From NCBI RefSeq assembly GCF_002953715.1, contig NZ_CP025012.1, positions 1,674,001-1,738,000 of the forward strand: 64,000 nucleotides of DNA. Direction: 5' to 3'. The notes under the pieces are model-generated. The model saw only the letters and a list, made by a program, of their open reading frames with translations, was not told where the DNA came from and did no database searches. Below, in pieces: positions 1 through 64,000 of the stretch (position 1 is the stretch's first letter; the number at the start of each line of letters is the position of its first letter). This stretch comes from Rhizobium leguminosarum. GTDB lineage: Bacteria; Pseudomonadota; Alphaproteobacteria; Rhizobiales; Rhizobiaceae. Made by a program: the position numbers and the translations under genes.

Positions 1-177
1 CTGCAGACGAGCTACGTCAAGGCGTATTTTGAAGGCTTTGTCTCCGAGACGACGAAGCTCAGTGAGATGTATGCCGATCTCGCCAAATCAGCCTACAAGC
101 CCTATGAGGCACCGATCGCCGCTGCGGTCGTCAAGACCGCCAAGTCGGTGTCGGCGGCGACGCCTGCGGCTGCTTGA
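1..177 (+). CDS. Phasin family protein (3' end only)
   Basis: The frame is open from the first base of the window and ends with TGA at 175-177, giving the last 58 residues. They include YVKAYFEGFVSETTKLSEMY and an alanine-rich tail (AATPAAA). Amphipathic helix followed by an Ala/Pro/Lys tail is typical of phasins, small proteins that coat polyhydroxyalkanoate granules. A phasin gene just upstream of clpS is a familiar arrangement in rhizobia. The N-terminus lies outside the window, so length and start cannot be judged. A rho-independent terminator follows 43 bases after the stop. Confidence 0.7.
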   Translation: MQTSYVKAYFEGFVSETTKLSEMYADLAKSAYKPYEAPIAAAVVKTAKSVSAATPAAA

Positions 178-219
178 ACTGATTTCAAAGGCGCAACCTG
201 CGCTACATATTGAAAAATG

Positions 220-253
220 AAGACCGGCTACGCATCTGTAGCCGGTCTTTTTG
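220..253 (+). terminator. Rho-independent terminator after the phasin gene
   Basis: A perfect 12 bp stem (AAGACCGGCTAC, 220-231, with its complement at 238-249) closes a 6-base loop and runs straight into a T tract. It separates the phasin transcript from clpS. Confidence 0.9.
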
Positions 254-343
254 TTTCCACTTTCGCTGCAGCGCCCGCATGGGATCGACCGGGGACTTTT
301 TTGGTCTTTCCCGTGCATGCCGGCCATTTCTTGATTGCAGTGT

Positions 344-373
344 CTGACAGGGGGCTTAAAATCAGCCTATTAT
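344..373 (+). promoter_or_regulatory. Putative housekeeping promoter of clpS-clpA
   Basis: CTGACA at 344-349 and TATTAT at 368-373 lie 18 bases apart, close to the rhizobial sigma-70 pattern CTTGAC-N17-CTATAT. The site is about 75 bases upstream of the clpS start in an otherwise gene-free 194-base gap. Assigned by eye only. Confidence 0.45.
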
Positions 374-447
374 GAACTAAGTTAGTGTTTCAGATATTCG
401 GCGGGAAAAGCACCCTCCCATGCTCCGCTGGATTGCTTGAGGAATGA

Positions 448-804
448 ATGACAATGATCGCAAAGCCGATCCGGATGCAGAACGACAGCGAAAGGAACGG
501 GGACAACGCAAATCGAACCTCGGTCATCACGCGCACCAAGCCGAAGACCAAGAAGCCCAATCTTTATCGTGTGCTGCTTTTGAATGACGACTACACTCCC
601 ATGGAATTCGTCATTCATATTCTGGAGCGTTTTTTTCAGAAGGATCGTGAAAGTGCCACCCGCATCATGCTCCATGTCCATAACCACGGCGTCGGCGAAT
701 GCGGAATATTCACATACGAGGTAGCGGAAACGAAGGTCAGCCAGGTGATGGACTTCGCCCGGCAGCACCAGCATCCGCTGCAATGCGTCATGGAAAAGAA
801 GTGA
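448..804 (+). CDS. clpS: ATP-dependent Clp protease adaptor ClpS
   Basis: ClpS binds proteins with destabilising N-terminal residues and hands them to the ClpA unfoldase of ClpAP. The 118-residue product has an unstructured N-terminal arm of about 35 residues followed by the ClpS fold: [16 protein letters not shown] (the acidic NDD pocket that contacts the N-degron amino group), then [11 protein letters not shown] and the TYEVAETKV strand. Length is normal for alphaproteobacterial ClpS. Start chosen at the first ATG (448); ATG codons at 454 and 475 are alternatives. clpA follows after 10 bases, so the two are almost certainly co-transcribed and adaptor and unfoldase are made together. Confidence 0.95.
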
Positions 805-814
805 GGATCTGAAC

Positions 815-3307
815 GTGCCAACATTTTCGCCTAGTTTAGAGAAGGCGCTCCATCAGGCACTGACCTTTGCCAACGAGCGGCACCACGAATATGCGACGCT
901 CGAGCATCTGCTGCTCGCCCTGATCGACGATGCCGATGCGGCCGCGGTCATGGGTGCCTGCAATGTCGATCTCGACGCGCTGCGCAAGACGCTCGTCGAA
1001 TATGTCGATAACGAACTTTCCAACCTGATCACCGGTTATGACGAGGATTCGAAGCCGACCTCCGGCTTCCAGCGTGTCATCCAGCGTGCCGTCATCCACG
1101 TGCAATCGTCCGGCCGCGAAGAGGTGACCGGCGCCAACGTGCTCGTCGCGATCTTCGCCGAGCGCGAAAGCCATGCCGCTTATTTCCTGCAGGAGCAGGA
1201 GATGACCCGCTACGATGCCGTCAACTATATCTCCCACGGCATCGGCAAGCGCCCGGGCGTTTCGGAAGCGCGTCCCCCGCGCGGCGCCGAGGACGAAGCC
1301 GAAAGCAGCAAGCCGACGGCGCGCGGCGGCGAGGAAGAGGGCGGCCCCAAAAAGCAGCAGGACGCGCTCAAGGCCTATTGCGTCAATCTCAACGAGAAGG
1401 CCAAGGGCGGCAAGATCGATCCGCTGATCGGCCGTCACGCCGAAGTGAGCCGCACGATCCAGATCCTGTGCCGCCGTTCGAAGAACAATCCACTCTACGT
1501 CGGTGATCCCGGCGTCGGCAAGACGGCGATCGCCGAAGGCCTTGCCAAGCGCATCGTCGAAGGCAAGGTTCCGGAAGCGCTCGCCGATGCAACGATCTTT
1601 TCGCTCGACATGGGCACGCTCTTGGCCGGCACGCGCTACCGCGGCGATTTCGAGGAACGCCTGAAGCAGGTCGTCAAGGAACTGGAAGAATATCCGGGTG
1701 CCGTGCTCTTCATCGACGAGATCCACACGGTGATCGGCGCCGGCGCCACCTCAGGCGGCGCAATGGATGCATCGAACCTCCTGAAGCCGGCCCTGTCATC
1801 GGGCGCCATTCGCTGCATTGGTTCGACCACCTACAAGGAATACCGCCAGTTCTTCGAGAAGGATCGGGCGCTGGTCCGTCGTTTCCAGAAGATCGACGTC
1901 AGCGAGCCGTCGATCGAAGATGCGATCGAGATCATGAAGGGCTTGAAGCCCTATTTCGAAGAGTATCACCACCTGCGTTATTCGAACGACGCCATTAAGT
2001 CGGCCGTCGAACTGTCGGCCCGCTACATCTCCGACCGCAAACTGCCCGACAAGGCGATCGACGTGATCGACGAAACCGGTGCGGCGCAGATGCTGCTGCC
2101 GCCGTCCAAGCGCCGCAAGCTGATCACCGAAAAGGAGATCGAGGCGACGGTCGCGACGATGGCGCGCATTCCGCCGAAGACCGTCTCCAAGGACGATGAA
2201 GCCGTGCTTGCCAATCTCGAGAAGGAACTGCGCTCGGTCGTCTACGGCCAGGATATCGCCATCGAAGCGCTTTCGACCTCGATCAAGCTGGCGCGCGCCG
2301 GCCTTCGTGAGCCGAACAAGCCGATCGGCGCCTATGTCTTCTCCGGTCCGACCGGCGTCGGCAAGACCGAGGTGGCAAAACAGCTGGCCTCGTCGCTCGG
2401 CGTCGAACTCCTGCGTTTCGACATGTCGGAATATATGGAGCGGCACACGGTTTCGCGTCTGCTCGGCGCGCCTCCCGGCTATGTCGGCTTCGACCAGGGC
2501 GGCCTTCTCACAGATGGCGTCGATCAGCATCCGCATTGCGTGGTGCTGCTCGACGAAATCGAGAAGGCGCATCCCGACATCTACAATATCCTGCTGCAGG
2601 TCATGGACCACGGCACGCTGACCGACCATAACGGCAAGAAGATCGATTTCCGCAACGTCATCCTGATCATGACGACCAATGCGGGCGCATCCGAAATGGC
2701 CAAGGCGGCGATCGGCTTCGGTTCGTCCAAGCGCACCGGCGAGGACGAGGAGGCGCTGACCCGTCTGTTCACGCCGGAATTCCGCAACCGTCTCGACGCG
2801 ATCATTCCCTTCGCGGCGTTGCCGACGGCCGTCATCCACAAGGTCGTGCAGAAGTTCATCATGCAGCTGGAGGCCCAGCTTTCCGAAAGGAACGTCACCT
2901 TCGACCTGCACGAGGATGCGATCGCCTGGCTGGCGGAAAAGGGTTACGACGAGAAGATGGGCGCCCGCCCGCTTGCTCGCGTCATTCAGGATACGATCAA
3001 GAAGCCGCTCGCCAACGAAATCCTCTTCGGCAAGCTGAAGAAGGGCGGCGTCGTCAACGTCACTGTCGGCCCGAAGGAAGACGGCAAGCCCGGTATCGTG
3101 CTCGAAGCCATTTCGGAAACGGCGCCGATCAAGCCGAAGCCCGAAGCCGAGGTCGTGCATCCCGAAGGCGATGATGGGGATGACGGCGAGCTGAAGACGA
3201 AGGCGGCCCGCAAGACCCGCGCCAAAGCGGTGCCGCAGGCCGAGCCTGAGGTGCGAGACGCCCCGAAGAAGGGAAGCGCGGTTCCGAAGGTTCCACGCAA
3301 GAAGTAA
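815..3307 (+). CDS. clpA: ATP-dependent Clp protease ATP-binding subunit ClpA
   Basis: Hexameric AAA+ unfoldase that feeds substrates into ClpP. The 830-residue protein shows a Clp_N repeat domain (about 1-145, beginning FSPSLEKALHQAL), a charged linker, a first AAA module with Walker A GDPGVGKT near residue 230 and Walker B VLFIDEIH near 297, and a second module with Walker A GPTGVGKT near 511. The IGFGSSKR loop near 632 is the ClpP-docking element that separates ClpA from ClpB. A lysine/glutamate-rich tail of about 60 residues follows the D2 small domain and is longer than in E. coli ClpA. The start is a GTG at 815, the first plausible codon after clpS, with GAGG upstream. Confidence 0.96.
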   Translation: MPTFSPSLEKALHQALTFANERHHEYATLEHLLLALIDDADAAAVMGACNVDLDALRKTLVEYVDNELSNLITGYDEDSKPTSGFQRVIQRAVIHVQSSGREEVTGANVLVAIFAERESHAAYFLQEQEMTRYDAVNYISHGIGKRPGVSEARPPRGAEDEAESSKPTARGGEEEGGPKKQQDALKAYCVNLNEKAKGGKIDPLIGRHAEVSRTIQILCRRSKNNPLYVGDPGVGKTAIAEGLAKRIVEGKVPEALADATIFSLDMGTLLAGTRYRGDFEERLKQVVKELEEYPGAVLFIDEIHTVIGAGATSGGAMDASNLLKPALSSGAIRCIGSTTYKEYRQFFEKDRALVRRFQKIDVSEPSIEDAIEIMKGLKPYFEEYHHLRYSNDAIKSAVELSARYISDRKLPDKAIDVIDETGAAQMLLPPSKRRKLITEKEIEATVATMARIPPKTVSKDDEAVLANLEKELRSVVYGQDIAIEALSTSIKLARAGLREPNKPIGAYVFSGPTGVGKTEVAKQLASSLGVELLRFDMSEYMERHTVSRLLGAPPGYVGFDQGGLLTDGVDQHPHCVVLLDEIEKAHPDIYNILLQVMDHGTLTDHNGKKIDFRNVILIMTTNAGASEMAKAAIGFGSSKRTGEDEEALTRLFTPEFRNRLDAIIPFAALPTAVIHKVVQKFIMQLEAQLSERNVTFDLHEDAIAWLAEKGYDEKMGARPLARVIQDTIKKPLANEILFGKLKKGGVVNVTVGPKEDGKPGIVLEAISETAPIKPKPEAEVVHPEGDDGDDGELKTKAARKTRAKAVPQAEPEVRDAPKKGSAVPKVPRKK

Positions 3308-3327
3308 GATACCGTCACCGAATTGGA

Positions 3328-3354
3328 AAAGGCCGCGTTCTCAGCGGCCTTTTT
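3328..3354 (+). terminator. Rho-independent terminator after clpA
   Basis: GGCCGC (3331-3336), a 7-base loop and GCGGCC (3344-3349), flanked by AAA and a T run, lie 20 bases after the clpA stop. The flanking A and T tracts mean it may also serve the convergent minus-strand gene ending at 3381. Confidence 0.85.
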
Positions 3355-3380
3355 CGTTTTCGGATCTGCATGCGCCCTTT

Positions 3381-3671
3381 TCAGAGCCTGGTGTAGTCGA
3401 TCTCGAGAAAGTCGGCGACCTCGGGCACCCAGCGGTCGCGCACGAAGGAAACATGCAGTGGATGGACGTTATAGACATCATGGCCAGCCTGATCGTCGAA
3501 CTCCATCGAGAAGCCGAAGGTGAAATCGCTTTTCCGGCTCGTCTGCCGAAGCTGCTCGAAATTCCGCACGCTCGGGATATTGGCAAGCACCAGCGCGTCG
3601 GCGAGGAATGACTTTTCTTCAGCCGAGCCGGATTCGTGCTTGAGGCGGAATGCGACGGTGTGGCGGATCAT
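3381..3671 (-). CDS. Dabb family (stress-responsive A/B barrel) protein
   Basis: A 96-residue protein beginning MIRHTVAFRLK, the typical first strand of the dimeric alpha/beta barrel (Dabb) family, and ending with a VSFVRDRWVPEVADF helix and strand. The open frame continues upstream to 3902 inside the HIT gene, but the Dabb fold starts exactly at this ATG, so the shorter start was chosen. Members are small homodimers, some enzymatic and some stress-induced; no specific reaction can be assigned. It lies 55 bases downstream of the HIT gene on the same strand and converges on clpA. Confidence 0.8.
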   Translation of the reverse strand: MIRHTVAFRLKHESGSAEEKSFLADALVLANIPSVRNFEQLRQTSRKSDFTFGFSMEFDDQAGHDVYNVHPLHVSFVRDRWVPEVADFLEIDYTRL

Positions 3672-3726
3672 GATCTTGTTCCAAATGATTGTCTGGTGAA
3701 TTCTCTGAAATCGACAGGTGTTGACC

Positions 3727-4158
3727 CTACGCCAGCGCTGCCCTGATCTTTTCGGCATTGGCGGCGAGCACGGCACCGTCCTCCATCTTGCCGGAATGCG
3801 GCTTGAGGGCCGCGCCTTCATGCCGCGGGATGACGTGGAAGTGCAGATGGAACACCGTTTGCCCGGCGGCCGGTTCGTTGAACTGGGCGATGAACACGCC
3901 ATCGGCGTCGAAGACGTCCTTCACCGCATTGGCGATCTTCTGGACGACTGATATCGCATGGGTGAGGGTGGCTGGATCGGCATCGAGGAGATTGCGGGAC
4001 GGCGCCTTGGGAAGGACGAGCACGTGGCCCGGCGCCTGCGGCATCACATCCATGAAGGCGATGGTATGCTCGTCCTCGTAAACCCGGTGCGAGGGGATTT
4101 CGCCGCGGAGGATCTTGGCGAAGATGTTGTTGTCGTCATAAGCGGCCGGGCTGGTCAT
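3727..4158 (-). CDS. HIT family (histidine triad) hydrolase
   Basis: 143-residue HIT protein. The signature HLHFHVIPR near residue 102 is the His-x-His-x-His triad of nucleotidyl hydrolases/transferases; NNIFAKILRGEIP is the conserved first helix of the HinT branch. Such enzymes split purine nucleoside phosphoramidates or related substrates. ATG 4158 was taken because GAGGAG stands just upstream; the in-frame GTG one codon earlier is less likely. An intergenic palindromic element begins about 20 bases upstream of the start. Confidence 0.9.
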   Translation of the reverse strand: MTSPAAYDDNNIFAKILRGEIPSHRVYEDEHTIAFMDVMPQAPGHVLVLPKAPSRNLLDADPATLTHAISVVQKIANAVKDVFDADGVFIAQFNEPAAGQTVFHLHFHVIPRHEGAALKPHSGKMEDGAVLAANAEKIRAALA

Positions 4159-4178
4159 CACGAATCTCCTCGTTTTTC

Positions 4179-4277
4179 ACAGCGCCGTGCGTCTTTTCAA
4201 ACGCGCAAAGGACGCTGTCGCACTTTGAATTGCTGCATAGTTTTATCCTTAAATCGATTCCGATTTAAGGAATATGC
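4179..4277. repeat. Rhizobial palindromic intergenic element, full-length copy
   Basis: Two imperfect inverted repeats in tandem: an outer hairpin (ACAGCGCCGTGCGT ... ACGCGCAAAGGACGCTGT) followed by one built on CCTTAAATCG-ATTC-CGATTTAAGG. It lies between the HIT and FemAB-like genes. A shortened copy is at 5549-5585 in the same orientation. It resembles the high-copy intergenic palindromes of Rhizobium chromosomes; copy number cannot be judged from one window. Confidence 0.7.
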
Positions 4278-4312
4278 GTCGTTGAGTGGCTGGCGCGGCC
4301 GATGCGGCGGCG

Positions 4313-5503
4313 TCAGTCCTCCTGCAGACGCTCGCCCTTGCGGAAAGGACTGTGCTCGGTCAACAGCTCGCTCATCTGTTCGACATCGGCGCGCTCGCGC
4401 GCGAGATAATCGCCGATCGCCCGGCGAAGGCCGGCATGAGCGACATAATGGGCGGAATGCGTCGTCACCGGCAGGTAACCGCGGGCGAGCTTGTGTTCGC
4501 CTTGCGCTCCGGCCTCGACCCGCTTCAACCCTTTCGAAAGGGCGAAGTCGATCGCCTGGTGATAGCAGACCTCGAAATGCAGGAAGGGATGGTCCTCGAT
4601 GCAGCCCCAGTGACGGCCGTAGAGCGTATCGCCGCCGATGAAGTTGATCGCGCCGGCGATATAGCGCCCGTCGCGCTTGGCCATGACGAGCAGGATGTCG
4701 TCTGCCATGCGCTCGCCGATCAATGAGTAGAACTTGCGGGTGAGATAGGGCCGGCCCCACTTGCGTCCGCCAGTATCCATGTAAAACTTGAAGAACTGGT
4801 CCCAGATGCGTTCCGTCAGGTCGCGGCCGGTCAGCCAGTCGATGCTGATACCGTTTTCGAGGGCGGCGCGGCGCTCCTTGCGCAACGCCTTGCGTTTGCG
4901 CGAGGCAAGCGTTTCGAGAAATTCCTCGTGATTGGCATAGCCGTCATTGATGAAATGGAACTGCTGGTCGGTGCGGTGCAGATAGCCGTCCATCTCGAAG
5001 ACGCCGATCTCTTCGTCCGGCACGAAGGTGATATGGGCCGAGGAGATGCCGAGCCGCCGCACAACCTCCTTCAGGCTTTCGGCGATCGCGCTCTGGATCG
5101 GCAGCCGCTGCAGCCCCTCGGCGACAAGAAGACGCGGGCCTGTCGCCGGAGTGAACGGGATCGAGCACTGAAGTTTCGGATAATAACGCCCGCCGGCCCG
5201 TTCGAAGGCGTCGGCCCAGCCATGGTCGAAGACATATTCGCCCTGGCTGTGGTTCTTGAGATAGCCGGGCAGGGCGCCGATCAACTCGCCGCGCTCGGTC
5301 TCGAGCAGCAGGTGGTGGCCGAGCCATCCCGTCTCTGCGTCGGCCGAACCGGATTCTTCCAGCGACGATAAAAAGGCGTGTGAAACGAAAGGGTTGTAGG
5401 CAATCGTAGCGCAGGTCTTCGACGCTCCGGAAAGCTTGGCCCAGCTCTCCGGGGAAATCGCGGTGAAGGAGCGTTCGACGCGAATGGATAGTTCGTCAGT
5501 CAT
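4313..5503 (-). CDS. FemAB-like GNAT protein (DUF482 / COG3146 family)
   Basis: A 396-residue protein resembling the PF04339 FemAB-like acyltransferases. Visible landmarks are NPFVSHAFLSSLEESGS near residue 38, the YVFDHGWADAFERAGG segment near 90, SRKRKALRKERR near 200 (a basic helix), and the C-terminal GRHWGCIEDHPFLHFEVCYH/GAQGEHKLARGY block that is the family hallmark. Related Fem enzymes add amino acids to peptidoglycan precursors, but the substrate of this branch is not established. It is flanked by two same-orientation copies of a palindromic element and has no close operon partner. Confidence 0.8.
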   Translation of the reverse strand: MTDELSIRVERSFTAISPESWAKLSGASKTCATIAYNPFVSHAFLSSLEESGSADAETGWLGHHLLLETERGELIGALPGYLKNHSQGEYVFDHGWADAFERAGGRYYPKLQCSIPFTPATGPRLLVAEGLQRLPIQSAIAESLKEVVRRLGISSAHITFVPDEEIGVFEMDGYLHRTDQQFHFINDGYANHEEFLETLASRKRKALRKERRAALENGISIDWLTGRDLTERIWDQFFKFYMDTGGRKWGRPYLTRKFYSLIGERMADDILLVMAKRDGRYIAGAINFIGGDTLYGRHWGCIEDHPFLHFEVCYHQAIDFALSKGLKRVEAGAQGEHKLARGYLPVTTHSAHYVAHAGLRRAIGDYLARERADVEQMSELLTEHSPFRKGERLQED

Positions 5504-5548
5504 GGGACAAATGCGAAGCCTGTGGGAGGATGGTTTCGGCTCTGTCTT

Positions 5549-5585
5549 ACAGCGCCACGCGTCTCCGATTTAAGGAATTATGCAG
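5549..5585. repeat. Internally deleted copy of the palindromic element
   Basis: ACAGCGCCACGCGTCT is followed directly by CCGATTTAAGGAATTATGCAG. Compared with 4179-4277 the left arm and right arm are present but about 60 central bases are missing. The same orientation as the full copy means the FemAB-like gene lies between direct repeats. Confidence 0.65.
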
Positions 5586-5616
5586 TCTGCGCATGATCTT
5601 GGCCAAAAAGCGAGCG

Positions 5617-6336
5617 TCAAGCAACCACACGCGGATCGAAGCCTTCGAAGGTCATTTGGTCTGCGTTTGCAAATGTAAGCCGGCGCGCCTCTTCGTCACG
5701 CACCGTCCAGGTGATGACAGGAATGCCCTTTTCGCGTTCGCTGGTGATAAAGGGGTTCGGCAGGTCGCCATAATGATAAGAGATGAAATCGAGACCGATC
5801 TCCATCGCCTTCGCATGTGTCTTGAACGCCTCCGGCGTGTTGCCGTCGGCCGTCAGCCCGAGCGGGTAGGGTGAGCCAAGCGCCTTCAGATCGCGCAGCA
5901 GCCAGTGGTCAAAACTCATCAGCGCCACCTTGCCATCATAGCCTTCGAGCACCTCGAGAACAGCCTCGGCGAAACCTTCGTCCTCGGCCTCGCGGCCCTT
6001 GAGCTCCAGCACCAGCGGCACCTTGCCCTTGACGAGGTCGAGGAGCTGGCGCAGCGTCGGCACCTTGTCGCTCGTGCCGCCAATGGCGATCAGTCCGAGT
6101 TCCCGGGAGGTGCGCTCGCGGATGTCGCCGTGGAGGTTGCACAGGCGCTGCAGGTCCTCGTCGTGAAAGATCACCGGTACGCCGTCGGAGGCGTAGTGCA
6201 GGTCGCATTCGATCGCAAAACCCGCTTCGACGGCGCGCGAGAAGGCGGACAGTGTGTTTTCCCAGACATGCGTGTTGAGATCGTGATAGCCGCGATGGGC
6301 GACCGGCAGGTCCCTGATCCAGGCAACATTGGTCAT
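5617..6336 (-). CDS. Glycerophosphodiester phosphodiesterase family protein
   Basis: 239 residues of a GDPD TIM barrel: VAHRGYHD near residue 12 (catalytic His and Arg), ENTLSAFSRAVEAG, IECDLHYASDGVPVIFHDEDL near 44-62 (metal-binding Glu/Asp and second catalytic His) and LVLELKG near 109. Members hydrolyse glycerophosphodiesters to glycerol-3-phosphate and an alcohol. No signal peptide is visible, so it is probably cytoplasmic. Its ATG overlaps the stop of the upstream RidA gene (ATGA), so the two are translationally coupled. Confidence 0.88.
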   Translation of the reverse strand: MTNVAWIRDLPVAHRGYHDLNTHVWENTLSAFSRAVEAGFAIECDLHYASDGVPVIFHDEDLQRLCNLHGDIRERTSRELGLIAIGGTSDKVPTLRQLLDLVKGKVPLVLELKGREAEDEGFAEAVLEVLEGYDGKVALMSFDHWLLRDLKALGSPYPLGLTADGNTPEAFKTHAKAMEIGLDFISYHYGDLPNPFITSEREKGIPVITWTVRDEEARRLTFANADQMTFEGFDPRVVA

Positions 6337-6803
6337 TCTGCGATTTCCATGATAGCGTCTATCTCGACGGCGGCATTCAGCGGCAGGGCGGCCATGCCGA
6401 CAGCGGCACGCGCATGTTTGCCGGCTTCGCCAAGCACGCCGGCAATCAGGTTTGAAGCGCCGTTGATGACGAGATGCTGCTCGACGAAGTCGGGCGCCGA
6501 GGCGACGAAGCCGTTCAGCTTGATGACGCGCCGGATACGGCCGAGATCGCCGCCAAGTGCCGCCTTCGCCTGGGCAAGGATGTTGATGGCGCAGAGTTCT
6601 GCGCCGCGCTGGCCCGTTGCAACGTCGACGGTCTTGCCGAGATGGCCCGATACGGCGACCTTGCCGGCTTCGAGCGGCAGCTGGCCGGAGATGTAGAGAA
6701 GATTGCCGCTGATCACATAGGGAACGTAATTTGCAGCGGGTGCTGCGGCTTCGGGCAGGGTTATCCCCATCTCAATCAGGCGCGCTGCAATTTCATCGGA
6801 CAT
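6333..6803 (-). CDS. RidA (YjgF/YER057c) family protein
   Basis: 156-residue RidA-like protein: VISGNLLYISGQLPLEAGK near residue 30, a central INILAQAKAALGGDLGRIRRVIKLNGFV helix-strand unit and an ALPLNAAVEIDAI terminal strand. RidA proteins deaminate reactive enamine/imine intermediates; this longer subgroup (about 150 residues) is less characterised and catalysis is not proven. ATG 6803 was chosen over the longer frame from 6827 because GGAG stands just before it and the fold begins there. It is the first gene of a two-gene operon with the phosphodiesterase and is divergent from eipB. Confidence 0.85.
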   Translation of the reverse strand: MSDEIAARLIEMGITLPEAAAPAANYVPYVISGNLLYISGQLPLEAGKVAVSGHLGKTVDVATGQRGAELCAINILAQAKAALGGDLGRIRRVIKLNGFVASAPDFVEQHLVINGASNLIAGVLGEAGKHARAAVGMAALPLNAAVEIDAIMEIAE

Positions 6804-6880
6804 TTTCGTCTCCGCTTTTGTTGTCAATTCTTCAAAAATTATGCATCAAGACTAGAATCTTTAATATGACAGTTTCGAGC

Positions 6881-6909
6881 CTCGATTTGGCCGAAAGCGT
6901 TCTTATAAC
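6881..6909 (+). promoter_or_regulatory. Putative promoter of eipB
   Basis: CTCGAT (6881-6886) and TATAAC (6904-6909) are 17 bases apart in the 136-base divergent region between ridA and eipB. This fits the rhizobial housekeeping pattern moderately. Confidence 0.4.
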
Positions 6910-6939
6910 ATCGCGACCGAGTCCAACAGGAGTTAATGA

Positions 6940-7776
6940 ATGTTCCGATCGAGTCTTGTCGCTCTGCTTCTCGCCAGCGTTTCCGCCAATGCATGGGCGG
7001 CTGCGCCCGCGGTTAGCGCTGCGATCGCGACCGGCCTCGTCGCACATCGCGCGGTCTACGATCTGGAACTGAAGGACGCCTCGGACCGCTCCGGCATCGC
7101 CGGCATGTATGGTCGCATGGTCTATGAGTTCGACGGCAGCTATTGCCAGGGCTTCACCACCAATTTCCGCTTCGTGACGCAGATCGACACCGGCGACAGC
7201 GTGCGTGTCAGCGACCAGCAGACCAAGACCTTCGAGAACCTGAAGGACGGCAAGTTCACCTTCGACACCAAATCCTTCACCGACGAGCAGCTCGACAAGG
7301 AGGTCAACGGTGCGGCGCAGGATCAGCCTGATGGCGTCAAGGTCGATCTCAGGCAGCCGGCGAGCCGCGAGCTGCAGCTTGCTGAAAGCCGTTTTCCCAC
7401 TGAACATATGCTCGATGTGATCCAGCACGCCAAGGACGGCAAGCGCTTCTTCGAGGCGCGCGTCTTCGACGGTTCCGATGACGGCGACAAGTCGCTGGCG
7501 ACGACGACGATCGTCGGCAAGCAGGAGACACCGATCGCCGAGGAAGCCGATGCCGGCAATGCGGGCGCCTTTTCCAAGACGGCCTTCTGGCCGGTGACGA
7601 TCGCCTATTTCAACGAGAATGCGAAATCCGATGCTTTGCCGGTCTACCGCATGTCCTTCAAGCTCTATGAGAACGGCATCACCCGCGACCTGACGATGGA
7701 CTACGGCGATTTCGTCCTGACCGGCAAGCTCGCCAAGCTGGAGCTGCTCGACCGCAAGGCCGAGGTTTGCAAGTAG
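6940..7776 (+). CDS. eipB: Periplasmic cell-envelope integrity protein EipB (DUF1849)
   Basis: 278-residue protein with a Sec signal peptide (hydrophobic core ALLLASVSANAWA, likely cut near residue 20) followed by a DUF1849 beta-spiral domain. LVAHRAVYDLELKDA, MVYEFDGSYCQGF and MSFKLYENGITRDL are family landmarks. Only two cysteines are visible in the mature part, one in SYCQGF and one at the penultimate position, matching the conserved disulfide described for Brucella EipB. EipB supports envelope integrity in the periplasm of Rhizobiales. Single gene with its own divergent promoter region. Confidence 0.85.
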   Translation: MFRSSLVALLLASVSANAWAAAPAVSAAIATGLVAHRAVYDLELKDASDRSGIAGMYGRMVYEFDGSYCQGFTTNFRFVTQIDTGDSVRVSDQQTKTFENLKDGKFTFDTKSFTDEQLDKEVNGAAQDQPDGVKVDLRQPASRELQLAESRFPTEHMLDVIQHAKDGKRFFEARVFDGSDDGDKSLATTTIVGKQETPIAEEADAGNAGAFSKTAFWPVTIAYFNENAKSDALPVYRMSFKLYENGITRDLTMDYGDFVLTGKLAKLELLDRKAEVCK

Positions 7777-7782
7777 GCTCGC

Positions 7783-7800
7783 CTGTCATAAAACTGTATC
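7783..7800 (+). promoter_or_regulatory. Pho-box-like sequence upstream of the TelA operon
   Basis: CTGTCATAAAACTGTATC: a perfect CTGTCAT half-site, four A bases, then CTGT-ATC, so the second CTGT sits at the 11-base period of PhoB direct repeats. It matches about 11 of 14 positions of CTGTCAT-N4-CTGTCAT and is followed by an A/T-rich ATAAAA. It lies 159 bases before the TelA start and just after the eipB stop. PhoB binding is inferred from sequence alone. Confidence 0.5.
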
Positions 7801-7958
7801 ATAAAATTCACTATGGTTCGGCGATCAGCGATGACTGAGTCGCCGTCTGTCGTCCTGCTTTTCGGGTCGGTGCGATCCTAGCGGGCAAGCCATTGCGATG
7901 ACGTCTATCTTTTAGACCGCGTAGACCATTACGCATCGCAAGCTTGAAAGCCCGAACC

Positions 7959-9035
7959 ATGGCCGATACCGATCTCGCGACTGTTCAAAATGCCGCCCTG
8001 CCGGTTGTTGTCGCCGATCCGGCGGAAATTGCCCGCATTTCCGGTAGCATCAATATCACCGACCGCGCCGGCATCTCGGTCTATGGTGACCGCGCCCAGC
8101 AGGCGGTCAGCGATTATGCCGACAGGATCCTGCGCGAAGTCCGCAACAAGGACCTCGGCGATGTCGGCCGCCTGCTGACCGACATCATCCTCAAATCGAA
8201 GAGCCTGGATCCGGCGTCATTGAAGGATAAGGGTTTCCTCAGTCGCATGTTTCTCTCGGCCAAGGCCCGGCTCGAACGCTTCAAGGCGGAATTCGAGGAT
8301 GTGGCCGGCCAGATCGACCGGATCGGCCTCGAGCTCGACCGTCACAAGGATACGCTGAGGCGCGACATCGCGCTGCTCGACGACCTGCATGAGGAAACCC
8401 GGCAATCGATCATGCGGCTCGAGGCCTATGTCCAGGCCGGCAAGACTTTCGCCGAGCATTTTCGCAGCGTCGAGCTGCCGAGACTGAAGGCGCAAGCCGA
8501 GGCGGCGGCAACGGGCCCCGGCGGGGGCATGTTGGAGGCGCAGACTTATCAGGACAGCCTGCAGGCGCTCGACCGGCTGGAAAAGCGGGTCTTCTACCTG
8601 CAGCAGGCCCGCCAGCTCGGTATCCAGCAATTGCCGCAGATCCGCATCGTTCAGGCGGGCGACGAAACGCTGATCGAGAACCTGCAGGCGACTTCGGCGC
8701 TGACGGTTCCGGCCTGGAAGCAGAAGATGGTGATCCTGCTCGGCCTGACGCGGCAGAAATCGGCGCTCGACCTGCAGAAGGCGGTGACCGATGCCACCAA
8801 CGACATGATCCGCCAGGCATCCGAGATGATGAAGGATCAGGCGATCGCCATCGAGCAACAGTCGCAGCGCGGCATCGTCGATATCGACACGCTCGCCAAG
8901 GCGAACAGGGATCTGATCGACACGATATCAGGCGTGCTGCAGGTTCAGGAGGAGGGCCGGCGAAAGCGGGCGCTCGCCGAGCAGCAGATGGAGCAGATGA
9001 CGATCGAACTCAAGAAGGCGATGACCCAGGCGTGA
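7959..9035 (+). CDS. TelA / toxic anion resistance family protein
   Basis: 358 residues (from ATG 7959; a TTG five codons earlier is possible). It has the TelA (PF05816) pattern of long amphipathic helices: a short N-terminal region, a coiled-coil body with LERFKAEFEDVAGQIDRIGLELDRH near 110 and RRDIALLDDLHEETRQSIMRLE near 135, and the central QLPQIRIVQAGDETLIENLQ block, ending in another coiled coil. No signal peptide or membrane segment is seen. TelA proteins are linked to tellurite and other envelope stresses but their molecular activity is unknown. It overlaps the next gene by GTGA and leads a four-gene unit with the VWA lipoprotein, an XpaC-like protein and a second binding-like protein. 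Confidence 0.88.
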   Translation: MADTDLATVQNAALPVVVADPAEIARISGSINITDRAGISVYGDRAQQAVSDYADRILREVRNKDLGDVGRLLTDIILKSKSLDPASLKDKGFLSRMFLSAKARLERFKAEFEDVAGQIDRIGLELDRHKDTLRRDIALLDDLHEETRQSIMRLEAYVQAGKTFAEHFRSVELPRLKAQAEAAATGPGGGMLEAQTYQDSLQALDRLEKRVFYLQQARQLGIQQLPQIRIVQAGDETLIENLQATSALTVPAWKQKMVILLGLTRQKSALDLQKAVTDATNDMIRQASEMMKDQAIAIEQQSQRGIVDIDTLAKANRDLIDTISGVLQVQEEGRRKRALAEQQMEQMTIELKKAMTQA

Positions 9036-10618
9036 TCGGCAAGATGACGATGCGAGCACTGCTTTCAGGCCTGGCACTTCTTGCCGCTCTGCCTCTTGCC
9101 GGCTGCAATCCCTTCGGTCAGGGGCCGGATTTCTCGATCGTATCGGGGTCGGAGAACACCGTTCTACAGCCGATCGTCGAGGAATTCTGCAAGCAGAAGA
9201 ACGCCACCTGCACCTTCAAATATGAAGGCACGCTCGATATCGGCCTGGCGCTGCAGAGCGACCAGGGTGTCGCGCAGGATGCGGTTTGGCCGGCCTCCAG
9301 CGTCTGGGTCGACATGTTCGACACCAAGCGCCGCGTCAAGAGCCTGACCTCGATCGCTCAGACGCCGGTGGTCTTGGGTATACGCAGATCGAAGGCGCAA
9401 CAGCTTGGCTGGATCGGCAAGGATGTCTTCATGAAAGACATTCTCGCTGCCGTCGAGAGCGGATCACTGAAGTTCCTGATGACTTCGGCGACGCAATCCA
9501 ATTCGGGCGCCAGCGCCTATCTCGCCATGCTGTCGAGCGCGCTCGGCAACAAACCGGTGATCGAACCCGGCGACCTCGACGACAGACACGTCCAGGAGAG
9601 CGTCCGGTCGCTGCTTTCAGGAGTCGTGCGCTCTTCCGGCTCCTCCGGCTGGCTTGCCGATCTCTACGTCGAATCCGCCGGCAAGGGCACGGTCTATGAC
9701 GCGATGTGGAATTACGAGGCGGTGCTGAAGGAAACCAACGACAAGCTCGCCGCCCTGTCGCAGGAACCGCTTTACGCGATCTATCCGGCTGATGGTGTGG
9801 CCATGGCGGATTCGCCGATCGGTTTCGTCGATCATGGCCGCGGTGCCGAAGTCCAGACCTTCTTCAACGATCTGCTCGCCTATCTGAGCTCGGCCCCGGT
9901 GCAGCAGCGCATCGCCGATACCGGCCGGCGCATTCCGCTGACCGGCGTTGCCGCAAAACCGGACCCAAGCTGGAATTTCGATCCCGCTCGGCTCGTGACC
10001 GCGATCCGCATGCCGGAGGCGGGCGTCATCCGCCAGGCGCTCACCCTTTATCAGGCAGCACTGCGCAAGCCGTCGCTGACCGCGCTCTGCCTCGATTTTT
10101 CAGGCTCGATGCAGGGTGACGGCGAGGACCAACTGCAGAAGGCGATGCGTTTCCTGTTGACACCAGATGAAGCGAGCAAGGTGCTGGTGCAATGGTCGCC
10201 CGCCGATCAGATCATCGTCATTCCTTTCGACGGCAGCGTGCGCAACACCTTCATGGCGAGTGGAAACCCGCTGGAGCAGCAAGGGCTGCTGAACGAAATT
10301 TCCCGACAGAAGGCCGATGGCGGCACCAACATGTATGCCTGCGCCGAACAGGCCCTGCGGCAGATTGCCCGAACCGACAGGCTCTCGACCTATCTGCCTG
10401 CCATCGTCATCATGACCGACGGCAAGTCCGATGATCAAAGCCAGGCTTTTATGCGCGCATGGAACGCGACGGAGCCGCATGTGCCGATCTTCGGCATCAC
10501 ATTCGGCGATGCCGACAAGACCCAGCTCGACAGCCTCGCCAAGCTGACCTCAGCGCGCGTCTTCGACGGCGGTTCGGATCTCGCCACCGCCTTCCGCACG
10601 GCGCGAGGCTACAATTAG
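9032..10618 (+). CDS. Lipoprotein: binding-protein-like domain fused to a VWA domain
   Basis: 528 residues. The lipobox LAGC places the lipidated Cys at residue 25, so the protein should be anchored in the envelope. Residues about 33-320 look like a periplasmic solute-binding fold (DAVWPASSVWVDMF near 84, TSATQSNSGASAYLAML near 151, YAIYPADGVAMADSPIGFVD near 248). Residues about 345-528 form a von Willebrand A domain with an intact metal site: DFSGS at 355-359, Thr 432 in GGTNMY and Asp 463 in MTDGKSDD. This suggests a metal-dependent protein-binding module tied to a ligand sensor. The GTG start overlaps the telA stop. Its binding-like part resembles the product at 11243-12349, which lacks VWA. 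Ligand and partner are unknown. Confidence 0.8.
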   Translation: MIGKMTMRALLSGLALLAALPLAGCNPFGQGPDFSIVSGSENTVLQPIVEEFCKQKNATCTFKYEGTLDIGLALQSDQGVAQDAVWPASSVWVDMFDTKRRVKSLTSIAQTPVVLGIRRSKAQQLGWIGKDVFMKDILAAVESGSLKFLMTSATQSNSGASAYLAMLSSALGNKPVIEPGDLDDRHVQESVRSLLSGVVRSSGSSGWLADLYVESAGKGTVYDAMWNYEAVLKETNDKLAALSQEPLYAIYPADGVAMADSPIGFVDHGRGAEVQTFFNDLLAYLSSAPVQQRIADTGRRIPLTGVAAKPDPSWNFDPARLVTAIRMPEAGVIRQALTLYQAALRKPSLTALCLDFSGSMQGDGEDQLQKAMRFLLTPDEASKVLVQWSPADQIIVIPFDGSVRNTFMASGNPLEQQGLLNEISRQKADGGTNMYACAEQALRQIARTDRLSTYLPAIVIMTDGKSDDQSQAFMRAWNATEPHVPIFGITFGDADKTQLDSLAKLTSARVFDGGSDLATAFRTARGYN

Positions 10619-10625
10619 GACAGGC

Positions 10626-11243
10626 ATGCGCAACTGGCTCGGCAATGACGGCAACTGGATCGTGGCGGGACTGGCGGCGGCAATCACCGTGCCGCTCTTG
10701 AGCTTTGTCGCCGGCATGCCCTTCTGGATCGCCGTCATCATAGCCCTTCTGGTCTTTGCCGGCCTCGTCATTCTGCTTGCGCCGCGCCGGCTGTTCGAAG
10801 GCCTCGATATCAAGAGCATCGGCAGCGGACGCATCGCCTTTGCCCGCGACCTGCTGGAGGCCGCCGTTCCCTTTGCCAAACGCCTGGAGACTGCAGCGGA
10901 TGCGATCGGTGACAAGCGGATGGCAGCCGCTGTCCGGCATCTCGCTGAGATTGCCGCCGATGTCTTTCGCAAGGTCGAGGCCAAGCCCGAAAGCGCCAAT
11001 GCCGTGCGGCGGTTCCTCTCCTACTATCTGCCGCGTGCCGCCGAGGTGGCGGAGGGTTTTGCCGTCATCGAGGCCAAGCGCGTTCCCGACCCCAAGCAAC
11101 TGGAGGAAGTGCGCAGCGTGCTGGTCAAGCTCGAAGAGGCCTTCGTCCACTATGCCGACAGCCTGGTCGATGAGGAACTCGGCACGCTCGACACCGATCT
11201 GCGCCTCATTCAGGCATCGCTCAAAGAGGATATCGGACGCTGA
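10626..11243 (+). CDS. XpaC-like membrane protein (5-bromo-4-chloroindolyl phosphate hydrolysis family)
   Basis: 205 residues with two membrane helices near the N-terminus (WIVAGLAAAITVPLLSFVAG and WIAVIIALLVFAGLVILLA, about 11-52) followed by a helical cytoplasmic domain with alternating charged heptads up to LIQASLKEDIGR. This topology and pairing with TelA match the XpaC (PF10112) family; in Bacillus xpaC is next to a telA homologue. The biochemical name of the family comes from an old phenotype and does not prove phosphatase activity. It starts 7 bases after the VWA gene and its TGA overlaps the ATG of the next gene. Confidence 0.7.
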   Translation: MRNWLGNDGNWIVAGLAAAITVPLLSFVAGMPFWIAVIIALLVFAGLVILLAPRRLFEGLDIKSIGSGRIAFARDLLEAAVPFAKRLETAADAIGDKRMAAAVRHLAEIAADVFRKVEAKPESANAVRRFLSYYLPRAAEVAEGFAVIEAKRVPDPKQLEEVRSVLVKLEEAFVHYADSLVDEELGTLDTDLRLIQASLKEDIGR

Positions 11244-12349
11244 TGGCCCTTTCTCGTCGCGCCTTTGGAGTGGGACTGCTCGGAGCCGGCGTCGTCGGCA
11301 CCGGCGGTTATTTCGCCGTCCGGGATCGGCCGGAATTGCAAGGCCTGCTCGGCAGCCGCACGACGTTGTTCGGCTTCGTCGGCGGTGAGAAGGAGGCCTT
11401 CCTCGCCGACCCCGACGTCGTCAGGGCGCTCGGCGGATACGGATTGACGGTGGACAGCCGCGTGGCCGGCTCCGTCGAGATGGTCCGCGAACAGGCGCTG
11501 CTGTCGCAGCATCCGCAATTCCTCTGGCCGTCCTCCTCGATCATGGTCGATATCGCCAGGCAAAACGGCATTTCTATCCGCAACGACCGCGTTGTGCTGA
11601 ACACGCCCATCGTCGTCTATTCCTGGCAGCCCGTTGTCGATGGATTGATGAAAGCGGGATTGGTGACGGTGACGAACGATGGCCATCATCAGCTCGACCT
11701 CAAGGCGCTGCTTGATGCGATCCTTGCCGGATCCGACTGGTCGAAGCTCGGCGTCAATTCGCTCTATGGCCGCGCCCGCATCGTCTCGACCGATCCCAAC
11801 CGCTCGAATTCCGGCTTCATGTTCGCAGGCCTGGTGCTCAGCCTTTTCAGCGGCAATGTCGCGACATCAGGCGACCTCGCAACCTTCGGCGGCAAGGTGC
11901 AGGCGATCTTCCGCAACATGGGCTTCAAGTCGCCGTCGTCAGGCAAACTTTTCGATCAGTATCTCGCAGGCGGCCTCGGCGGTGAGCCGATGATCGTCGG
12001 CTATGAGAACCAGCTGGTCGAATGGATCCTCGCCGATCCCGCGCGCTGGGACCGCATCAAGGCGAGTGCCGGCGCAAAGCCGGTGGTGCTCTATCCGCGT
12101 CCGACCGTCTATTCAGCGCATCCGCTGATCGTCGTCGACGAGAATGCCAACCGGCTGATCGAAGCGCTGTCCAGCCCGAAGCTCCAGGAACTTGCGTGGA
12201 CGAGGCATGGCTTCCGCGGTCCGCTGGGGACCGCCACCGGCAACGCCGACAGCGCGATTGGCACCTTGCTGCCGGCCGAGGTCGATGCCATCCTGCCGAT
12301 GCCGGACGCAGGCGTCATGCTGTCGCTGCTGCCGACGCTGGCAAGCTGA
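11243..12349 (+). CDS. Binding-protein-like protein of the TelA operon
   Basis: 368 residues. The N-terminus SRRAFGVGLLGAGVVGTGGYF has two arginines before a hydrophobic stretch, which could be a Tat-type signal or an uncleaved anchor. The rest resembles extracellular solute-binding proteins and is a relative of the first domain of the 9032 product: compare FLWPSSSIMVDIA with AVWPASSVWVDMF, RSNSGFMFAGLVLS with QSNSGASAYLAMLS, and VVLYPRPTVYSAHPLIVVDE with YAIYPADGVAMADSPIGFVD. No permease or ATPase gene is nearby, so a transport role is not supported; a sensing or scaffold role with TelA is inference. Last gene of the four-gene unit. Confidence 0.7.
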   Translation: MALSRRAFGVGLLGAGVVGTGGYFAVRDRPELQGLLGSRTTLFGFVGGEKEAFLADPDVVRALGGYGLTVDSRVAGSVEMVREQALLSQHPQFLWPSSSIMVDIARQNGISIRNDRVVLNTPIVVYSWQPVVDGLMKAGLVTVTNDGHHQLDLKALLDAILAGSDWSKLGVNSLYGRARIVSTDPNRSNSGFMFAGLVLSLFSGNVATSGDLATFGGKVQAIFRNMGFKSPSSGKLFDQYLAGGLGGEPMIVGYENQLVEWILADPARWDRIKASAGAKPVVLYPRPTVYSAHPLIVVDENANRLIEALSSPKLQELAWTRHGFRGPLGTATGNADSAIGTLLPAEVDAILPMPDAGVMLSLLPTLAS

Positions 12350-12372
12350 GCCAGGTTTTTTCGGCATAAGCC

Positions 12373-12401
12373 TTGCTTTTGCGCCAAATCGAATGTATGG
12401 G
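12373..12401 (+). promoter_or_regulatory. Putative rpsB promoter
   Basis: TTGCTT (12373-12378), 17 bases, TATGGG (12396-12401). This would give an rpsB leader of about 120 bases, long enough to hold a ribosomal-protein regulatory structure, although no known S2 leader motif is recognised by eye. Confidence 0.35.
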
Positions 12402-12527
12402 CACCGGCATTCCACACGTAAGGCATGGGATCGTCCGGGAGAAATCCGGGCTGTTCCGACCGGTGGCATCCTCGAAGAGGGTGCTGTTCGCCTTGCGGAG
12501 GTTCAACCGGAAAAGGAGTAACAAGGC

Positions 12528-13295
12528 ATGGCATTGCCTGATTTTTCTATGCGCCAGCTTCTTGAGGCAGGCGTTCACTTCGGCCACCAGACGCATCGCT
12601 GGAACCCGAAGATGAAGCCGTACATCTTCGGCGATCGCAACAACATTCACATCATCGATCTGGCCCAGACCGTTCCGATGCTGTCGCGCGCCCTTCAGGT
12701 CGTCAGCGACACCGTTGCCCGCGGCGGCCGCGTTCTCTTCGTCGGCACCAAGCGCCAGGCGTCTGAGATCATTGCCGACAGCGCCAAGCGCTCGGCCCAG
12801 TACTACGTCAACTCGCGCTGGCTCGGCGGCATGATGACGAACTGGAAGACGATCTCCAACTCGATCCAGCGCCTGCGCAAGCTCGACGAGATCCTGAACG
12901 GCGAAGCCCAGGGCTTCACCAAGAAGGAACGCCTGAACCTCGAGCGCGAGCGTGAAAAGCTCGACAAGGCCCTCGGCGGTATCCGCGATATGGGCGGCAC
13001 GCCTGACCTGATGTTCATCATCGACACCAACAAGGAAAAGATCGCGATCGACGAAGCCAAGCGCCTCGGCATCCCGGTTGTCGCCATCATCGATTCGAAC
13101 TGCGATCCGGACCTGATCGACTATCCGATCCCGGGTAACGACGACGCATCGCGCGCGATCGCTCTTTACTGCGAGCTGATCTCCCGCGCCGCCATCGACG
13201 GTATCGCGCGTCAGCAGGGCTCTTCCGGCCGCGATCTCGGCGCATCCTCCGAGCTTCCGGTCGAACCGGCTCTCGAGGAAGCAGCCGAAGGCTGA
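12528..13295 (+). CDS. rpsB: 30S ribosomal protein S2
   Basis: 255 residues, the usual size. Starts [39 protein letters not shown] is the conserved S2 N-terminal signature and [19 protein letters not shown] the second. S2 binds the 30S head-body junction with S1. AAGGAG stands 7 bases ahead of the ATG. It opens the rpsB-tsf-pyrH-frr cluster. A perfect hairpin follows the stop at 13304-13323. Confidence 0.98.
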
Positions 13296-13303
13296 TGAAA
13301 GCG

Positions 13304-13323
13304 GGCGGATCGAAAGATCCGCC
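13304..13323 (+). promoter_or_regulatory. Hairpin after rpsB (probable attenuator/processing element)
   Basis: GGCGGATC-GAAA-GATCCGCC is a perfect 8 bp stem with a GNRA tetraloop, 8 bases after the rpsB stop. No T tract follows, so it is not a standard intrinsic terminator; stabilisation of the rpsB 3' end or partial attenuation before tsf is inferred. Confidence 0.6.
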
Positions 13324-13535
13324 AAAGCTTACAGAGACTGGGAAAGGCCGCTCGCGACTCATCGAAGTTCGGCGGCCTTGCCTGTTTCAGGGCGAAGGCA
13401 TCAGGCTCTTCGCCAGAGAAGTTTCGTTATGGCGCGTCTTCATCACGCTGTCATACATACAGGTACATTTCGTGCCTCAATCCGGTGCTGAGCCGCGCTT
13501 TACGGCCCACCGTATGAACCGACAAGAGGAAGCTA

Positions 13536-14462
13536 ATGAGCGAGATTACGGCTGCAATGGTGAAGGAACTGCGCGAAAAGACCGGCGCAGGCATGATGGA
13601 CTGCAAGAAGGCTCTTGCTGAAACCGGTGGCGACATGGAAGCGGCGATCGACTGGCTGCGCGCCAAGGGCATCGCCAAGGCCGACAAGAAGTCCGGCCGC
13701 ACCGCTGCCGAAGGCCTCATCGGCGTTTCGAGCCAGGGCACCAAGGCCGTCGTCGTCGAAGTCAATTCCGAAACCGACTTCGTCGCCCGTAACGATGCCT
13801 TCCAGGAACTCGTCCGTGGCATCGCCAAGGTCGCCGTCTCGACCGACGGCACTGTCGACGCCGTTGCCGCTGCGACCTACCCGGCATCCGGCAAGTCCGT
13901 GTCCGACACCATCAAGGATGCGATCGCAACGATCGGCGAGAACATGAACCTGCGCCGTTCGACCGCTCTATCCGTCGAGGACGGCGTCGTCGCCACCTAT
14001 ATCCACAATGCTGTTTCCGACGGCCTCGGCAAGCTCGGCGTTCTCGTTGCGCTGAAGTCGACTGGCGACAAGGAAGCCCTGAATGCCATCGGCCGTCAGG
14101 TCGCCATGCACATCGCGGCGACCGCGCCGCTGGCGATCCGGCCGGAAGAAGTCGATGCCGCCGTCGCCGAGCGCGAGCGCAACGTCTTCATCGAGCAGTC
14201 GCGCGCTTCCGGCAAGCCTGACAACATCATCGAAAAGATGGTCGAAGGCCGCATGCGCAAGTTCTTCGAGGAAGTCGCTCTTCTCTCGCAGGCTTTCGTC
14301 ATCAATCCGGATCTGACGGTCGCCGCCGCCATCAAGGAAGCTGAAAAGGCCGTCGGCGCGCCGATCGAAGTTGCCGGCATGGCCCGTCTGCTGCTCGGCG
14401 AAGGCGTCGAGAAGGAAGAGACCGATTTCGCGGCCGAAGTTGCGGCTGCCGTCAAGGGTTGA
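13536..14462 (+). CDS. tsf: Elongation factor Ts
   Basis: 308-residue guanine-nucleotide exchange factor for EF-Tu. Visible signatures are [18 protein letters not shown] near residue 10 and [18 protein letters not shown] near 75, containing the TDFVARN motif that contacts EF-Tu. GAGGAAGCTA precedes the ATG. It is 240 bases after rpsB, a spacing that allows separate regulation, and is followed by a strong hairpin. Confidence 0.98.
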
Positions 14463-14486
14463 TCTTCCAGCCATAATTGGGAAAAC

Positions 14487-14522
14487 ACGAAGGGCATCGC
14501 GTGACAACGCGGTGCCCTTCGT
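14487..14522 (+). terminator. Strong hairpin between tsf and pyrH
   Basis: A 15 bp stem (ACGAAGGGCATCGCG at 14487-14501 against 14508-14522, one G-T pair) closes a 6-base loop. No run of T follows, and pyrH begins 36 bases later, so it may be a leaky terminator or an mRNA boundary rather than a full stop. Confidence 0.6.
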
Positions 14523-14558
14523 GTATCGGGCATTCACGGCAATTTACGAGGAGCCAAG

Positions 14559-15281
14559 ATGTCTTCAGAGCCTGTCTATAAACGCGTTCTACTCAAGGCT
14601 TCCGGCGAAGCGCTCATGGGTGGCCAGGGTTTCGGGATCGATGTGACGGTGGCGGACCGCATTGCATCCGACATCGCCGAGGCACGGCATATGGGCGTGG
14701 AAGTCGGCGTCGTCGTCGGTGGCGGCAATATTTTCCGCGGTGTCGCGGTGGCGTCCAAGGGCGGCGATCGGGTCACCGGCGACCATATGGGGATGCTCGG
14801 CACCATCATCAACGCGCTGGCGCTGGCGACCTCGCTGCGCAAGCTGAACATCGATACGGTGGTGCTTTCGGCCATTTCCATGCCCGAGATCTGCGAGAGC
14901 TTTTCGCAGCGCGCAACCCTTTATCACCTGTCCATGGGACGCGTGGTGATTTTTGCCGGCGGCACCGGCAACCCCTTCTTCACCACCGATTCCGCCGCAG
15001 CACTTCGCGCCGCCGAAATGGGCGCGGAAGCGATCTTCAAGGGCACGCAGGTGGACGGCATCTATACCGCCGACCCGAAGAAATATCCCGATGCGACTCG
15101 CCTCGACCGGCTGACGCACCAGGAAGTGCTGGACAGGGGGCTTGCGGTGATGGACGTTGCCGCCGTGGCGCTCGCCAGGGAGAATTCCATTCCGATCATC
15201 GTCTTCTCGATCCACGAGAAGGGTGGTTTTGCTGAAATCTTGACGGGCGGTGGCCTCAAGACCATCGTCTCCGACAACTGA
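14559..15281 (+). CDS. pyrH: UMP kinase
   Basis: 240 residues of the bacterial hexameric UMP kinase (amino-acid kinase fold): YKRVLLKASGEALMG at the start (phosphate-binding KxSGE), VVGGGNIFRGV near 55, GGTGNPFFTTDSAAALRA near 132 and GTQVDGIYTADPKKYPDA near 163. It phosphorylates UMP for pyrimidine nucleotide and hence UDP-sugar synthesis. Preceded by GAGGAG. The place between tsf and frr is the classic bacterial order. Confidence 0.98.
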   Translation: MSSEPVYKRVLLKASGEALMGGQGFGIDVTVADRIASDIAEARHMGVEVGVVVGGGNIFRGVAVASKGGDRVTGDHMGMLGTIINALALATSLRKLNIDTVVLSAISMPEICESFSQRATLYHLSMGRVVIFAGGTGNPFFTTDSAAALRAAEMGAEAIFKGTQVDGIYTADPKKYPDATRLDRLTHQEVLDRGLAVMDVAAVALARENSIPIIVFSIHEKGGFAEILTGGGLKTIVSDN

Positions 15282-15332
15282 TAAAGCTGCGCCGCGGTTT
15301 CGGCGCAGCCCTCGCCAGACGGGAGCATCGAC

Positions 15333-15893
15333 ATGAGTGAAGGTATCGATATCAAGGAACTGAAGCGCCGCATGGACGGCGCGATTTCCGCATTCAAGGG
15401 CGACATTGCATCGCTGCGCACCGGCCGTGCTTCGGCCAACATCCTCGACCCGGTGACGATCGAGGCCTATGGTTCCCGCATGCCGCTGAACCAGGTCGCC
15501 AACATCACCGTGCCCGAGCCGCGCATGCTGTCGGTTTCCGTCTGGGATAAATCGATGGTCAGTGCCGTCGAGCGCGGCATCCGCGAATCCAATCTCGGCC
15601 TCAACCCGATCGTCGACGGCCAGAACCTGCGCATTCCGCTGCCGGAACTGAACGAGGAGCGCCGCAAGTCGCTCGTCAAGGTGGCGCACGACTATGCAGA
15701 AAAGAGCAAGGTGGCGATTCGCCATGTCCGCCGCGACGGCATGGACGGCCTGAAAAAAGCCGAAAAGGATGGCGTCATCGGCCAGGACGAGAGCCGGGCG
15801 CAGTCAGAACGTGTACAGAAGATGACGGACGAGACGATTTCCGAAATCGACCGCTTGCTTGGCGAGAAGGAAAAGGAAATCATGCAGGTCTAG
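15333..15893 (+). CDS. frr: Ribosome recycling factor
   Basis: 186 residues, standard length. The three-helix-bundle protein splits post-termination ribosomes with EF-G. Signatures include [20 protein letters not shown] near residue 28, [15 protein letters not shown] near 105 and an [10 protein letters not shown] segment near 128. Fifty-one bases after pyrH with GGGAG upstream. Confidence 0.98.
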
Positions 15894-15930
15894 TGGATCT
15901 GTGCCTTTGCCTGGAAAGACCGGACGGGAA

Positions 15931-16674
15931 ATGTCGGAATCTATATTTGTGACTGTGCCAGAGCATGTTGCCATCATCATGGACGGCAATGGTCGTTGGG
16001 CCAAGCAGCGTGGTCTGCCGCGCACGATGGGCCATCGCAAGGGCGTCGAGGCGGTGCGCGAGACAGTACGCGCCGCCGGCGCAGCCGGCATAAAATATCT
16101 GACCCTCTTTGCCTTCTCCTCGGAGAACTGGCGCCGGCCCGAAGCCGAGGTCTCCGATCTGCTCGGCCTGCTCAAGGCATTCATCCGGCGCGACCTCGCC
16201 GAGCTCCATCGCCAGAACGTGCGGATCAAGGTGATCGGCGACCGCCACAGCCTGCGCAGCGACATTCTCGGCCTGCTGCTGGAGGCGGAGGAGACGACCA
16301 AGGACAACACGTCACTGACGCTCGTCATCGCCTTCAACTACGGCTCGCGCGACGAGATCGCCCGCGCCGTGGTGAGCCTCGCCCGGGATGTCGAGGCTGG
16401 CCGCCTGAGGGCGCAGGATATTACACCCGCGCTGATCAATGCCCGTCTCGATACGGCAGGTATCCCCGACCCGGATCTCATTATCCGCACCAGTGGCGAA
16501 GAGCGGCTTTCCAACTTCCTCCTCTGGCAGGCCGCCTATTCGGAATTCATCTTCCTTCCGGAATACTGGCCGGATTTCAGCCCTGAGATCTTCCGCTCGG
16601 CGCTTGAGACATTCGCCTCTCGCGACCGGCGCTTCGGCGGCCTGTCGTCGCAGGCGGCTGCGGTCGGCACCTGA
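15931..16674 (+). CDS. uppS: Undecaprenyl pyrophosphate synthase (isoprenyl transferase)
   Basis: 247 residues. Cis-prenyltransferase making the C55 carrier lipid for peptidoglycan and polysaccharides. [16 protein letters not shown] near residue 13 holds the catalytic Asp 18; [13 protein letters not shown] near 70 and [19 protein letters not shown] near 190 are the other signature blocks. The open frame extends upstream into frr to 15859, but ATG 15931 follows CGGGAA and gives the normal length. TGATG overlap with cdsA couples lipid-carrier and phospholipid precursor synthesis. Confidence 0.97.
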
Positions 16675-17504
16675 TGCAGCAGGAATTAAAGCTCCGCATC
16701 GTTTCAGGACTGATTCTTGCGGCCATCGTTCTTGTCGCCACCTGGTATGGCGGCCTTGCCTTCCGTATCCTGGCGGTCATCATCGGCCTGCTGATCTATT
16801 ATGAATGGTCGAAGATCACCGGCATCGCGCGGGATTGGATCGCCAATGCCGTCGGCTGGATCGGTGAGGCGGCGATCGCCTTCCTCGTGCTTGTCGGCAA
16901 TTTCGAATTCGCTGCCGGCATGCTGGTCGGCGTCACTGCCGTTGGCATAGCCCTGGTTATCCTGCACGGCACGAGCCGCTGGTTGCCACTGGGCCTGTTT
17001 TATGCCGGCGCCACCGGCCTGGCGCTTGCCGCGATCAGAAGCGATGACCGGCCTGGCCTTTACGCCATGCTCTTCGTTTTTGCCGTCGTCTGGGCAACCG
17101 ATATCCTTGCCTATTTCGTCGGCCGGGCGATCGGCGGACCGAAGCTTGCCCCGTCGATCTCGCCGGGAAAGACCTGGTCCGGCGCAATCGGCGGCGCCGT
17201 TTCGGCGGTCGCAGCCGGCGTCGTTCTCGTCCATTTTCTCCTTCCGGGCGCTGAAATCATCGCCGCCTTCGCAGCGCTTGTTCTCTCGGTTTGCAGCCAG
17301 TCCGGCGATCTTTTCGAATCGTTCATCAAGCGGAAATTCGGCGTCAAGGATTCCAGTCGTCTCATTCCGGGCCATGGCGGCGTCATGGACCGTGTCGACG
17401 GACTGATTTTTGCCTGTTTTTCGGCGTTCTTGCTTGCAGGGCTTTTTTCCCTGATAAAGGGGACCGGAATGACGTCGCTTGGCGCGGCATTGTTCGGACT
17501 CTGA
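16674..17504 (+). CDS. cdsA: Phosphatidate cytidylyltransferase
   Basis: 276-residue polytopic membrane enzyme that makes CDP-diacylglycerol from CTP and phosphatidic acid. Hydrophobic segments fill the first 120 residues (IVSGLILAAIVLVATWYGGL and so on); WATDILAYFVGRAIGG and SPGKTWSGAIGG near 143-172, and the family signature SRLIPGHGGVMDRVDG near 227 with its metal-binding Asp, are intact. Starts at the ATG overlapping the uppS stop. Confidence 0.96.
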   Translation: MQQELKLRIVSGLILAAIVLVATWYGGLAFRILAVIIGLLIYYEWSKITGIARDWIANAVGWIGEAAIAFLVLVGNFEFAAGMLVGVTAVGIALVILHGTSRWLPLGLFYAGATGLALAAIRSDDRPGLYAMLFVFAVVWATDILAYFVGRAIGGPKLAPSISPGKTWSGAIGGAVSAVAAGVVLVHFLLPGAEIIAAFAALVLSVCSQSGDLFESFIKRKFGVKDSSRLIPGHGGVMDRVDGLIFACFSAFLLAGLFSLIKGTGMTSLGAALFGL

Positions 17505-17532
17505 CAACGCGGCAGTCTGACGGAAGGCACTC

Positions 17533-18666
17533 ATGGAAACGCTGAGCGGCATATACGCATTTTTGATGGGGAATATCGTTACCTTCATCCTCGTGCTGTC
17601 ACTGCTCGTCTTCGTGCATGAGATGGGCCATTACCTCGTCGGGCGCTGGAGCGGCATTCGCATCCTTGCCTTTTCCGTCGGTTTCGGTCCGGAGATATTC
17701 GGCTTCACCGACCGCCACGGAACGCGTTGGAAGATCTCGGTGATCCCGCTTGGCGGCTATGTCCGGTTCTTCGGCGACGAGGATGCCTCGAGCAAGCCCG
17801 ACACCGACACGATCGCCGCCATGTCCGAGGAGGACAGGGCGCGCTCATTTGCCGGCGCCAAGCTGTGGAAACGCGCTGCAACCGTTGCAGCTGGCCCGAT
17901 CGCCAATTTTCTGCTGGCGATCGCCATCTTCACCATTCTTTTCTCGGTCTATGGCCGCACGATCGCCGATCCTGTCGTTGCCGAGGTCAAGCCTGATGGT
18001 GCCGCGGCTGCCGCTGGCATCCTTCCAGGCGATCTGTTGGTCGCCATCGATGGCGGCAAGGTCGAGACCTTCGACGATGTACGCCGCTATGTCAGCATCC
18101 GTCCGAGCCAGAAGATCGTCGTGACCATCGAGCGTGGTGGCCAGAAGCTCGATCTGCCGATGGTGCCGCAACGCACCGACATGACTGACCAGTTCGGCAA
18201 CAAGGCTGAGGTCGGCCAGATCGGCATCGTTACCAACCAGCAGGCCGGCAATTTCCGCCTGCAGACCTATACGCCGCTCCAGGCGCTGCGCGAGGCTGTG
18301 CTCCAGACCCGGGATATCGTTACCGGTACCTTCAAATATATCGCCAACATCTTCAGCGGAACGATGCGCGCCGATCAATTGGGTGGGCCGATCCGCGTGG
18401 CGCAAGCCTCGGGCCAGATGGCGTCGCTTGGGATAGGCGCGGTGTTGCAGCTTGCGGCGGTGCTTTCTGTTTCGATAGGATTGCTTAACCTGATGCCGGT
18501 TCCGGTACTTGATGGCGGCCACCTGATGTTCTATGCGGTGGAAGCGGTGAGGGGGAAACCGCTGGGCTCTTCGGCCCAGGAAATTGCATTTCGCATCGGC
18601 CTGGCGATGATACTGACATTGATGGTTTTCACGACCTGGAACGACATTGGCTCGTTGAGAGGGTAA
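17533..18666 (+). CDS. rseP: RIP metalloprotease RseP / MmpA (site-2 protease)
   Basis: 377 residues. Intramembrane zinc protease with HEMGH at residues 29-33 in the first membrane helix, a single visible PDZ region about residues 130-210 (KPDGAAAAAGILPGDLLVAI), and NLMPVPVLDGGHLMFY near 318 holding the third zinc ligand Asp. Members cleave anti-sigma factors and other membrane proteins in the inner membrane; the substrate here is not evident. Standard position between cdsA and bamA. Confidence 0.96.
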   Translation: METLSGIYAFLMGNIVTFILVLSLLVFVHEMGHYLVGRWSGIRILAFSVGFGPEIFGFTDRHGTRWKISVIPLGGYVRFFGDEDASSKPDTDTIAAMSEEDRARSFAGAKLWKRAATVAAGPIANFLLAIAIFTILFSVYGRTIADPVVAEVKPDGAAAAAGILPGDLLVAIDGGKVETFDDVRRYVSIRPSQKIVVTIERGGQKLDLPMVPQRTDMTDQFGNKAEVGQIGIVTNQQAGNFRLQTYTPLQALREAVLQTRDIVTGTFKYIANIFSGTMRADQLGGPIRVAQASGQMASLGIGAVLQLAAVLSVSIGLLNLMPVPVLDGGHLMFYAVEAVRGKPLGSSAQEIAFRIGLAMILTLMVFTTWNDIGSLRG

Positions 18667-18856
18667 ACGAGCAAGGCGAGGGTAATTACTATTTATTTAC
18701 GATGTTTCAAGGCTGTAGTGGCGAATGGGTCACGCTTGCAAATGAAGTAAACAGAAATTAACGACCTGCCTTGCTTGTATGTCAAAAGCGGGTAAAACGA
18801 CACACGTGACCGGAATCGGGTTCTCCTGGAACCGGGGACGAGGGAAACAAAAGGTA

Positions 18857-21205
18857 ATGGGTGAAATGAAGGCTGGTTCAAAGTTTTTGAACGCAGTATC
18901 GGCGGTTGCGCTGTCTGCTAGTGTTGTTGCTTCGGGCGCAGGTGCTTTGACGTTCGTTTCTGCTACGGCCGCTGAGGCCGCGGTTATCCAGCGCATCGAT
19001 GTGCGCGGCGCAAGCCGTGTCGGCGCGGAAGCCGTTCGGTCGAACCTCACCATCGCTCCCGGAAAGAGTTTTTCGAACAGCGATATCGATGCCTCGGTCA
19101 AGCAGCTCTACGGGACGGGTTACTTCTCCGACGTCAAGATCTCGGTTTCCGGAAGCACGCTCGTCGTCAACGTTCAGGAAGCCCAGCTCGTCAATCAGGT
19201 CGTCTTCAACGGCAACCGCAAGATCAAGGACGACAAGCTCGCGACGATCGTCCAGACCCACGCTGCCGGTCCCTACAGCGACACCCAGATTCAGGCTGAC
19301 ATCCAGTCGATCAAGGAAGCTTACGCGGCCACCGGCCGCAGCGAGGTCGAAGTCACGACGCAGGTCGTGCCGCTCGGCGAAGGCCGCGTCAACCTCGCCT
19401 TCGTTATCAACGAGGGTGACCGCACCAAGATCGATTCGATCAACTTCGTCGGCAATAATGCCTATAGCGCCGGCCGCCTGGCTGCCGTCATCGCCACCAA
19501 GCGTTCGAACTTCCTTTCGTTCCTGACCCGCAAGGACGTCTACAACGAAGACAAGCTCCACGCCGACGAAGAAGCGCTGCGCCAGTTCTACTACAATCGC
19601 GGCTATGCCGACATGCGCATCGTCTCGTCCGATGCCACCTTCGACGACGCGACCAACAAATACACGCTCACCTTCAACATCGAGGAAGGCCAGCGTTACG
19701 ACTTCGGACCAGTGACCGTCCAGTCGACCGTCGAAGGCGTCGGCTCCGACCAGCTGCAGCCGCTCGTGCGCACCCACGAGGGCCAGGTCTACAACGCCAA
19801 GGAAGTGCAGAAGTCGATCGAGGCGATCTCCGATCAGGTGGCGTCTGCCGGTTATCCCTTTGCGCGCGTCACGCCGCGCGGTAACCGCGACCTCAACAAC
19901 AACACGATCGGTGTCGAATATCTGGTCGACCAGGGCGAGCGCGCCTATGTCGAGCGCATCGAGATCCGCGGCAACAGCCGCACGCGCGACTACGTCATCC
20001 GTCGCGAATTCGACATGAGCGAAGGCGACGCCTTCAACCAGCAGATGATCACCAAGGCCAAGCGTCGCCTCGAAGCGCTCGGTTATTTCTCTTCCGTCAA
20101 TATCTCCACCCAGCCGGGCAGCTCGCCCGACCGTGTCGTGGTGGTCGTCGACGTGCAGGATCAGTCGACCGGTTCGTTTGGTGTCGGCGCGGGTTATGCT
20201 GCCGGCGGCGACGGTCTGCTGCTCGAAGCATCGATCGAGGAAAAGAACTTCCTCGGCCGCGGCCAGTATATCCGCATCTCGGCCGGCGGCGGTCAGGAAG
20301 GCTCGCGCGCCTACGGCGTCAGCTTCACCGAGCCTTATTTCCTTGGCTACCGTCTGGCGGCAGGCTTCGATGTCAACCGCAGCGAAACGTCGAGCAATGA
20401 CAACTACGATTACGAGGAAACCAGCGTCGTCCTGCGCGTCACCGCGCCGATTACCGAGGATCTGGCGACGACCTTCCGTTATAACTACAAGCAGATGAAG
20501 TATGATGCTGATAACAGCGATCTTTCCGATCTCTCCGCTCCGTATCAGCACCTCGTTGAGGACAGCCCGTGGACGCGTTCTTCCGTCTCCCAGACGCTGA
20601 CCTACAACACCCTCGACGATACGGTCCTGCCACGCGAAGGCATCTATGCGACGGCGACGCAGGAAATTGCCGGTCTCGGCGGTGACTCGCAGTTCTACAA
20701 GCTCTACGGCAAGGCCCGTTACTACCGTCTGCTCGCCGACGATGCCGATATCATCGGTTCGGTCTCGGCTTCGGCGGGTTATGTCATCGGCTTTGGCGAC
20801 CATCTGAACGTCTTCGACCAGTTCACGCTGACCAATGGTGACATTCGTGGCTTCGAAAACAAGGGTATCGGCCCGCGCGTTTCCGGGACCAACGACGATC
20901 CGTTGGGCGGTACGACTTATTTCACGGCATCGGCCGAAGCGACTTTCCCGATGCCCGGCTTCCCGCGTGACTTCAACCTGCGCGGCGCGGTCTTCGCCGA
21001 CGCCGGCACGTTGTTCGGCAACGACGTTGACCTGAGGGGCGACGGCATCGACGGCGAAGACGCCTCCTTGCGCGCTTCTGTCGGTGTCGGTGTTGTCTGG
21101 CAGTCTCCCTTCGGTGCGTTGCGTCTGGATTACGCGATCCCGGTTCTCAAGGAAGACTTCGACAAGACGCAGAACTTCAAGTTTGGCATCAACAACCAAT
21201 TCTGA
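18857..21205 (+). CDS. bamA: Outer membrane protein assembly factor BamA
   Basis: 782 residues from ATG 18857 (AAAGG upstream); the frame is open from 18779 and ATG 18866 is an alternative. A signal peptide (hydrophobic [21 protein letters not shown]) is cut before [10 protein letters not shown], then come POTRA repeats (each with GxxxxYxxG/GYF pattern, e.g. [45 protein letters not shown]), then a 16-strand beta barrel from about residue 430 with the VRGF-like motif [13 protein letters not shown] near 677 and the terminal FGINNQF ending in aromatic Phe, the normal outer-membrane insertion signal. It folds and inserts outer-membrane proteins. Confidence 0.97.
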
Positions 21206-21255
21206 TATCGGCAGTCCGGAACTGTAAGACTCAATTCCGTTCTGGAGCATTGCCG

Positions 21256-22320
21256 ATGGAGCAAAACGTTTTTTTTCTGCCCCATGAAGGTCTGAAGCTC
21301 GCTGAGCTGGCAGAGTTTCTTGGGGCGGACCTTGTTAATTCCGACCATGCCGGTGTTATTGTCAGGTCCGTTGCCCCCATCAGCCGGGCACGGGCAGGCG
21401 ATGTCTGTTATATCCTGTCGCGCCGCAGCCGCGATGAGCTGGCGACATGCGAAGCCTCGGCGGTGATCTGCGACAAGGCGCTCGCCGATCTGGTACCCCA
21501 ACATATCCCGGTCATCCTGTCGTCCAATCCGCATGCGGCCTTCGCGATGGCGGGCGGCCTATTCTATCCCGCGGCACTGCGCCCGGTCGTCGTTTCCGGT
21601 AAAAGCGAAATTGCGCCAAGCGCGGTGATCGATCCGAGCGCCAAGCTTGAAAAGGGTGTGATCGTCGAGCCGCTGGCCGTCATCGGTGCGCATGCCGAGA
21701 TCGGTGAAGGGACGCGTATTGGCGCGCACAGCATCATCGGCCCGAATGTCAAGATTGGCCGGGATTGTTCGATTGCGGCCGGCGCGAGCATTCTCTGCGC
21801 GTTGCTCGGCAATGGCGTGATCATCCATAACGGCGCTCGCATCGGCCAGGATGGCTTCGGTTATGCACCGGGTCCGCGCGGCATGATCAAGATCGTCCAG
21901 ATCGGCCGGGTGATCATCCAGGATAATGTCGAGATCGGCGCCAACACCACGATCGATCGCGGCGCCATGGACGATACGGTGATCGGCGAAGGCACCAAGA
22001 TCGACAACCAGGTACAGATCGGCCACAACGTTCAGATCGGCCGCCATTGCGCCATCGTCGCGCAGGTCGGCATCGCCGGCAGCGCGAAAATCGGCAATGG
22101 CGTTCAGATCGGCGGCCAGGTCGGCATCAAGGGGCATGTGACGATCGGCGACGGCGTGCAGATCGCCGCCCAAAGCGGTATCATGACTGATCTTGCCGCC
22201 GGCGGACAATATGGTGGCACACCGGCGCGTCCGCTAAATGACTATCTGAGAGATGTCGCGCAAATGATGTCCAAGACGAGAGTGCGCGGGAAGAAACCTG
22301 GAGGCGAGCAAAATGACTGA
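21256..22320 (+). CDS. lpxD: UDP-3-O-(3-hydroxyacyl)glucosamine N-acyltransferase
   Basis: 354 residues from ATG 21256 with TGGAG eight bases upstream (an in-frame TTG lies two codons earlier). An N-terminal uridine-binding domain of about 100 residues precedes a left-handed parallel beta helix of hexapeptide repeats ([18 protein letters not shown], containing the catalytic-type His), and a C-terminal helix. It adds the second acyl chain to the lipid A precursor. Eight bases overlap with fabZ. Confidence 0.97.
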
Positions 22321-22780
22321 GGAAGCCACGACAACGCTTTCTTCGGCTGACATCATCGAGATCATGAAACTGCTGCCGCATCGCTACCCGTTTCTCATGG
22401 TCGACAAGATCATCGAGATCGACGGCGACAACACAGCGATTGGCATCAAGAACGTCACCGTGAACGAACCGCATTTCACTGGCCATTTTCCGGAAGCTCC
22501 GATCATGCCCGGCGTTCTCTTGATTGAGGGCATGGCTCAGACCGCTGGTGCGATCTGTGCCAAGAAGGATGGCCAGCCCGGCAACCTCGTCTATTTCATG
22601 ACTATCGAGAATGCGCGCTTCCGCAAGCCCGTCGTGCCCGGCGATCGTGTTGAATTCCATGTCAGGAAGCACAAGCAGCGCGGCAATATCTGGAAATTCC
22701 ATTGCGATGCCAAGGTCGACGGCGCGCTTGTCGCCGAAGCCGATATCGGCGCGATGATCGTTCGTAAGGATCAGGCATGA
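22313..22780 (+). CDS. fabZ: 3-hydroxyacyl-ACP dehydratase FabZ
   Basis: 155-residue hot-dog-fold dehydratase of fatty acid synthesis. [15 protein letters not shown] near residue 23 and [20 protein letters not shown] near 60 contain the catalytic His and Glu. Its position between lpxD and lpxA balances 3-hydroxyacyl-ACP use between fatty acid and lipid A synthesis. Overlaps both neighbours by a few bases. Confidence 0.98.
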
Positions 22781-23595
22781 GCACTATCGCCGAAAGCGCC
22801 CGCATTCATCCGATGGCTGTCGTCGAAGACGGTGCTGTTATCGGTGAGGGCGTCAAGATCGGTCCCTTCTGCCATGTCGGGTCGCACGTCGTCCTGCATG
22901 CGAATGTCGAGCTTTTGTCGCATGCGGTCGTTACCGGCCGCACCGTGATCGGCAAGGGCACCCGCATCTTCCCGATGGCGGTCGTCGGCGGCGATCCGCA
23001 GAGCGTGCATCATGGCGGCGAGGAGACCACGCTGACGGTCGGCGCCAACTGCACGATCCGCGAAGGCGTGACGATGAACACCGGCACGGCCGATTTCGGC
23101 GGTCAGACGATCGTCGGCGACAACAACCTCTTCCTTGCCAATTCCCATGTCGCGCATGACTGCCGGGTCGGCAATCACGTGATCATGTCGAACAACGTCA
23201 TGCTCGCCGGCCATGTCGTCATCGAGGATCGCGTTATCCTGGGCGGCGGCTCGGCCGTTCACCAGTTTACCCGCGTCGGCCGTCAGGCCTTCGTCGGTGG
23301 GCTCTCGGCAGTGAGTTACGACGTCATTCCCTACGGCATGCTGAACGGCAATCCCGGGCTGCTGAGCGGCCTCAACGTCGTCGGCATGACGCGTGCCGGC
23401 GTCGACCGCGCCGTCATCCACAGGGTGCGCCGCGCCTACAAGTCGATCTTCGAAGGAACGGGCTCCGTCCGCGAAAACGCCGCCGCCATCCGCGAAGAAT
23501 ATGCCGATTGCGAGCAGGCGGTCCACATCCTCGACTTCATCGCCGCCGACAGCGACCGCGCCTTGTCCTCGCCGACCCGAGGACAGAAGGGCTAG
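22777..23595 (+). CDS. lpxA: UDP-N-acetylglucosamine O-acyltransferase LpxA
   Basis: 272-residue hexapeptide-repeat trimeric acyltransferase performing the first step of lipid A synthesis. The [20 protein letters not shown] block near residue 122 has the catalytic His; [20 protein letters not shown] opens the C-terminal helical domain. ATGA overlap with fabZ. Confidence 0.98.
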
Positions 23596-23598
23596 TCC

Positions 23599-24480
23599 GT
23601 GACTCTTTCCGGCGATACCGCTGCGGGCCGGCTGGCGATCATCGCCGGCGGCGGCCTTCTGCCTTCCTATGTCGCCGAAGCTGCGCGCGCGGCGGGCGAA
23701 AATCCCGTCATCGTCGCGCTGAAGGACGAAAGCGACCGGCGCTGGGAAGGGTATGACCATGCCGTCATCGGCGTCGGCGATTTTGCAGCTCTCGAGGGCC
23801 TCTTGAACCGCTACGGCATCGGTCGTGTCGTCATGTCCGGCAGCGTGCGGCGCCGGCCGGAATGGCGCGAGGTGCGCCCGACGCTGCGCACTCTGATGAA
23901 GATGCCGGCCGTGATCCGCACCTTGCTGTCCGGCGGCGACGATACGGTGCTGCAGATGGTGATCCGGCTGATCGAGGGAAACGGCCGCCGGGTCGTCGGC
24001 GCTCATGAGATCGCTCCCGACCTTCTTGCCTACGTCGGTCCGCTTGGCGCTGCAGCGCCTGGCGAGGAAGACCGACGCGATATCAGGCGCGCAGCCGATG
24101 CCGCTGAGATGCTGGGCCGGCTCGATGTCGGTCAGGGCGCCGTCGCCATCGGCGGGCGTATCGTCGCGCTGGAGGGTCTTGAGGGCACGGACGAGATGCT
24201 GGAGCGTGTCGCGGGTCTCAGAGCCGCTGGGCGCATCTCGCCGCGCCGCCGTGGCGCACTCGTCAAACTCTGCAAGCCGCAACAGGATATTCGCGCCGAC
24301 TTGCCGGCGATCGGCGTTTCCACGGTTCTCAACGCGAGGAAAGCCGGCCTTGCCGGCGTCGCCGTCGAGGCCGGCCGCTCGCTGGTGCTCGATCGCGCCG
24401 CCGTCATCAAAGCCGCCGATGAAGCTGGGCTCTTCGTCTGTGGCATCGATCGCGGCCTGCCTGCATGGGGGTTTGAATGA
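23599..24480 (+). CDS. lpxI: UDP-2,3-diacylglucosamine pyrophosphatase LpxI (DUF1009)
   Basis: 293 residues, GTG start 3 bases after the lpxA stop. The DUF1009/LpxI pattern is clear: RLAIIAGGGLLPSYVAEAA near residue 11, VVMSGSVRRRPEW near 78, and the C-terminal VEAGRSLVLDRAAVIKAADE block near 254. LpxI hydrolyses UDP-2,3-diacylglucosamine to lipid X, the role of LpxH in gamma-proteobacteria but by a different protein family. Its place between lpxA and lpxB supports the assignment. Confidence 0.95.
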   Translation: MTLSGDTAAGRLAIIAGGGLLPSYVAEAARAAGENPVIVALKDESDRRWEGYDHAVIGVGDFAALEGLLNRYGIGRVVMSGSVRRRPEWREVRPTLRTLMKMPAVIRTLLSGGDDTVLQMVIRLIEGNGRRVVGAHEIAPDLLAYVGPLGAAAPGEEDRRDIRRAADAAEMLGRLDVGQGAVAIGGRIVALEGLEGTDEMLERVAGLRAAGRISPRRRGALVKLCKPQQDIRADLPAIGVSTVLNARKAGLAGVAVEAGRSLVLDRAAVIKAADEAGLFVCGIDRGLPAWGFE

Positions 24481-25655
24481 ACGGGGCGCCGCTGAAGATC
24501 GCCGTCATTGCCGGCGAGGTGTCGGGGGATCTGCTCGGTGCCGATCTCATCGCCGCCCTGAAGCGGATTCATAGCGGACCGGTGGAACTCGTCGGCGTCG
24601 GCGGCGAAGGGCTGCAGGCGGAAGGCTTGCGATCTCTCTTCGATTTCTCCGAGCTGTCGATCATGGGCATCACTCAGGTGCTGAGCCGGCTGCCGAAGCT
24701 CTATACTTTGATCCGCCAGACGACGGCTGCCATCATCGCCGCAAGGCCTGATATTCTTCTCATTATCGACAGCCCGGATTTCACCCATCGCGTCGCAAAG
24801 CGTGTCCGCGCCGCGCTGCCCGATCTGCCTGTTGTCAATTACGTCTGTCCGAGCGTCTGGGCCTGGAAGGAATATCGCGCCACGCGCATGCTCGGCTACG
24901 TCGATCATGTGTTCGCCGTCCTGCCCTTCGAGCCGGCGGTCATGCGCACGCTCGGCGGGCCCGAGACCACCTACGTCGGCCATCGCCTGATCGCCGATCC
25001 GGCGCTGCTCGAAGCGCGGCGGTTGCGCGCCGGGCGCGCAGCCGTCGGCGGAGCGGGTAAGACGATCCTGATGCTTCCTGGGTCAAGATCCTCCGAAGTT
25101 GCCAAGCTCCTGCCGTTCTTCGAGGATGCGGCCAAAGAACTCGTCGCCCGCAACGGCCCGATGCGCTTCCTGCTGCCGACCGTGCCGCACAACGAAGCGC
25201 TGGTGAAGGGTCTCGTAGCAGGCTGGGCCACGCCGCCTGAAGTGGTGGTCGGGTCGGTGCAGAAGTGGAAGGCCTTTGCCGAAGCGGATGCGGCGATGGC
25301 GGCTTCCGGTACGGTAATCCTCGAACTCGGCCTTGCCGGCGTGCCGACGGTGTCCGTCTATAAGACGGATTGGATCATCAGTCTGCTGACCAAGCGCATC
25401 AAGGTATGGACGGGCGCATTGCCCAATATCATCGCCGATTATGCCGTCGTGCCGGAATATCTGAACGAGGTGGTCCGCGGCGCCAGCCTGGCGCGCTGGA
25501 TGGAGCGGCTGTCGGCCGATACGCTCCAATTGAAGGCGATGAACGAGGGTTACGATCTCGTCTGGCAACGCATGCAGACCGAAAAGCCGCCCGGCGAGCA
25601 CGCCGCCGAGATCCTTCTCGACGTGCTGAAAAAGAAAAAACCCGGTCGTTTCTAA
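24477..25655 (+). CDS. lpxB: Lipid A disaccharide synthase
   Basis: 392-residue GT19 glycosyltransferase that joins lipid X and UDP-diacylglucosamine. KIAVIAGEVSGDLLGADLI near residue 6, VCPSVWAWKEYR near 122, MLPGSRSSEV near 199 and the AASGTVILELGLAGVPTVSVYK block near 278 are signatures. ATGA overlap with lpxI. Its last codons lie inside the bidirectional terminator hairpin shared with gltA. Confidence 0.97.
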   Translation: MNGAPLKIAVIAGEVSGDLLGADLIAALKRIHSGPVELVGVGGEGLQAEGLRSLFDFSELSIMGITQVLSRLPKLYTLIRQTTAAIIAARPDILLIIDSPDFTHRVAKRVRAALPDLPVVNYVCPSVWAWKEYRATRMLGYVDHVFAVLPFEPAVMRTLGGPETTYVGHRLIADPALLEARRLRAGRAAVGGAGKTILMLPGSRSSEVAKLLPFFEDAAKELVARNGPMRFLLPTVPHNEALVKGLVAGWATPPEVVVGSVQKWKAFAEADAAMAASGTVILELGLAGVPTVSVYKTDWIISLLTKRIKVWTGALPNIIADYAVVPEYLNEVVRGASLARWMERLSADTLQLKAMNEGYDLVWQRMQTEKPPGEHAAEILLDVLKKKKPGRF

Positions 25656-25665
25656 CCGGGTTTTC
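25637..25665. terminator. Bidirectional terminator between lpxB and gltA
   Basis: AAAACCCGGT (25637-25646) and ACCGGGTTTT (25655-25664) form a perfect 10 bp stem with A tract on the left and T tract on the right, so it can end transcription from either side. The lpxB stop codon is in the loop. Confidence 0.92.
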
Positions 25666-25686
25666 TTTTGGGTTCTCTTGAAGCGA

Positions 25687-26976
25687 TCAGCGCTTCGAAA
25701 CCGGGATGTAATCGCGCTTCGGTTCGCCGACATAGAGCTGGCGCGGACGGCCGATGCGCTGTTCCGGATCCTCGATCATCTCGTTCCACTGCGCGATCCA
25801 GCCGACGGTGCGGGCAAGCGCGAAGAGCACGGTGAACATGGTCGTGGGGAAGCCCAGCGCCTTCAGCGTGATGCCGGAATAGAAGTCGATGTTCGGATAG
25901 AGCTTCTTTTCGATGAAATATTCGTCGGTGAGCGCGATGCGCTCCAGCTCCATCGCCACTTCGAGCAACGGATCATCCTTGATGCCGAGTTCGCCGAGCA
26001 CTTCATGCGTCGTCTTCTGCATGATCTTGGCGCGCGGATCGTAGTTCTTGTAGACGCGGTGACCGAAGCCCATCAGGCGGAACGGATCGTTCTTGTCCTT
26101 GGCGCGGGCGATATATTCCGGAATGTGGTCGACCGAGCCGATCTCGTTCAGCATGTTGAGCGCTGCTTCGTTGGCGCCGCCATGTGCGGGGCCCCAGAGG
26201 CAGGCGATGCCGGCGGCGATGCAGGCGAACGGGTTGGCGCCCGACGAACCGGCGAGACGGACGGTCGAGGTCGAGGCGTTCTGCTCATGATCGGCATGCA
26301 GGATGAAGATGCGGTCCATGGCGCGGGCAAGCACCGGATTGACCACATATTCCTCGCAAGGGACGGCAAAACACATGCGCAGGAAGTTCGAGGCGTAGTC
26401 GAGGTCGTTCTTCGGGTAAACGAAGGGCTGGCCGATATGGTACTTGTAGGCCATGGCGGCAAGCGTCGGCATCTTGGCGATCATGCGCAGGCTGGCGACC
26501 ATGCGCTGGTGCGGATCGGTGATGTCTGTGGAGTCGTGATAGAAGGCCGACAGCGCGCCGACGCAGCCGCACATGACGGCCATCGGATGCGCGTCGCGGC
26601 GGAAGCCGGTGAAGAAGCGGCTCATCTGCTCGTGCACCATGGTGTGGTGCGTGACGCGATAATCGAAATCCTTCTTCTGCACGGTGGTCGGCAGTTCGCC
26701 GTAAAGCAAGAGGTAGCAGACCTCGAGGAAGTCGCCATGTTCGGCGAGCTGCTCGATCGGATAGCCGCGATGCAGCAGGACACCTTCGTCGCCGTCGATG
26801 TAGGTGATTTTCGATTCACAGGATGCAGTCGACGTGAAACCCGGATCGTAGGTGAAGGAAGCCGTGTTCTTGTAGAGGGCACCGATATCAATGACGCTCG
26901 GGCCGATCGTGCCGCTTTTAACGGCAAGGTCGACTGATTTGTCACCGATTTTTATTGTAGCGCTTTGATCCGTCAT
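25687..26976 (-). CDS. gltA: Citrate synthase
   Basis: 429-residue type II citrate synthase, first step of the TCA cycle. Signatures: [21 protein letters not shown] near residue 95, [20 protein letters not shown] near 260 and [16 protein letters not shown] near 305, which carry the catalytic histidines; the catalytic Asp is in NIDFYSGI near 362. ATG 26976 chosen because GGAGGA lies 7 bases upstream; the frame is open 20 codons further. Single gene. Confidence 0.98.
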
Positions 26977-27040
26977 GCTGATCCTCCGAAATGGCGGTGG
27001 CGCCATAAAAGCGCCATAGGGGTTAAGCGTCCTCACCGAT

Positions 27041-27069
27041 AGCTATATGATCGCGAGGCTAATGCCAAG
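27041..27069 (-). promoter_or_regulatory. Putative gltA promoter
   Basis: On the minus strand CTTGGC (27069-27064), 17 bases, ATAGCT (27046-27041). This agrees well with CTTGAC-N17-CTATAT at the -35 box and poorly at the -10 box. It would give a leader of about 60 bases. Confidence 0.4.
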
Positions 27070-27266
27070 TTACCGTGATGGCATTTTGTGCATTGCAGTA
27101 TCACCTTTTAGGCACTGCAGCGATGAGCCGCATGCATATCGGAAGCCAATGATTCGACTGCTCTTTTGGCTCTTTCAATTTTCCCTCACTTTTCAATCGA
27201 TTATTCTTGCCGGATTTGATTGGTGGTTGCATTCTGCCTGCCTGGGCGGGTGACCTTGGGCGGCAC

Positions 27267-29699
27267 ATGCAGGAGTTGACGACAGCCGAATTGCGGCCGG
27301 AAGCAGGCGCCGGCCTTGCCGACACCGCCGGTTTTTCTGCGCCTGCCGTGGTGACGCGGCCGGCAAGGACGCAGTCGGCGACACCGTGGCGCCACCGGCT
27401 GCCGGCAGCAGCCTCGCAATCGCTGCGTGCCGGCATGCGCATGCTGGGCGAAGAAGCGGACCATGGCCGCCTGCTGCTGTTCTCGCCGGTCTTCCTCGGC
27501 GCCGGCTCAGCCTTCTGGTTTCTCGCGGCATCGGACTTCCCCTTCGTTGCATCGCTGCTCTGCCTGTTGGTTCTGACCGTGGCGGTTCTCATCGCCGGCC
27601 GCAGCCGGGCGGCGTTGCGGGCAACGCTGATGGCGCTTTCGCTCGTGGCCTGCGGCATGGTCTCGGCGCAGTTGGAGAGCCGGCGGGCTTCGACCGTGAT
27701 CCTCGATTCATCAGTGACGACGACGGTGACCGGCCGCGTCGAGCGGCGCGAAGGCGACGGTCGCGGGCGGTGGCGCTATATTCTTGCCGTCACCGGCACG
27801 GAGGCACCGGAGGTGAAGCGGCCGCCGGCGCGCATAACCGCGATCGCCCGCGGCGCGGACGCGCCCTTCGAGATCGGTGACATTATTACCGGCAGGGCAC
27901 GACTGACGCCACCGGCAGGTCCAGCGCTTCCTGAGCTCAACGACTTCTCCTTCGGTGCTTATTTCGATGGCATCGGCGCCAACGGCTTCTTCTACGGTGC
28001 GCCGACAAAGGTCGATTTGCAGGCAGGTCCGCAGGCTGCAAGGTCGACGACGGAAGCGCTGCTCGAAGGGCTCTACCGGCTGCGCAGCGGTATCGGCGAC
28101 CGCATAAGGTCGATTCTGCCCGGCGACACCGGCGCTTTCGCCGCTGCTCTGGTGACGGATGAGCGGCGCGCCATCTCGAATGAGACGACGGAGGCGCTGC
28201 GCCAGTCCGGTCTGGCTCATATCATCGCCATCTCCGGCCTCAACATGGCGCTGTCTGCCGGCATCTTCTTTGTCGGCTTCCGGATGCTGCTCAGCCTCTT
28301 TCCTGGCGTCGCCCAGGCCTATCCGACCAAGAAGATTGCTGCTGCCGGCGCGCTCATCGCCGTCACGGCCTATTTCCTGATCTCCGGCTTTGCGGTCTCG
28401 GCCGAACGCGCCTTCATCATGATGGCCATCATGTTGATTGCGGTCTTCTTCGACCGGCCTTCGATCAGCCTGCGCAATGTCGCGCTCTCGGCGCTCGTCA
28501 TCCTCGCCATTTCGCCGTCCGAGGTCTTGGGTCCGAGCTTCCAGATGTCCTTTGCCGCGACATTGGCGCTGGTCTCGGGCTATCAGCTGTGGAAGGACCG
28601 GCGCGTCCGCGAAAACGCCTTCCTGAAGCTGCCGTTGTTTCGGCCCATTGTTACGGTTGCGGGTTTCTTCGGCGGCGTCTTCCTGACCTCGCTGATCGGC
28701 GGCTTCTCCACCGCGCTGTTTTCGATCGAGCATTTTCATCGCCTGACCGCCTACGGCCTGCCGGCAAACCTCGCGACGATGCCGATCATCTCCTTCATCA
28801 TCATGCCGGCCGGGTTGCTGGCGATGCTGCTCATGCCTTTCGGTCTGGACGTTTTGCCTTGGAAGGTCGTCGGATTCGGCCTCGATCTGGTGATCGCGGT
28901 CGCAAAGACGGTGTCCGGCTGGGGTGGCGATATCGGCGTCGGCCGTTTGCCCGCCTGGTATTTCGCGGTAGCCGTCGCAGGCTTTCTGCTGCTGACGCTG
29001 CAACGCACCCGACTGCGCCATATCGGCACATCGATGATCGCGGTCTCGACGCTCATCCTGTTGCTTCTGCCGGTTCCCCGGCCGCCAGATCTGGTGATTT
29101 CGGAGGATGGTAGTCTCGTCGCAATCGTCGAGGCGGGGGCCATGGCGTCCAACCGTGAAAGACCGCCGGATTTCATCTTCGACCAGTGGCAGAGAGCGCT
29201 GGTCCTGCCGAAGCATGATCCGCCGAAGATGTTGGATGGTCCTGCCATCCCGCCGGAGGGAGAAGACCGTCGCGTCAGGCTTTCCCGCGATCAGCAGAAC
29301 GAAGCAAGGTCGGCGATGCGGGCGGCTGCAGCTGGTGGTGAAGCAAACCGCTTTTCCTGCGTCAAGAAGGCCTGGTGCACATCAAGGCTCGGCAATGGTC
29401 ATGTGGTTGCTGTCATCGACAATGCCGCCTATCTCGGTCCGGCATGCGACGCGGCCGATATCGTCGTGACGTCGGTTCGCCTGCGCTTCAACAGCTGCCG
29501 CTCAGGCGCGACGCTCTTCACCGGCGAGACGCTGCGCAGGACTGGTTCCGCCGAGTTGCGCTTCGCCGACGCCGGCCTGGAGGTCGCAACCGCATTCGAT
29601 GCGTTGTCGCGGCCATGGATGCGGCATCGCGCCTATGACTGGCGCAGTAACAGTTTTGTCGAATCCCGACTGCCTGATGTCAGTGATAGCGGCGAATGA
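27267..29699 (+). CDS. comEC: ComEC/Rec2 family competence membrane protein
   Basis: About 810 residues from ATG 27267 (a TTG at 27207 is possible). Two N-terminal membrane segments, a soluble DUF4131-like stretch ([15 protein letters not shown]), then the Competence domain with [20 protein letters not shown] near residue 328 and eight or so membrane helices. Relatives form the channel that imports single-stranded DNA. The C-terminal region (from about residue 610) has only traces of the metallo-beta-lactamase-like domain, and I see no HxHxDH metal motif. Divergent from gltA; its 3' end overlaps the convergent lexA gene by 20 bases. Confidence 0.85.
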
Positions 29700-30399
29700 G
29701 GCCGACGAGCTTGCCCTGAACCTTGACGCGGTCGGGCCCGAAAATACGGGTCTCGTAAGCCGGGTTGGCCGCTTCCAGCGCGATCGAGGCGCCCTTGCGG
29801 CGGAAACGCTTGAGTGTCGCTTCCTCGTCATCGACGAGAGCAACGACGATATCGCCAGGACTTGCGGTGCTGCCGTTGCGAATGATCACGGTGTCGCCGT
29901 CGAAGATGCCGGCGTCGATCATCGAATCGCCTTTGACCTCGAGCGCATAATGTTCACCCGAACCCAGCATGTCCGCCGGAACGACGATGTCATGGGTGTT
30001 GTTCTGGATCGCCGAGATCGGAACACCGGCGGCGATACGGCCCATGACCGGCACGGAGACCGAGTTGCCGTTGTCGGCGACGGGTTTTGCGGGAGCAGGA
30101 TTGGCGACCGGCTGCGGCTTGCCAAGGCTGCCCTCGATGACGCTCGGCGAAAAGCCGCGCCGGGGCTGGATGCTGGGGCTGTAGGCCTCCGGAAGCTTGA
30201 TGACCTCGAGCGCACGGGCGCGGTTCGGGAGGCGGCGAATGAAGCCACGCTCCTCAAGCGCCGTAATCAGGCGATGAATCCCGGACTTGGAAGCGAGGTC
30301 CAGGGCATCCTTCATTTCGTCGAAAGATGGCGGGACGCCGGATTCCTTCATGCGCTCATGAATGAAAAGGAGAAGCTCCTGTTGTTTGCGCGTGAGCAT
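29680..30399 (-). CDS. lexA: LexA SOS repressor
   Basis: 239 residues. N-terminal winged helix ([35 protein letters not shown]), linker, and S24 self-cleavage domain. Cleavage bond Ala124-Gly125 in RIAAGVP, catalytic Ser159 in [10 protein letters not shown] and Lys197 in EATLKRF are all present, so RecA-stimulated autocleavage should work. The linker of about 35 residues, rich in Pro/Ala, is typical of alphaproteobacterial LexA. Autoregulation is supported by the GTTC-N7-GTTC box at 30448-30462. Confidence 0.98.
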
Positions 30400-30447
30400 C
30401 GACGTTGTGACCTCGTGATTGAAACAAATCCAGAACAGACACTATAT

Positions 30448-30462
30448 GTTCCATATGTGTTC
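30448..30462 (-). promoter_or_regulatory. LexA operator (SOS box) of lexA
   Basis: GTTCCATATGTGTTC matches the alphaproteobacterial SOS box GTTC-N7-GTTC exactly. It is 49 bases upstream of the lexA start, the expected place for autorepression. The rest of the 351-base lexA to hydrolase gap (30400-30750) holds AT-rich sequence and the repeat at 30590-30709. Confidence 0.85.
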
Positions 30463-30589
30463 CGCAAGTAGCTAAATTTCCGTAAAACTGGAGGCACAAA
30501 AATCAATTTGGAATGGCGAAGAGACGGAAATTCAGAATTATTCGAGAATTTACTCAGCTAAGGCATTGTTTTTTCTAGCGATCGCTATT

Positions 30590-30709
30590 GAGCATATTGC
30601 GGTTCGTGAAGGATATGAAGCGGACCGGATATCGCCGACGGTGAATACGTTCACCCTGCGCTGCGTCGGTTTGGTGACGCTGGTCGGACCTTGCTGAACC
30701 TTCCGGGAC
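30590..30709 (+). repeat. Left copy of a ~120 bp direct repeat (R1)
   Basis: Begins GAGCATATTGCGGTTCGTGA and ends CTGAACCTTCCGGGAC. Closely similar to 33450-33570 in the same orientation, with scattered substitutions and small indels that add up to a multiple of three in the 5' half. The pair bounds the hydrolase-choX-betI segment. Both copies have an open frame reading EHI(A/S)VREGYEADR, so a remnant coding sequence is possible. Confidence 0.75.
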
Positions 30710-30750
30710 AATCCCACTTAATTGCCGCGCATTCTCAGAGAGGAAGCTTT

Positions 30751-31569
30751 TCAGGCAAAAGTGACGTGAAAGAAATCACGGAGAACCACCGAGACCTTCT
30801 CGGGATTCTCCCAGTGCGGGTTATGTCCGAACCCTTCCATCAGGACCGATTGTGCTTTCGAGAGCGCATCTTCAAGCGCCAGCCGGTGACCCGCATCGAA
30901 CAGCACATCCTCGCTACCACCGATGCAAAGTACGGGCATTCTGACCTGTGCCGCGGCCTCCGTCAGATCGAGTGTGGAAAAGCAGATCAGAATGCCATGC
31001 CAGATCTCTGCCGACATAGCTGCTGCCTCACGGCTGAGGGGGGCGAGGAAAGATGGATCGACCGGATGCGGACAGGCGTGCCAGAGATCGAAGAATGGAT
31101 CGCCGGGATCGATCGGATCGCAAAGCCCAAGGATTCCGTCCGTGACCGGATCGCGCTGCGGAAAAGCCGGGCGCACCGTACCGGAGATCGTGACCAGCGC
31201 GGCAACAACGTCGGGCAGCCGGGCAGCAAGGTCGATACCGATCATGGCTCCCATCGAATGGCCAATGACCGCGAAGCGCTCAACAGAGAGAGCCGCCGTC
31301 AGCACAACGATGTCATCGGTGAAATCCGCGACGGTCATGCTTGCCCCGACCTCGGAGCCTCCATGACCGGGCAAATCCGGGATGACAAGTCGGTAGCCGC
31401 AAAGCCACGGCTCCAATAGCGAAAAGCTACGGCTGGAATCCGAGTAACCGTGCAGCAGCAGTAGCGTCGGCCCCGAGCCACCGCTATCTATATATGCGAG
31501 CGACCGCCCGTCGATAAGGCGCAGCGTGCGCTTGCGGGCCGTCCATCCGTCTTGATCGACGATGCTCAT
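30751..31569 (-). CDS. Alpha/beta-fold hydrolase
   Basis: 272 residues. LLLLHGYSDSS near residue 37 (oxyanion HG motif), nucleophile elbow VIGHSMGAM near 115, acid in IGGSEDVLFD near 217 and catalytic His in EGFGHNPHW near 243: a complete Ser-Asp-His triad. The substrate cannot be told from sequence. It starts 11 bases after choX on the same strand; the pairing could mean a choline ester or related compound is hydrolysed, but that is inference. Confidence 0.82.
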   Translation of the reverse strand: MSIVDQDGWTARKRTLRLIDGRSLAYIDSGGSGPTLLLLHGYSDSSRSFSLLEPWLCGYRLVIPDLPGHGGSEVGASMTVADFTDDIVVLTAALSVERFAVIGHSMGAMIGIDLAARLPDVVAALVTISGTVRPAFPQRDPVTDGILGLCDPIDPGDPFFDLWHACPHPVDPSFLAPLSREAAAMSAEIWHGILICFSTLDLTEAAAQVRMPVLCIGGSEDVLFDAGHRLALEDALSKAQSVLMEGFGHNPHWENPEKVSVVLRDFFHVTFA

Positions 31570-31579
31570 CAAAACGGGC

Positions 31580-32518
31580 TCACAGCGCGAGCTTGGCTTT
31601 CACCGCCCCAAGCCCCGGTTTGCCGTCGAGGGTCGTCACGCCATCCAACCAGGCATCGAGACGTCGCGGTTCGCTGACGATGGCTTTCAGGCCAGCCTCC
31701 TCCGGAGCTAAACCATCCGCCATTAGATAACCCATGCCTCTGTTTTCGAAATCGACGTCGAAAGTCAGGTTTTGCAGCAGTTTCGCGACGTTGGGGCATT
31801 CCTGATGGTAACCCCTGCGTACCTGCGTCGAGACCGTGGCTGCGCCGAAATCCGGTCCGTAGAACTTATCTCCACCGGTCAGGTATCTGATATCCAGCGC
31901 GGTATTCATCGGATGCGGCGCCCAGCCCTGGAAGACTATGAAGGCCTTGTTCTTTACGTGGCGCTGGACCTCGGCGAGCATGCCCTGTTCGCTGGATTCG
32001 ACAACGTCCCAGCCGGAAAGACCGAGCGTCTGATCCTTGACCGCGTCCAGCATCAACTGGTTCGAGCCGGGCTCGATGCCGTAGAGCTTCTTTTCGAACC
32101 GATCGGGGAATTTCTGCAGGTCGGCGAAATCTTTGACACCGGCGTCCCAGACATAGGTCGGGACCGCAAAGGTGTATTTCGCGCCCTTCAGATTAGTCAC
32201 GACGTTCTCAACTGAGCCGTCCTCCTTGTAGGGCTTGTAGTAGGCGACCATGGCAGGGTCCCAATAGCCAAGAAAGACGTCGAGATCCTTGTTTTTCAAG
32301 CTGAGATAGATGACGTCAATGCCGAGCAGCGAGCTTCGCGGCTCGTATCCCAGGGCCTTCAAAAGAGTGAGGCCGACGCCAGTGGTGAAGGCGAGATCGT
32401 TCCAGCCGGGCTCTGCCATGCGGATCACCTTGCAGCTTTCCGGATCGGCGGCGAAAGCCGGCATGGCTACGGCGCCGAGGAGTATGGAAAGAACGCCTGT
32501 CTTCAGATGCCGAATCAT
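31580..32518 (-). CDS. choX: Choline/betaine ABC transporter substrate-binding protein ChoX
   Basis: 312 residues with a Sec signal peptide (ILLGAVAMPAFA, cut near residue 23). The quaternary-ammonium aromatic box known for Sinorhizobium ChoX is kept: Trp39 in PGWND, Trp86 in GYWDP, Tyr115 in GAKYTF and Trp199 in QGWAPH, with Asp41 also in place. It should bind choline in the periplasm. The usual partners choW (permease) and choV (ATPase) are not in the window, so this copy is an orphan or uses a transporter encoded elsewhere. Transcribed away from the BetI-like gene with a putative operator between. Confidence 0.88.
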   Translation of the reverse strand: MIRHLKTGVLSILLGAVAMPAFAADPESCKVIRMAEPGWNDLAFTTGVGLTLLKALGYEPRSSLLGIDVIYLSLKNKDLDVFLGYWDPAMVAYYKPYKEDGSVENVVTNLKGAKYTFAVPTYVWDAGVKDFADLQKFPDRFEKKLYGIEPGSNQLMLDAVKDQTLGLSGWDVVESSEQGMLAEVQRHVKNKAFIVFQGWAPHPMNTALDIRYLTGGDKFYGPDFGAATVSTQVRRGYHQECPNVAKLLQNLTFDVDFENRGMGYLMADGLAPEEAGLKAIVSEPRRLDAWLDGVTTLDGKPGLGAVKAKLAL

Positions 32519-32530
32519 TGCATGTCCCCT

Positions 32531-32572
32531 TTATTGACCAATCGGTTATTTAATTGTCCCATCAGTCAATAA
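32531..32572. promoter_or_regulatory. Putative BetI-type operator between choX and betI
   Basis: Inverted repeat TTATTGAC (32531-32538) / GTCAATAA (32565-32572) around an AT-rich centre with ACCAATCGGTT. It lies 12 bases before the choX start and 53 before the betI start, well placed for a TetR-type repressor to control both divergent genes in response to choline. Confidence 0.55.
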
Positions 32573-32625
32573 TTGATCTTTGCGGAAGAATTGTCAATAT
32601 TGAGGCAAGATGAACGGGCACGAGC

Positions 32626-33204
32626 ATGAAACTGACTAAAATCAGCGCGATCCGGCGCAAGGAGCTACGACAGGCGGCCTTCGAGGTGCTGCAACAGGAA
32701 GGCATGGCCGGCGCGACGTTGGAAAAAGTGGCCGCCCATGCCGGTGCTTCCAAAGGCATCGTGCTGCACTATTTTCGCAGCAAGCAGGAGCTCTTCGAGC
32801 ATGCGATGCGTGAGGCGAATCTTTCACTCAGTGAGGCGGTGAACGCTCGGTTGAAACAGGCGACGACGCCTTGCGAGCGACTGGAGGCGATCATCGAAGG
32901 CAATTTCGAGGAGCGTTTCTTCCGACCTTCCATCTGCCACGCCTGGCTTTCACTTTGCGCCGAGGTTCCCCGCGAGCCGCAGCTCGCCCGCATCCAGAAG
33001 GTGATCCATGCCCGCATGCGTTCCAACCTGATGTCGGCGCTGGTCCATCTTCTGCCACGCGCCGAATGCGAGGCCGTGGCGCTTGCGATCACAGCGCTGA
33101 TCGATGGACTCTGGCTGCGGGCCGGTTTGCAATCGGAAGGACTGACCCGAGATATAGCCCTCAACCAGATGCGCGAATATTTGAAATATCGCATCCCACG
33201 CTGA
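32626..33204 (+). CDS. betI: BetI-like TetR family regulator
   Basis: 192 residues, the BetI length. N-terminal TetR helix-turn-helix RRKELRQAAFEVLQQEG...TLEKVAAHAGASKGIVLHYF (residues about 10-52), then an all-helical ligand domain with the BetI-like FRPSICHAWLSLCAEVPREP near 99 and LIDGLWLRAGL near 163. BetI represses choline uptake and betaine synthesis genes; this one is divergent from choX. No betABC genes are in the window, so it may be a second, dedicated copy. Confidence 0.8.
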   Translation: MKLTKISAIRRKELRQAAFEVLQQEGMAGATLEKVAAHAGASKGIVLHYFRSKQELFEHAMREANLSLSEAVNARLKQATTPCERLEAIIEGNFEERFFRPSICHAWLSLCAEVPREPQLARIQKVIHARMRSNLMSALVHLLPRAECEAVALAITALIDGLWLRAGLQSEGLTRDIALNQMREYLKYRIPR

Positions 33205-33315
33205 ATATCGGCGCAGTGCGCTCGGTGAGGCAAGCGCCCAGGAGTGGCTATGCAAATCTCCTTGGTGTGAACGTGATGCACCGCCCACACGAGTATGGGC
33301 TGCTGCGTTACAGGA

Positions 33316-33384
33316 TCAAATCTTGCATTCGTTGCGTCCGCCCGACTTGGCTTGGTAGAGGGCCAAGTCGACCCCTTGTAACAA
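33316..33384 (-). pseudogene. Remnant of a GGDEF-domain (diguanylate cyclase) gene
   Basis: The minus strand reads LLQGVDLALYQAKSGGRN followed by a short tail and TGA. This is the C-terminal signature of GGDEF domains (LLxxADxALYxAKxxGRN). No GGEEF active site or further domain can be followed upstream, so only the last ~25 codons survive. It lies in the 419-base gap between betI and the VOC gene, next to repeat R2. Confidence 0.65.
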
Positions 33385-33449
33385 GTTTTCGACTTGAACG
33401 TTCGCGCAGCGTGCCTCGCAAAGGTTGGCGATGATACACCTTTGCGGTC

Positions 33450-33570
33450 GAGCATATTTCGGTTCGTGAAGGATATGAAGCGGACCGGAATATCGCCGAG
33501 ACGGTGAATGCGTTCACCGTCCGATGCGTCGATTTGTGACCCTGTCGGCCCTTGCTGAACCTTCCGGGAC
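33450..33570 (+). repeat. Right copy of the ~120 bp direct repeat (R2)
   Basis: Begins GAGCATATTTCGGTTCGTGA and ends CTGAACCTTCCGGGAC; partner of 30590-30709, 2.86 kb away in the same orientation. Together with the GGDEF remnant it accounts for most of the gene-free stretch 33205-33623; the first ~110 bases after betI show nothing recognisable. Confidence 0.75.
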
Positions 33571-33623
33571 TTGCCTTAAAGGCCGCGGTGTCACACATCT
33601 CTGCCGTGTCAGGGAGGGATATC

Positions 33624-34520
33624 ATGAACACGCATTCCACCAAACCGCATCCGCTGGATCATGTCGTGCTGCCGGTCGTCAATATCGATCTGGCGCGCGA
33701 GAGGCTCGGCAAGCTCGGCTTCACCGTTGCCCCCGATGCGCGCCATCCCTTCGGAACGGAGAATGCCTGCGTCTTTTTTGCTGACAAGACCTATCTGGAG
33801 CCGCTCGGGATCGCGAGCGTCGAGGAGAGCGCGGCATCGGCGCGGAAAGGCAATGTCTTCACTGCCCGCTACCAGGCCTTTCGCTTCCGCTGTGGCGAGG
33901 AGGGGCTTTCGGGGCTGGCTTTCGGCAGCAAGGATGCCGGCATCGATCATCAGAACTTCGTCGGCAACGGATCGAGCGCCGGCGAGATGTTGCAGTTCAC
34001 CCGGCCGATGACGATGCCGGACGGTTCCGAGAGTATTGCCGGATTCAAGCTGGCTTTTGCCGGCGACCTGCGCGCGCCCGATCTGTTCCTCTTCAACGTC
34101 GAGCGCGTCAATCCGCTGCCGGCCGACCGCGGCGCGCTGGAAACACATGCCAATGGCGTCACCGGCATTGCCGAGATCGCGCTCTGCGCGCCTGATGCCG
34201 CCGCGTTCGCCGCCTTCGTCGGCCTTGCCGTGGCGCAAGCGGCAGTCGAGAAAACCGGCTTCGGCGTCAATGTCGCGGCGTCGAACGCGAAAATCAGCCT
34301 GATGACGCCGGAAGGGCTGGAGGCCTATTTCGAGATCGCCGGCTCATCCGCCGATCGCGGCCTACGCGGCCGGGCAATCCTCTTCATCGTCGCTGATCTT
34401 GCCGTGACAGAAGCGCATTTGGCTGCTAACGGGGTGACATACACGCGCAAGAACAATCGCATTCTGGTGAAGCCCGCGCCCGGGCAGGGCACACTCTTCG
34501 CCTTCGAGGACACACGATGA
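33624..34520 (+). CDS. VOC (glyoxalase-like) family protein
   Basis: 298 residues from ATG 33624, chosen because GGGAGGG stands just upstream and the fold begins with [20 protein letters not shown]. Two beta-alpha-beta-beta-beta modules are visible ([20 protein letters not shown]; then [20 protein letters not shown]), matching the Glyoxalase_3-like subgroup of the vicinal oxygen chelate superfamily. His in LDHVV and Glu in EAYFEIA are possible metal ligands. The reaction is unknown. It overlaps kdsA by ATGA, so the two are co-expressed, though no functional link is known. Confidence 0.75.
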
Positions 34521-35362
34521 GCACTGAGACGAATTCCGAAGTCAAGATCGGCGAAGGCCAAGGCCAGGTCACCTTTTCCAATACCGGCCGCCTGTCGCTG
34601 ATTGCCGGTCCCTGCCAGATGGAGAGCCGCGACCACGCCTTCATGGTTGCCGGCACGCTGAAAGAGCTTTGCGCAAAGCTCGGCATCGGCCTCGTCTACA
34701 AGAGCTCCTTCGACAAGGCGAACCGCACCTCGCTCTCGGCTGAACGCGGTATCGGGATCGACAAGGGCATGGAGGTCTTTGCCGACCTCAAGAAGGAATT
34801 CGGCTTTCCTGTTCTGACCGACGTTCATACCGCCGAGCAATGCGCGGAGGTGGCAAAGGTCGTCGACGTCCTGCAGATCCCGGCCTTCCTTTGCCGCCAG
34901 ACCGACCTTCTCATCGCCGCCGCCAAGACCGGCCGCGTCGTCAATGTCAAGAAGGGCCAGTTCCTCGCTCCCTGGGACATGAAGAACGTCCTGAAGAAGC
35001 TCAACGCCAGCGGCAATCCGAACGTGCTGCTGTGCGAGCGGGGCGCCTCCTTCGGCTATAATACGCTGGTTTCCGACATGCGTTCGCTGCCGATCATGGC
35101 GGCGATGGGCGCGCCCGTTATCTTCGATGCCACCCATTCCGTGGCGCAGCCGGGCGGGCAGGGCGATTCCTCCGGCGGTCAGCGGGAATTCGTGGAAACG
35201 CTAGCGCGCGCAGCGGTGGCTGCCGGTATCGCCGGCGTCTTCGTCGAAACCCACCAGGACCCCGACAATGCACCTTCCGACGGCCCCAACATGGTCTATC
35301 TCAAGGACATGCCGCGGCTGCTTGAAAAGCTGCTTGCCTTCGATGCTGTCGCCAAGGCTTGA
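34517..35362 (+). CDS. kdsA: 3-deoxy-8-phosphooctulonate synthase (KDO-8-P synthase)
   Basis: 281 residues. Condenses arabinose-5-phosphate with PEP to make KDO-8-P for the LPS core. Signatures: [15 protein letters not shown] near residue 28, [12 protein letters not shown] near 60, [12 protein letters not shown] near 96 and [24 protein letters not shown] near 200. [14 protein letters not shown] near 173 is also typical. The FDATHSV segment with CERG and FVETH points to either metal-dependent or metal-independent forms; I do not decide this. Confidence 0.97.
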
Positions 35363-35392
35363 CGTTCAACAGCCTGACATGATCGTGCTATA

Positions 35393-35500
35393 GGCATGTC
35401 GCGAAAAAGTGTGCAGCGGTTTTGCGACAACGACATGCGGAAAGCCAAAGACCTAAAGCGTAGCAAGCGAATCTGAAAGATCGCGACGCGCTTTAGGCGA
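35393..35500. repeat. Rhizobial intergenic palindrome between kdsA and eno
   Basis: Contains CTAAAGCG (35453-35460) and CGCTTTAG (35489-35496) as arms, with GCGAATCTGAAAGATCGCG between, preceded by GTGCAGCGGTTTTGCGACAA. This sequence type is a common intergenic repeat in Rhizobium and Agrobacterium. It occupies most of the 245-base gap before eno. Confidence 0.7.
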
Positions 35501-35562
35501 GATCCGAACACTGGTTCGAAGGCTGGAAATTGCAGCATTGTAATTTGCACGCCTTCGACTAA

Positions 35563-36882
<1,320 letters not shown>

Positions 36883-36906
36883 TTGGATCTGATTTCCAAT
36901 GGTTTG

Positions 36907-36935
36907 ACCCGCGCCTTCCCGGCGCGGGTTTTTTA
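36907..36935 (+). terminator. Rho-independent terminator after eno
   Basis: ACCCGCGCC (36907-36915), 5-base loop, GGCGCGGGT (36921-36929), then seven T in a row with the stem end. Perfect GC-rich 9 bp stem. Confidence 0.93.
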
Positions 36936-37019
36936 TTGCGCGGTTTTTAGAGTCAACGAACGGTTAATCTCTGCGCGTTAGATTGAACGAATTGGTAATG
37001 CGTTCAAGAGCATGCGTGT

Positions 37020-37340
37020 ATGTGGACAAAGCATCATAAGAAGAGAAAGATCGGTCGCTTCGTCATTCCGGCCATGACGGTCGCCTTCCTCTCCTATTTC
37101 GGTTATCATTGCATTCATGGCGATTACGGCCTGCGCGCAACGGAGACGTTCGAGCATCAGCGTGTCGCGCGTGAAAAAGAGCTTGCAGTCTTGAAGGCGA
37201 AGCGCGAACATCTGGAAAATCAGGTCGCGCTCCTCAGTGACGGCTCGCTCGACAAGGATATGTTGGACGAAAAAGCGCGTTATCAGCTCAATATGTCGCG
37301 CGCGGATGAGATCGTCATATTCAACCACTATTCCAATTAA
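37020..37340 (+). CDS. ftsB: FtsB/DivIC family septum formation initiator
   Basis: 106 residues: a basic start (MWTKHHKKRKIGR), one membrane helix (FVIPAMTVAFLSYFGYHCI, about 14-32), then a coiled coil (EKELAVLKAKREHLENQVALL) and the conserved LDKDMLDEKARYQLNMSRADEIVI tail. This single-pass topology is that of FtsB, which links FtsL and FtsQ in the division complex. Position between eno and pdhA is common in alphaproteobacteria. A palindrome overlaps its stop codon. Confidence 0.88.
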   Translation: MWTKHHKKRKIGRFVIPAMTVAFLSYFGYHCIHGDYGLRATETFEHQRVAREKELAVLKAKREHLENQVALLSDGSLDKDMLDEKARYQLNMSRADEIVIFNHYSN

Positions 37341-37357
37341 CCGGAAACAGGTTAATT
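37335..37357. promoter_or_regulatory. AT-rich palindrome over the ftsB stop
   Basis: AATTAACC-GGAAACA-GGTTAATT, perfect 8 bp arms, includes the TAA of ftsB and is followed by AGAATTTT. It may be a weak terminator or a protein-binding site before pdhA; the sequence does not decide. Confidence 0.45.
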
Positions 37358-37485
37358 AGAATTTTCGTAGTTTTTCCAATAATTTAGCGCCGAATATGAG
37401 CCATGCAATTATGGCATTGCTGCGGTCATATTTCTTCCCTATGGTACGCGCGACCAAGAAACGACAAACCCATAGGGAGGGTTGA

Positions 37486-38532
37486 ATGGCGCCGCGAAAG
37501 ACCGCGACCGTTTCCAGCCGCAAAACTGCAGCAAAACCGGCAGCCAAAGCATCGAATGGAGGTCCTGTAGCCGACTTCGATCGCAATGAAGAGCTCAAGG
37601 CCTATCGCGAGATGCTGCTGATCCGCCGCTTCGAGGAGAAGGCCGGTCAGCTTTACGGCATGGGCTTCATCGGCGGCTTTTGTCACCTCTACATCGGTCA
37701 GGAAGCTGTCGTCGTCGGCATGCAGATGGCGCAGAAGGAAGGCGACCAGGTCATCACCGCCTATCGCGACCATGGCCATATGCTGGCAACCGGCATGGAA
37801 GCGCGCGGCGTCATGGCGGAACTGACCGGGCGTCGCAGCGGCTATTCCCACGGCAAGGGCGGCTCGATGCACATGTTCTCGAAAGAGAAGCATTTCTATG
37901 GCGGTCACGGCATCGTCGGTGCCCAGGTCTCGCTTGGAACGGGTCTTGCCTTCGCAAACCGCTACCGCGGCAACGACAATGTCTCCATCGCCTATTTCGG
38001 CGACGGCGCCGCCAATCAGGGCCAGGTCTACGAGAGCTTCAACATGGCGGCTCTCTGGAAGCTGCCGATCGTCTATATCGTCGAGAACAACCGTTACGCC
38101 ATGGGGACTTCGACCGCGCGCGCCACCGCACAGTCGAACTACTCGCTGCGCGGATCCGGCTTCGGCATCCCCGGCATTCAGGTCGATGGCATGGACGTCC
38201 GCGCCGTCAAGGCCGCGGCCGACGAGGCGCTCGAACATTGCCGTTCCGGCAAGGGCCCGATCATTCTCGAAATGCTGACATATCGTTATCGCGGTCACTC
38301 CATGTCCGATCCGGCGAAATATCGCTCCAAGGACGAAGTGCAGAAGATGCGCTCCGAGCATGACCCGATCGAACAGGTCAAAGCACGCCTCGTCGAAAAG
38401 GGCTGGGCTTCCGAAGACGATCTGAAGGCGATCGACAAGGATGTCCGCGACATCGTCGCTGACAGCGCCGACTTCGCCCAGGCCGATCCGGAGCCGGATG
38501 TATCCGAGCTCTATACCGACATTCTGCTCTAA
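37486..38532 (+). CDS. pdhA: Pyruvate dehydrogenase E1 component, alpha subunit
   Basis: 348 residues. Thiamine diphosphate-dependent decarboxylation of pyruvate with PdhB. An Ala/Lys/Thr-rich N-terminal arm precedes the fold; GDGAANQGQVYESFNMAALW near residue 173 is the TPP/Mg motif and YRYRGHSMSDPAKYRSKDE near 267 is the phosphorylation-loop region. HSHGKGGSMHMF-type loop present as YSHGKGGSMHMFS near 123. GGGAGG precedes the ATG. First gene of the PDH cluster. Confidence 0.97.
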   Translation: MAPRKTATVSSRKTAAKPAAKASNGGPVADFDRNEELKAYREMLLIRRFEEKAGQLYGMGFIGGFCHLYIGQEAVVVGMQMAQKEGDQVITAYRDHGHMLATGMEARGVMAELTGRRSGYSHGKGGSMHMFSKEKHFYGGHGIVGAQVSLGTGLAFANRYRGNDNVSIAYFGDGAANQGQVYESFNMAALWKLPIVYIVENNRYAMGTSTARATAQSNYSLRGSGFGIPGIQVDGMDVRAVKAAADEALEHCRSGKGPIILEMLTYRYRGHSMSDPAKYRSKDEVQKMRSEHDPIEQVKARLVEKGWASEDDLKAIDKDVRDIVADSADFAQADPEPDVSELYTDILL

Positions 38533-38547
38533 TCGGGGAGGGAACCC

Positions 38548-39939
38548 ATGCCTATCGATATCCTCATGCCCGCCCTCTCTCCGACCATGGAAGAAGGCAC
38601 ACTGTCCAAATGGCTGAAGCAGGAAGGTGACAAGGTCACCTCAGGCGACGTGATCGCCGAAATCGAAACCGACAAGGCGACGATGGAAGTCGAAGCCGTC
38701 GACGAAGGCGTCATCGGCAAGCTTCTGGTTCCTGCTGGAACCGAAGGCGTCAAGGTGAACGCCAAGATCGCCGTTCTCCTGCAGGACGGTGAATCCGCAT
38801 CCGACATGTCTGCGTCCGCTCCGGCAGCAGCGCCGGTTGCTGCACCGCAGGCCGCGCAGGAGGAAAAGCCGGCTGCCGCAACTTCGGCATCCGCACCCAT
38901 TCCGGCCGAGCCGAAAGCCCAGGTGCAGAACGATCCAGAAATCCCGGCCGGCACCGAAATGGTGTCGACGACCGTGCGCGAAGCGCTTCGTGACGCCATG
39001 GCCGAGGAAATGCGCGCCGACGAAAACGTCTTCGTCATGGGCGAGGAAGTCGCCGAATATCAGGGCGCCTACAAGGTGACGCAGGGGCTGTTGCAGGAAT
39101 TCGGCCCCCGCCGCGTCGTCGATACGCCGATCACCGAGCATGGCTTTGCCGGCGTCGGCGTCGGTGCCGCCATGGCCGGCCTTCGCCCGATCGTTGAATT
39201 CATGACCTTCAACTTCGCCATGCAGGCGATCGACCAGATCATCAACTCTGCCGCCAAGACGCTCTATATGTCCGGCGGCCAGATGGGTGCTCCGATCGTC
39301 TTCCGCGGCCCGAATGGTGCTGCGGCTCGCGTCGGCGCCCAGCACAGCCAGGATTATGCAGCCTGGTACAGCGCCATCCCCGGCCTGAAGGTCGTCATGC
39401 CCTATACGGCATCCGACGCCAAGGGCCTGCTGAAGGCTGCGATCCGCGATCCGAACCCGGTCATCTTCCTCGAAAACGAAATTCTCTACGGCCAGCACTT
39501 CGATGTGCCGAAGCTCGACAATTTCGTTCTCCCGATCGGTAAGGCCCGCATCCATCGTCCGGGCAAGGACGTCACTGTGGTCTCCTTCGGCATCGGCATG
39601 AGCTATGCGACCAAGGCTGTCGCCGAACTCGAAAAGATCGGCATAGACGTCGAACTGATCGACCTTCGCACCATCCGCCCGATGGACCTGCCGACTGTCA
39701 TCGAATCGGTGAAGAAGACCGGCCGTCTCGTCACCGTCGAGGAAGGTTATCCGCAGTCCTCCGTCGGCACCGAAATCGCCACCCGCGTCATGCAGCAGGC
39801 CTTCGACTATCTCGATGCGCCGATCCTGACGATCGCAGGCAAGGATGTTCCGATGCCTTACGCCGCCAATCTCGAAAAGCTTGCCCTTCCGAACGTCGGC
39901 GAAGTGGTCGATGCGGTGAAGGCTGTTTGCTACAAATAA
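38548..39939 (+). CDS. pdhB: Pyruvate dehydrogenase E1 component, beta subunit, with lipoyl domain
   Basis: 463 residues, about 130 longer than a plain E1 beta. Residues 1-78 are a biotinyl/lipoyl domain with the modification lysine in [10 protein letters not shown]; a Pro/Ala linker follows (to about 130); the rest is the E1 beta TPP-binding fold starting [14 protein letters not shown], with [16 protein letters not shown] near 167. The lipoyl domain is nearly the same as that of PdhC. This fusion is known in alphaproteobacteria. Starts 15 bases after pdhA. Confidence 0.97.
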
Positions 39940-39954
39940 GGGGAGGGTGTTTCG

Positions 39955-41313
39955 ATGCCGATCAATATCACGATGCCCGCCCTCTCTCCGACCATGGAGG
40001 AAGGCAATCTTTCCAAATGGCTGGTCAAGGAAGGCGACAAGGTCAAGTCTGGCGATGTGATCGCCGAGATCGAGACTGACAAGGCGACGATGGAAGTCGA
40101 AGCCGTCGATGAAGGCACGGTCGCCAAGCTCGTCGTTGCCGCCGGCACCGAAGGCGTCAAGGTCAATGCGCTGATTGCGGTTCTCGCCGCCGATGGCGAG
40201 GATGTCTCCGCTGCCGCAAGCAGTGCGGGTTCCGCCGCTCCGGCATCGAAAGCTGACGGTGCAGCCGCGCCGAAGGCCGAAGCTGCACCGGCTCCGGCCC
40301 AGTCTACTCCGGCTGCGGCACCCGCAGCCGCCGCCGCAACCGCCTCAGTTTCATCTGATGGCAGCCGCACCTTCTCTTCGCCGCTCGCTCGCAGGCTGGC
40401 CAAGGAAGCCGGTATCGATCTTTCGGCAGTCGCAGGCTCCGGCCCGCACGGCCGCGTCGTCAAGAGCGACATCGAAGCCGCCGTTGCTGGTGGCGGCGCC
40501 AAGGCCGCAGCCCCCGCCGCTGCTGCTTCCGCTCCGCAAGCCTCCGCAGCTCCGGCTGCCGCAGCGCCGAAGGGCGCGTCCGAAGAAGCCGTGCTCAAGC
40601 TCTTCGAACCTGGCTCCTACGAGCTCGTGCCGCATGACGGCATGCGCAAGACGATCGCCAGGCGGCTGGTCGAATCCAAGCAGACGATTCCGCATTTCTA
40701 CGTCAGCGTCGATTGCGAGCTCGATGCGTTGCTGGCGCTGCGCGCCCAGCTGAACGATGCGGCTCCGCGCAAGGACAACGCTCCGGCCTACAAGCTCTCG
40801 GTAAACGACATGGTCATCAAGGCCATGGCGCTGTCGCTGCGCGACGTTCCGGATGCCAATGTCTCCTGGACCGACAGCAACATGGTCAAGCACAAGCACG
40901 CCGATGTCGGCGTTGCTGTCTCGATCCCCGGCGGCTTGATCACCCCGATCATCCGCAAGGCCGAGGAAAAGACCCTGTCGACGATCTCCAACGAGATGCG
41001 CGATCTCGGCAAGCGGGCCAAGGACCGCAAGCTGAAGCCTGAGGAATATCAGGGCGGCACCAGTTCGGTCTCGAACATGGGCATGATGGGCGTGAAGAAC
41101 TTCGCAGCCGTCGTCAACCCGCCGCATGCGACGATCCTCGCGGTCGGCGCCGGCGAACAGCGGGTCGTCGTCAAGAAGGGCGAAATGACGATTGCCACCG
41201 TGATGTCCGTCACGCTCTCGACCGACCATCGCTGCGTCGATGGCGCGCTGGGCGCCGAGCTGCTCCAGGCCTTCAAGGGCTACATCGAGAACCCGATGGG
41301 CATGCTTGTCTAA
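39955..41313 (+). CDS. pdhC: Pyruvate dehydrogenase E2, dihydrolipoamide acetyltransferase
   Basis: 452 residues: one lipoyl domain (1-78, Lys in [10 protein letters not shown]), Ala/Pro linker, peripheral subunit-binding domain ([33 protein letters not shown], about 142-175), second linker and the catalytic acetyltransferase domain from about 220 with the C-terminal [15 protein letters not shown] signature holding the catalytic His. One lipoyl domain rather than three, as usual in alphaproteobacteria. GGGGAGGG precedes the ATG. Confidence 0.97.
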
Positions 41314-41332
41314 TAGCGTCGCGGAGGCGGAA

Positions 41333-41974
41333 ATGACCAAGACCGTTCTTTGCTATGGTGACTCGCTGACCTGGGGTTATGACGCCGAGACGATCGGCCG
41401 TCATGATTACAAGAATCGCTGGCCGAGTGTGCTTCAGGCAGCGCTCGGCAGTGAGGCCCGCGTCATTGCCGAAGGCCTGAACGGTCGCACCACCGCTTTC
41501 GACGACCATCTCGCCGATTGCGACCGCAACGGTGCGCGCATCCTGCCGACGATCCTGCAAACGCATGCGCCGCTCGACCTCGTCATCCTTGTGCTCGGCA
41601 CCAATGACATGAAGCCGGTCGTGGCAGGCTCCGCCTTTGCCGCATGCCAGGGCATCAGCCGGCTCGTGCGGCTGATCCGCAATCATGCCTGGCCCTTCGA
41701 ATTCGATGGGCCGGAGATTCTGATCGTGGCGCCGCCGGCGATCCGCGCGACGGGCAACGTGCCCTTCGCAGCATCCTTTCCCGGCGGTATCGAGGAATCG
41801 GCAAAGCTTGCAACGCTTTATCGTGATCTTGCCGACGAACTCGGTTGTGGCTTCTTCGATGGCAATTCCGTCGCCAAGACCACACCGATCGATGGCATTC
41901 ACCTTGATGCGGACAATACGCGTGCGCTCGGACGCGGGCTGGAATCGATCGTGCGGATGATGCTGGGGATCTGA
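41333..41974 (+). CDS. SGNH/GDSL family hydrolase
   Basis: 213 residues from ATG 41333 (GGAGG upstream; the open frame begins inside pdhC). Four SGNH blocks are visible: VLCYGDSLTWGY near 5 (Ser), AEGLNGRTT near 45 (Gly), LGTNDMKP near 85 (Asn) and DGIHLDADN near 186 (Asp/His). Resembles arylesterase-like lipolytic enzymes. It is inserted between pdhC and lpdA with a GNAT gene; no link to pyruvate metabolism is known. Confidence 0.85.
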   Translation: MTKTVLCYGDSLTWGYDAETIGRHDYKNRWPSVLQAALGSEARVIAEGLNGRTTAFDDHLADCDRNGARILPTILQTHAPLDLVILVLGTNDMKPVVAGSAFAACQGISRLVRLIRNHAWPFEFDGPEILIVAPPAIRATGNVPFAASFPGGIEESAKLATLYRDLADELGCGFFDGNSVAKTTPIDGIHLDADNTRALGRGLESIVRMMLGI

Positions 41975-41976
41975 CC

Positions 41977-42558
41977 ATGGCCTCCTTTATCGCCCTCCGG
42001 CAGGCCTCACGGCGGGATGCCTCGGAGCTGGCGATTCTGGCGGATATCGCATCGCGCGGTTTTGCCTCCTGGCTCTGGTTTGCCGGTGTGGAAAACGGCG
42101 TGAGCGACACGCCGCTGGAGCGGGGCCGGCTGAAGATGAGCGAGGAGGAGGCTGTCGGCGGCTGGCGGGATGCCGTCATTGCCGAGGCCTATGGCGAGGT
42201 CGCGGGTGTGGCGATCGGCCATGCGCTGGGTGAGGGGATAGGCGATATCGAGGCGACGATTCCGGCAACCGCACCGATGCTCGCCTTGCAAAAAACGGCG
42301 ATCGGAAGCTGGTTCATCGGCAGTCTCGGCGTCTATCGCCATCTGCGCGGCATCGGCATCGGACGCAGGCTGCTGGACGATCAGATCGAAAGGGCGGATC
42401 GCCGGCCCGTCAGCCTGATCACCGCAAGCGACAACGAAGCGGCTTTGTCGCTTTATGGAAGAAACGGATTCCTGGAGGCTGCGCGCGCCGATGCCGTGCC
42501 GCTCTTCGAAAACAGCAAGAGACACGCGTGGGTGCTCATGACCCGCAGCGCAGCGTAA
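41977..42558 (+). CDS. GNAT family N-acetyltransferase
   Basis: 193 residues, start 3 bases after the SGNH gene. RRDASELAILADIASRGF is the first helix, IGSLGVYRHLRGIGIGRRLLDDQ near 110 holds the acetyl-CoA pyrophosphate loop (RGIGIGRRL), and ASDNEAALSLYGRNGF near 149 is motif B. The acceptor is unknown. Sits within the pdh cluster, 17 bases before lpdA. Confidence 0.87.
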   Translation: MASFIALRQASRRDASELAILADIASRGFASWLWFAGVENGVSDTPLERGRLKMSEEEAVGGWRDAVIAEAYGEVAGVAIGHALGEGIGDIEATIPATAPMLALQKTAIGSWFIGSLGVYRHLRGIGIGRRLLDDQIERADRRPVSLITASDNEAALSLYGRNGFLEAARADAVPLFENSKRHAWVLMTRSAA

Positions 42559-42574
42559 CAAAGGCAGGAAACAC

Positions 42575-44023
42575 ATGGCTGAATCCTACGACGTCATCAT
42601 CATCGGCTCGGGTCCCGGCGGCTATGTCGCCGCCATCCGCGCCAGCCAACTCGGCCTCAAGACCGCGATCGTCGAGCGCGAGCATATGGGCGGCATCTGC
42701 CTGAACTGGGGCTGCATACCGACCAAGGCGCTGCTGCGCTCGGCCGAGGTGCTCGACCATGCCAATCACTTCAAGGATTACGGCCTCGTTCTCGAAGGCA
42801 CGGTGAAGCCGGATGCCAAAGCCGTCGTTGGCCGCTCGCGCGCCGTCTCCGCCCGCCTGAATGCCGGCGTCGGCTTCCTGATGAAGAAGAACAAGATCGA
42901 CATCATCTGGGGCGAAGCGAAGATCACCAAGCCCGGCGAGATCGTCGTCGGCAAGTCGTCGAAGCCGGTCGTCGAGCCGCAGCATCCGCTGCCGAAGAAC
43001 GTCAAGAGCGGCGAAGGCACCTATACCGCCAAGCATATCATCATCGCCACCGGCGCCCGCCCGCGCGCGCTGCCCGGCATCGAGCCGGATGGCAAGCTGA
43101 TCTGGACCTATTTCGAGGCGCTGAAGCCGGACGTGCTGCCGAAGTCGCTGATCGTCATGGGCTCGGGCGCGATCGGCATCGAATTCGCCAGCTTCTATCG
43201 CTCGATGGGCGTCGATGTGACGGTCGTCGAAGTCATGCCGACCATCATGCCGGTCGAGGATGCCGAGATAACGGCGATCGCCCGCAAGCAGCTTGAAAAG
43301 CGCGGCCTCAAGATCTTCACCAGCGCCAAGGTCTCGAAGGTCGACAAGGCCACGAACAGCGTTACCGCCCATGTCGAGACGGCCGATGGCAAGGTGCAGC
43401 AGATCACTGCCGACCGGCTGATTTCGGCCGTCGGCGTTCAGGGCAATATCGAAAACCTCGGTCTCGAGGCGCTCGGCGTCAAGACAGACCGCGGCTGCGT
43501 CGTCATCGACGGCTACGGCAAGACCAATGTCGCCGGCATCTATGCGATCGGCGATGTCGCCGGCCCGCCGATGCTGGCGCACAAGGCAGAGCATGAGGGC
43601 GTCGTCTGCGTCGAAAAGATTGCAGGCCTGCCGAACGTTCATCCGACCGACAAGGGCAAGGTCCCGGGCTGCACCTATTGCAACCCGCAGGTCGCCTCCG
43701 TCGGCATCACCGAGGCGAAAGCCAAGGAACAGGGCCGCGACATCCGCGTCGGCCGCTTCTCCTTCGCAGCGAACGGCAAGGCGATCGCGCTCGGCGAAGA
43801 CCAGGGCATGGTGAAGGTGATCTTCGACAAGAAGACCGGTGAGCTGCTCGGCGCCCACATGGTCGGCGCCGAAGTCACCGAGCTCATCCAGGGCTTCGTC
43901 GTTGCGATGAACCTCGAAACGACCGAGGAAGAACTGATGCACACGATCTTCCCGCATCCGACCGTGTCCGAAACGATGAAGGAAGCGGTGCTCAATGCTT
44001 ACGGCCGTGTGCTGAACGCTTGA
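42575..44023 (+). CDS. lpdA: Dihydrolipoamide dehydrogenase (E3)
   Basis: 482 residues. FAD motif IIIGSGPGGYVAAIRASQ near residue 9, redox pair in GGICLNWGCIPTKAL (Cys at about 40 and 45), NAD-binding VMGSGAIGIEFASFY near 194, and the interface HPTVSETMKEA near 456 with the catalytic His-Glu. It reoxidises lipoyl groups of the PDH complex. It has a longer loop around residues 115-145 (KPVVEPQHPLPKN) typical of the PDH-linked rhizobial form. AGGAAA upstream. Confidence 0.97.
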   Translation: MAESYDVIIIGSGPGGYVAAIRASQLGLKTAIVEREHMGGICLNWGCIPTKALLRSAEVLDHANHFKDYGLVLEGTVKPDAKAVVGRSRAVSARLNAGVGFLMKKNKIDIIWGEAKITKPGEIVVGKSSKPVVEPQHPLPKNVKSGEGTYTAKHIIIATGARPRALPGIEPDGKLIWTYFEALKPDVLPKSLIVMGSGAIGIEFASFYRSMGVDVTVVEVMPTIMPVEDAEITAIARKQLEKRGLKIFTSAKVSKVDKATNSVTAHVETADGKVQQITADRLISAVGVQGNIENLGLEALGVKTDRGCVVIDGYGKTNVAGIYAIGDVAGPPMLAHKAEHEGVVCVEKIAGLPNVHPTDKGKVPGCTYCNPQVASVGITEAKAKEQGRDIRVGRFSFAANGKAIALGEDQGMVKVIFDKKTGELLGAHMVGAEVTELIQGFVVAMNLETTEEELMHTIFPHPTVSETMKEAVLNAYGRVLNA

Positions 44024-44098
44024 GAATTTCCGAAGCTGCCCTTTATGTCCGAGTGGAAAGCCATTCCGCTGGGGTGGAAAAAACGAAAGGAAATCATC

Positions 44099-44353
44099 AT
44101 GTCTATGGAGACGCAGGCGTTGCTGGTATTTTTGCTGATCGGCCTGGTCGCAGGCTTCCTCGCAAGCCTGGTCGTCGGTGGCGGCGGGCTGATAAGATGC
44201 CTGCTGAGCGGCATCATCGGCGCCTTCGTCGGCGGTTATCTGTTCAGCGCGCTCGGCATTTCGCTGGGCATTGAAAACGCGCTGGTCGTACAGATCATCC
44301 ACGCCACCGTCGGCGCCATCATCGTGGTTCTGATCGCCAGGGCGGTCGCTTGA
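44099..44353 (+). CDS. GlsB/YeaQ/YmgE-type small membrane protein, copy 1
   Basis: 84 residues with three hydrophobic helices and glycine-rich turns (LIGLVAGFLASLVVGGGGLI, GIIGAFVGGYLFSALGI, IIHATVGAIIVVLIARAV). Matches the transglycosylase-associated/GlsB family in size and pattern. AAAGGAAA precedes ATG 44099; the frame is open from 44045. Role is unknown beyond links to stress in some bacteria. Confidence 0.78.
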   Translation: MSMETQALLVFLLIGLVAGFLASLVVGGGGLIRCLLSGIIGAFVGGYLFSALGISLGIENALVVQIIHATVGAIIVVLIARAVA

Positions 44354-44389
44354 GGCGTAACTGAGGGCCAACTTGAGGGTAGGGCAGGC

Positions 44390-44638
44390 ATGGAAAGCGT
44401 CGGTTGGATTTCGGCAATCATCATCGGTGGGCTTGCGGGCTGGCTCGCCGGCAAGCTGATGGAAGCGCGATATGGGATTTTTCTGAACATCGTGCTCGGC
44501 ATCGTCGGCTCGGTCGTCGCAAGCGCTGTCCTCGCACAATTTCATGTCGAGGTGGTCGGCGGGCGGCTCGGTTATTTCGTGACGGGTTTTCTCGGCGCCT
44601 GCCTGCTGATATTCCTTGCGCGGCTGGTGCGGCGCTAG
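44390..44638 (+). CDS. GlsB/YeaQ/YmgE-type small membrane protein, copy 2
   Basis: 82 residues, three membrane segments: WISAIIIGGLAGWLAGKLME, GIFLNIVLGIVGSVVASAVL and LGYFVTGFLGACLLIFLARL. It fits the GlsB family better than copy 1 (ends in basic LVRR; GGLAGWLAG motif). Thirty-six bases after copy 1 and 46 before lipA. Confidence 0.8.
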   Translation: MESVGWISAIIIGGLAGWLAGKLMEARYGIFLNIVLGIVGSVVASAVLAQFHVEVVGGRLGYFVTGFLGACLLIFLARLVRR

Positions 44639-44684
44639 ATCCGATTGATTTGCCGCATAGGGGCGGTAGAAAGCTGAAACTGCA

Positions 44685-45656
44685 ATGGTGACGATCCTCG
44701 ATACGATCAATCCCGACGCCAAGCGCGTGCGGCATCCCGAGAAGGCGCATCGGCCTGATACGGAAGTCATGCGCAAGCCGGACTGGATTCGCGTCAAGGC
44801 GCCGACCTCCAAGGGTTATGCCGAGACGCGCGCGATCGTGAAGGAGCACAAGCTCGTCACCGTCTGCGAGGAGGCCGGCTGCCCGAATATCGGCGAGTGC
44901 TGGGACAAGAAGCACGCGACCTTCATGATCATGGGCGAGATCTGTACCCGCGCCTGCGCCTTCTGCAACGTCGCCACCGGCAAGCCGAATGCGCTCGACA
45001 TGGCCGAGCCCGAGAATGTCGCCAAGGCGGTCAAGGAGATGGGCCTATCCCACGTCGTCATCACCTCGGTCGACCGTGACGACCTGGAGGACGGCGGCGC
45101 CGAACACTTCGAAAAGGTGATCTGGGCAATCCGTGCCGCCTCGCCGATGACGACGATCGAGATCCTGACGCCCGACTTCCTGAAGAAGCCTGGTGCGCTG
45201 GAACGCGTCGTCGCCGCCAAGCCCGACGTCTTCAACCACAATATGGAAACGGTGCCCGGCAACTATCTGACGGTTCGCCCCGGCGCCCGCTACTTCCATT
45301 CCGTCCGCCTGCTGCAGCGGGTGAAGGAACTCGATCCCACCATGTTCACCAAATCGGGAATCATGGTCGGTCTCGGCGAAGAGCGAAACGAAGTCCTCCA
45401 GCTGATGGACGATTTGCGCACCGCCGATGTCGACTTCCTGACGATCGGCCAGTACCTGCAGCCGACGCGCAAGCACCATAAGGTCGAAAGCTTCGTCACC
45501 CCCGACGAGTTCAAGTCCTACGAGACCGTTGCCTACAGCAAGGGCTTCCTGATGGTCGCCTCCAGCCCGCTGACCCGCTCCTCCCACCATGCCGGCGACG
45601 ACTTTGCCCGGCTGAGAGCGGCGCGCGAAAAGAAGCTGCTGATCGCCGCCGAGTAA
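44685..45656 (+). CDS. lipA: Lipoyl synthase
   Basis: 323 residues. Radical SAM enzyme inserting two sulfurs into octanoyl chains on E2 and similar proteins. Auxiliary cluster cysteines are in [13 protein letters not shown] near residue 61; the radical SAM CxxxCxxC is in [11 protein letters not shown] near 86. [17 protein letters not shown] near 126 and FVTPDEF near 272 are also conserved, as is [10 protein letters not shown] near the end with the RSSxxA motif that supplies the auxiliary-cluster serine. Downstream of the PDH genes whose products it modifies. Confidence 0.98.
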
Positions 45657-45681
45657 GCTTCGGCACTTGCTTTTTGATTGA

Positions 45682-45709
45682 ACCGCGGCGATTTTCGCCG
45701 CGGTTTTTC
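45682..45709 (+). terminator. Rho-independent terminator after lipA
   Basis: ACCGCGGCGA (45682-45691), TTTT loop, TCGCCGCGGT (45696-45705) and a T run. Perfect 10 bp stem; ends the pdh-lip region. Confidence 0.93.
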
Positions 45710-45724
45710 TTTGGGAGGCCGACG

Positions 45725-46226
45725 ATGAACATCACCTCCGGATTGAAATCGCCGCTGATCGAAGCCAACCGTATCCTGGTGATCGGCTGCCCCGGCAGCG
45801 GCAAGAGCACGCTCTCAGCGCGGCTTTCGCGAGCGCTCGACCTTGACTACATCTCCATGGATCGCGACTTCTACTGGCAACCGGGCTGGAGAAAGAAGAC
45901 CGCGGATCATGGATGGAACCGGCCTCAGCTCCTTCCATCTTCGCCTGCCGCGCGCAGACGCCGTCATTTGGCTTCGGCTGCCCAGATATGCATGCCTGTA
46001 CGGCGCGGTCTCGAGAACATACCGTCATTTTGGGCGCAACCGTCCCGAACTGCCTGCCGGCTGCCCCGAACGCCTCTCGCTGGATGCGCTTGCCTATATC
46101 TGGAATTTCGAGCGCGATGCCGCACCTCTGATCGAGGTAGCACTTCAGGATCACGGGCTTGCAAATTCCACCGTCATCATAAGATCGCGCAAAGCAGCTA
46201 ACCGTTTCGCCGCTCTTAGCGCTTGA
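45725..46226 (+). pseudogene. Broken P-loop kinase-like gene
   Basis: First frame from ATG 45725 (GGGAGG upstream) reads RILVIGCPGSGKSTLSARLS...DYISMDRDFYWQPGWRKK, matching the next gene. After 45900 the match continues in another frame (RIMDGTGLSSFHLRLPRADA...FAALSA, stop at 46224). About 20 codons present in the intact relative (VRDRAEQRNIIASRILEERW) are missing at the junction, so a deletion not divisible by three removed them and shifted the frame. Full product is not made unless frameshifting occurs. Confidence 0.8.
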
Positions 46227-46266
46227 GTCGCGCCGGCGAAACGCACATCTGGCTCGAGGGAGTTGC

Positions 46267-46863
46267 ATGATGGATCAGAGAGTAGACTTGCCGCCGCGTC
46301 AGCAGATCACCGATCTCGAACAGGCTGCCGAGCATATTCGCACAGCCCGCCGCATCCTCGTCATGGGTTGCTCGGGCGGCGGCAAATCCACGCTATCGCT
46401 GAAGATTGCCAAGCGCTTCGGGCTTTCCTACATTTCGCTCGATCGCGACGTATTTTGGCTTCCCGGCTGGGTGGTGCGCGACAGGGCCGAGCAGAGAAAT
46501 ATCATCGCCAGCCGGATTCTCGAAGAACGTTGGATCATGGACGGCACGAACCCGTCCTCCCTGGACATTCGGCTGCCGCGCACCGATCTCGTCCTCTGGG
46601 TCCGCATGCCGCGGCTTCTCTGTATCTGGGGCGCAATCAGCCGGTGGGCGAAATGGATCGGCCGCACTCGCCCCGAAATGGCGCCGGGCTGTATCGAGAA
46701 GGTCGATTGGGAATTCCTCCGCTTCATCTGGACCTTCGAGGAGAAATTTGCGCCGCGCCTCGTCGCCGGCATCGCCGCACATGGCCCTGACGTGCCGGTT
46801 CTTCAGCTAAAATCCCGCCGCCAGATGCGCGAGCTTCTTGATCTTCTCGGCCGGCCCGATTAA
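46267..46863 (+). CDS. P-loop adenylate-kinase-like protein (DNA topology modulation FlaR type)
   Basis: 198 residues. Walker A MGCSGGGKSTLS near residue 37, then ISLDRDVFWLPGW near 57 and RWIMDGTNPSSLDIRLPRTD near 87, the pattern of small AAA_18/adenylate-kinase-like proteins often annotated as topology modulation proteins. The real substrate is unknown. It is the intact partner of the broken copy just upstream, so the pair arose by tandem duplication. GGGAG precedes the double ATG. Confidence 0.78.
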   Translation: MMDQRVDLPPRQQITDLEQAAEHIRTARRILVMGCSGGGKSTLSLKIAKRFGLSYISLDRDVFWLPGWVVRDRAEQRNIIASRILEERWIMDGTNPSSLDIRLPRTDLVLWVRMPRLLCIWGAISRWAKWIGRTRPEMAPGCIEKVDWEFLRFIWTFEEKFAPRLVAGIAAHGPDVPVLQLKSRRQMRELLDLLGRPD

Positions 46864-46872
46864 TTGCCGCCT

Positions 46873-47328
46873 ATGCCGCAATTCGAAACGCACCGTCCCG
46901 TACCGCACACGCCCGAGCAGATGTTCGACCTCGTCGCCGATGTCGAGCGCTATCCGGAATTCCTGCCGCTCTGTGAAGCGCTGGCCATCCGAAGCCGCAA
47001 GGAGCGCGATGGCAAGATCCTGCTCGTCGCCGACATGACGGTCGGCTATAAGGCGATCCGCGAGACCTTCACGACGCAGGTGCTGCTGAATCGGGCCGAG
47101 CAGGTGATCGAGGTCAAATATATCGATGGCCCGTTCAAATATCTCGACAATCGCTGGCACTTCGCCGAGACGCCGTCCGGCGGCTGCACCGTCGATTTCT
47201 TCATCGACTACGAGTTCAAGAGCCGCATTCTCGGCGCGTTGATGGGCTCGATGTTCGACCGCGCCTTCCGCATGTTCACCGAAGCCTTCGAGACCAGGGC
47301 AAACAGGATCTACACGCCGGCTCGATGA
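46873..47328 (+). CDS. RatA/COQ10-like START-domain protein
   Basis: 151 residues from ATG 46873 (a TTG three codons upstream is possible). Start PQFETHRPVPHTPEQMFDLVADVERYPEFLPLC is the classic polyketide_cyc2/COQ10 beginning, with FKSRILGALMGSMFDRAFRMFTEAFE as the long C-terminal helix. Related proteins bind ubiquinone (COQ10) or block ribosome subunit joining (RatA); in alphaproteobacteria the ubiquinone role is more likely, by inference. Starts 10 bases after the kinase-like gene; often follows lipA in rhizobia. Confidence 0.85.
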   Translation: MPQFETHRPVPHTPEQMFDLVADVERYPEFLPLCEALAIRSRKERDGKILLVADMTVGYKAIRETFTTQVLLNRAEQVIEVKYIDGPFKYLDNRWHFAETPSGGCTVDFFIDYEFKSRILGALMGSMFDRAFRMFTEAFETRANRIYTPAR

Positions 47329-47339
47329 GCGAACCCGTG

Positions 47340-47840
47340 TCAGGCGGCAAGGAGCGAGCGCACCATCTCCAGCGCCGTCCTGATCGTCGCCAGCCGAACC
47401 TCGCTGCGGCCGATATCGCCATAGAGCATTTTCCGATGGATGAGCGCGCCGGAGCGCGATTTGGCGGCGAGATGCACGAGGCCGACCGGTTTTTCCGCCG
47501 ATCCGCCGCCGGGACCGGCAATGCCGGTGACGGCAACGGCGATTTCGGCGCGAGAGCGGAAGAGGGCGCCATGCACCATCTGCCGCGCCGTTTCCTCGGA
47601 GACCGCCCCGAAGCGCAGCAGCGTTTCCGCCTGCACGCCGAGCATCTCGATCTTTGCGGTATTCGTATAGGTGACGAAGCCCCGGTCGACGACGGCTGAT
47701 GAACCCGATATCTCCGTCAGCGCCCCGGCGATCAGACCGCCGGTGCAGGATTCGGCGGTCGAGACCATCAGCCCGGCAGCCGTGAAGTCGCGGATGATCG
47801 CTTCCGCCATCGAAACGATATCCTGAGGAAAAAGGCTCAT
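47340..47840 (-). CDS. CinA-family protein (nicotinamide-nucleotide amidase domain)
   Basis: 166 residues, only the C-terminal amidase domain of CinA. VSTAESCTGGLIAGALTEISGSS near residue 26 holds the catalytic Ser; AVAVTGIAGPGGGSAEKPVG near 101 is the second motif. Such PncC-type enzymes deamidate nicotinamide mononucleotide. Its ATG overlaps the ispDF stop (ATGA), so it is co-translated. Converges on the RatA-like gene 11 bases away. Confidence 0.92.
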   Translation of the reverse strand: MSLFPQDIVSMAEAIIRDFTAAGLMVSTAESCTGGLIAGALTEISGSSAVVDRGFVTYTNTAKIEMLGVQAETLLRFGAVSEETARQMVHGALFRSRAEIAVAVTGIAGPGGGSAEKPVGLVHLAAKSRSGALIHRKMLYGDIGRSEVRLATIRTALEMVRSLLAA

Positions 47841-49057
47841 CAAATCCGTCCGCGATAGACGACGGTCGCAGTCGCGATCGCCGCGATGCCTTCGCGCCGG
47901 CCGACGAAGCCGATCGTCTCATTGGTCGTTGCCTTGACCGAGCAACGCTCGATATCGATGCCGAGATATTCCGACAGTTTCGCCCGCATGGCGTCGCGAT
48001 GCGGGCCGACCTTCGGCGCCTCGGCAATCAGCGAGACATCGGCATTCATGATCATGCCGCCGCGCTCGCGCACGATCCGGGCGGCATGCTCGATGAAGAT
48101 CCGCGAAGGCGCGCCCTTCCATTGCGGATCGGACGGCGGGAAATGATCGCCGATATCGCCGGCGCCGCAGGTGGCGAGCAGCGCGTCCGTCAGCGCATGC
48201 AGCGCGACGTCGGCATCCGAATGACCTTTCAGCTTCTGGTCATGCGGAATGAACACGCCGCAAAGTGTCACGCCGTCGCCCGCTACGAGTTGGTGCACGT
48301 CGTAGCCGTTACCGGTGCGCACGTCTGGAAGCAGCGAAGTCGACAGCTTGTCGTCGGCCATGGCGATATCGTTCTTGACCGTCAGTTTGACGTTGTCGGC
48401 CGTGCCCTCGACGATCGTCACCGGAATGCCCAGCCATTCGGCGATCGAGGCGTCGTCGGTGAAATCGGTTCGTCCGCTCGCCGCCGCCTTTTCATGCGCC
48501 TCGAGGATCGTTTCGAAGGCGAAGGATTGCGGCGTCTGCGCTGCGTAGAGATGCTCGCGTGAAACCGTTGTCAGCACGGTGCCGGCGCCGTCGGCGCGTT
48601 TCAGTGTATCGGTGACCGGGATCGCCGGCAGGACCGCCTGTGCGCCGGCGTCAAGGCTCTCGGCAATGCGGTCCAGTAGCACATGATCGAAGAACGGCCG
48701 TACGGCATCGTGGATCAGAACATGGCTGATTTGCTTGTCCTTGAGGTATCTGAGGCCGGCAAGCACGGATTGCTGCCGGGTGGCGCCGCCATGCACCGTT
48801 TCGATCGGCGTCGCCGAGATGATGTGGCGGAAGGCTCTTGCAAACAGCGCCTCGTCATCGGGATGAATGACGACGACGATCTGAGTTGCCGCTTCCCATG
48901 TCATGAAGTTTTCAAGCGTATGCACGATAACCGGCTTGCCGCCGATCATGCGATACTGCTTGGGGCCTTCCGTGGAGGATCCCGCGCGCTCGCCACGGCC
49001 GGCGGCCACGATGACAATTCCAGCCGATATCGGTTGCTTAGAAGGCATTTGCAGCAT
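47840..49057 (-). CDS. ispDF: Bifunctional IspD/IspF (MEP pathway)
   Basis: 405 residues: IspD (about 1-235) with [12 protein letters not shown] near 15 and [10 protein letters not shown] near 113; IspF (about 245-405) starting [12 protein letters not shown] with zinc-binding Asp/His, [17 protein letters not shown] near 281 and [15 protein letters not shown] near 377. The fused enzyme makes CDP-ME from MEP and cyclises CDP-MEP, two non-adjacent steps, and supplies UppS with isoprenoid units. AGGGGA before ATG 49057. Divergent from dusB. Confidence 0.97.
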
Positions 49058-49158
49058 AAATCCCCTAAAATATGCGGAACTGACCCGAGTGCTCTAACGT
49101 CTTGCTTTGGCCTTTTCCAGCATCTGCCCGAAAAATATCAATTCCCATCCCAGCCCCC

Positions 49159-49187
49159 TTGGCAAGCTAGGGAATAATGGCTAAAAA
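49159..49187 (+). promoter_or_regulatory. Putative dusB-ntrBC promoter
   Basis: TTGGCA (49159-49164), 17 bases, TAAAAA (49182-49187), in the 145-base region between ispDF and dusB. The start would be only about 10 bases before the GTG at 49203, implying a very short leader or a later dusB start. Confidence 0.4.
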
Positions 49188-49202
49188 TAATGCAGTTCTA
49201 TT

Positions 49203-50219
49203 GTGTGCCCGAAAGATAATCATTTGATTTCCAAGGACCTCGCAGCGCCTTTCCGAATCGGACCCGTGTCCGTGCGGAACCGCGTTGTGCTGGCGCCGAT
49301 GTCCGGCGTCACGGATATGCCCTTCCGCGAGCTTGCGTGGCGCTTCGGCGCCGGCCTCGTCGTCACCGAAATGGTGGCGAGCCGCGAGCTGGTCAATGAC
49401 ACGGCCGAATCCTGGTCGCGGCTGCGGGCGGCGGGCTTCCGGCCGCATATGGTGCAGCTTGCCGGGCGCGAGGCGCATTGGATGGCGGAGGCGGCCAAGA
49501 TCGCCGCCGATCACGGCGCCGATATCATCGACATCAACATGGGCTGTCCGGCAAAGAAGGTGATCGGCGGTTATTCCGGCTCGGCGCTGATGCGCGATCC
49601 CGATCATGCGCTCGGTCTCATCGAGGCGACGGTCAAGGCCGTCGACATTCCGGTGACGCTGAAGATGCGCCTCGGCTGGGACGAGAATTCGATCAACGCG
49701 CCTGACATTGCGCGCCGCGCCGAGGCCGTCGGCATCCAGCTTGTGACCATTCACGGGCGCACCCGCATGCAATTCTATGAAGGTCGCGCCGATTGGGGTG
49801 CGATACGCGCCGTCCGCGAGGTGATCTCCATTCCGCTGATCGCCAATGGCGATGTCGAAACCGCAGGCGATGCGCAAGAAATATTGCGCCGCTCCGGCGC
49901 CGATGCCGTGATGATCGGCAGGGGCTGCCAGGGCAGGCCATGGCATGCCGGCACCATATCAGGTGCGCCCGCACCACAATCCCTGAAGATCGCCGAGATT
50001 GCCGTCGAGCATTACCGGATGATGCTGGATTTCTACGGCGAAGCGGTGGCGATCCGCCACGCCCGCAAGCACCTTGGCTGGTATCTCCAGCGTTTCGCCC
50101 CTGATCTGTCAGGTGCTGAAAAGGCGGAGATCATGACCTCGCGCGACCCGCGCGAGGTGGCCGCGCGCCTTTACGATGCGCTTGCGGCAAATATTGTCGA
50201 CAGCCGGGAGGCGGCATGA
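49203..50219 (+). CDS. dusB: tRNA-dihydrouridine synthase DusB (NifR3 type)
   Basis: 338 residues from GTG 49203; an internal TTG at 49224 ([10 protein letters not shown]) is a real alternative. FMN-dependent reductase of tRNA uridines: [20 protein letters not shown] near residue 29, [20 protein letters not shown] near 112 with the catalytic Cys, [14 protein letters not shown] near 182. nifR3-type genes lie upstream of ntrBC in many alphaproteobacteria and share their operon. Overlaps ntrB by ATGA. Confidence 0.95.
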
Positions 50220-51370
50220 CGAAGGATATGACATCTCCGTCCGATCACGCCGGCGGGACCGTCGCCATGGCCGTGCTGAACGCCATCCAGAACCCCGTCA
50301 TCATGGTCGACGAATCCGGCTTCGTCGTCTTCGCCAATTGGGAGGCGGAGGCCTTCTTCGGCGCCAGCGCCTCGCATCTGGCGCGTTACCGCATCTCGAC
50401 CTTCATTCCCTTCGGCAGCCCGCTGCTCGCCTTGATCGACCAGGTGCGCGAGCGCAAGGCGCCGGTCAATGAATATCGCGTCGACCTGAGTTCACCCCGT
50501 CTCGGCCAGGACAAGCTCGTCGATCTCTATGTCGCCCCGGTGCTCAGCGAGCCCGGCGCCGTCGTTATCGTCTTTCAGGAACGCTCGATGGCCGACAAGA
50601 TCGACCGGCAGCTGACGCATCGCGCCGCTGCCCGCTCGGTGACCGGTCTTGCCTCGATGCTGGCGCATGAGATCAAGAATCCGCTCTCCGGCATACGCGG
50701 CGCCGCCCAGTTGCTTGAGCAGTCTGCGATCGACGACGATCGGGCGCTGACCCGGCTGATCTGCGACGAGACCGATCGCATCGTCTCGCTGGTCGATCGC
50801 ATGGAAGTCTTTTCCGACGAACGGCCCGTCGACCGCATGCCGGTCAATATCCATTCCGTGCTCGATCATGTGAAGGCCGTCGCCAAGGCGGGTTTTGCCC
50901 GCAACATCCGGGTCACCGAAAGTTACGACCCGTCGCTGCCGGCCGTTTATGCCAATCGCGACCAGCTCGTCCAGGTCTTCCTCAATCTGGTGAAGAACGC
51001 CGCCGAAGCGGTCGGCGATCGGCCGGACGGCGAAATCATGCTGACGACGGCCTATCGCCCCGGCATCCGTCTCTCGGTCGCTGGCACGCGCGAGAAGATT
51101 TCGCTGCCGCTGGAATTCTGCGTCCACGACAACGGTCCCGGCGTTCCCGCCGATCTGGTGCCGCATCTCTTCGATCCCTTCATCACCACCAAGCCGAACG
51201 GCAGCGGCCTCGGCCTGGCGCTGGTCGCCAAGATCATCGGCGATCACGGCGGCATCATCGAATGCGACAGCCAGAACAGCCGCACGACATTCCGCGTTCT
51301 CATGCCGGCGTCGAAGGACGCCTCGCTCGAGGACGCTTCTATAGCAAGCTCGACAGGACCTTCTCGATGA
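50216..51370 (+). CDS. ntrB: Nitrogen regulation sensor histidine kinase NtrB
   Basis: 384 residues, cytoplasmic (no membrane segments). PAS domain about 15-120 ([19 protein letters not shown]), dimerisation domain with the phosphoacceptor His151 in [20 protein letters not shown], and catalytic domain with N box [11 protein letters not shown]1 VHDNGPGVP and G2 [13 protein letters not shown]. It phosphorylates NtrC when nitrogen is short, under PII control. Linked to dusB and ntrC by four-base overlaps. Confidence 0.97.
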
Positions 51371-52818
51371 CAGCCACGATCCTCGTTGCAGATGATGATG
51401 CGGCCATCCGGACCGTGCTCAACCAGGCTTTGAGCCGCGCCGGTTATGACGTCCGCATCACCTCCAACGCCGCTACCCTCTGGCGCTGGATTTCGGCAGG
51501 CGAGGGCGATCTGGTCGTCACCGATGTGGTGATGCCCGACGAGAACGCCTTCGATCTGCTGCCGCGCATCAAGAAGGCGCGGCCCGACCTGCCCGTCCTC
51601 GTCATGAGCGCCCAGAACACCTTCATGACCGCCATCAAGGCCTCGGAAAAGGGCGCCTACGACTATCTGCCGAAGCCTTTCGATCTCACCGAACTGATCG
51701 GCATCATCGGCCGGGCGCTTGCCGAGCCGAAGCGCAAGCCTGCCAAGCTTGAAGACGACATGCAGGACGGCATGCCGCTCGTCGGCCGGTCGGCGGCGAT
51801 GCAGGAAATCTACCGCGTGCTTGCCCGCCTGATGCAGACCGACCTGACGCTGATGATCACCGGCGAATCCGGCACCGGCAAGGAGCTTGTCGCCCGCGCG
51901 CTGCACGACTACGGCAAGCGCCGCAACGGCCCGTTCGTCGCAATCAACATGGCGGCGATACCGCGCGATCTGATCGAATCCGAACTCTTCGGCCATGAGA
52001 AGGGCGCCTTTACCGGCGCGCAGACCCGCTCTACCGGCCGCTTCGAGCAGGCCGAGGGCGGCACGCTCTTTCTCGATGAAATCGGCGACATGCCGATGGA
52101 CGCCCAGACACGGCTTCTGCGCGTCCTGCAGCAGGGCGAATACACCACCGTCGGTGGCCGCACGCCGATCCGCACCGATGTGCGCATCGTTGCCGCCACC
52201 AACAAGGACCTGAAGCAGGCGATCAACCAGGGCCTCTTCCGCGAGGACCTCTATTACCGCCTCAATGTAGTGCCGCTGCGGCTACCACCACTGCGCGACC
52301 GCGCCGAGGACATTCCCGATCTGGTGCGCCATTTCATCCAGCAGGCCGAAAAGGAAGGCCTCGGCTCCAAGCGCTTCGATCAGGAAGCCCTAGAACTGAT
52401 GAAGGCCTATGCCTGGCCGGGCAACGTGCGCGAGTTGGAAAATCTCATCCGCCGTCTGATGGCGCTCTATCCGCAGGATGTGATCACCCGCGAGATCATC
52501 GATGCGGAACTGCGCTCCGACGTGCCCGACAGCCCGATCGACAAGGGGCCGATCCGCAGCGGCTCGATGACGATCGCGCAAGCCGTCGAAGAGAACATGC
52601 GCAGCTACTTCGCAGGCTTCGGGGACAATCTGCCGCCGCCCGGCCTCTATGATCGTGTGCTGACGGAAATGGAATATCCGCTGATCCTCGCCGCTCTGAC
52701 GGCGACGCGCGGCAACCAGATCAAGGCGGCCGATCTTCTGGGTCTCAACCGCAACACCCTGCGCAAGAAGATCAGGGAACTTGGCGTCTCGGTCTACAGA
52801 AGCTCCCGCACCGCCTGA
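51367..52818 (+). CDS. ntrC: Nitrogen regulation response regulator NtrC
   Basis: 483 residues from ATG 51367, the overlap start. Receiver with Asp53 in [11 protein letters not shown]; sigma-54 AAA+ module with Walker A GESGTGKE near 166, [15 protein letters not shown] near 203-217 (intact GAFTGA loop for sigma-54), Walker [12 protein letters not shown]; Fis-type helix-turn-helix [20 protein letters not shown] near 453. Activates sigma-54 promoters for nitrogen assimilation. Confidence 0.98.
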
Positions 52819-52835
52819 GCTCGCTCGGGGGCGCG

Positions 52836-52950
52836 ATAAAAAGAAGGCGGCGGGCCCTCATGTTTGCCCACCGCCCACCCCTCCCGGCGTCCGCCGCCAC
52901 GGTCGGGAGGAGAGGTGAGCCTATCTGAGCCAGGTCGCGGTTTATATCCA
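52836..52950 (-). ncRNA. Candidate minus-strand small RNA downstream of ntrC
   Basis: Read on the minus strand, GGCGGTGGGC (52875-52866) pairs with GCCCGCCGCC (52855-52846), one G-T pair, and is followed by TTCTTTTTATC: a proper intrinsic terminator with no minus-strand gene in front. Just upstream another stem (CTCCCG...CGGGAG over 52881-52909) carries CTCTCCTCCCG, an anti-Shine-Dalgarno-like stretch of the kind found in rhizobial trans-acting small RNAs. Minus-strand TATAAA near 52943-52948 could be a -10 element. The 5' end is a guess. Stop-to-start gap 52819-53427 holds no protein gene. Confidence 0.45.
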
Positions 52951-53217
52951 AGCAGACAAACAAAAATGCGGTGTCATTCAACAGTCACATAAGCATTTGT
53001 GAGGAATGATTTGCCGCCAGGCGAATGTCATTGAAGTTGCTGCGGTCGTCGTCGCCGTGCCTGTGGATAAGCTGTGGATATCCGGTGGACGACACGATCA
53101 ATCAGCGGTCGATAACGTCGCAGATTCCAATCGCATGTTGCCTATCCGTTCCGAATCTCATCATTCTGCCGTTGCTGCCGTCGACCTCCGCCGCAAACGT
53201 CGTCGATCGCATGCCAC

Positions 53218-53252
53218 GGGCGCTCCGACAGATGTCGTGGAGCGCCCTTTTT
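53218..53252 (+). terminator. Orphan plus-strand rho-independent terminator
   Basis: GGGCGCTCC (53218-53226) and GGAGCGCCC (53239-53247) form a 9 bp perfect stem followed by TTTTTCTTT. It is 400 bases after the ntrC stop and 176 before the reductase gene, so it may end a long ntrC 3' region or an unannotated short RNA beginning after about 53090. Confidence 0.75.
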
Positions 53253-53427
53253 CTTTGCGGTCGGGGGCTGACGGCAACTGCGACATCGTGTTTTGGTCAA
53301 CTTGGCGGGCTGAGCCTCGCATATCTTTGCGCATGCCATAGATTACGCGAATCGGTCGTCGATCAATCGGGCGACGCCGACCCCGGTGACAGACCGGCAC
53401 ATATTCATAATTTGCGGGAGTTGCATG

Positions 53428-54417
53428 ATGGAATATCGACGTTTGGGAAAGTCGGGCCTGAAGGTGAGTGAGTTCTCCTTCGGTTCCTGGGTGACGTTCG
53501 GCAAGCAGGTCTATGGAGGCGACGCCGTCGACCTCATGAAGCTTGCCTATGACAACGGGGTGAACTTCTTCGACAATGCCGAGGGATACGAGAGCGGCAA
53601 GTCCGAGATCGTGATGGGCGAGGCGCTCAGCAGGCTTGGCTGGAGCCGTGACAGCTTCGTCGTTTCCAGCAAGGTCTTCTGGGGAGGCCAGAAGCCGACG
53701 CAGCGCGGCCTGTCGCGCAAGCATGTGACCGACGCCTGCCACGCAGCGCTCAAGCGGCTTCAGGTCGACTACCTCGACCTTTATTTCTGCCACCGCCCGG
53801 ATATCGACACGCCGATCGAGGAAACAGTCCGGGCGATGCACGATCTCGTCGCCCAGGGCAAGGTGCTCTATTGGGGCACGTCGGAATGGTCCGCGCAGCA
53901 ATTGACGGAAGCCTACGCCGTTGCCCGGGACTTGCGCATCACGCCGCCGACCATGGAACAGCCGCAGTACAACATCTTCGAACGCCAGAAGGTCGAGTCC
54001 GACTATCTGCCGCTCTATGACCTGATCGGCCTTGGCACCACGATCTGGTCGCCGCTCGCCTCGGGCGTCCTGACCGGCAAGTACAATAATGGTGTGCCGG
54101 CCGACAGCCGTATGAACCTGCCGGGCTACGAATGGCTGAAGGAAAAGTGGTCCAGTGATGCCGGCCTTGCCCAGCTCAAACAAGTTGGCGAACTCGCAAA
54201 GCTCGCGGACGAGATCGGGATATCGATCACGCATCTCGCCCTTTTGTGGTGCCTCGCCAACCGGAACGTCTCGACTGTCATTCTTGGAGCCTCGCGCGCC
54301 AGCCAGCTGCAGGATAATCTCGCGGCCCTCTCACACCGAGAGAAGGTGACGTCTGACGTGCTGGACCGGATCGACACGATCGTCGGAAACAAGCCCGAAG
54401 GACCACGTCGGTTCTAG
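53428..54417 (+). CDS. Aldo/keto reductase (Kv-beta-like)
   Basis: 329 residues. MEYRRLGKSGLKVSEFSFGSW start, Asp/Tyr pair in FFDNAEGYESGKSE near 47-60, catalytic Lys in VVSSKVFWGG near 82 and His in DLYFCHRPD near 117: a complete AKR tetrad on a TIM barrel. TIWSPLASGVLTGKYNNG near 210 is typical of the potassium-channel beta-like subgroup (AKR6/YghZ). NADPH-dependent reduction of an unknown aldehyde is expected. ATG 53428 chosen for spacing from GGGAG (ATG 53425 adjoins). It separates ntrBC from ntrYX and appears to be a later insertion there. Confidence 0.9.
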   Translation: MEYRRLGKSGLKVSEFSFGSWVTFGKQVYGGDAVDLMKLAYDNGVNFFDNAEGYESGKSEIVMGEALSRLGWSRDSFVVSSKVFWGGQKPTQRGLSRKHVTDACHAALKRLQVDYLDLYFCHRPDIDTPIEETVRAMHDLVAQGKVLYWGTSEWSAQQLTEAYAVARDLRITPPTMEQPQYNIFERQKVESDYLPLYDLIGLGTTIWSPLASGVLTGKYNNGVPADSRMNLPGYEWLKEKWSSDAGLAQLKQVGELAKLADEIGISITHLALLWCLANRNVSTVILGASRASQLQDNLAALSHREKVTSDVLDRIDTIVGNKPEGPRRF

Positions 54418-54649
54418 AGGACAGAAGCCTCGCTCGACGGGCCAGATTAAGGCTCGTCGAGGGAAGCACGGCTTGACAATGTGACGAGACGCGTTGCATT
54501 TTCGCCACAATGCGTTGCTTAAAGGTCACGCACGGGTTTTGGACATTCGCTCCCGATCGAGTCGTTGTAGCGCTGGCTTTTTTAAGCCGGCGTTGCTTGG
54601 TTTTAGATCGGACGGCGAGGGCGGCAGGTGTCGTCCGAAGAGAGGCCGA

Positions 54650-56920
54650 ATGACGCAGGATGGGGTATCGCCGGCGGCGGCGGGCGAGACGGTGACGACA
54701 GTGACCGATCGCCGCGCCCTTTTTGCCGTGCCCGGCCTCGTGCTCGCCGGCGGCGCGCTTCTCTGCGCCACAGCCACGCTTTTCGTGCTGCTCGGCCTGA
54801 CGCCGATCGCGCCGACTTCGCATGTCGTCATCACCTCGGTGATCGTCAATTCCTTCTTTGTCCTGACGCTTCTCGCCTTGATTGCTCGCGAGGTGGCAAG
54901 GCTGCTGAAGGCGCGCACCCGCGGCCGTGCCGCAGCCCGCCTGCATATCCGCATCGTCGTGCTCTTTTCGATCGTCGCGATCACGCCGGCGATCCTCGTC
55001 GCCATCTTCGCCAGTATCACGCTGAATGCCGGTCTTGACCGCTGGTTTGCCCTGCGCACCCAGTCGATCGTCAGCTCGTCGCGCAATATTGGCCAGGCCT
55101 ACATGATGGAGAATGCCAGCTACCTGCAGGGGCAGACGGTCTCCATGGCCAACGACCTCGAGCGCAACCGCGCGCTCTACAGCCTCGACAGGACCGGCTT
55201 TGCCGACCTGATGACCCGCCAGGCGAGGGGCCGCGGCCTGCTTGGCGCCTTCCTCGTCGAGCGCGACGGCTCGGTGATCGTCCAGGCCGATATCGCCACC
55301 GAAAAGCCGCTGCCGGCCATTCCGCAGGACGCGCTGGAAAAGGCGGCGGCCGGCCAGCCGACGCTGATCCCGCCCGGCGTCACCAATCTCGTCGGCGCCA
55401 TCATCAAGCTCGATGCCATCCAGGGCACCTTCCTCTATACGGTGCGGGCCGTCGATCCCAAGGTCATGGGCGCCATGCGCATGATGGAGGAGAACGCCAC
55501 CGAATACCGCTCGATGGAGGCCAACCGCTTCTCGCTGCAGGTCGCCTTTGCCGTGCTCTATATCGGCTTCGCGCTGATCGTGCTCCTGGCGGCGATCTGG
55601 ACCGCGATCGCCGTCGCCGACCGCATCGTCCGGCCGATCCGCCTGCTGATCACGGCGGCCGACAGCGTTGCGTCGGGCAATATGGATATCGTCGTGCCGG
55701 TGCATGCCGTCGACGGCGACGTCGCCAATCTCTCGCGCACCTTCAACAAGATGATTTCGGAAATCCGCACCCAGCGCGACGAGATCCTCGAGGCCAAGGA
55801 CGAGGTCGACGACCGCCGCCGTTTCATCGAGGCGGTGCTGTCGGGCGTCACCGCCGCCGTCATCGGCGTCGAGCAGGACCGCCGTATCGCCATCGTCAAC
55901 AGTTCGGCCGAGACGCTGATGTCGCTGTCGGCCGACGAAATGCTCGGAAAGCAGCTGGTCGACATCGCGCCGGAGGTCGATCACGTGCTGACCGAGGCGG
56001 CGGTGCGGTATCGCGGCGATTTCCGCAAGCAGATCGCCCTGGTGCGCGGCGGTACTGTGAGGACGCTCAGCGTCCAGGTCACCCGCGAGGAAGTGCGCGA
56101 CATGAGCGAATCCTACGTGATCACGCTCGACGACATCACCGATCTCGTCATCGCCCAGCGCTCGACCGCCTGGGGCGACGTGGCAAGGCGCATCGCCCAT
56201 GAGATCAAGAACCCGTTGACGCCGATCCAGCTTTCCGCCGAGCGCATCCAGCGCCGCTATGGCAAGCAGATCGACCCGGGTGACCGCACCGTCTTCGACC
56301 AGTGCACGGATACGATCATCCGCCAGGTCGGCGATATCGGCCGCATGGTCGACGAATTCTCCGCCTTTGCCCGCATGCCGAAGCCGACCAAGGAGCCGAG
56401 CGACCTGCGCAATATCCTGCGCGACGCGATCTTCCTGCGCGAGATGGGCAACCATCACGTCACCTTCGAGCAGGATTTCGGCGAGCAGCCGCTGGAGGGC
56501 TTGTTCGACAGCCGCATGCTCGGCCAGGCCTTCGGAAACCTCATCAAGAATGCCGTCGAATCGATCGAGGCCGTTCCGAGCGAGGAGCGGGACGAACGCA
56601 AGGTTCTCGTCCGCGCCGCACTCGATACCGGCCGCGACCGCTTCACCGTCGACGTGATCGACAATGGCCGCGGCCTGCCGGTGGAGAACCGCCACAGCAT
56701 TCTGGAACCCTATATGACGATGCGCGAGAAGGGCACCGGCCTCGGCCTCGCCATCGTCAAGAAGATCATCGAGGAACATGGCGGGCAGCTCGAGCTGCAT
56801 GATGCGCCCGCCGATTTTGACCGGGGAAGAGGGGCCATGATCCGCGTGCATCTGCCACGCCTAGATCCGACGCCTGCTGCCCCCGCAGCCAATGACAAGG
56901 AAAGCGTTTATGGCCTCTGA
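54650..56920 (+). CDS. ntrY: Nitrogen regulation sensor histidine kinase NtrY
   Basis: 756 residues from ATG 54650; the open frame extends upstream to 54494 without conserved content. Three or four membrane helices in the first 100 residues (LFAVPGLVLAGGALLCATATLF, VVITSVIVNSFFVLTLLALI, IVVLFSIVAITPAILVAIFA), a periplasmic region, another helix near 305 (VAFAVLYIGFALIVLLAAIW), then HAMP, PAS and kinase domains with His in [20 protein letters not shown] near 518. Catalytic motifs NLIKNAVES, VIDNGRGLP and GTGLGLAIVKKI are intact. Overlaps ntrX by 11 bases. Confidence 0.97.
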   Translation: MTQDGVSPAAAGETVTTVTDRRALFAVPGLVLAGGALLCATATLFVLLGLTPIAPTSHVVITSVIVNSFFVLTLLALIAREVARLLKARTRGRAAARLHIRIVVLFSIVAITPAILVAIFASITLNAGLDRWFALRTQSIVSSSRNIGQAYMMENASYLQGQTVSMANDLERNRALYSLDRTGFADLMTRQARGRGLLGAFLVERDGSVIVQADIATEKPLPAIPQDALEKAAAGQPTLIPPGVTNLVGAIIKLDAIQGTFLYTVRAVDPKVMGAMRMMEENATEYRSMEANRFSLQVAFAVLYIGFALIVLLAAIWTAIAVADRIVRPIRLLITAADSVASGNMDIVVPVHAVDGDVANLSRTFNKMISEIRTQRDEILEAKDEVDDRRRFIEAVLSGVTAAVIGVEQDRRIAIVNSSAETLMSLSADEMLGKQLVDIAPEVDHVLTEAAVRYRGDFRKQIALVRGGTVRTLSVQVTREEVRDMSESYVITLDDITDLVIAQRSTAWGDVARRIAHEIKNPLTPIQLSAERIQRRYGKQIDPGDRTVFDQCTDTIIRQVGDIGRMVDEFSAFARMPKPTKEPSDLRNILRDAIFLREMGNHHVTFEQDFGEQPLEGLFDSRMLGQAFGNLIKNAVESIEAVPSEERDERKVLVRAALDTGRDRFTVDVIDNGRGLPVENRHSILEPYMTMREKGTGLGLAIVKKIIEEHGGQLELHDAPADFDRGRGAMIRVHLPRLDPTPAAPAANDKESVYGL

Positions 56921-58274
56921 TATTCTCGTCGTCGACGATGAGCACGATATTCGCGAGATCGTTTCCGGCATTCTCTCGGATGAAGGGCACGAGACGCGCA
57001 CGGCCCATGACAGCGACAGCGCGCTGGCGGCAATTTCCGATCGCGTGCCGCGGCTGATCTTCCTCGATATCTGGATGCAGGGCAGCAAGCTCGACGGCCT
57101 GTCGCTGCTCGACGAGATCAAGACCCGCCATCCGGAATTGCCCGTCGTGATGATATCAGGCCATGGCAACATCGAGACCGCCGTCTCGGCGATCAAGCGC
57201 GGCGCCTTCGATTTCATCGAGAAGCCCTTCAAGGCCGACCGGCTGATCCTGATCGCCGAACGCGCGCTGGAGAATTCCAAGCTGAAGCGCGAGGTTTCCG
57301 AGCTGAAGCGCCGCACCGGCGACGCGCTGGAGCTGATTGGCACGTCGGTCGCCGTTTCGCAGCTGCGTCAGACGATCGAGAAGGTGTCGCCGACCAACAG
57401 CCGCATCATGATCCTCGGCGCCTCTGGCTCCGGTAAGGAGCTGGTGGCGCGGATGATCCACAAGAAGTCGGCCCGCGCCAACGGTCCCTTCGTTGCAATC
57501 AACGCCGCCAACATCACGCCCGAACGCATGGAAGTGGCGCTGTTCGGCACCGAAGGCACGCCCGGCCAGGCGCGCAAGATCGGCGCGCTCGAGGAAGCCC
57601 ATCGCGGCATCCTCTATCTCGACGAAGTCGGCGAAATGCCGCGCGAAACGCAGAACAAGATCCTCCGCGTGCTGGTCGATCAGCAGTTCGAGCGCGTCGG
57701 CGGCTCCAAGCGCGTCAAGGTCGATGTCCGCATCATCTCCTCGACCGCCTATAATCTCGAGAGCCGCATCGCCGAAGGATGGTTCCGCGAGGATCTCTAC
57801 CATCGCCTTGCCGTCGTGCCGGTGCGTGTGCCGGCGCTGGCCGAACGGCGCGAGGACATTCCTTTCCTCGTCGATCAGCTGATGCGCCAGATATCCGAGC
57901 AGGCCGGCATCCGTCCGCGCCGCATCGGCGACGACGCCATGGCGGTGCTGCAGGCGCATGACTGGCCCGGCAACATCCGCCAGCTGCGCAACAATATCGA
58001 GCGGCTGATGATCCTTGCCCGCACCGACGGGCCGGATGCGCCGATCACCGCCGACATGCTGCCGACCGATCTCGGCGACATGCTGCCGAAAGTGTCTGCC
58101 AAGAACGACTATCACATCATGACGCTGCCGCTGCGCGAAGCCCGCGAGATGTTCGAGAAGGATTACCTGATCGCCCAGATCAACCGCTTCGGCGGCAACA
58201 TCTCGCGCACCGCGGAATTCGTCGGCATGGAGCGTTCGGCGCTGCACCGCAAGTTGAAGTCGCTCGGCGTCTGA
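56910..58274 (+). CDS. ntrX: Nitrogen regulation response regulator NtrX
   Basis: 454 residues from ATG 56910. Receiver with Asp53 in LIFLDIWMQGSKLDG; AAA+ domain with GASGSGKELVARM near 171 and Walker B GILYLDEVGEMP; C-terminal Fis helix-turn-helix NISRTAEFVGMERSALHRKL. The sigma-54 contact loop GAFTGA seen in NtrC is absent: the region reads VALFGTEGTPGQARKIGALEE. That is a known NtrX feature and implies action other than classical sigma-54 activation. Partner of NtrY. Confidence 0.96.
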   Translation: MASDILVVDDEHDIREIVSGILSDEGHETRTAHDSDSALAAISDRVPRLIFLDIWMQGSKLDGLSLLDEIKTRHPELPVVMISGHGNIETAVSAIKRGAFDFIEKPFKADRLILIAERALENSKLKREVSELKRRTGDALELIGTSVAVSQLRQTIEKVSPTNSRIMILGASGSGKELVARMIHKKSARANGPFVAINAANITPERMEVALFGTEGTPGQARKIGALEEAHRGILYLDEVGEMPRETQNKILRVLVDQQFERVGGSKRVKVDVRIISSTAYNLESRIAEGWFREDLYHRLAVVPVRVPALAERREDIPFLVDQLMRQISEQAGIRPRRIGDDAMAVLQAHDWPGNIRQLRNNIERLMILARTDGPDAPITADMLPTDLGDMLPKVSAKNDYHIMTLPLREAREMFEKDYLIAQINRFGGNISRTAEFVGMERSALHRKLKSLGV

Positions 58275-58338
58275 TCGTTTCCGGCGCGGCCGCCGCCGCG
58301 CCGCCTCCCATATTGCTTCCCGGAAGACCAGGTTTCCC

Positions 58339-59202
58339 ATGCCGAGAATTGCCTATGTGAATGGCCGTTACGTCAAGCATTCCGATGCCAGCGTGCATAT
58401 CGAGGATCGCGGCTACCAGTTTGCCGACGGCGTCTACGAGGTCTGCGAAGTGCGCCACGGCTATATCGTCGACCTCACGCGCCATCTGAACCGTCTCGAC
58501 CGTTCGCTTAGTGAATTGCGCATCGCCTGGCCGATGGGCCGGGCGGCGCTGACGCAGGTCATTCGCGAGACGTTGCGCCGCAACCATGTCCGCAACGGGC
58601 TTTTCTATATGCAGGTGACGCGCGGTGTGGCCCGCCGCGATCATGTCTTTCCGGCCGCGGGAACGCCGCCTTCACTGGTGATCACCGCCAAGAGCACCGA
58701 TGCGAAGATCATCGCTGCCAAGAACGCCAACGGCATCAAGGCGATCACCCTTGTCGACAATCGCTGGGACCGCGTCGACATCAAGTCCGTCGGCCTGCTG
58801 CCGAATGCCATGGCCCGCCAGCAGGCCAAGGAGGCCGGCGCCCAGGAAGCGATCTATGTCGATGGCGACGGCATGGTGAAGGAAGGGGCGGCGACCAATG
58901 TCTGGATCGTCGATCCGGACGGAACGCTGGTGACGCGCCCGGCCGAACACGGCATTCTGCGCGGCATTACCCGCACCACTCTGATGGATGTCGCAGCCAG
59001 GTTGGGGTTGCAGATCGCCGAGCGGAGCTTCTCCGTTTCGGAGATGCTCGCAGCCCGCGAAGTCTTCCTCACTGCAGCCACAAGCATTTGTTTTCCGGTC
59101 GTTTCCGTCGATGGCCAGGCCATTGCCAACGGCCATCCGGGCAGCGTTTCGCAGAAAGTCCGCGAAGCCTTTTTCGACGTTGCGGAAAAGATTGCGATTT
59201 GA
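58339..59202 (+). CDS. D-amino-acid transaminase-like protein (class IV aminotransferase)
   Basis: 287 residues of fold type IV PLP enzyme. VNGRYVKHSDASVHIEDRGYQFADGVYEV at the start with the Arg/Tyr typical of D-amino-acid transaminases, PLP Lys in VDIKSVGLLPNAMARQQA near 152, conserved Glu in VKEGAATNVWIVD near 185, and a RGITRTTLMDVA cofactor-binding turn near 216. D-alanine aminotransferase function is the best match, but 4-amino-4-deoxychorismate lyases and branched-chain enzymes are related. Between ntrX and hfq, as in other rhizobia. Confidence 0.88.
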   Translation: MPRIAYVNGRYVKHSDASVHIEDRGYQFADGVYEVCEVRHGYIVDLTRHLNRLDRSLSELRIAWPMGRAALTQVIRETLRRNHVRNGLFYMQVTRGVARRDHVFPAAGTPPSLVITAKSTDAKIIAAKNANGIKAITLVDNRWDRVDIKSVGLLPNAMARQQAKEAGAQEAIYVDGDGMVKEGAATNVWIVDPDGTLVTRPAEHGILRGITRTTLMDVAARLGLQIAERSFSVSEMLAAREVFLTAATSICFPVVSVDGQAIANGHPGSVSQKVREAFFDVAEKIAI

Positions 59203-59314
59203 TACCAAGATTTGCTGGACAGGTGGAACGAGGATGCCACCGGTCTTTGCATGGTGAGGTTGATTGATATTCTACCGGCCAGATCAGGTCGGCAATAAAG
59301 AAAGAAGCGGCGCG

Positions 59315-59557
59315 ATGGCGGAACGTTCTCAGAATCTTCAGGACTTATTTCTCAATACTGTTCGCAAGCAAAAGATTTCCCTGACAATCTTTCTGATCAA
59401 CGGCGTGAAACTCACGGGCGTTGTTACGTCTTTTGACAATTTCTGTGTTCTTCTTCGCCGTGACGGCCATTCGCAGCTCGTGTATAAGCATGCGATCTCG
59501 ACGATCATGCCGGGCCAGCCCATGCAGATGTTTGAGAGCGAAGAAGCAGCGTCCTAA
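59315..59557 (+). CDS. hfq: RNA chaperone Hfq
   Basis: 80 residues from ATG 59315 (the frame extends 17 codons upstream without conservation). Sm1 motif [20 protein letters not shown] with Gln8-type contact and [20 protein letters not shown], then the Sm2 block [13 protein letters not shown]. Short C-terminal tail as in other alphaproteobacteria. Forms the hexameric ring needed for many small RNAs and for normal symbiosis. Confidence 0.98.
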
Positions 59558-59634
59558 CAGGATCAGCCGTCATTTCGACACGCGATACCAAGAACGATTC
59601 GATCATCCCTGAGGCCGCCAAGCACAGGGACGAT

Positions 59635-60960
59635 ATGCGCGCGACTGTCGTCGTGCCGGTTCTGAAATCGCGCAGTCGCGGCGGCCAGAGTGAATCGGCC
59701 TCGACCCGCACGCCGGAAAGCCGTCTCGAAGAGGCGACAGGCCTTGCCCAGGCGATCGATCTCGATGTCGTCAATGGCTCGATCGTCCCGGTCAATGATC
59801 CGCGACCGGCCACACTGCTCGGCACCGGCAAGATCGAGGAGATCAAGGCGCTGCTCGATGAGCGCGATTCCGGTCTCGTCATCGTCGATCATCCGTTGAC
59901 GCCGGTGCAGCAGCGCAACCTCGAAAAGGAATGGAACGCCAAGGTCATCGACCGGACGGGCCTGATCCTCGAAATCTTCGGCCGCCGCGCCTCCACCAAG
60001 GAAGGCACGCTGCAGGTCGATCTCGCCCATCTGAATTATCAGAAGGGCCGCTTGGTCCGAAGCTGGACCCACCTTGAACGCCAGCGCGGCGGCGGCGGCT
60101 TCATGGGCGGCCCCGGTGAAACTCAGATCGAAGCCGACCGGCGGATGCTGCAGGACCGCATCATCAAGCTCGAACGGGAGCTGGAGCAGGTCGTGCGCAC
60201 CCGCCAGCTCCACCGCGCCAAGCGCCGCAAGGTGCCGCACCCGATCGTGGCGCTGGTCGGCTATACCAATGCCGGCAAGTCGACGCTGTTCAACCGCATC
60301 ACCGGCGCCGGCGTGCTGGCCGAAGACATGCTCTTTGCCACGCTCGACCCGACGCTTCGGCGCATGAAACTGCCGCACGGCCGCACCGTCATCCTGTCGG
60401 ACACCGTCGGCTTCATCTCCGACCTGCCGACCCATCTGGTCGCCGCCTTCCGGGCGACGTTGGAAGAGGTGCTGGAAGCCGATCTCATCCTGCATGTCCG
60501 CGACATGTCCGACGCCGACAACCAGGCGCAGAGCTCCGACGTGATGCGCATCCTGAACGACCTCGGCATCGACGAGGCCGAAGCCGAAAAGCGCCTCATC
60601 GAAGTCTGGAACAAGATCGACAGGCTGGAGCCCGAGGTGCACGATGCCATGGTGCAGAAATCGGCCGGCGCCAGCAACGTGGTGGCGGTTTCAGCCGTCA
60701 GCGGCGAGGGCGTCGACACGCTGATGGAAGAGATCAGCCGCAGACTGTCCGGCGTCATGACCGTGGCAACGATCCGCCTTCCGGTCGACAAGCTGGCGCT
60801 GCTGCCCTGGCTTTACGATCATGCAATCGTCGACGGCCGCGAGGATAATGAGGACGGCACGATCACGCTCGATCTGCGCCTCTCCGAAACCGAGGCGACC
60901 GAACTCGAGCGTCGCATCGGCAGCGGCCCGAAGTCTTCAAAGGAATATTGGGAGCGGTAA
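59635..60960 (+). CDS. hflX: GTPase HflX
   Basis: 441 residues. N-terminal HflX domain with GTGKIEEIKALLDERDSGLV near 63 and IVDHPLTPVQQRNLE, a coiled glycine loop RQRGGGGFMGGPGETQIEAD near 150, then the G domain: G1 GYTNAGKST near 208, G3 DTVGFISDLP, G4 NKID. HflX splits or rescues ribosomes under stress. AGGGA precedes ATG 59635, but the frame is open for 33 codons upstream without an ATG, GTG or TTG. Directly follows hfq as in most proteobacteria. Confidence 0.94.
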   Translation: MRATVVVPVLKSRSRGGQSESASTRTPESRLEEATGLAQAIDLDVVNGSIVPVNDPRPATLLGTGKIEEIKALLDERDSGLVIVDHPLTPVQQRNLEKEWNAKVIDRTGLILEIFGRRASTKEGTLQVDLAHLNYQKGRLVRSWTHLERQRGGGGFMGGPGETQIEADRRMLQDRIIKLERELEQVVRTRQLHRAKRRKVPHPIVALVGYTNAGKSTLFNRITGAGVLAEDMLFATLDPTLRRMKLPHGRTVILSDTVGFISDLPTHLVAAFRATLEEVLEADLILHVRDMSDADNQAQSSDVMRILNDLGIDEAEAEKRLIEVWNKIDRLEPEVHDAMVQKSAGASNVVAVSAVSGEGVDTLMEEISRRLSGVMTVATIRLPVDKLALLPWLYDHAIVDGREDNEDGTITLDLRLSETEATELERRIGSGPKSSKEYWER

Positions 60961-60974
60961 GGTCGACGAGACCA

Positions 60975-61110
60975 GCCCCTCATCCGGCTGCCGCCACCTT
61001 CTCTCCGTAAACGGGGCGAAGGGACAAGCCGCAATGTCTCGGCTCTCGCGCACCTCTGGTATGGCACGTCCCCTCTACCCGTTTACGGGGAGAGGATTAG
61101 GGTGAGGGGC
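60975..61110. repeat. Long imperfect inverted repeat between hflX and mazG
   Basis: Outer arms GCCCCTCATCC / GGATTAGGGTGAGGGGC and inner arms TCTCTCCGTAAACGGGG / CCCGTTTACGGGGAGAGG. It fills the 181-base convergent gap. Sequences of this CCCCTCATCCGG...GGGTGAGGGG type are widespread extragenic palindromes in Rhizobiaceae. Confidence 0.75.
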
Positions 61111-61141
61111 AGCCATCTGCACGAACCGGACAGGCGATAAC

Positions 61142-61981
61142 TCACTCCTCCACGATCGCTCTCTCGATCGCCTTCGCCGCCTGCCAGATTTCCTCCATTC
61201 GCTCCAGCGTCGCGTCTTTCAGCGTCTCGCCTTCTGCTTCAAGAACCTGTTCTATATGGCTGAACCGACGACGGAATTTCGTATTCGTTCCGCGCACTGC
61301 CTGTTCCGGATCGGCCTTCACATGCCGGCCGATATTGACGACCGCGAAGATCAGGTCGCCGAGCTCGTCGCTGACCTTTGCCTGATCGCCTTCGCGAAGG
61401 GCTGCCCGCAATTCGCCGATCTCCTCCTCGATCTTGTCGAGGATCGGCTCGGGTGCTGACCAATCGAAGCCGACCTTGGCGGCGCGTTCCTGCAGCTTCA
61501 GGGCTTCCGTCAGAGCCGGGAAGCTGCGCTGCACCGAGCCGAGGAAGCCGCTGTTGAAGTCCTCGGTGATGCCGCGCCGTGAGCGCCGCTCGGCGCGCTC
61601 GCGTTTCTCCGCCTGCTTGATCTCGTCCCATTGTATCTTCACCGCGTCTGGCGTATCCGCCGCCGAGCGGGCAAAGACGTGCGGGTGGCGGCGGATCATC
61701 TTGGCGGTGATGGCGTTGACCACGTCGCCGAAGGAAAATTCGCCGGCCTCCTCGGCCATGCGGGCGTGGAAGACCACCTGCAGCAGCAGGTCGCCCAGTT
61801 CGTCGCAGAGATCGTCCATATCGCCACGCTCGATCGCGTCGGAGACCTCATAGGCCTCTTCGATCGTATAGGGCTTGATCGTCTCGAAACTCTGCACGAT
61901 GTCCCAGGGGCAGCCGGTTTCGGGATGGCGCAGCGCCGCCATGATCTCGATCAGCCGCGAAATGTCTTTGGAAGGTTGCAT
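61142..61981 (-). CDS. mazG: Nucleoside triphosphate pyrophosphohydrolase MazG
   Basis: 279 residues with two tandem MazG domains. First: EEAYEVSDAIE near residue 38 and DELGDLLLQVVFHARMAEEAG near 60. Second: EEEIGELRAAL near 187 and DELGDLIFAVVNIGRH near 207. The paired EExxE and ExxD metal motifs are complete. Hydrolyses NTPs to NMP and pyrophosphate, cleaning damaged nucleotides. Its start is 51 bases from the deaminase stop on the same strand. Confidence 0.96.
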   Translation of the reverse strand: MQPSKDISRLIEIMAALRHPETGCPWDIVQSFETIKPYTIEEAYEVSDAIERGDMDDLCDELGDLLLQVVFHARMAEEAGEFSFGDVVNAITAKMIRRHPHVFARSAADTPDAVKIQWDEIKQAEKRERAERRSRRGITEDFNSGFLGSVQRSFPALTEALKLQERAAKVGFDWSAPEPILDKIEEEIGELRAALREGDQAKVSDELGDLIFAVVNIGRHVKADPEQAVRGTNTKFRRRFSHIEQVLEAEGETLKDATLERMEEIWQAAKAIERAIVEE

Positions 61982-62000
61982 GTTGCCTCGGTTCAGCAGG

Positions 62001-62043
62001 CTTCAGTTCAGAGGCCCTCAGTTCAGTGCCCCTCAGTTCAGTG
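62001..62043. repeat. Three-copy 15 bp tandem repeat
   Basis: TCAGTTCAG occurs at 62003, 62018 and 62033 with a 15-base period between the deaminase and mazG. The third unit contains the deaminase stop codon. Confidence 0.7.
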
Positions 62044-62620
62044 GAATATTGTTGGCGCTCTTCGACGACTGGTAGCTGGTCGACAGCGCGTCGTAGCGCG
62101 CCTTGATGCGGGCGGTCTGCGCCTTCAGCGTGTTTTTCAGCATGGCCTCCTCGGTCTCGACGAGATCGGCGATGGCAAAGCTGTTCCAGAAGGCGTTTTG
62201 CCTGCGGTAGCCGCCGGGTTCAAGCCCGAAGACTTCCTTCAGGATCTTCAGGTCGTGCGGAATGGCGAAGGCGTCGCGGGAATCCTCATGGCTGAAGAAA
62301 TAGTAGAAATTATCGAAGCCCGCCCAGGTGATCGCCGACATACACATGGTGCAGGGTTCGTGCGTCGACAGGAAGATCAGATCCTTGGTCGGCGGCTTGT
62401 CGCCAAGCTCATAGAAACGCTTCAGCGTATGCACCTCGCCATGCCAGAGCGGATTCTCCAGCTCGTTATTGGTCTCGGCGACGACAAGCGAAAGATCGGA
62501 TTTCCTTAAGATCGCCGCACCGAACACCTTATTCCCCAGCGAAACGCCACGCTCCGTCAGCGGCAGGATATCGTCTTCCATGACCTGAAGCAGGCGGGAG
62601 GCAATGGTCTTATCAGGCAT
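62033..62620 (-). CDS. Zinc-dependent nucleoside/cytidine deaminase family protein
   Basis: 195 residues. HGEVHTLKRFYELG near residue 60 carries the HxE zinc/proton-shuttle motif and STHEPCTMCMSAITWAG near 84 the PCxxC zinc ligands. The C-terminal 70 residues are helical and extend beyond the core deaminase, as in guanine-deaminase- or dCMP-like subgroups; the base cannot be named. It is upstream of mazG on the same strand, so both may act on nucleotide pools. Confidence 0.82.
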   Translation of the reverse strand: MPDKTIASRLLQVMEDDILPLTERGVSLGNKVFGAAILRKSDLSLVVAETNNELENPLWHGEVHTLKRFYELGDKPPTKDLIFLSTHEPCTMCMSAITWAGFDNFYYFFSHEDSRDAFAIPHDLKILKEVFGLEPGGYRRQNAFWNSFAIADLVETEEAMLKNTLKAQTARIKARYDALSTSYQSSKSANNIPLN

Positions 62621-62888
62621 GAGGGCCCTCCAGTTTTCCTCAGTCTATCGCCTTGGCGGCGCGAGTGAAATGCGTGAAGCAGCGGTGGACGTCTTTTGTC
62701 ACAGGCTTTATACTGCGCTGCAGCAAGCGGGCTGGGAATATGCGGCTTTTTGGCAGCACGGGTGACTTTTCTCAAATCACTGACGGCGCGAGCAAAAGAA
62801 TACCTGCTTGCTTGGCCTTTCGAATTTCTGTTCCTTCAATCCCTTGTCGATCAAGGGCATATTCCGGCAACTTCGAAGTGGATTGATG

Positions 62889-64000
62889 ATGCCTCCCAAG
62901 ACTGAACAGCTTTCGGTATTTCCCGCCTTCTTTCGCGTGGAAGGCCAGAAGACGGCTGTCTTCGGCAATGGCGACGAAGCTTTCGCCAAGGTGCGGCTGC
63001 TGCTGAACACAAAGGCGCGGATCATTGCCTATGCCGACCGGCCGGAGGCCGATTACCACGCCTTCCTGATCGCCAACCGTATCGAGACCGTGCGCGCTGC
63101 CTTCTCCGCCGAACAGGTCGAGGGTTCAGCGCTCGTCTTCGCCGCAACCGGCAATGAAGCCGACGACCGCAGCATCGTCGATGCCGCCCGCGCTGCCAGA
63201 ATTCCGGCCAATGCCGTCGATCAGCCCGATTACTGCGATTTCTTCACGCCGGCGCTGGTCAACCGCGCGCCCGTCGCCGTTGCGATCGGCACCGAAGGGG
63301 CAGGGCCGGTTCTGGCGCAGATGATCCGCGCGCAGATCGACCAGCTTCTTTCGCCCTCGCTCGGCCGCCTTGCCGGGCTGGCGACGAGCTACCGCAAGGC
63401 CGTCGAACAACTGATTCCCAGAGGCGTCTCCCGCCGGGTCTTCTGGCGCCGTTTCTTCTCCGGTGCCGTTGCCGATGCGGTCGCCAACGGCAACCTGCCG
63501 CAGGCCCGCCATGCCGCCGATCGGCTGCTGCACGCGATGGACAAGGTCGCCGGCCACGTCTGGCTGGTCGGCGCCGGTCCGGGTGCCGAGGATCTTCTGA
63601 CGCTGCGCGCCCAGCGCGTGATGATGGAAGCCGATGTCATCGTCTATGACGCGCTGGTGCCGCAGACGATCGTCGATATGGGCCGCCGCGATGCCGAGCG
63701 GCTTTCCGTCGGCAAGCGCAAGGGCTGCCACTCGAAGTCCCAGGAAGAGATCAACGACCTGCTGGTCGATCTCGGCCGTCAGGGCAAGCGCGTCGTCCGT
63801 CTGAAATCCGGCGATCCCCTGGTCTACGGCCGGGCAGGGGAAGAGATGGCGGCACTGCGCGCTGCCGGCATCACCTATGAGGTCGTGCCAGGCATCACCT
63901 CGGCTTTCGCCGCCGCTGCCGATTTCGAGCTGCCGCTGACGCTGCGCGGCGTCGCCTCCTCGCTGGTCTTCACGACCGGCCATGATCTCACCGGCGACGT
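62889..64000 (+). CDS. cysG: Siroheme synthase CysG (5' part, cut by the window end)
   Basis: At least 370 residues, open to the last base. Residues about 8-150 are the dehydrogenase/ferrochelatase part (TAVFGNGDEAFAKVRLLL; NAVDQPDYCDFFTPALVNR with the catalytic-type Asp). From about 218 comes the uroporphyrinogen-III methyltransferase: HVWLVGAGPGAEDLLTLRAQ, VVRLKSGDPLVYGRAGEE and YEVVPGITSAFAAAA. The serine that is phosphorylated in Salmonella CysG (GGTSPVLAR) is replaced here (EGAGPVLAQ). ATG codons at 62886 and 62889 are in frame. Supplies siroheme to sulfite and nitrite reductases. The 268-base gap upstream shows no convincing feature. Confidence 0.94.
   Translation, partial: MPPKTEQLSVFPAFFRVEGQKTAVFGNGDEAFAKVRLLLNTKARIIAYADRPEADYHAFLIANRIETVRAAFSAEQVEGSALVFAATGNEADDRSIVDAARAARIPANAVDQPDYCDFFTPALVNRAPVAVAIGTEGAGPVLAQMIRAQIDQLLSPSLGRLAGLATSYRKAVEQLIPRGVSRRVFWRRFFSGAVADAVANGNLPQARHAADRLLHAMDKVAGHVWLVGAGPGAEDLLTLRAQRVMMEADVIVYDALVPQTIVDMGRRDAERLSVGKRKGCHSKSQEEINDLLVDLGRQGKRVVRLKSGDPLVYGRAGEEMAALRAAGITYEVVPGITSAFAAAADFELPLTLRGVASSLVFTTGHDLTGD

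Follow-up and report, generated by a model that had tools for sequence, protein, structure and literature searches.

A four-gene TelA-XpaC block with two paired binding proteins in Rhizobium leguminosarum, a candidate trans-envelope module

What might a TelA-family protein do when its gene is joined to genes for a membrane protein and two binding-like proteins? The question is raised by four overlapping or touching genes (7959-12349) in a window of 64,000 nucleotides from Rhizobium leguminosarum (contig NZ_CP025012.1). A preliminary description of this DNA read them as one unit of TelA, a VWA lipoprotein, an XpaC-like protein and a second binding-like protein, and all four open reading frames were confirmed (Table 1). 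The GTG start of the SBP-VWA gene overlaps the TelA stop codon, with an in-frame ATG at 9044 as an equally possible start. The xpaC gene begins 7 bases past the SBP-VWA stop, and its junction with the SBP2 gene is a TGATG overlap.

Table 1. Coordinates of the four-gene block and its leader within the window.
Feature	Position	Strand	Remarks
Leader of block, presumed promoter region	7778..7958	+	Missing from the empty site of G224
telA, TelA-family protein, 358 aa	7959..9035	+	PF05816 E 2.5e-93
SBP-VWA lipoprotein, 528 aa	9032..10618	+	Lipobox Cys25; SBP_bac_11 5.2e-11 and VWA 1.5e-09 (Pfam)
xpaC, XpaC-family membrane protein, 205 aa	10626..11243	+	Halogen_Hydrol/XpaC PF10112 E 5.6e-27
SBP2, second binding protein, 368 aa	11243..12349	+	Fold of a periplasmic binding protein; sister to the solute-binding domain of SBP-VWA

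The family assignments of the first and third proteins are clear. TelA matches the Pfam profile PF05816 with 313.2 bits against a curated cut-off of 30, covering profile positions 3-331 of 332; this match, at 7959-9035, is the only one to TelA in the source genome, and no membrane span is visible in the protein. The third product had been called XpaC-like, and its PF10112 score of 95.4 bits (curated cut-off 29.8) agrees. Its sequence reads as two hydrophobic spans near the N-terminus followed by a helical C-terminal part. When the XpaC profile was compared with solved structures, matches to SecY, which cover a single membrane-span stretch only, were discounted.

The remaining two proteins supply the unusual part of the block. 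SBP-VWA is a lipoprotein with a binding-like domain, as first described (Table 1), in which a solute-binding (SBP) domain at about residues 28-345 is followed by a VWA domain at about 344-528. Because the VWA domain comes after both the lipobox and the SBP domain, it is predicted to be extracytoplasmic. Its MIDAS residues are D355, S357, S359, T432 and D463. The first three are the same in all 92 aligned rows, in line with the earlier claim of an intact MIDAS, and T432 and D463 are found in 91 and 90 of them, the remainder being gaps; these rows are mostly close relatives, and a figure of 1.3e-10 given with the count assumes independence and carries no weight. In fold comparisons, the SBP domain aligns with a sulfate-binding protein (Z 25.0, rmsd 2.8, 280 residues) and the VWA domain with ANTXR2 (Z 20.7).

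SBP2 begins with an RR-type signal or anchor, and no family model of Pfam, NCBIfam or PADLOC matches it with E of 0.1 or below. Searches of solved structures, with single sequences or with an SBP2 profile, gave no useful match. Its binding-like nature, already proposed, is supported by an AlphaFold model (pLDDT 86.3) that resembles thiamine-, sulfate- and ferric-binding proteins with Z of 22.3-21.5. Since binders of thiamine, sulfate and iron tie, the fold leaves the ligand undecided. By profile comparison, SBP2 proves to be a sister of the solute-binding domain of SBP-VWA (hhalign 98.5%, E 2.3e-15; in a second comparison 99.1%, E 2e-18), and both domains carry conserved motifs. The 14 other PF13531 matches of the source genome reach at most 10.2% in the same comparison, and by this measure the two SBPs are a separate sequence group, far from the other PF13531 proteins of the genome. 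With this kinship recognised, proteins listed as "hypothetical" in annotated plasmids can also be given a name.

The set is not confined to Rhizobium. The preliminary description had named scattered homologues as the observation that would speak against a unit; the genes were found clustered across classes and phyla, with unrelated flanks and three different gene orders. The set recurs in Alphaproteobacteria, Betaproteobacteria and one actinomycete, whose copy has a gene that is XpaC-like, and one Deinococcus has the set minus a neighbouring TelA. In 34 comparison loci, which were selected for SBP-VWA and thus describe variation in partners and flanks and not block frequency, BLAST found SBP-VWA and SBP2 in 34, TelA in 28 and XpaC in 26. 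TelA lies beside SBP-VWA and XpaC in 78 of 80 named loci. Among 249 genomes of the order, SBP-VWA occurs in six, and the same six have strong SBP2 matches, adjacent, with TelA adjoining in all. One of these is the window's own genome and three belong to one genus (g169), which leaves the five unselected ones as roughly three lineages. Of 224 genomes in the class of G369, one has SBP-VWA and that same genome has SBP2, while TelA is found in 27; the first pass of the genome search scores only some candidates per genome, and absences in such counts may be misses. On the other side, G570 has a marginal partial SBP2 match (7.5e-4) and no SBP-VWA, and an SBP2 relative sits on two Streptomyces plasmids, with no partner within 17 kb on the one examined. 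Chance neighbours are rejected, given that the genes co-occur and change order between copies and that one relative has the empty site described below.

The partners of the two SBPs vary more. No TelA was found beside the Deinococcus copy (L023) or two MAG loci (L073 and L090), although it could sit elsewhere in those genomes. Because of these three copies, the core seems to be the SBP-VWA/XpaC/SBP2 triad, with TelA as a near-constant partner, and signalling to TelA may not occur in every copy. At the XpaC position, the copies of Betaproteobacteria, Nonomuraea and Deinococcus score under the Pfam thresholds, as does L124, which is of the same class as the window; PF10112 leaves L022-L025, L126 and L124 unmatched and matches L128. 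The distant XpaC group aligns weakly with the alphaproteobacterial group that includes the window (hhalign 66.8%, E 5e-5). The idea that the TelA partners go back to one origin was not supported, as the AU test rejects a single clade of four-gene TelAs (p 2.5e-7; six long-branch rows of 39 dropped, in an unrooted tree that carries a warning that long branches meet). Therefore, either TelA would have been exchanged, or free TelAs would descend from four-gene TelAs.

A genome of the same genus, G224, has the empty site. Its flanks are alike (94% identical), a 102-bp spacer stands in place of the block, and the leader appears to have been gained or lost together with the genes. Together, these comparisons show the four genes to be a unit that moves as a whole, and the block is, on sequence evidence, a putative self-contained module that moves horizontally. 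In Rhizobium, it sits between eipB and rpsB, a flanking pair seen in three of the 34 comparison loci, all of them Rhizobium. Three observations go beyond the preliminary description, namely the sister relationship of the SBPs, the mobility of the block as a unit, with its absence from a near relative, and the three copies beside which no TelA was found.

Patchy presence and a clean empty site would also suit an anti-phage or anti-plasmid defence module, comparable with the defensive role proposed for Ter/TelA systems. One plasmid copy lies near a Wadjet JetA gene, a putative PD-(D/E)XK phosphodiesterase adjoins L128, and TelA has been proposed to build sub-membrane structures that exclude phages. 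We nevertheless consider such a module quite improbable: none of the four proteins matches a PADLOC model at E up to 0.1, and the source genome has no TerD (0 matches to PF02342), on which ground a Ter system was rejected as well. Phage records gave no match, and scans of viral contigs by short peptide patterns, run with SBP2 alone, with A2 or with A1, found none either; a phage-borne system was set aside on these two results.

Neither a permease nor an ATPase is encoded within the block, as the preliminary description had it. It had also raised the prospect that the binding-like genes belong to a transporter encoded nearby in other genomes, which is not so in the loci examined. SBPs can serve distant permeases, and both proteins have a transporter-SBP fold; they might accordingly be orphans that feed an ABC permease from another part of the genome. 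In L076, L099 and L103, ABC genes are found within a few kb, with ABC transporter ATPase genes in at least L099 and L103. However, no transporter neighbour recurs across the rearranged copies, 20 neighbours in 10 loci (scanned with Pfam only) include one ABC permease and one MFS gene, and both SBPs are distant from the genome's other PF13531 proteins. Orphan SBPs are thus a very improbable reading, and a transporter remnant is likewise disfavoured by the lack of a recurrent adjacent permease.

Where the preliminary description proposed an overall interpretation, the unit, its two SBPs, the MIDAS VWA domain and the lack of a transporter stand, whereas sensing of a periplasmic ligand and its coupling to TelA through XpaC are what we infer. 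Our preferred reading, held tentatively and at somewhat less than even confidence, is a trans-envelope stress module in which the paired SBPs capture a ligand and control TelA through VWA and XpaC; the ligand, the direction of the signal and the action of TelA we infer with the same restraint. Both SBP domains would bind the same or a similar small, probably anionic ligand that marks envelope damage or a toxic compound. Ligand binding would close the SBP domains, upon which the VWA metal site could grip either SBP2 or XpaC as its partner, the latter by its periplasmic loop. The change would then be relayed across the inner membrane by XpaC, and TelA would respond as a sub-membrane protective scaffold, by analogy with the role thought to be played by the Firmicutes TelA-XpaC pair in envelope stress. 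The module would thus act as a receptor with a binding-protein sensor and not as an importer. The envelope link is taken from Firmicutes pairs without SBPs, and the envelope setting claimed for the locus is supported in Rhizobium only, the eipB setting being common to those copies alone.

The same components could serve resistance by capture, the two SBPs retaining a toxic anion, or a compound active on the cell wall, within the periplasm while TelA-XpaC repairs or shields the membrane, with no trans-membrane signal. In Pfam, PF05816 bears the name of a toxic anion resistance family, oxyanion binders are among the proteins that the SBP folds resemble, and a Listeria lmo1967 (telA) mutant is, in the excerpt consulted, 4-fold more susceptible to nisin and 2-fold more to tellurite. 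Capture is unlikely, though, as stoichiometric holding without export or chemistry would presumably be costly, and a MIDAS VWA domain within a strict gene set suggests a complex and not a sponge. VWA domains often work in assembly machines, and the SBP-VWA profile matches a BatB-type VWA chain and a Mg-chelatase subunit. The lipoprotein and SBP2 could be a pair of periplasmic chaperones for the maturation of envelope proteins or their loading with metal, on a membrane platform of XpaC and TelA. The eipB-rpsB region is termed an "envelope cluster" in a review, and a Mg-chelatase-type AAA gene adjoins L125 on the opposite strand. An assembly role is still distinctly unlikely, since no AAA ATPase is among the other 19 of the 20 neighbours scanned and the eipB-rpsB location is not shared beyond Rhizobium.

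If the preferred trans-envelope module is taken further, it would represent an undescribed class of receptor. Sister SBPs, one of them fused to a metal-dependent adhesion domain, would sense a small anionic ligand, be it a toxin, an oxyanion or a fragment of the envelope, and via XpaC would act as the switch for TelA as a scaffold in the cytoplasm, making TelA a signalling effector and not a resistance protein in itself; this extension is possible but rather doubtful. Outside the key 2012 TelA paper, the literature matches listed show no paired SBP/VWA arm with TelA-XpaC and, judged by titles or the opening lines of abstracts, nothing on rhizobial mutants of the four genes; the literature searched held no expression, phenotype or binding data for the four-gene form. 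The part of PMC7105596 consulted treats a different VWA protein. According to a 2026 paper, in the portion covered, how the Listeria TelA works is not known. The module hands TelA defined partners, among them a ligand-binding end open to purification and screening, and therefore what TelA responds to becomes testable.

Among known systems, the TelA-XpaC pair of Firmicutes is closest. The pairing is already known, as the preliminary description noted, and the SBP/VWA arm is an added variant in the block. The sources, in the portions consulted, give xpaC-yaaN in Bacillus subtilis, lmo1966-lmo1967 in Listeria and llmg_1115-1116 in Lactococcus, and place TelA and/or XpaC genes in the CesSR, LiaSR and sigma-W responses. 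As in the block, where they are genes 1 and 3 of one operon, the two families are encoded together. Unlike the block, these pairs have no SBP or VWA partner mentioned in those portions, and they belong to the sigma-W, LiaSR or CesSR responses. The Ter/TelA systems of chemical-stress and anti-viral response likewise bring together TelA and a VWA protein, and the excerpts consulted propose sub-membrane structures for them. The VWA domain of the block is, in contrast, predicted to be extracytoplasmic, in a genome without TerD. The SBPs of ABC importers (sulfate-binding Sbp, thiamine- and ferric-binding proteins) have a fold in common with the block SBPs at Z of about 21-25, but the block pairs paralogues of a separate sequence group, fuses one to VWA and lacks a permease and ATPase. 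Finally, PDB entry 6lkg, a close fold match (Z 21.6 and 20.2) entitled 'two-component system protein mediate signal transduction', is, judged by that title, a precedent for the SBP fold in signalling. Unlike that system, the block has no histidine kinase, and its output would run through XpaC and TelA.

The preliminary description had the four genes of the block overlapping or nearly touching one another, and the ORF coordinates give the same junctions (see table). The second gene, which encodes a lipoprotein with a solute-binding domain fused to a VWA domain (SBP-VWA), has two candidate starts, GTG 9032 or ATG 9044; the fourth encodes a second binding protein (SBP2). In the window's genome, searched as 7.79 Mb in six contigs, the TelA of the block is the sole TelA match, and the named loci closest to the window's SBP-VWA, among the matches listed, are from Rhizobium (91-97% identity). 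For the four proteins, NCBIfam gave nothing above cut-off, its weaker matches falling on the VWA part and, as a chance hit, on TelA; PADLOC models gave no matches. The product name of an annotated record, 'substrate-binding and VWA domain-containing protein', shows that the SBP-VWA fusion is already recognised as an architecture. Among the literature matches listed, none treats the four-gene set by its title or the start of its abstract; Anantharaman and others 2012, reportedly the chief comparative study of Ter/TelA systems, may mention it.

Genes of the block and its flanks (window coordinates)
Feature	Position	Strand	Family match	Place
eipB	6940-7776		PF08904	left flank of block
TelA gene	7959-9035	plus	Pfam TelA, E 2.5e-93	block
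SBP-VWA lipoprotein gene	9032-10618	plus	Pfam SBP_bac_11, 5.2e-11, and VWA, 1.5e-09, in one chain	block
XpaC gene	10626-11243	plus	PF10112, E 5.6e-27	block
SBP2 gene	11243-12349	plus	no Pfam match	block
rpsB	12528-13295		Ribosomal_S2	right flank of block
tsf	13536-14462		EF_TS	next gene after rpsB

The reading of these genes as one unit is borne out by their clustering elsewhere, in Alphaproteobacteria, Betaproteobacteria and Nonomuraea, and in a Deinococcus copy without TelA. A GTDB genome scan returned at least 572 SBP-VWA relatives, and the best 80, all with alphaproteobacterial record names, were analysed. Within these 80, XpaC adjoins SBP-VWA in every locus (truncated at the contig edge in L104), SBP2 lies beside the pair in 79 (the L104 contig stops before it, and it is broken in L081), and TelA is present in 78 (none in L073 and L090); the SBP-VWA gene itself is broken in L094. 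Wherever TelA is present in them, the order is TelA/SBP-VWA/XpaC/SBP2. Carriers in the plasmid collection are Sphaerotilus and Variovorax (Betaproteobacteria), Nonomuraea (Actinomycetota; an 11.85-Mb record listed as a plasmid) and Deinococcus; among annotated plasmid records, SBP-VWA occurs in six, three of them Variovorax, and SBP2 in the same six. The order is SBP2/TelA/SBP-VWA/XpaC-like in Sphaerotilus, Nonomuraea, Variovorax and genome G369, SBP-VWA/XpaC/SBP2/TelA in G623, and SBP2/SBP-VWA/XpaC-like in Deinococcus. The set is retained under changing order, which argues for one function. In the Deinococcus plasmid locus (L023 7905-11111), no TelA lies within the stretch and a WG-repeat protein follows on the opposite strand; this triad may stand alone. 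An SBP2 relative occurs on two Streptomyces plasmids, and for one (L113 7803-9032; 30% identity to the Nonomuraea SBP2) no partner gene was detected in 17 kb.

Genome samples give the same association. Across 249 genomes of the window's order, SBP-VWA was found in six at E up to 1e-20. SBP2, searched at E up to 0.001, was found in seven, including a marginal, partial match in G570 (7.5e-4). The six with strong SBP2 are the same six with SBP-VWA, at adjacent coordinates and with TelA alongside in all; one of them is the genome of the window, and of the remaining five, three belong to a single genus. TelA occurs in nine of the 249. In the class of G369, itself picked because it has the block, TelA was found in 27 of 224 genomes (23 over the cut-off), SBP-VWA in one and SBP2 in the same one. 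Neither sample contained a strong SBP-VWA or SBP2 match without its partner or without TelA. A phylum-wide draw gave SBP-VWA in 7/299 genomes; a class-wide draw gave TelA in 19/190, with the block in the window's genome, G004, G042, G112 and G148. TelA is thus widespread without the SBPs.

In a 39-row tree, a 100/100 branch divides the TelAs from four-gene loci, and an AU test (33 rows) rejected a single clade for them (p 2.5e-7, with a long-branch warning). Two histories would account for this: exchange of TelA within the unit, or descent of some free TelAs from it. The TelAs of G145 and G012 group with plasmid-type TelAs; each is followed by a protein of about 252 aa (L138 9312-10070 and L139 9882-10643), and no XpaC was detected at either locus.

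Judged from profile comparisons, SBP2 is the sister of the SBP half of SBP-VWA. Profiles of five diverse proteins each matched at a probability of 98.5% (E 2.3e-15), and enlarged profiles at 99.1% (E 2e-18, 291 columns). The window's genome has 15 PF13531 matches, SBP-VWA among them; the other 14 reached at most 10.2% against either profile. This comparison of single sequences with profiles is a weak test, yet it succeeds for the pair, with SBP-VWA alone scoring 94.2% against the SBP2 profile. The SBP2 model (pLDDT 86.3, pTM 0.81) matches thiamine-binding (Z 22.3), sulfate-binding (Z 22.2, 21.8) and ferric-binding (Z 21.5) proteins as ties, with rmsd 2.9-3.7 over 269-275 residues. In the SBP-VWA model (pLDDT 81.6, pTM 0.69; mutual placement of SBP and VWA not reliable), residues 28-345 match a sulfate-binding protein (Z 25.0, rmsd 2.8, 280 residues) and residues 344-528 the ANTXR2 VWA domain (Z 20.7, rmsd 2.4, 170 residues); the model also matches 6lkg (Z 21.6), two-component signal transduction by its entry title. 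Motifs common to both families (GSE/GGEK, PSS, SNSG, SSG and YE) would, from the fold, line the ligand pocket. Among mostly close relatives, G39-S40-E41, S156-N157, G159, G203-S204-S205-G206, N227-Y228-E229 and D260 of SBP-VWA are identical in 92/92 rows, as is the lipobox Cys25; in SBP2, Y254, E255 and Q257 are identical in 91/91, and K50 and S188 in 90/91, the remaining row being a gap. The SBP2 N-terminus carries a twin-arginine-like SRRAF stretch, a putative export signal, whose RR pair is invariant in 21/21 rows of an SBP2 alignment and absent from three of four plasmid copies. In XpaC, arginines come after two hydrophobic spans, which suggests a cytoplasmic C-terminus.

The block appears to be mobile, and its surroundings vary. 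In 34 loci selected for SBP-VWA, BLAST at 1e-8 found SBP2 in 34, TelA in 28 and XpaC in 26 (profile and position add more), and eipB and rpsB in just three, all Rhizobium. A genome of the same genus (G224) has flanks 94% identical and 102 bp of unrelated sequence instead of 4.57 kb, and in G283 the slot (L143 548-1273) is occupied by the gene for a pentapeptide-repeat protein of 241 aa (Pfam E 6.9e-26) that probably has an export signal. Given these three states (block, empty, pentapeptide-repeat gene), the eipB-rpsB slot may be a small hotspot of integration. By eye, the block edges showed neither direct repeats nor an integrase. Twenty neighbours from ten loci belong to differing families, including one ABC permease, one MFS transporter, one Mg-chelatase-type AAA protein and one GDPD enzyme, whose family is also represented near the block in the window; L099 and L103 have ABC ATPase genes at a distance of a few kb from the block, and further recurrent ORFs near the loci belong to large families. 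A glycerophosphodiester phosphodiesterase gene (L076 1796-2599) and a 108-aa ORF resembling one (L092 8306-8632) lie directly upstream of TelA. The window has a gene of this kind as well (5617-6336), but on the opposite strand and separated from TelA by two genes. On a Variovorax plasmid (L025 3503-16816), the block has a flotillin/OB-fold pair on one side and a Wadjet JetA gene on the other. In Sphaerotilus (L022 5921-8990), a PhoX-family phosphatase gene that shares its strand with SBP2 stops 4 bases upstream of it, a spacing that would fit co-transcription.

Brucella eipB mutants are described as sensitive to compounds that disrupt the envelope, and the region from eipB to bamA is named an envelope cluster (PMC10787603). 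Because copies outside Rhizobium lack that location, the place of the block beside eipB is weak support for an envelope role. Other papers concern TelA and XpaC. Firmicutes xpaC-yaaN is placed in the core sigma-W regulon (PMC3498285). In a Lactococcus stress transcriptome, XpaC-like llmg_1115 and telA1 are up, and xpaC is termed part of CesSR-mediated resistance (PMC3139573, PMC10269926). Exposure to a bacteriocin raises lmo1966-lmo1967, and loss of lmo1967 by mutation increases sensitivity to nisin and tellurite (PMC12791056). With reference to earlier work, a comparative study of phages places TelA and a VWA protein in sub-membrane structures excluding phages and xenobiotics (PMC7824862). 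Given the Firmicutes TelA-XpaC stress role and the paired SBP/VWA arm, the likeliest mechanism is one in which the paired extracytoplasmic binding-protein arm would capture a ligand, the metal-dependent VWA domain would dock, XpaC would relay and TelA would respond.
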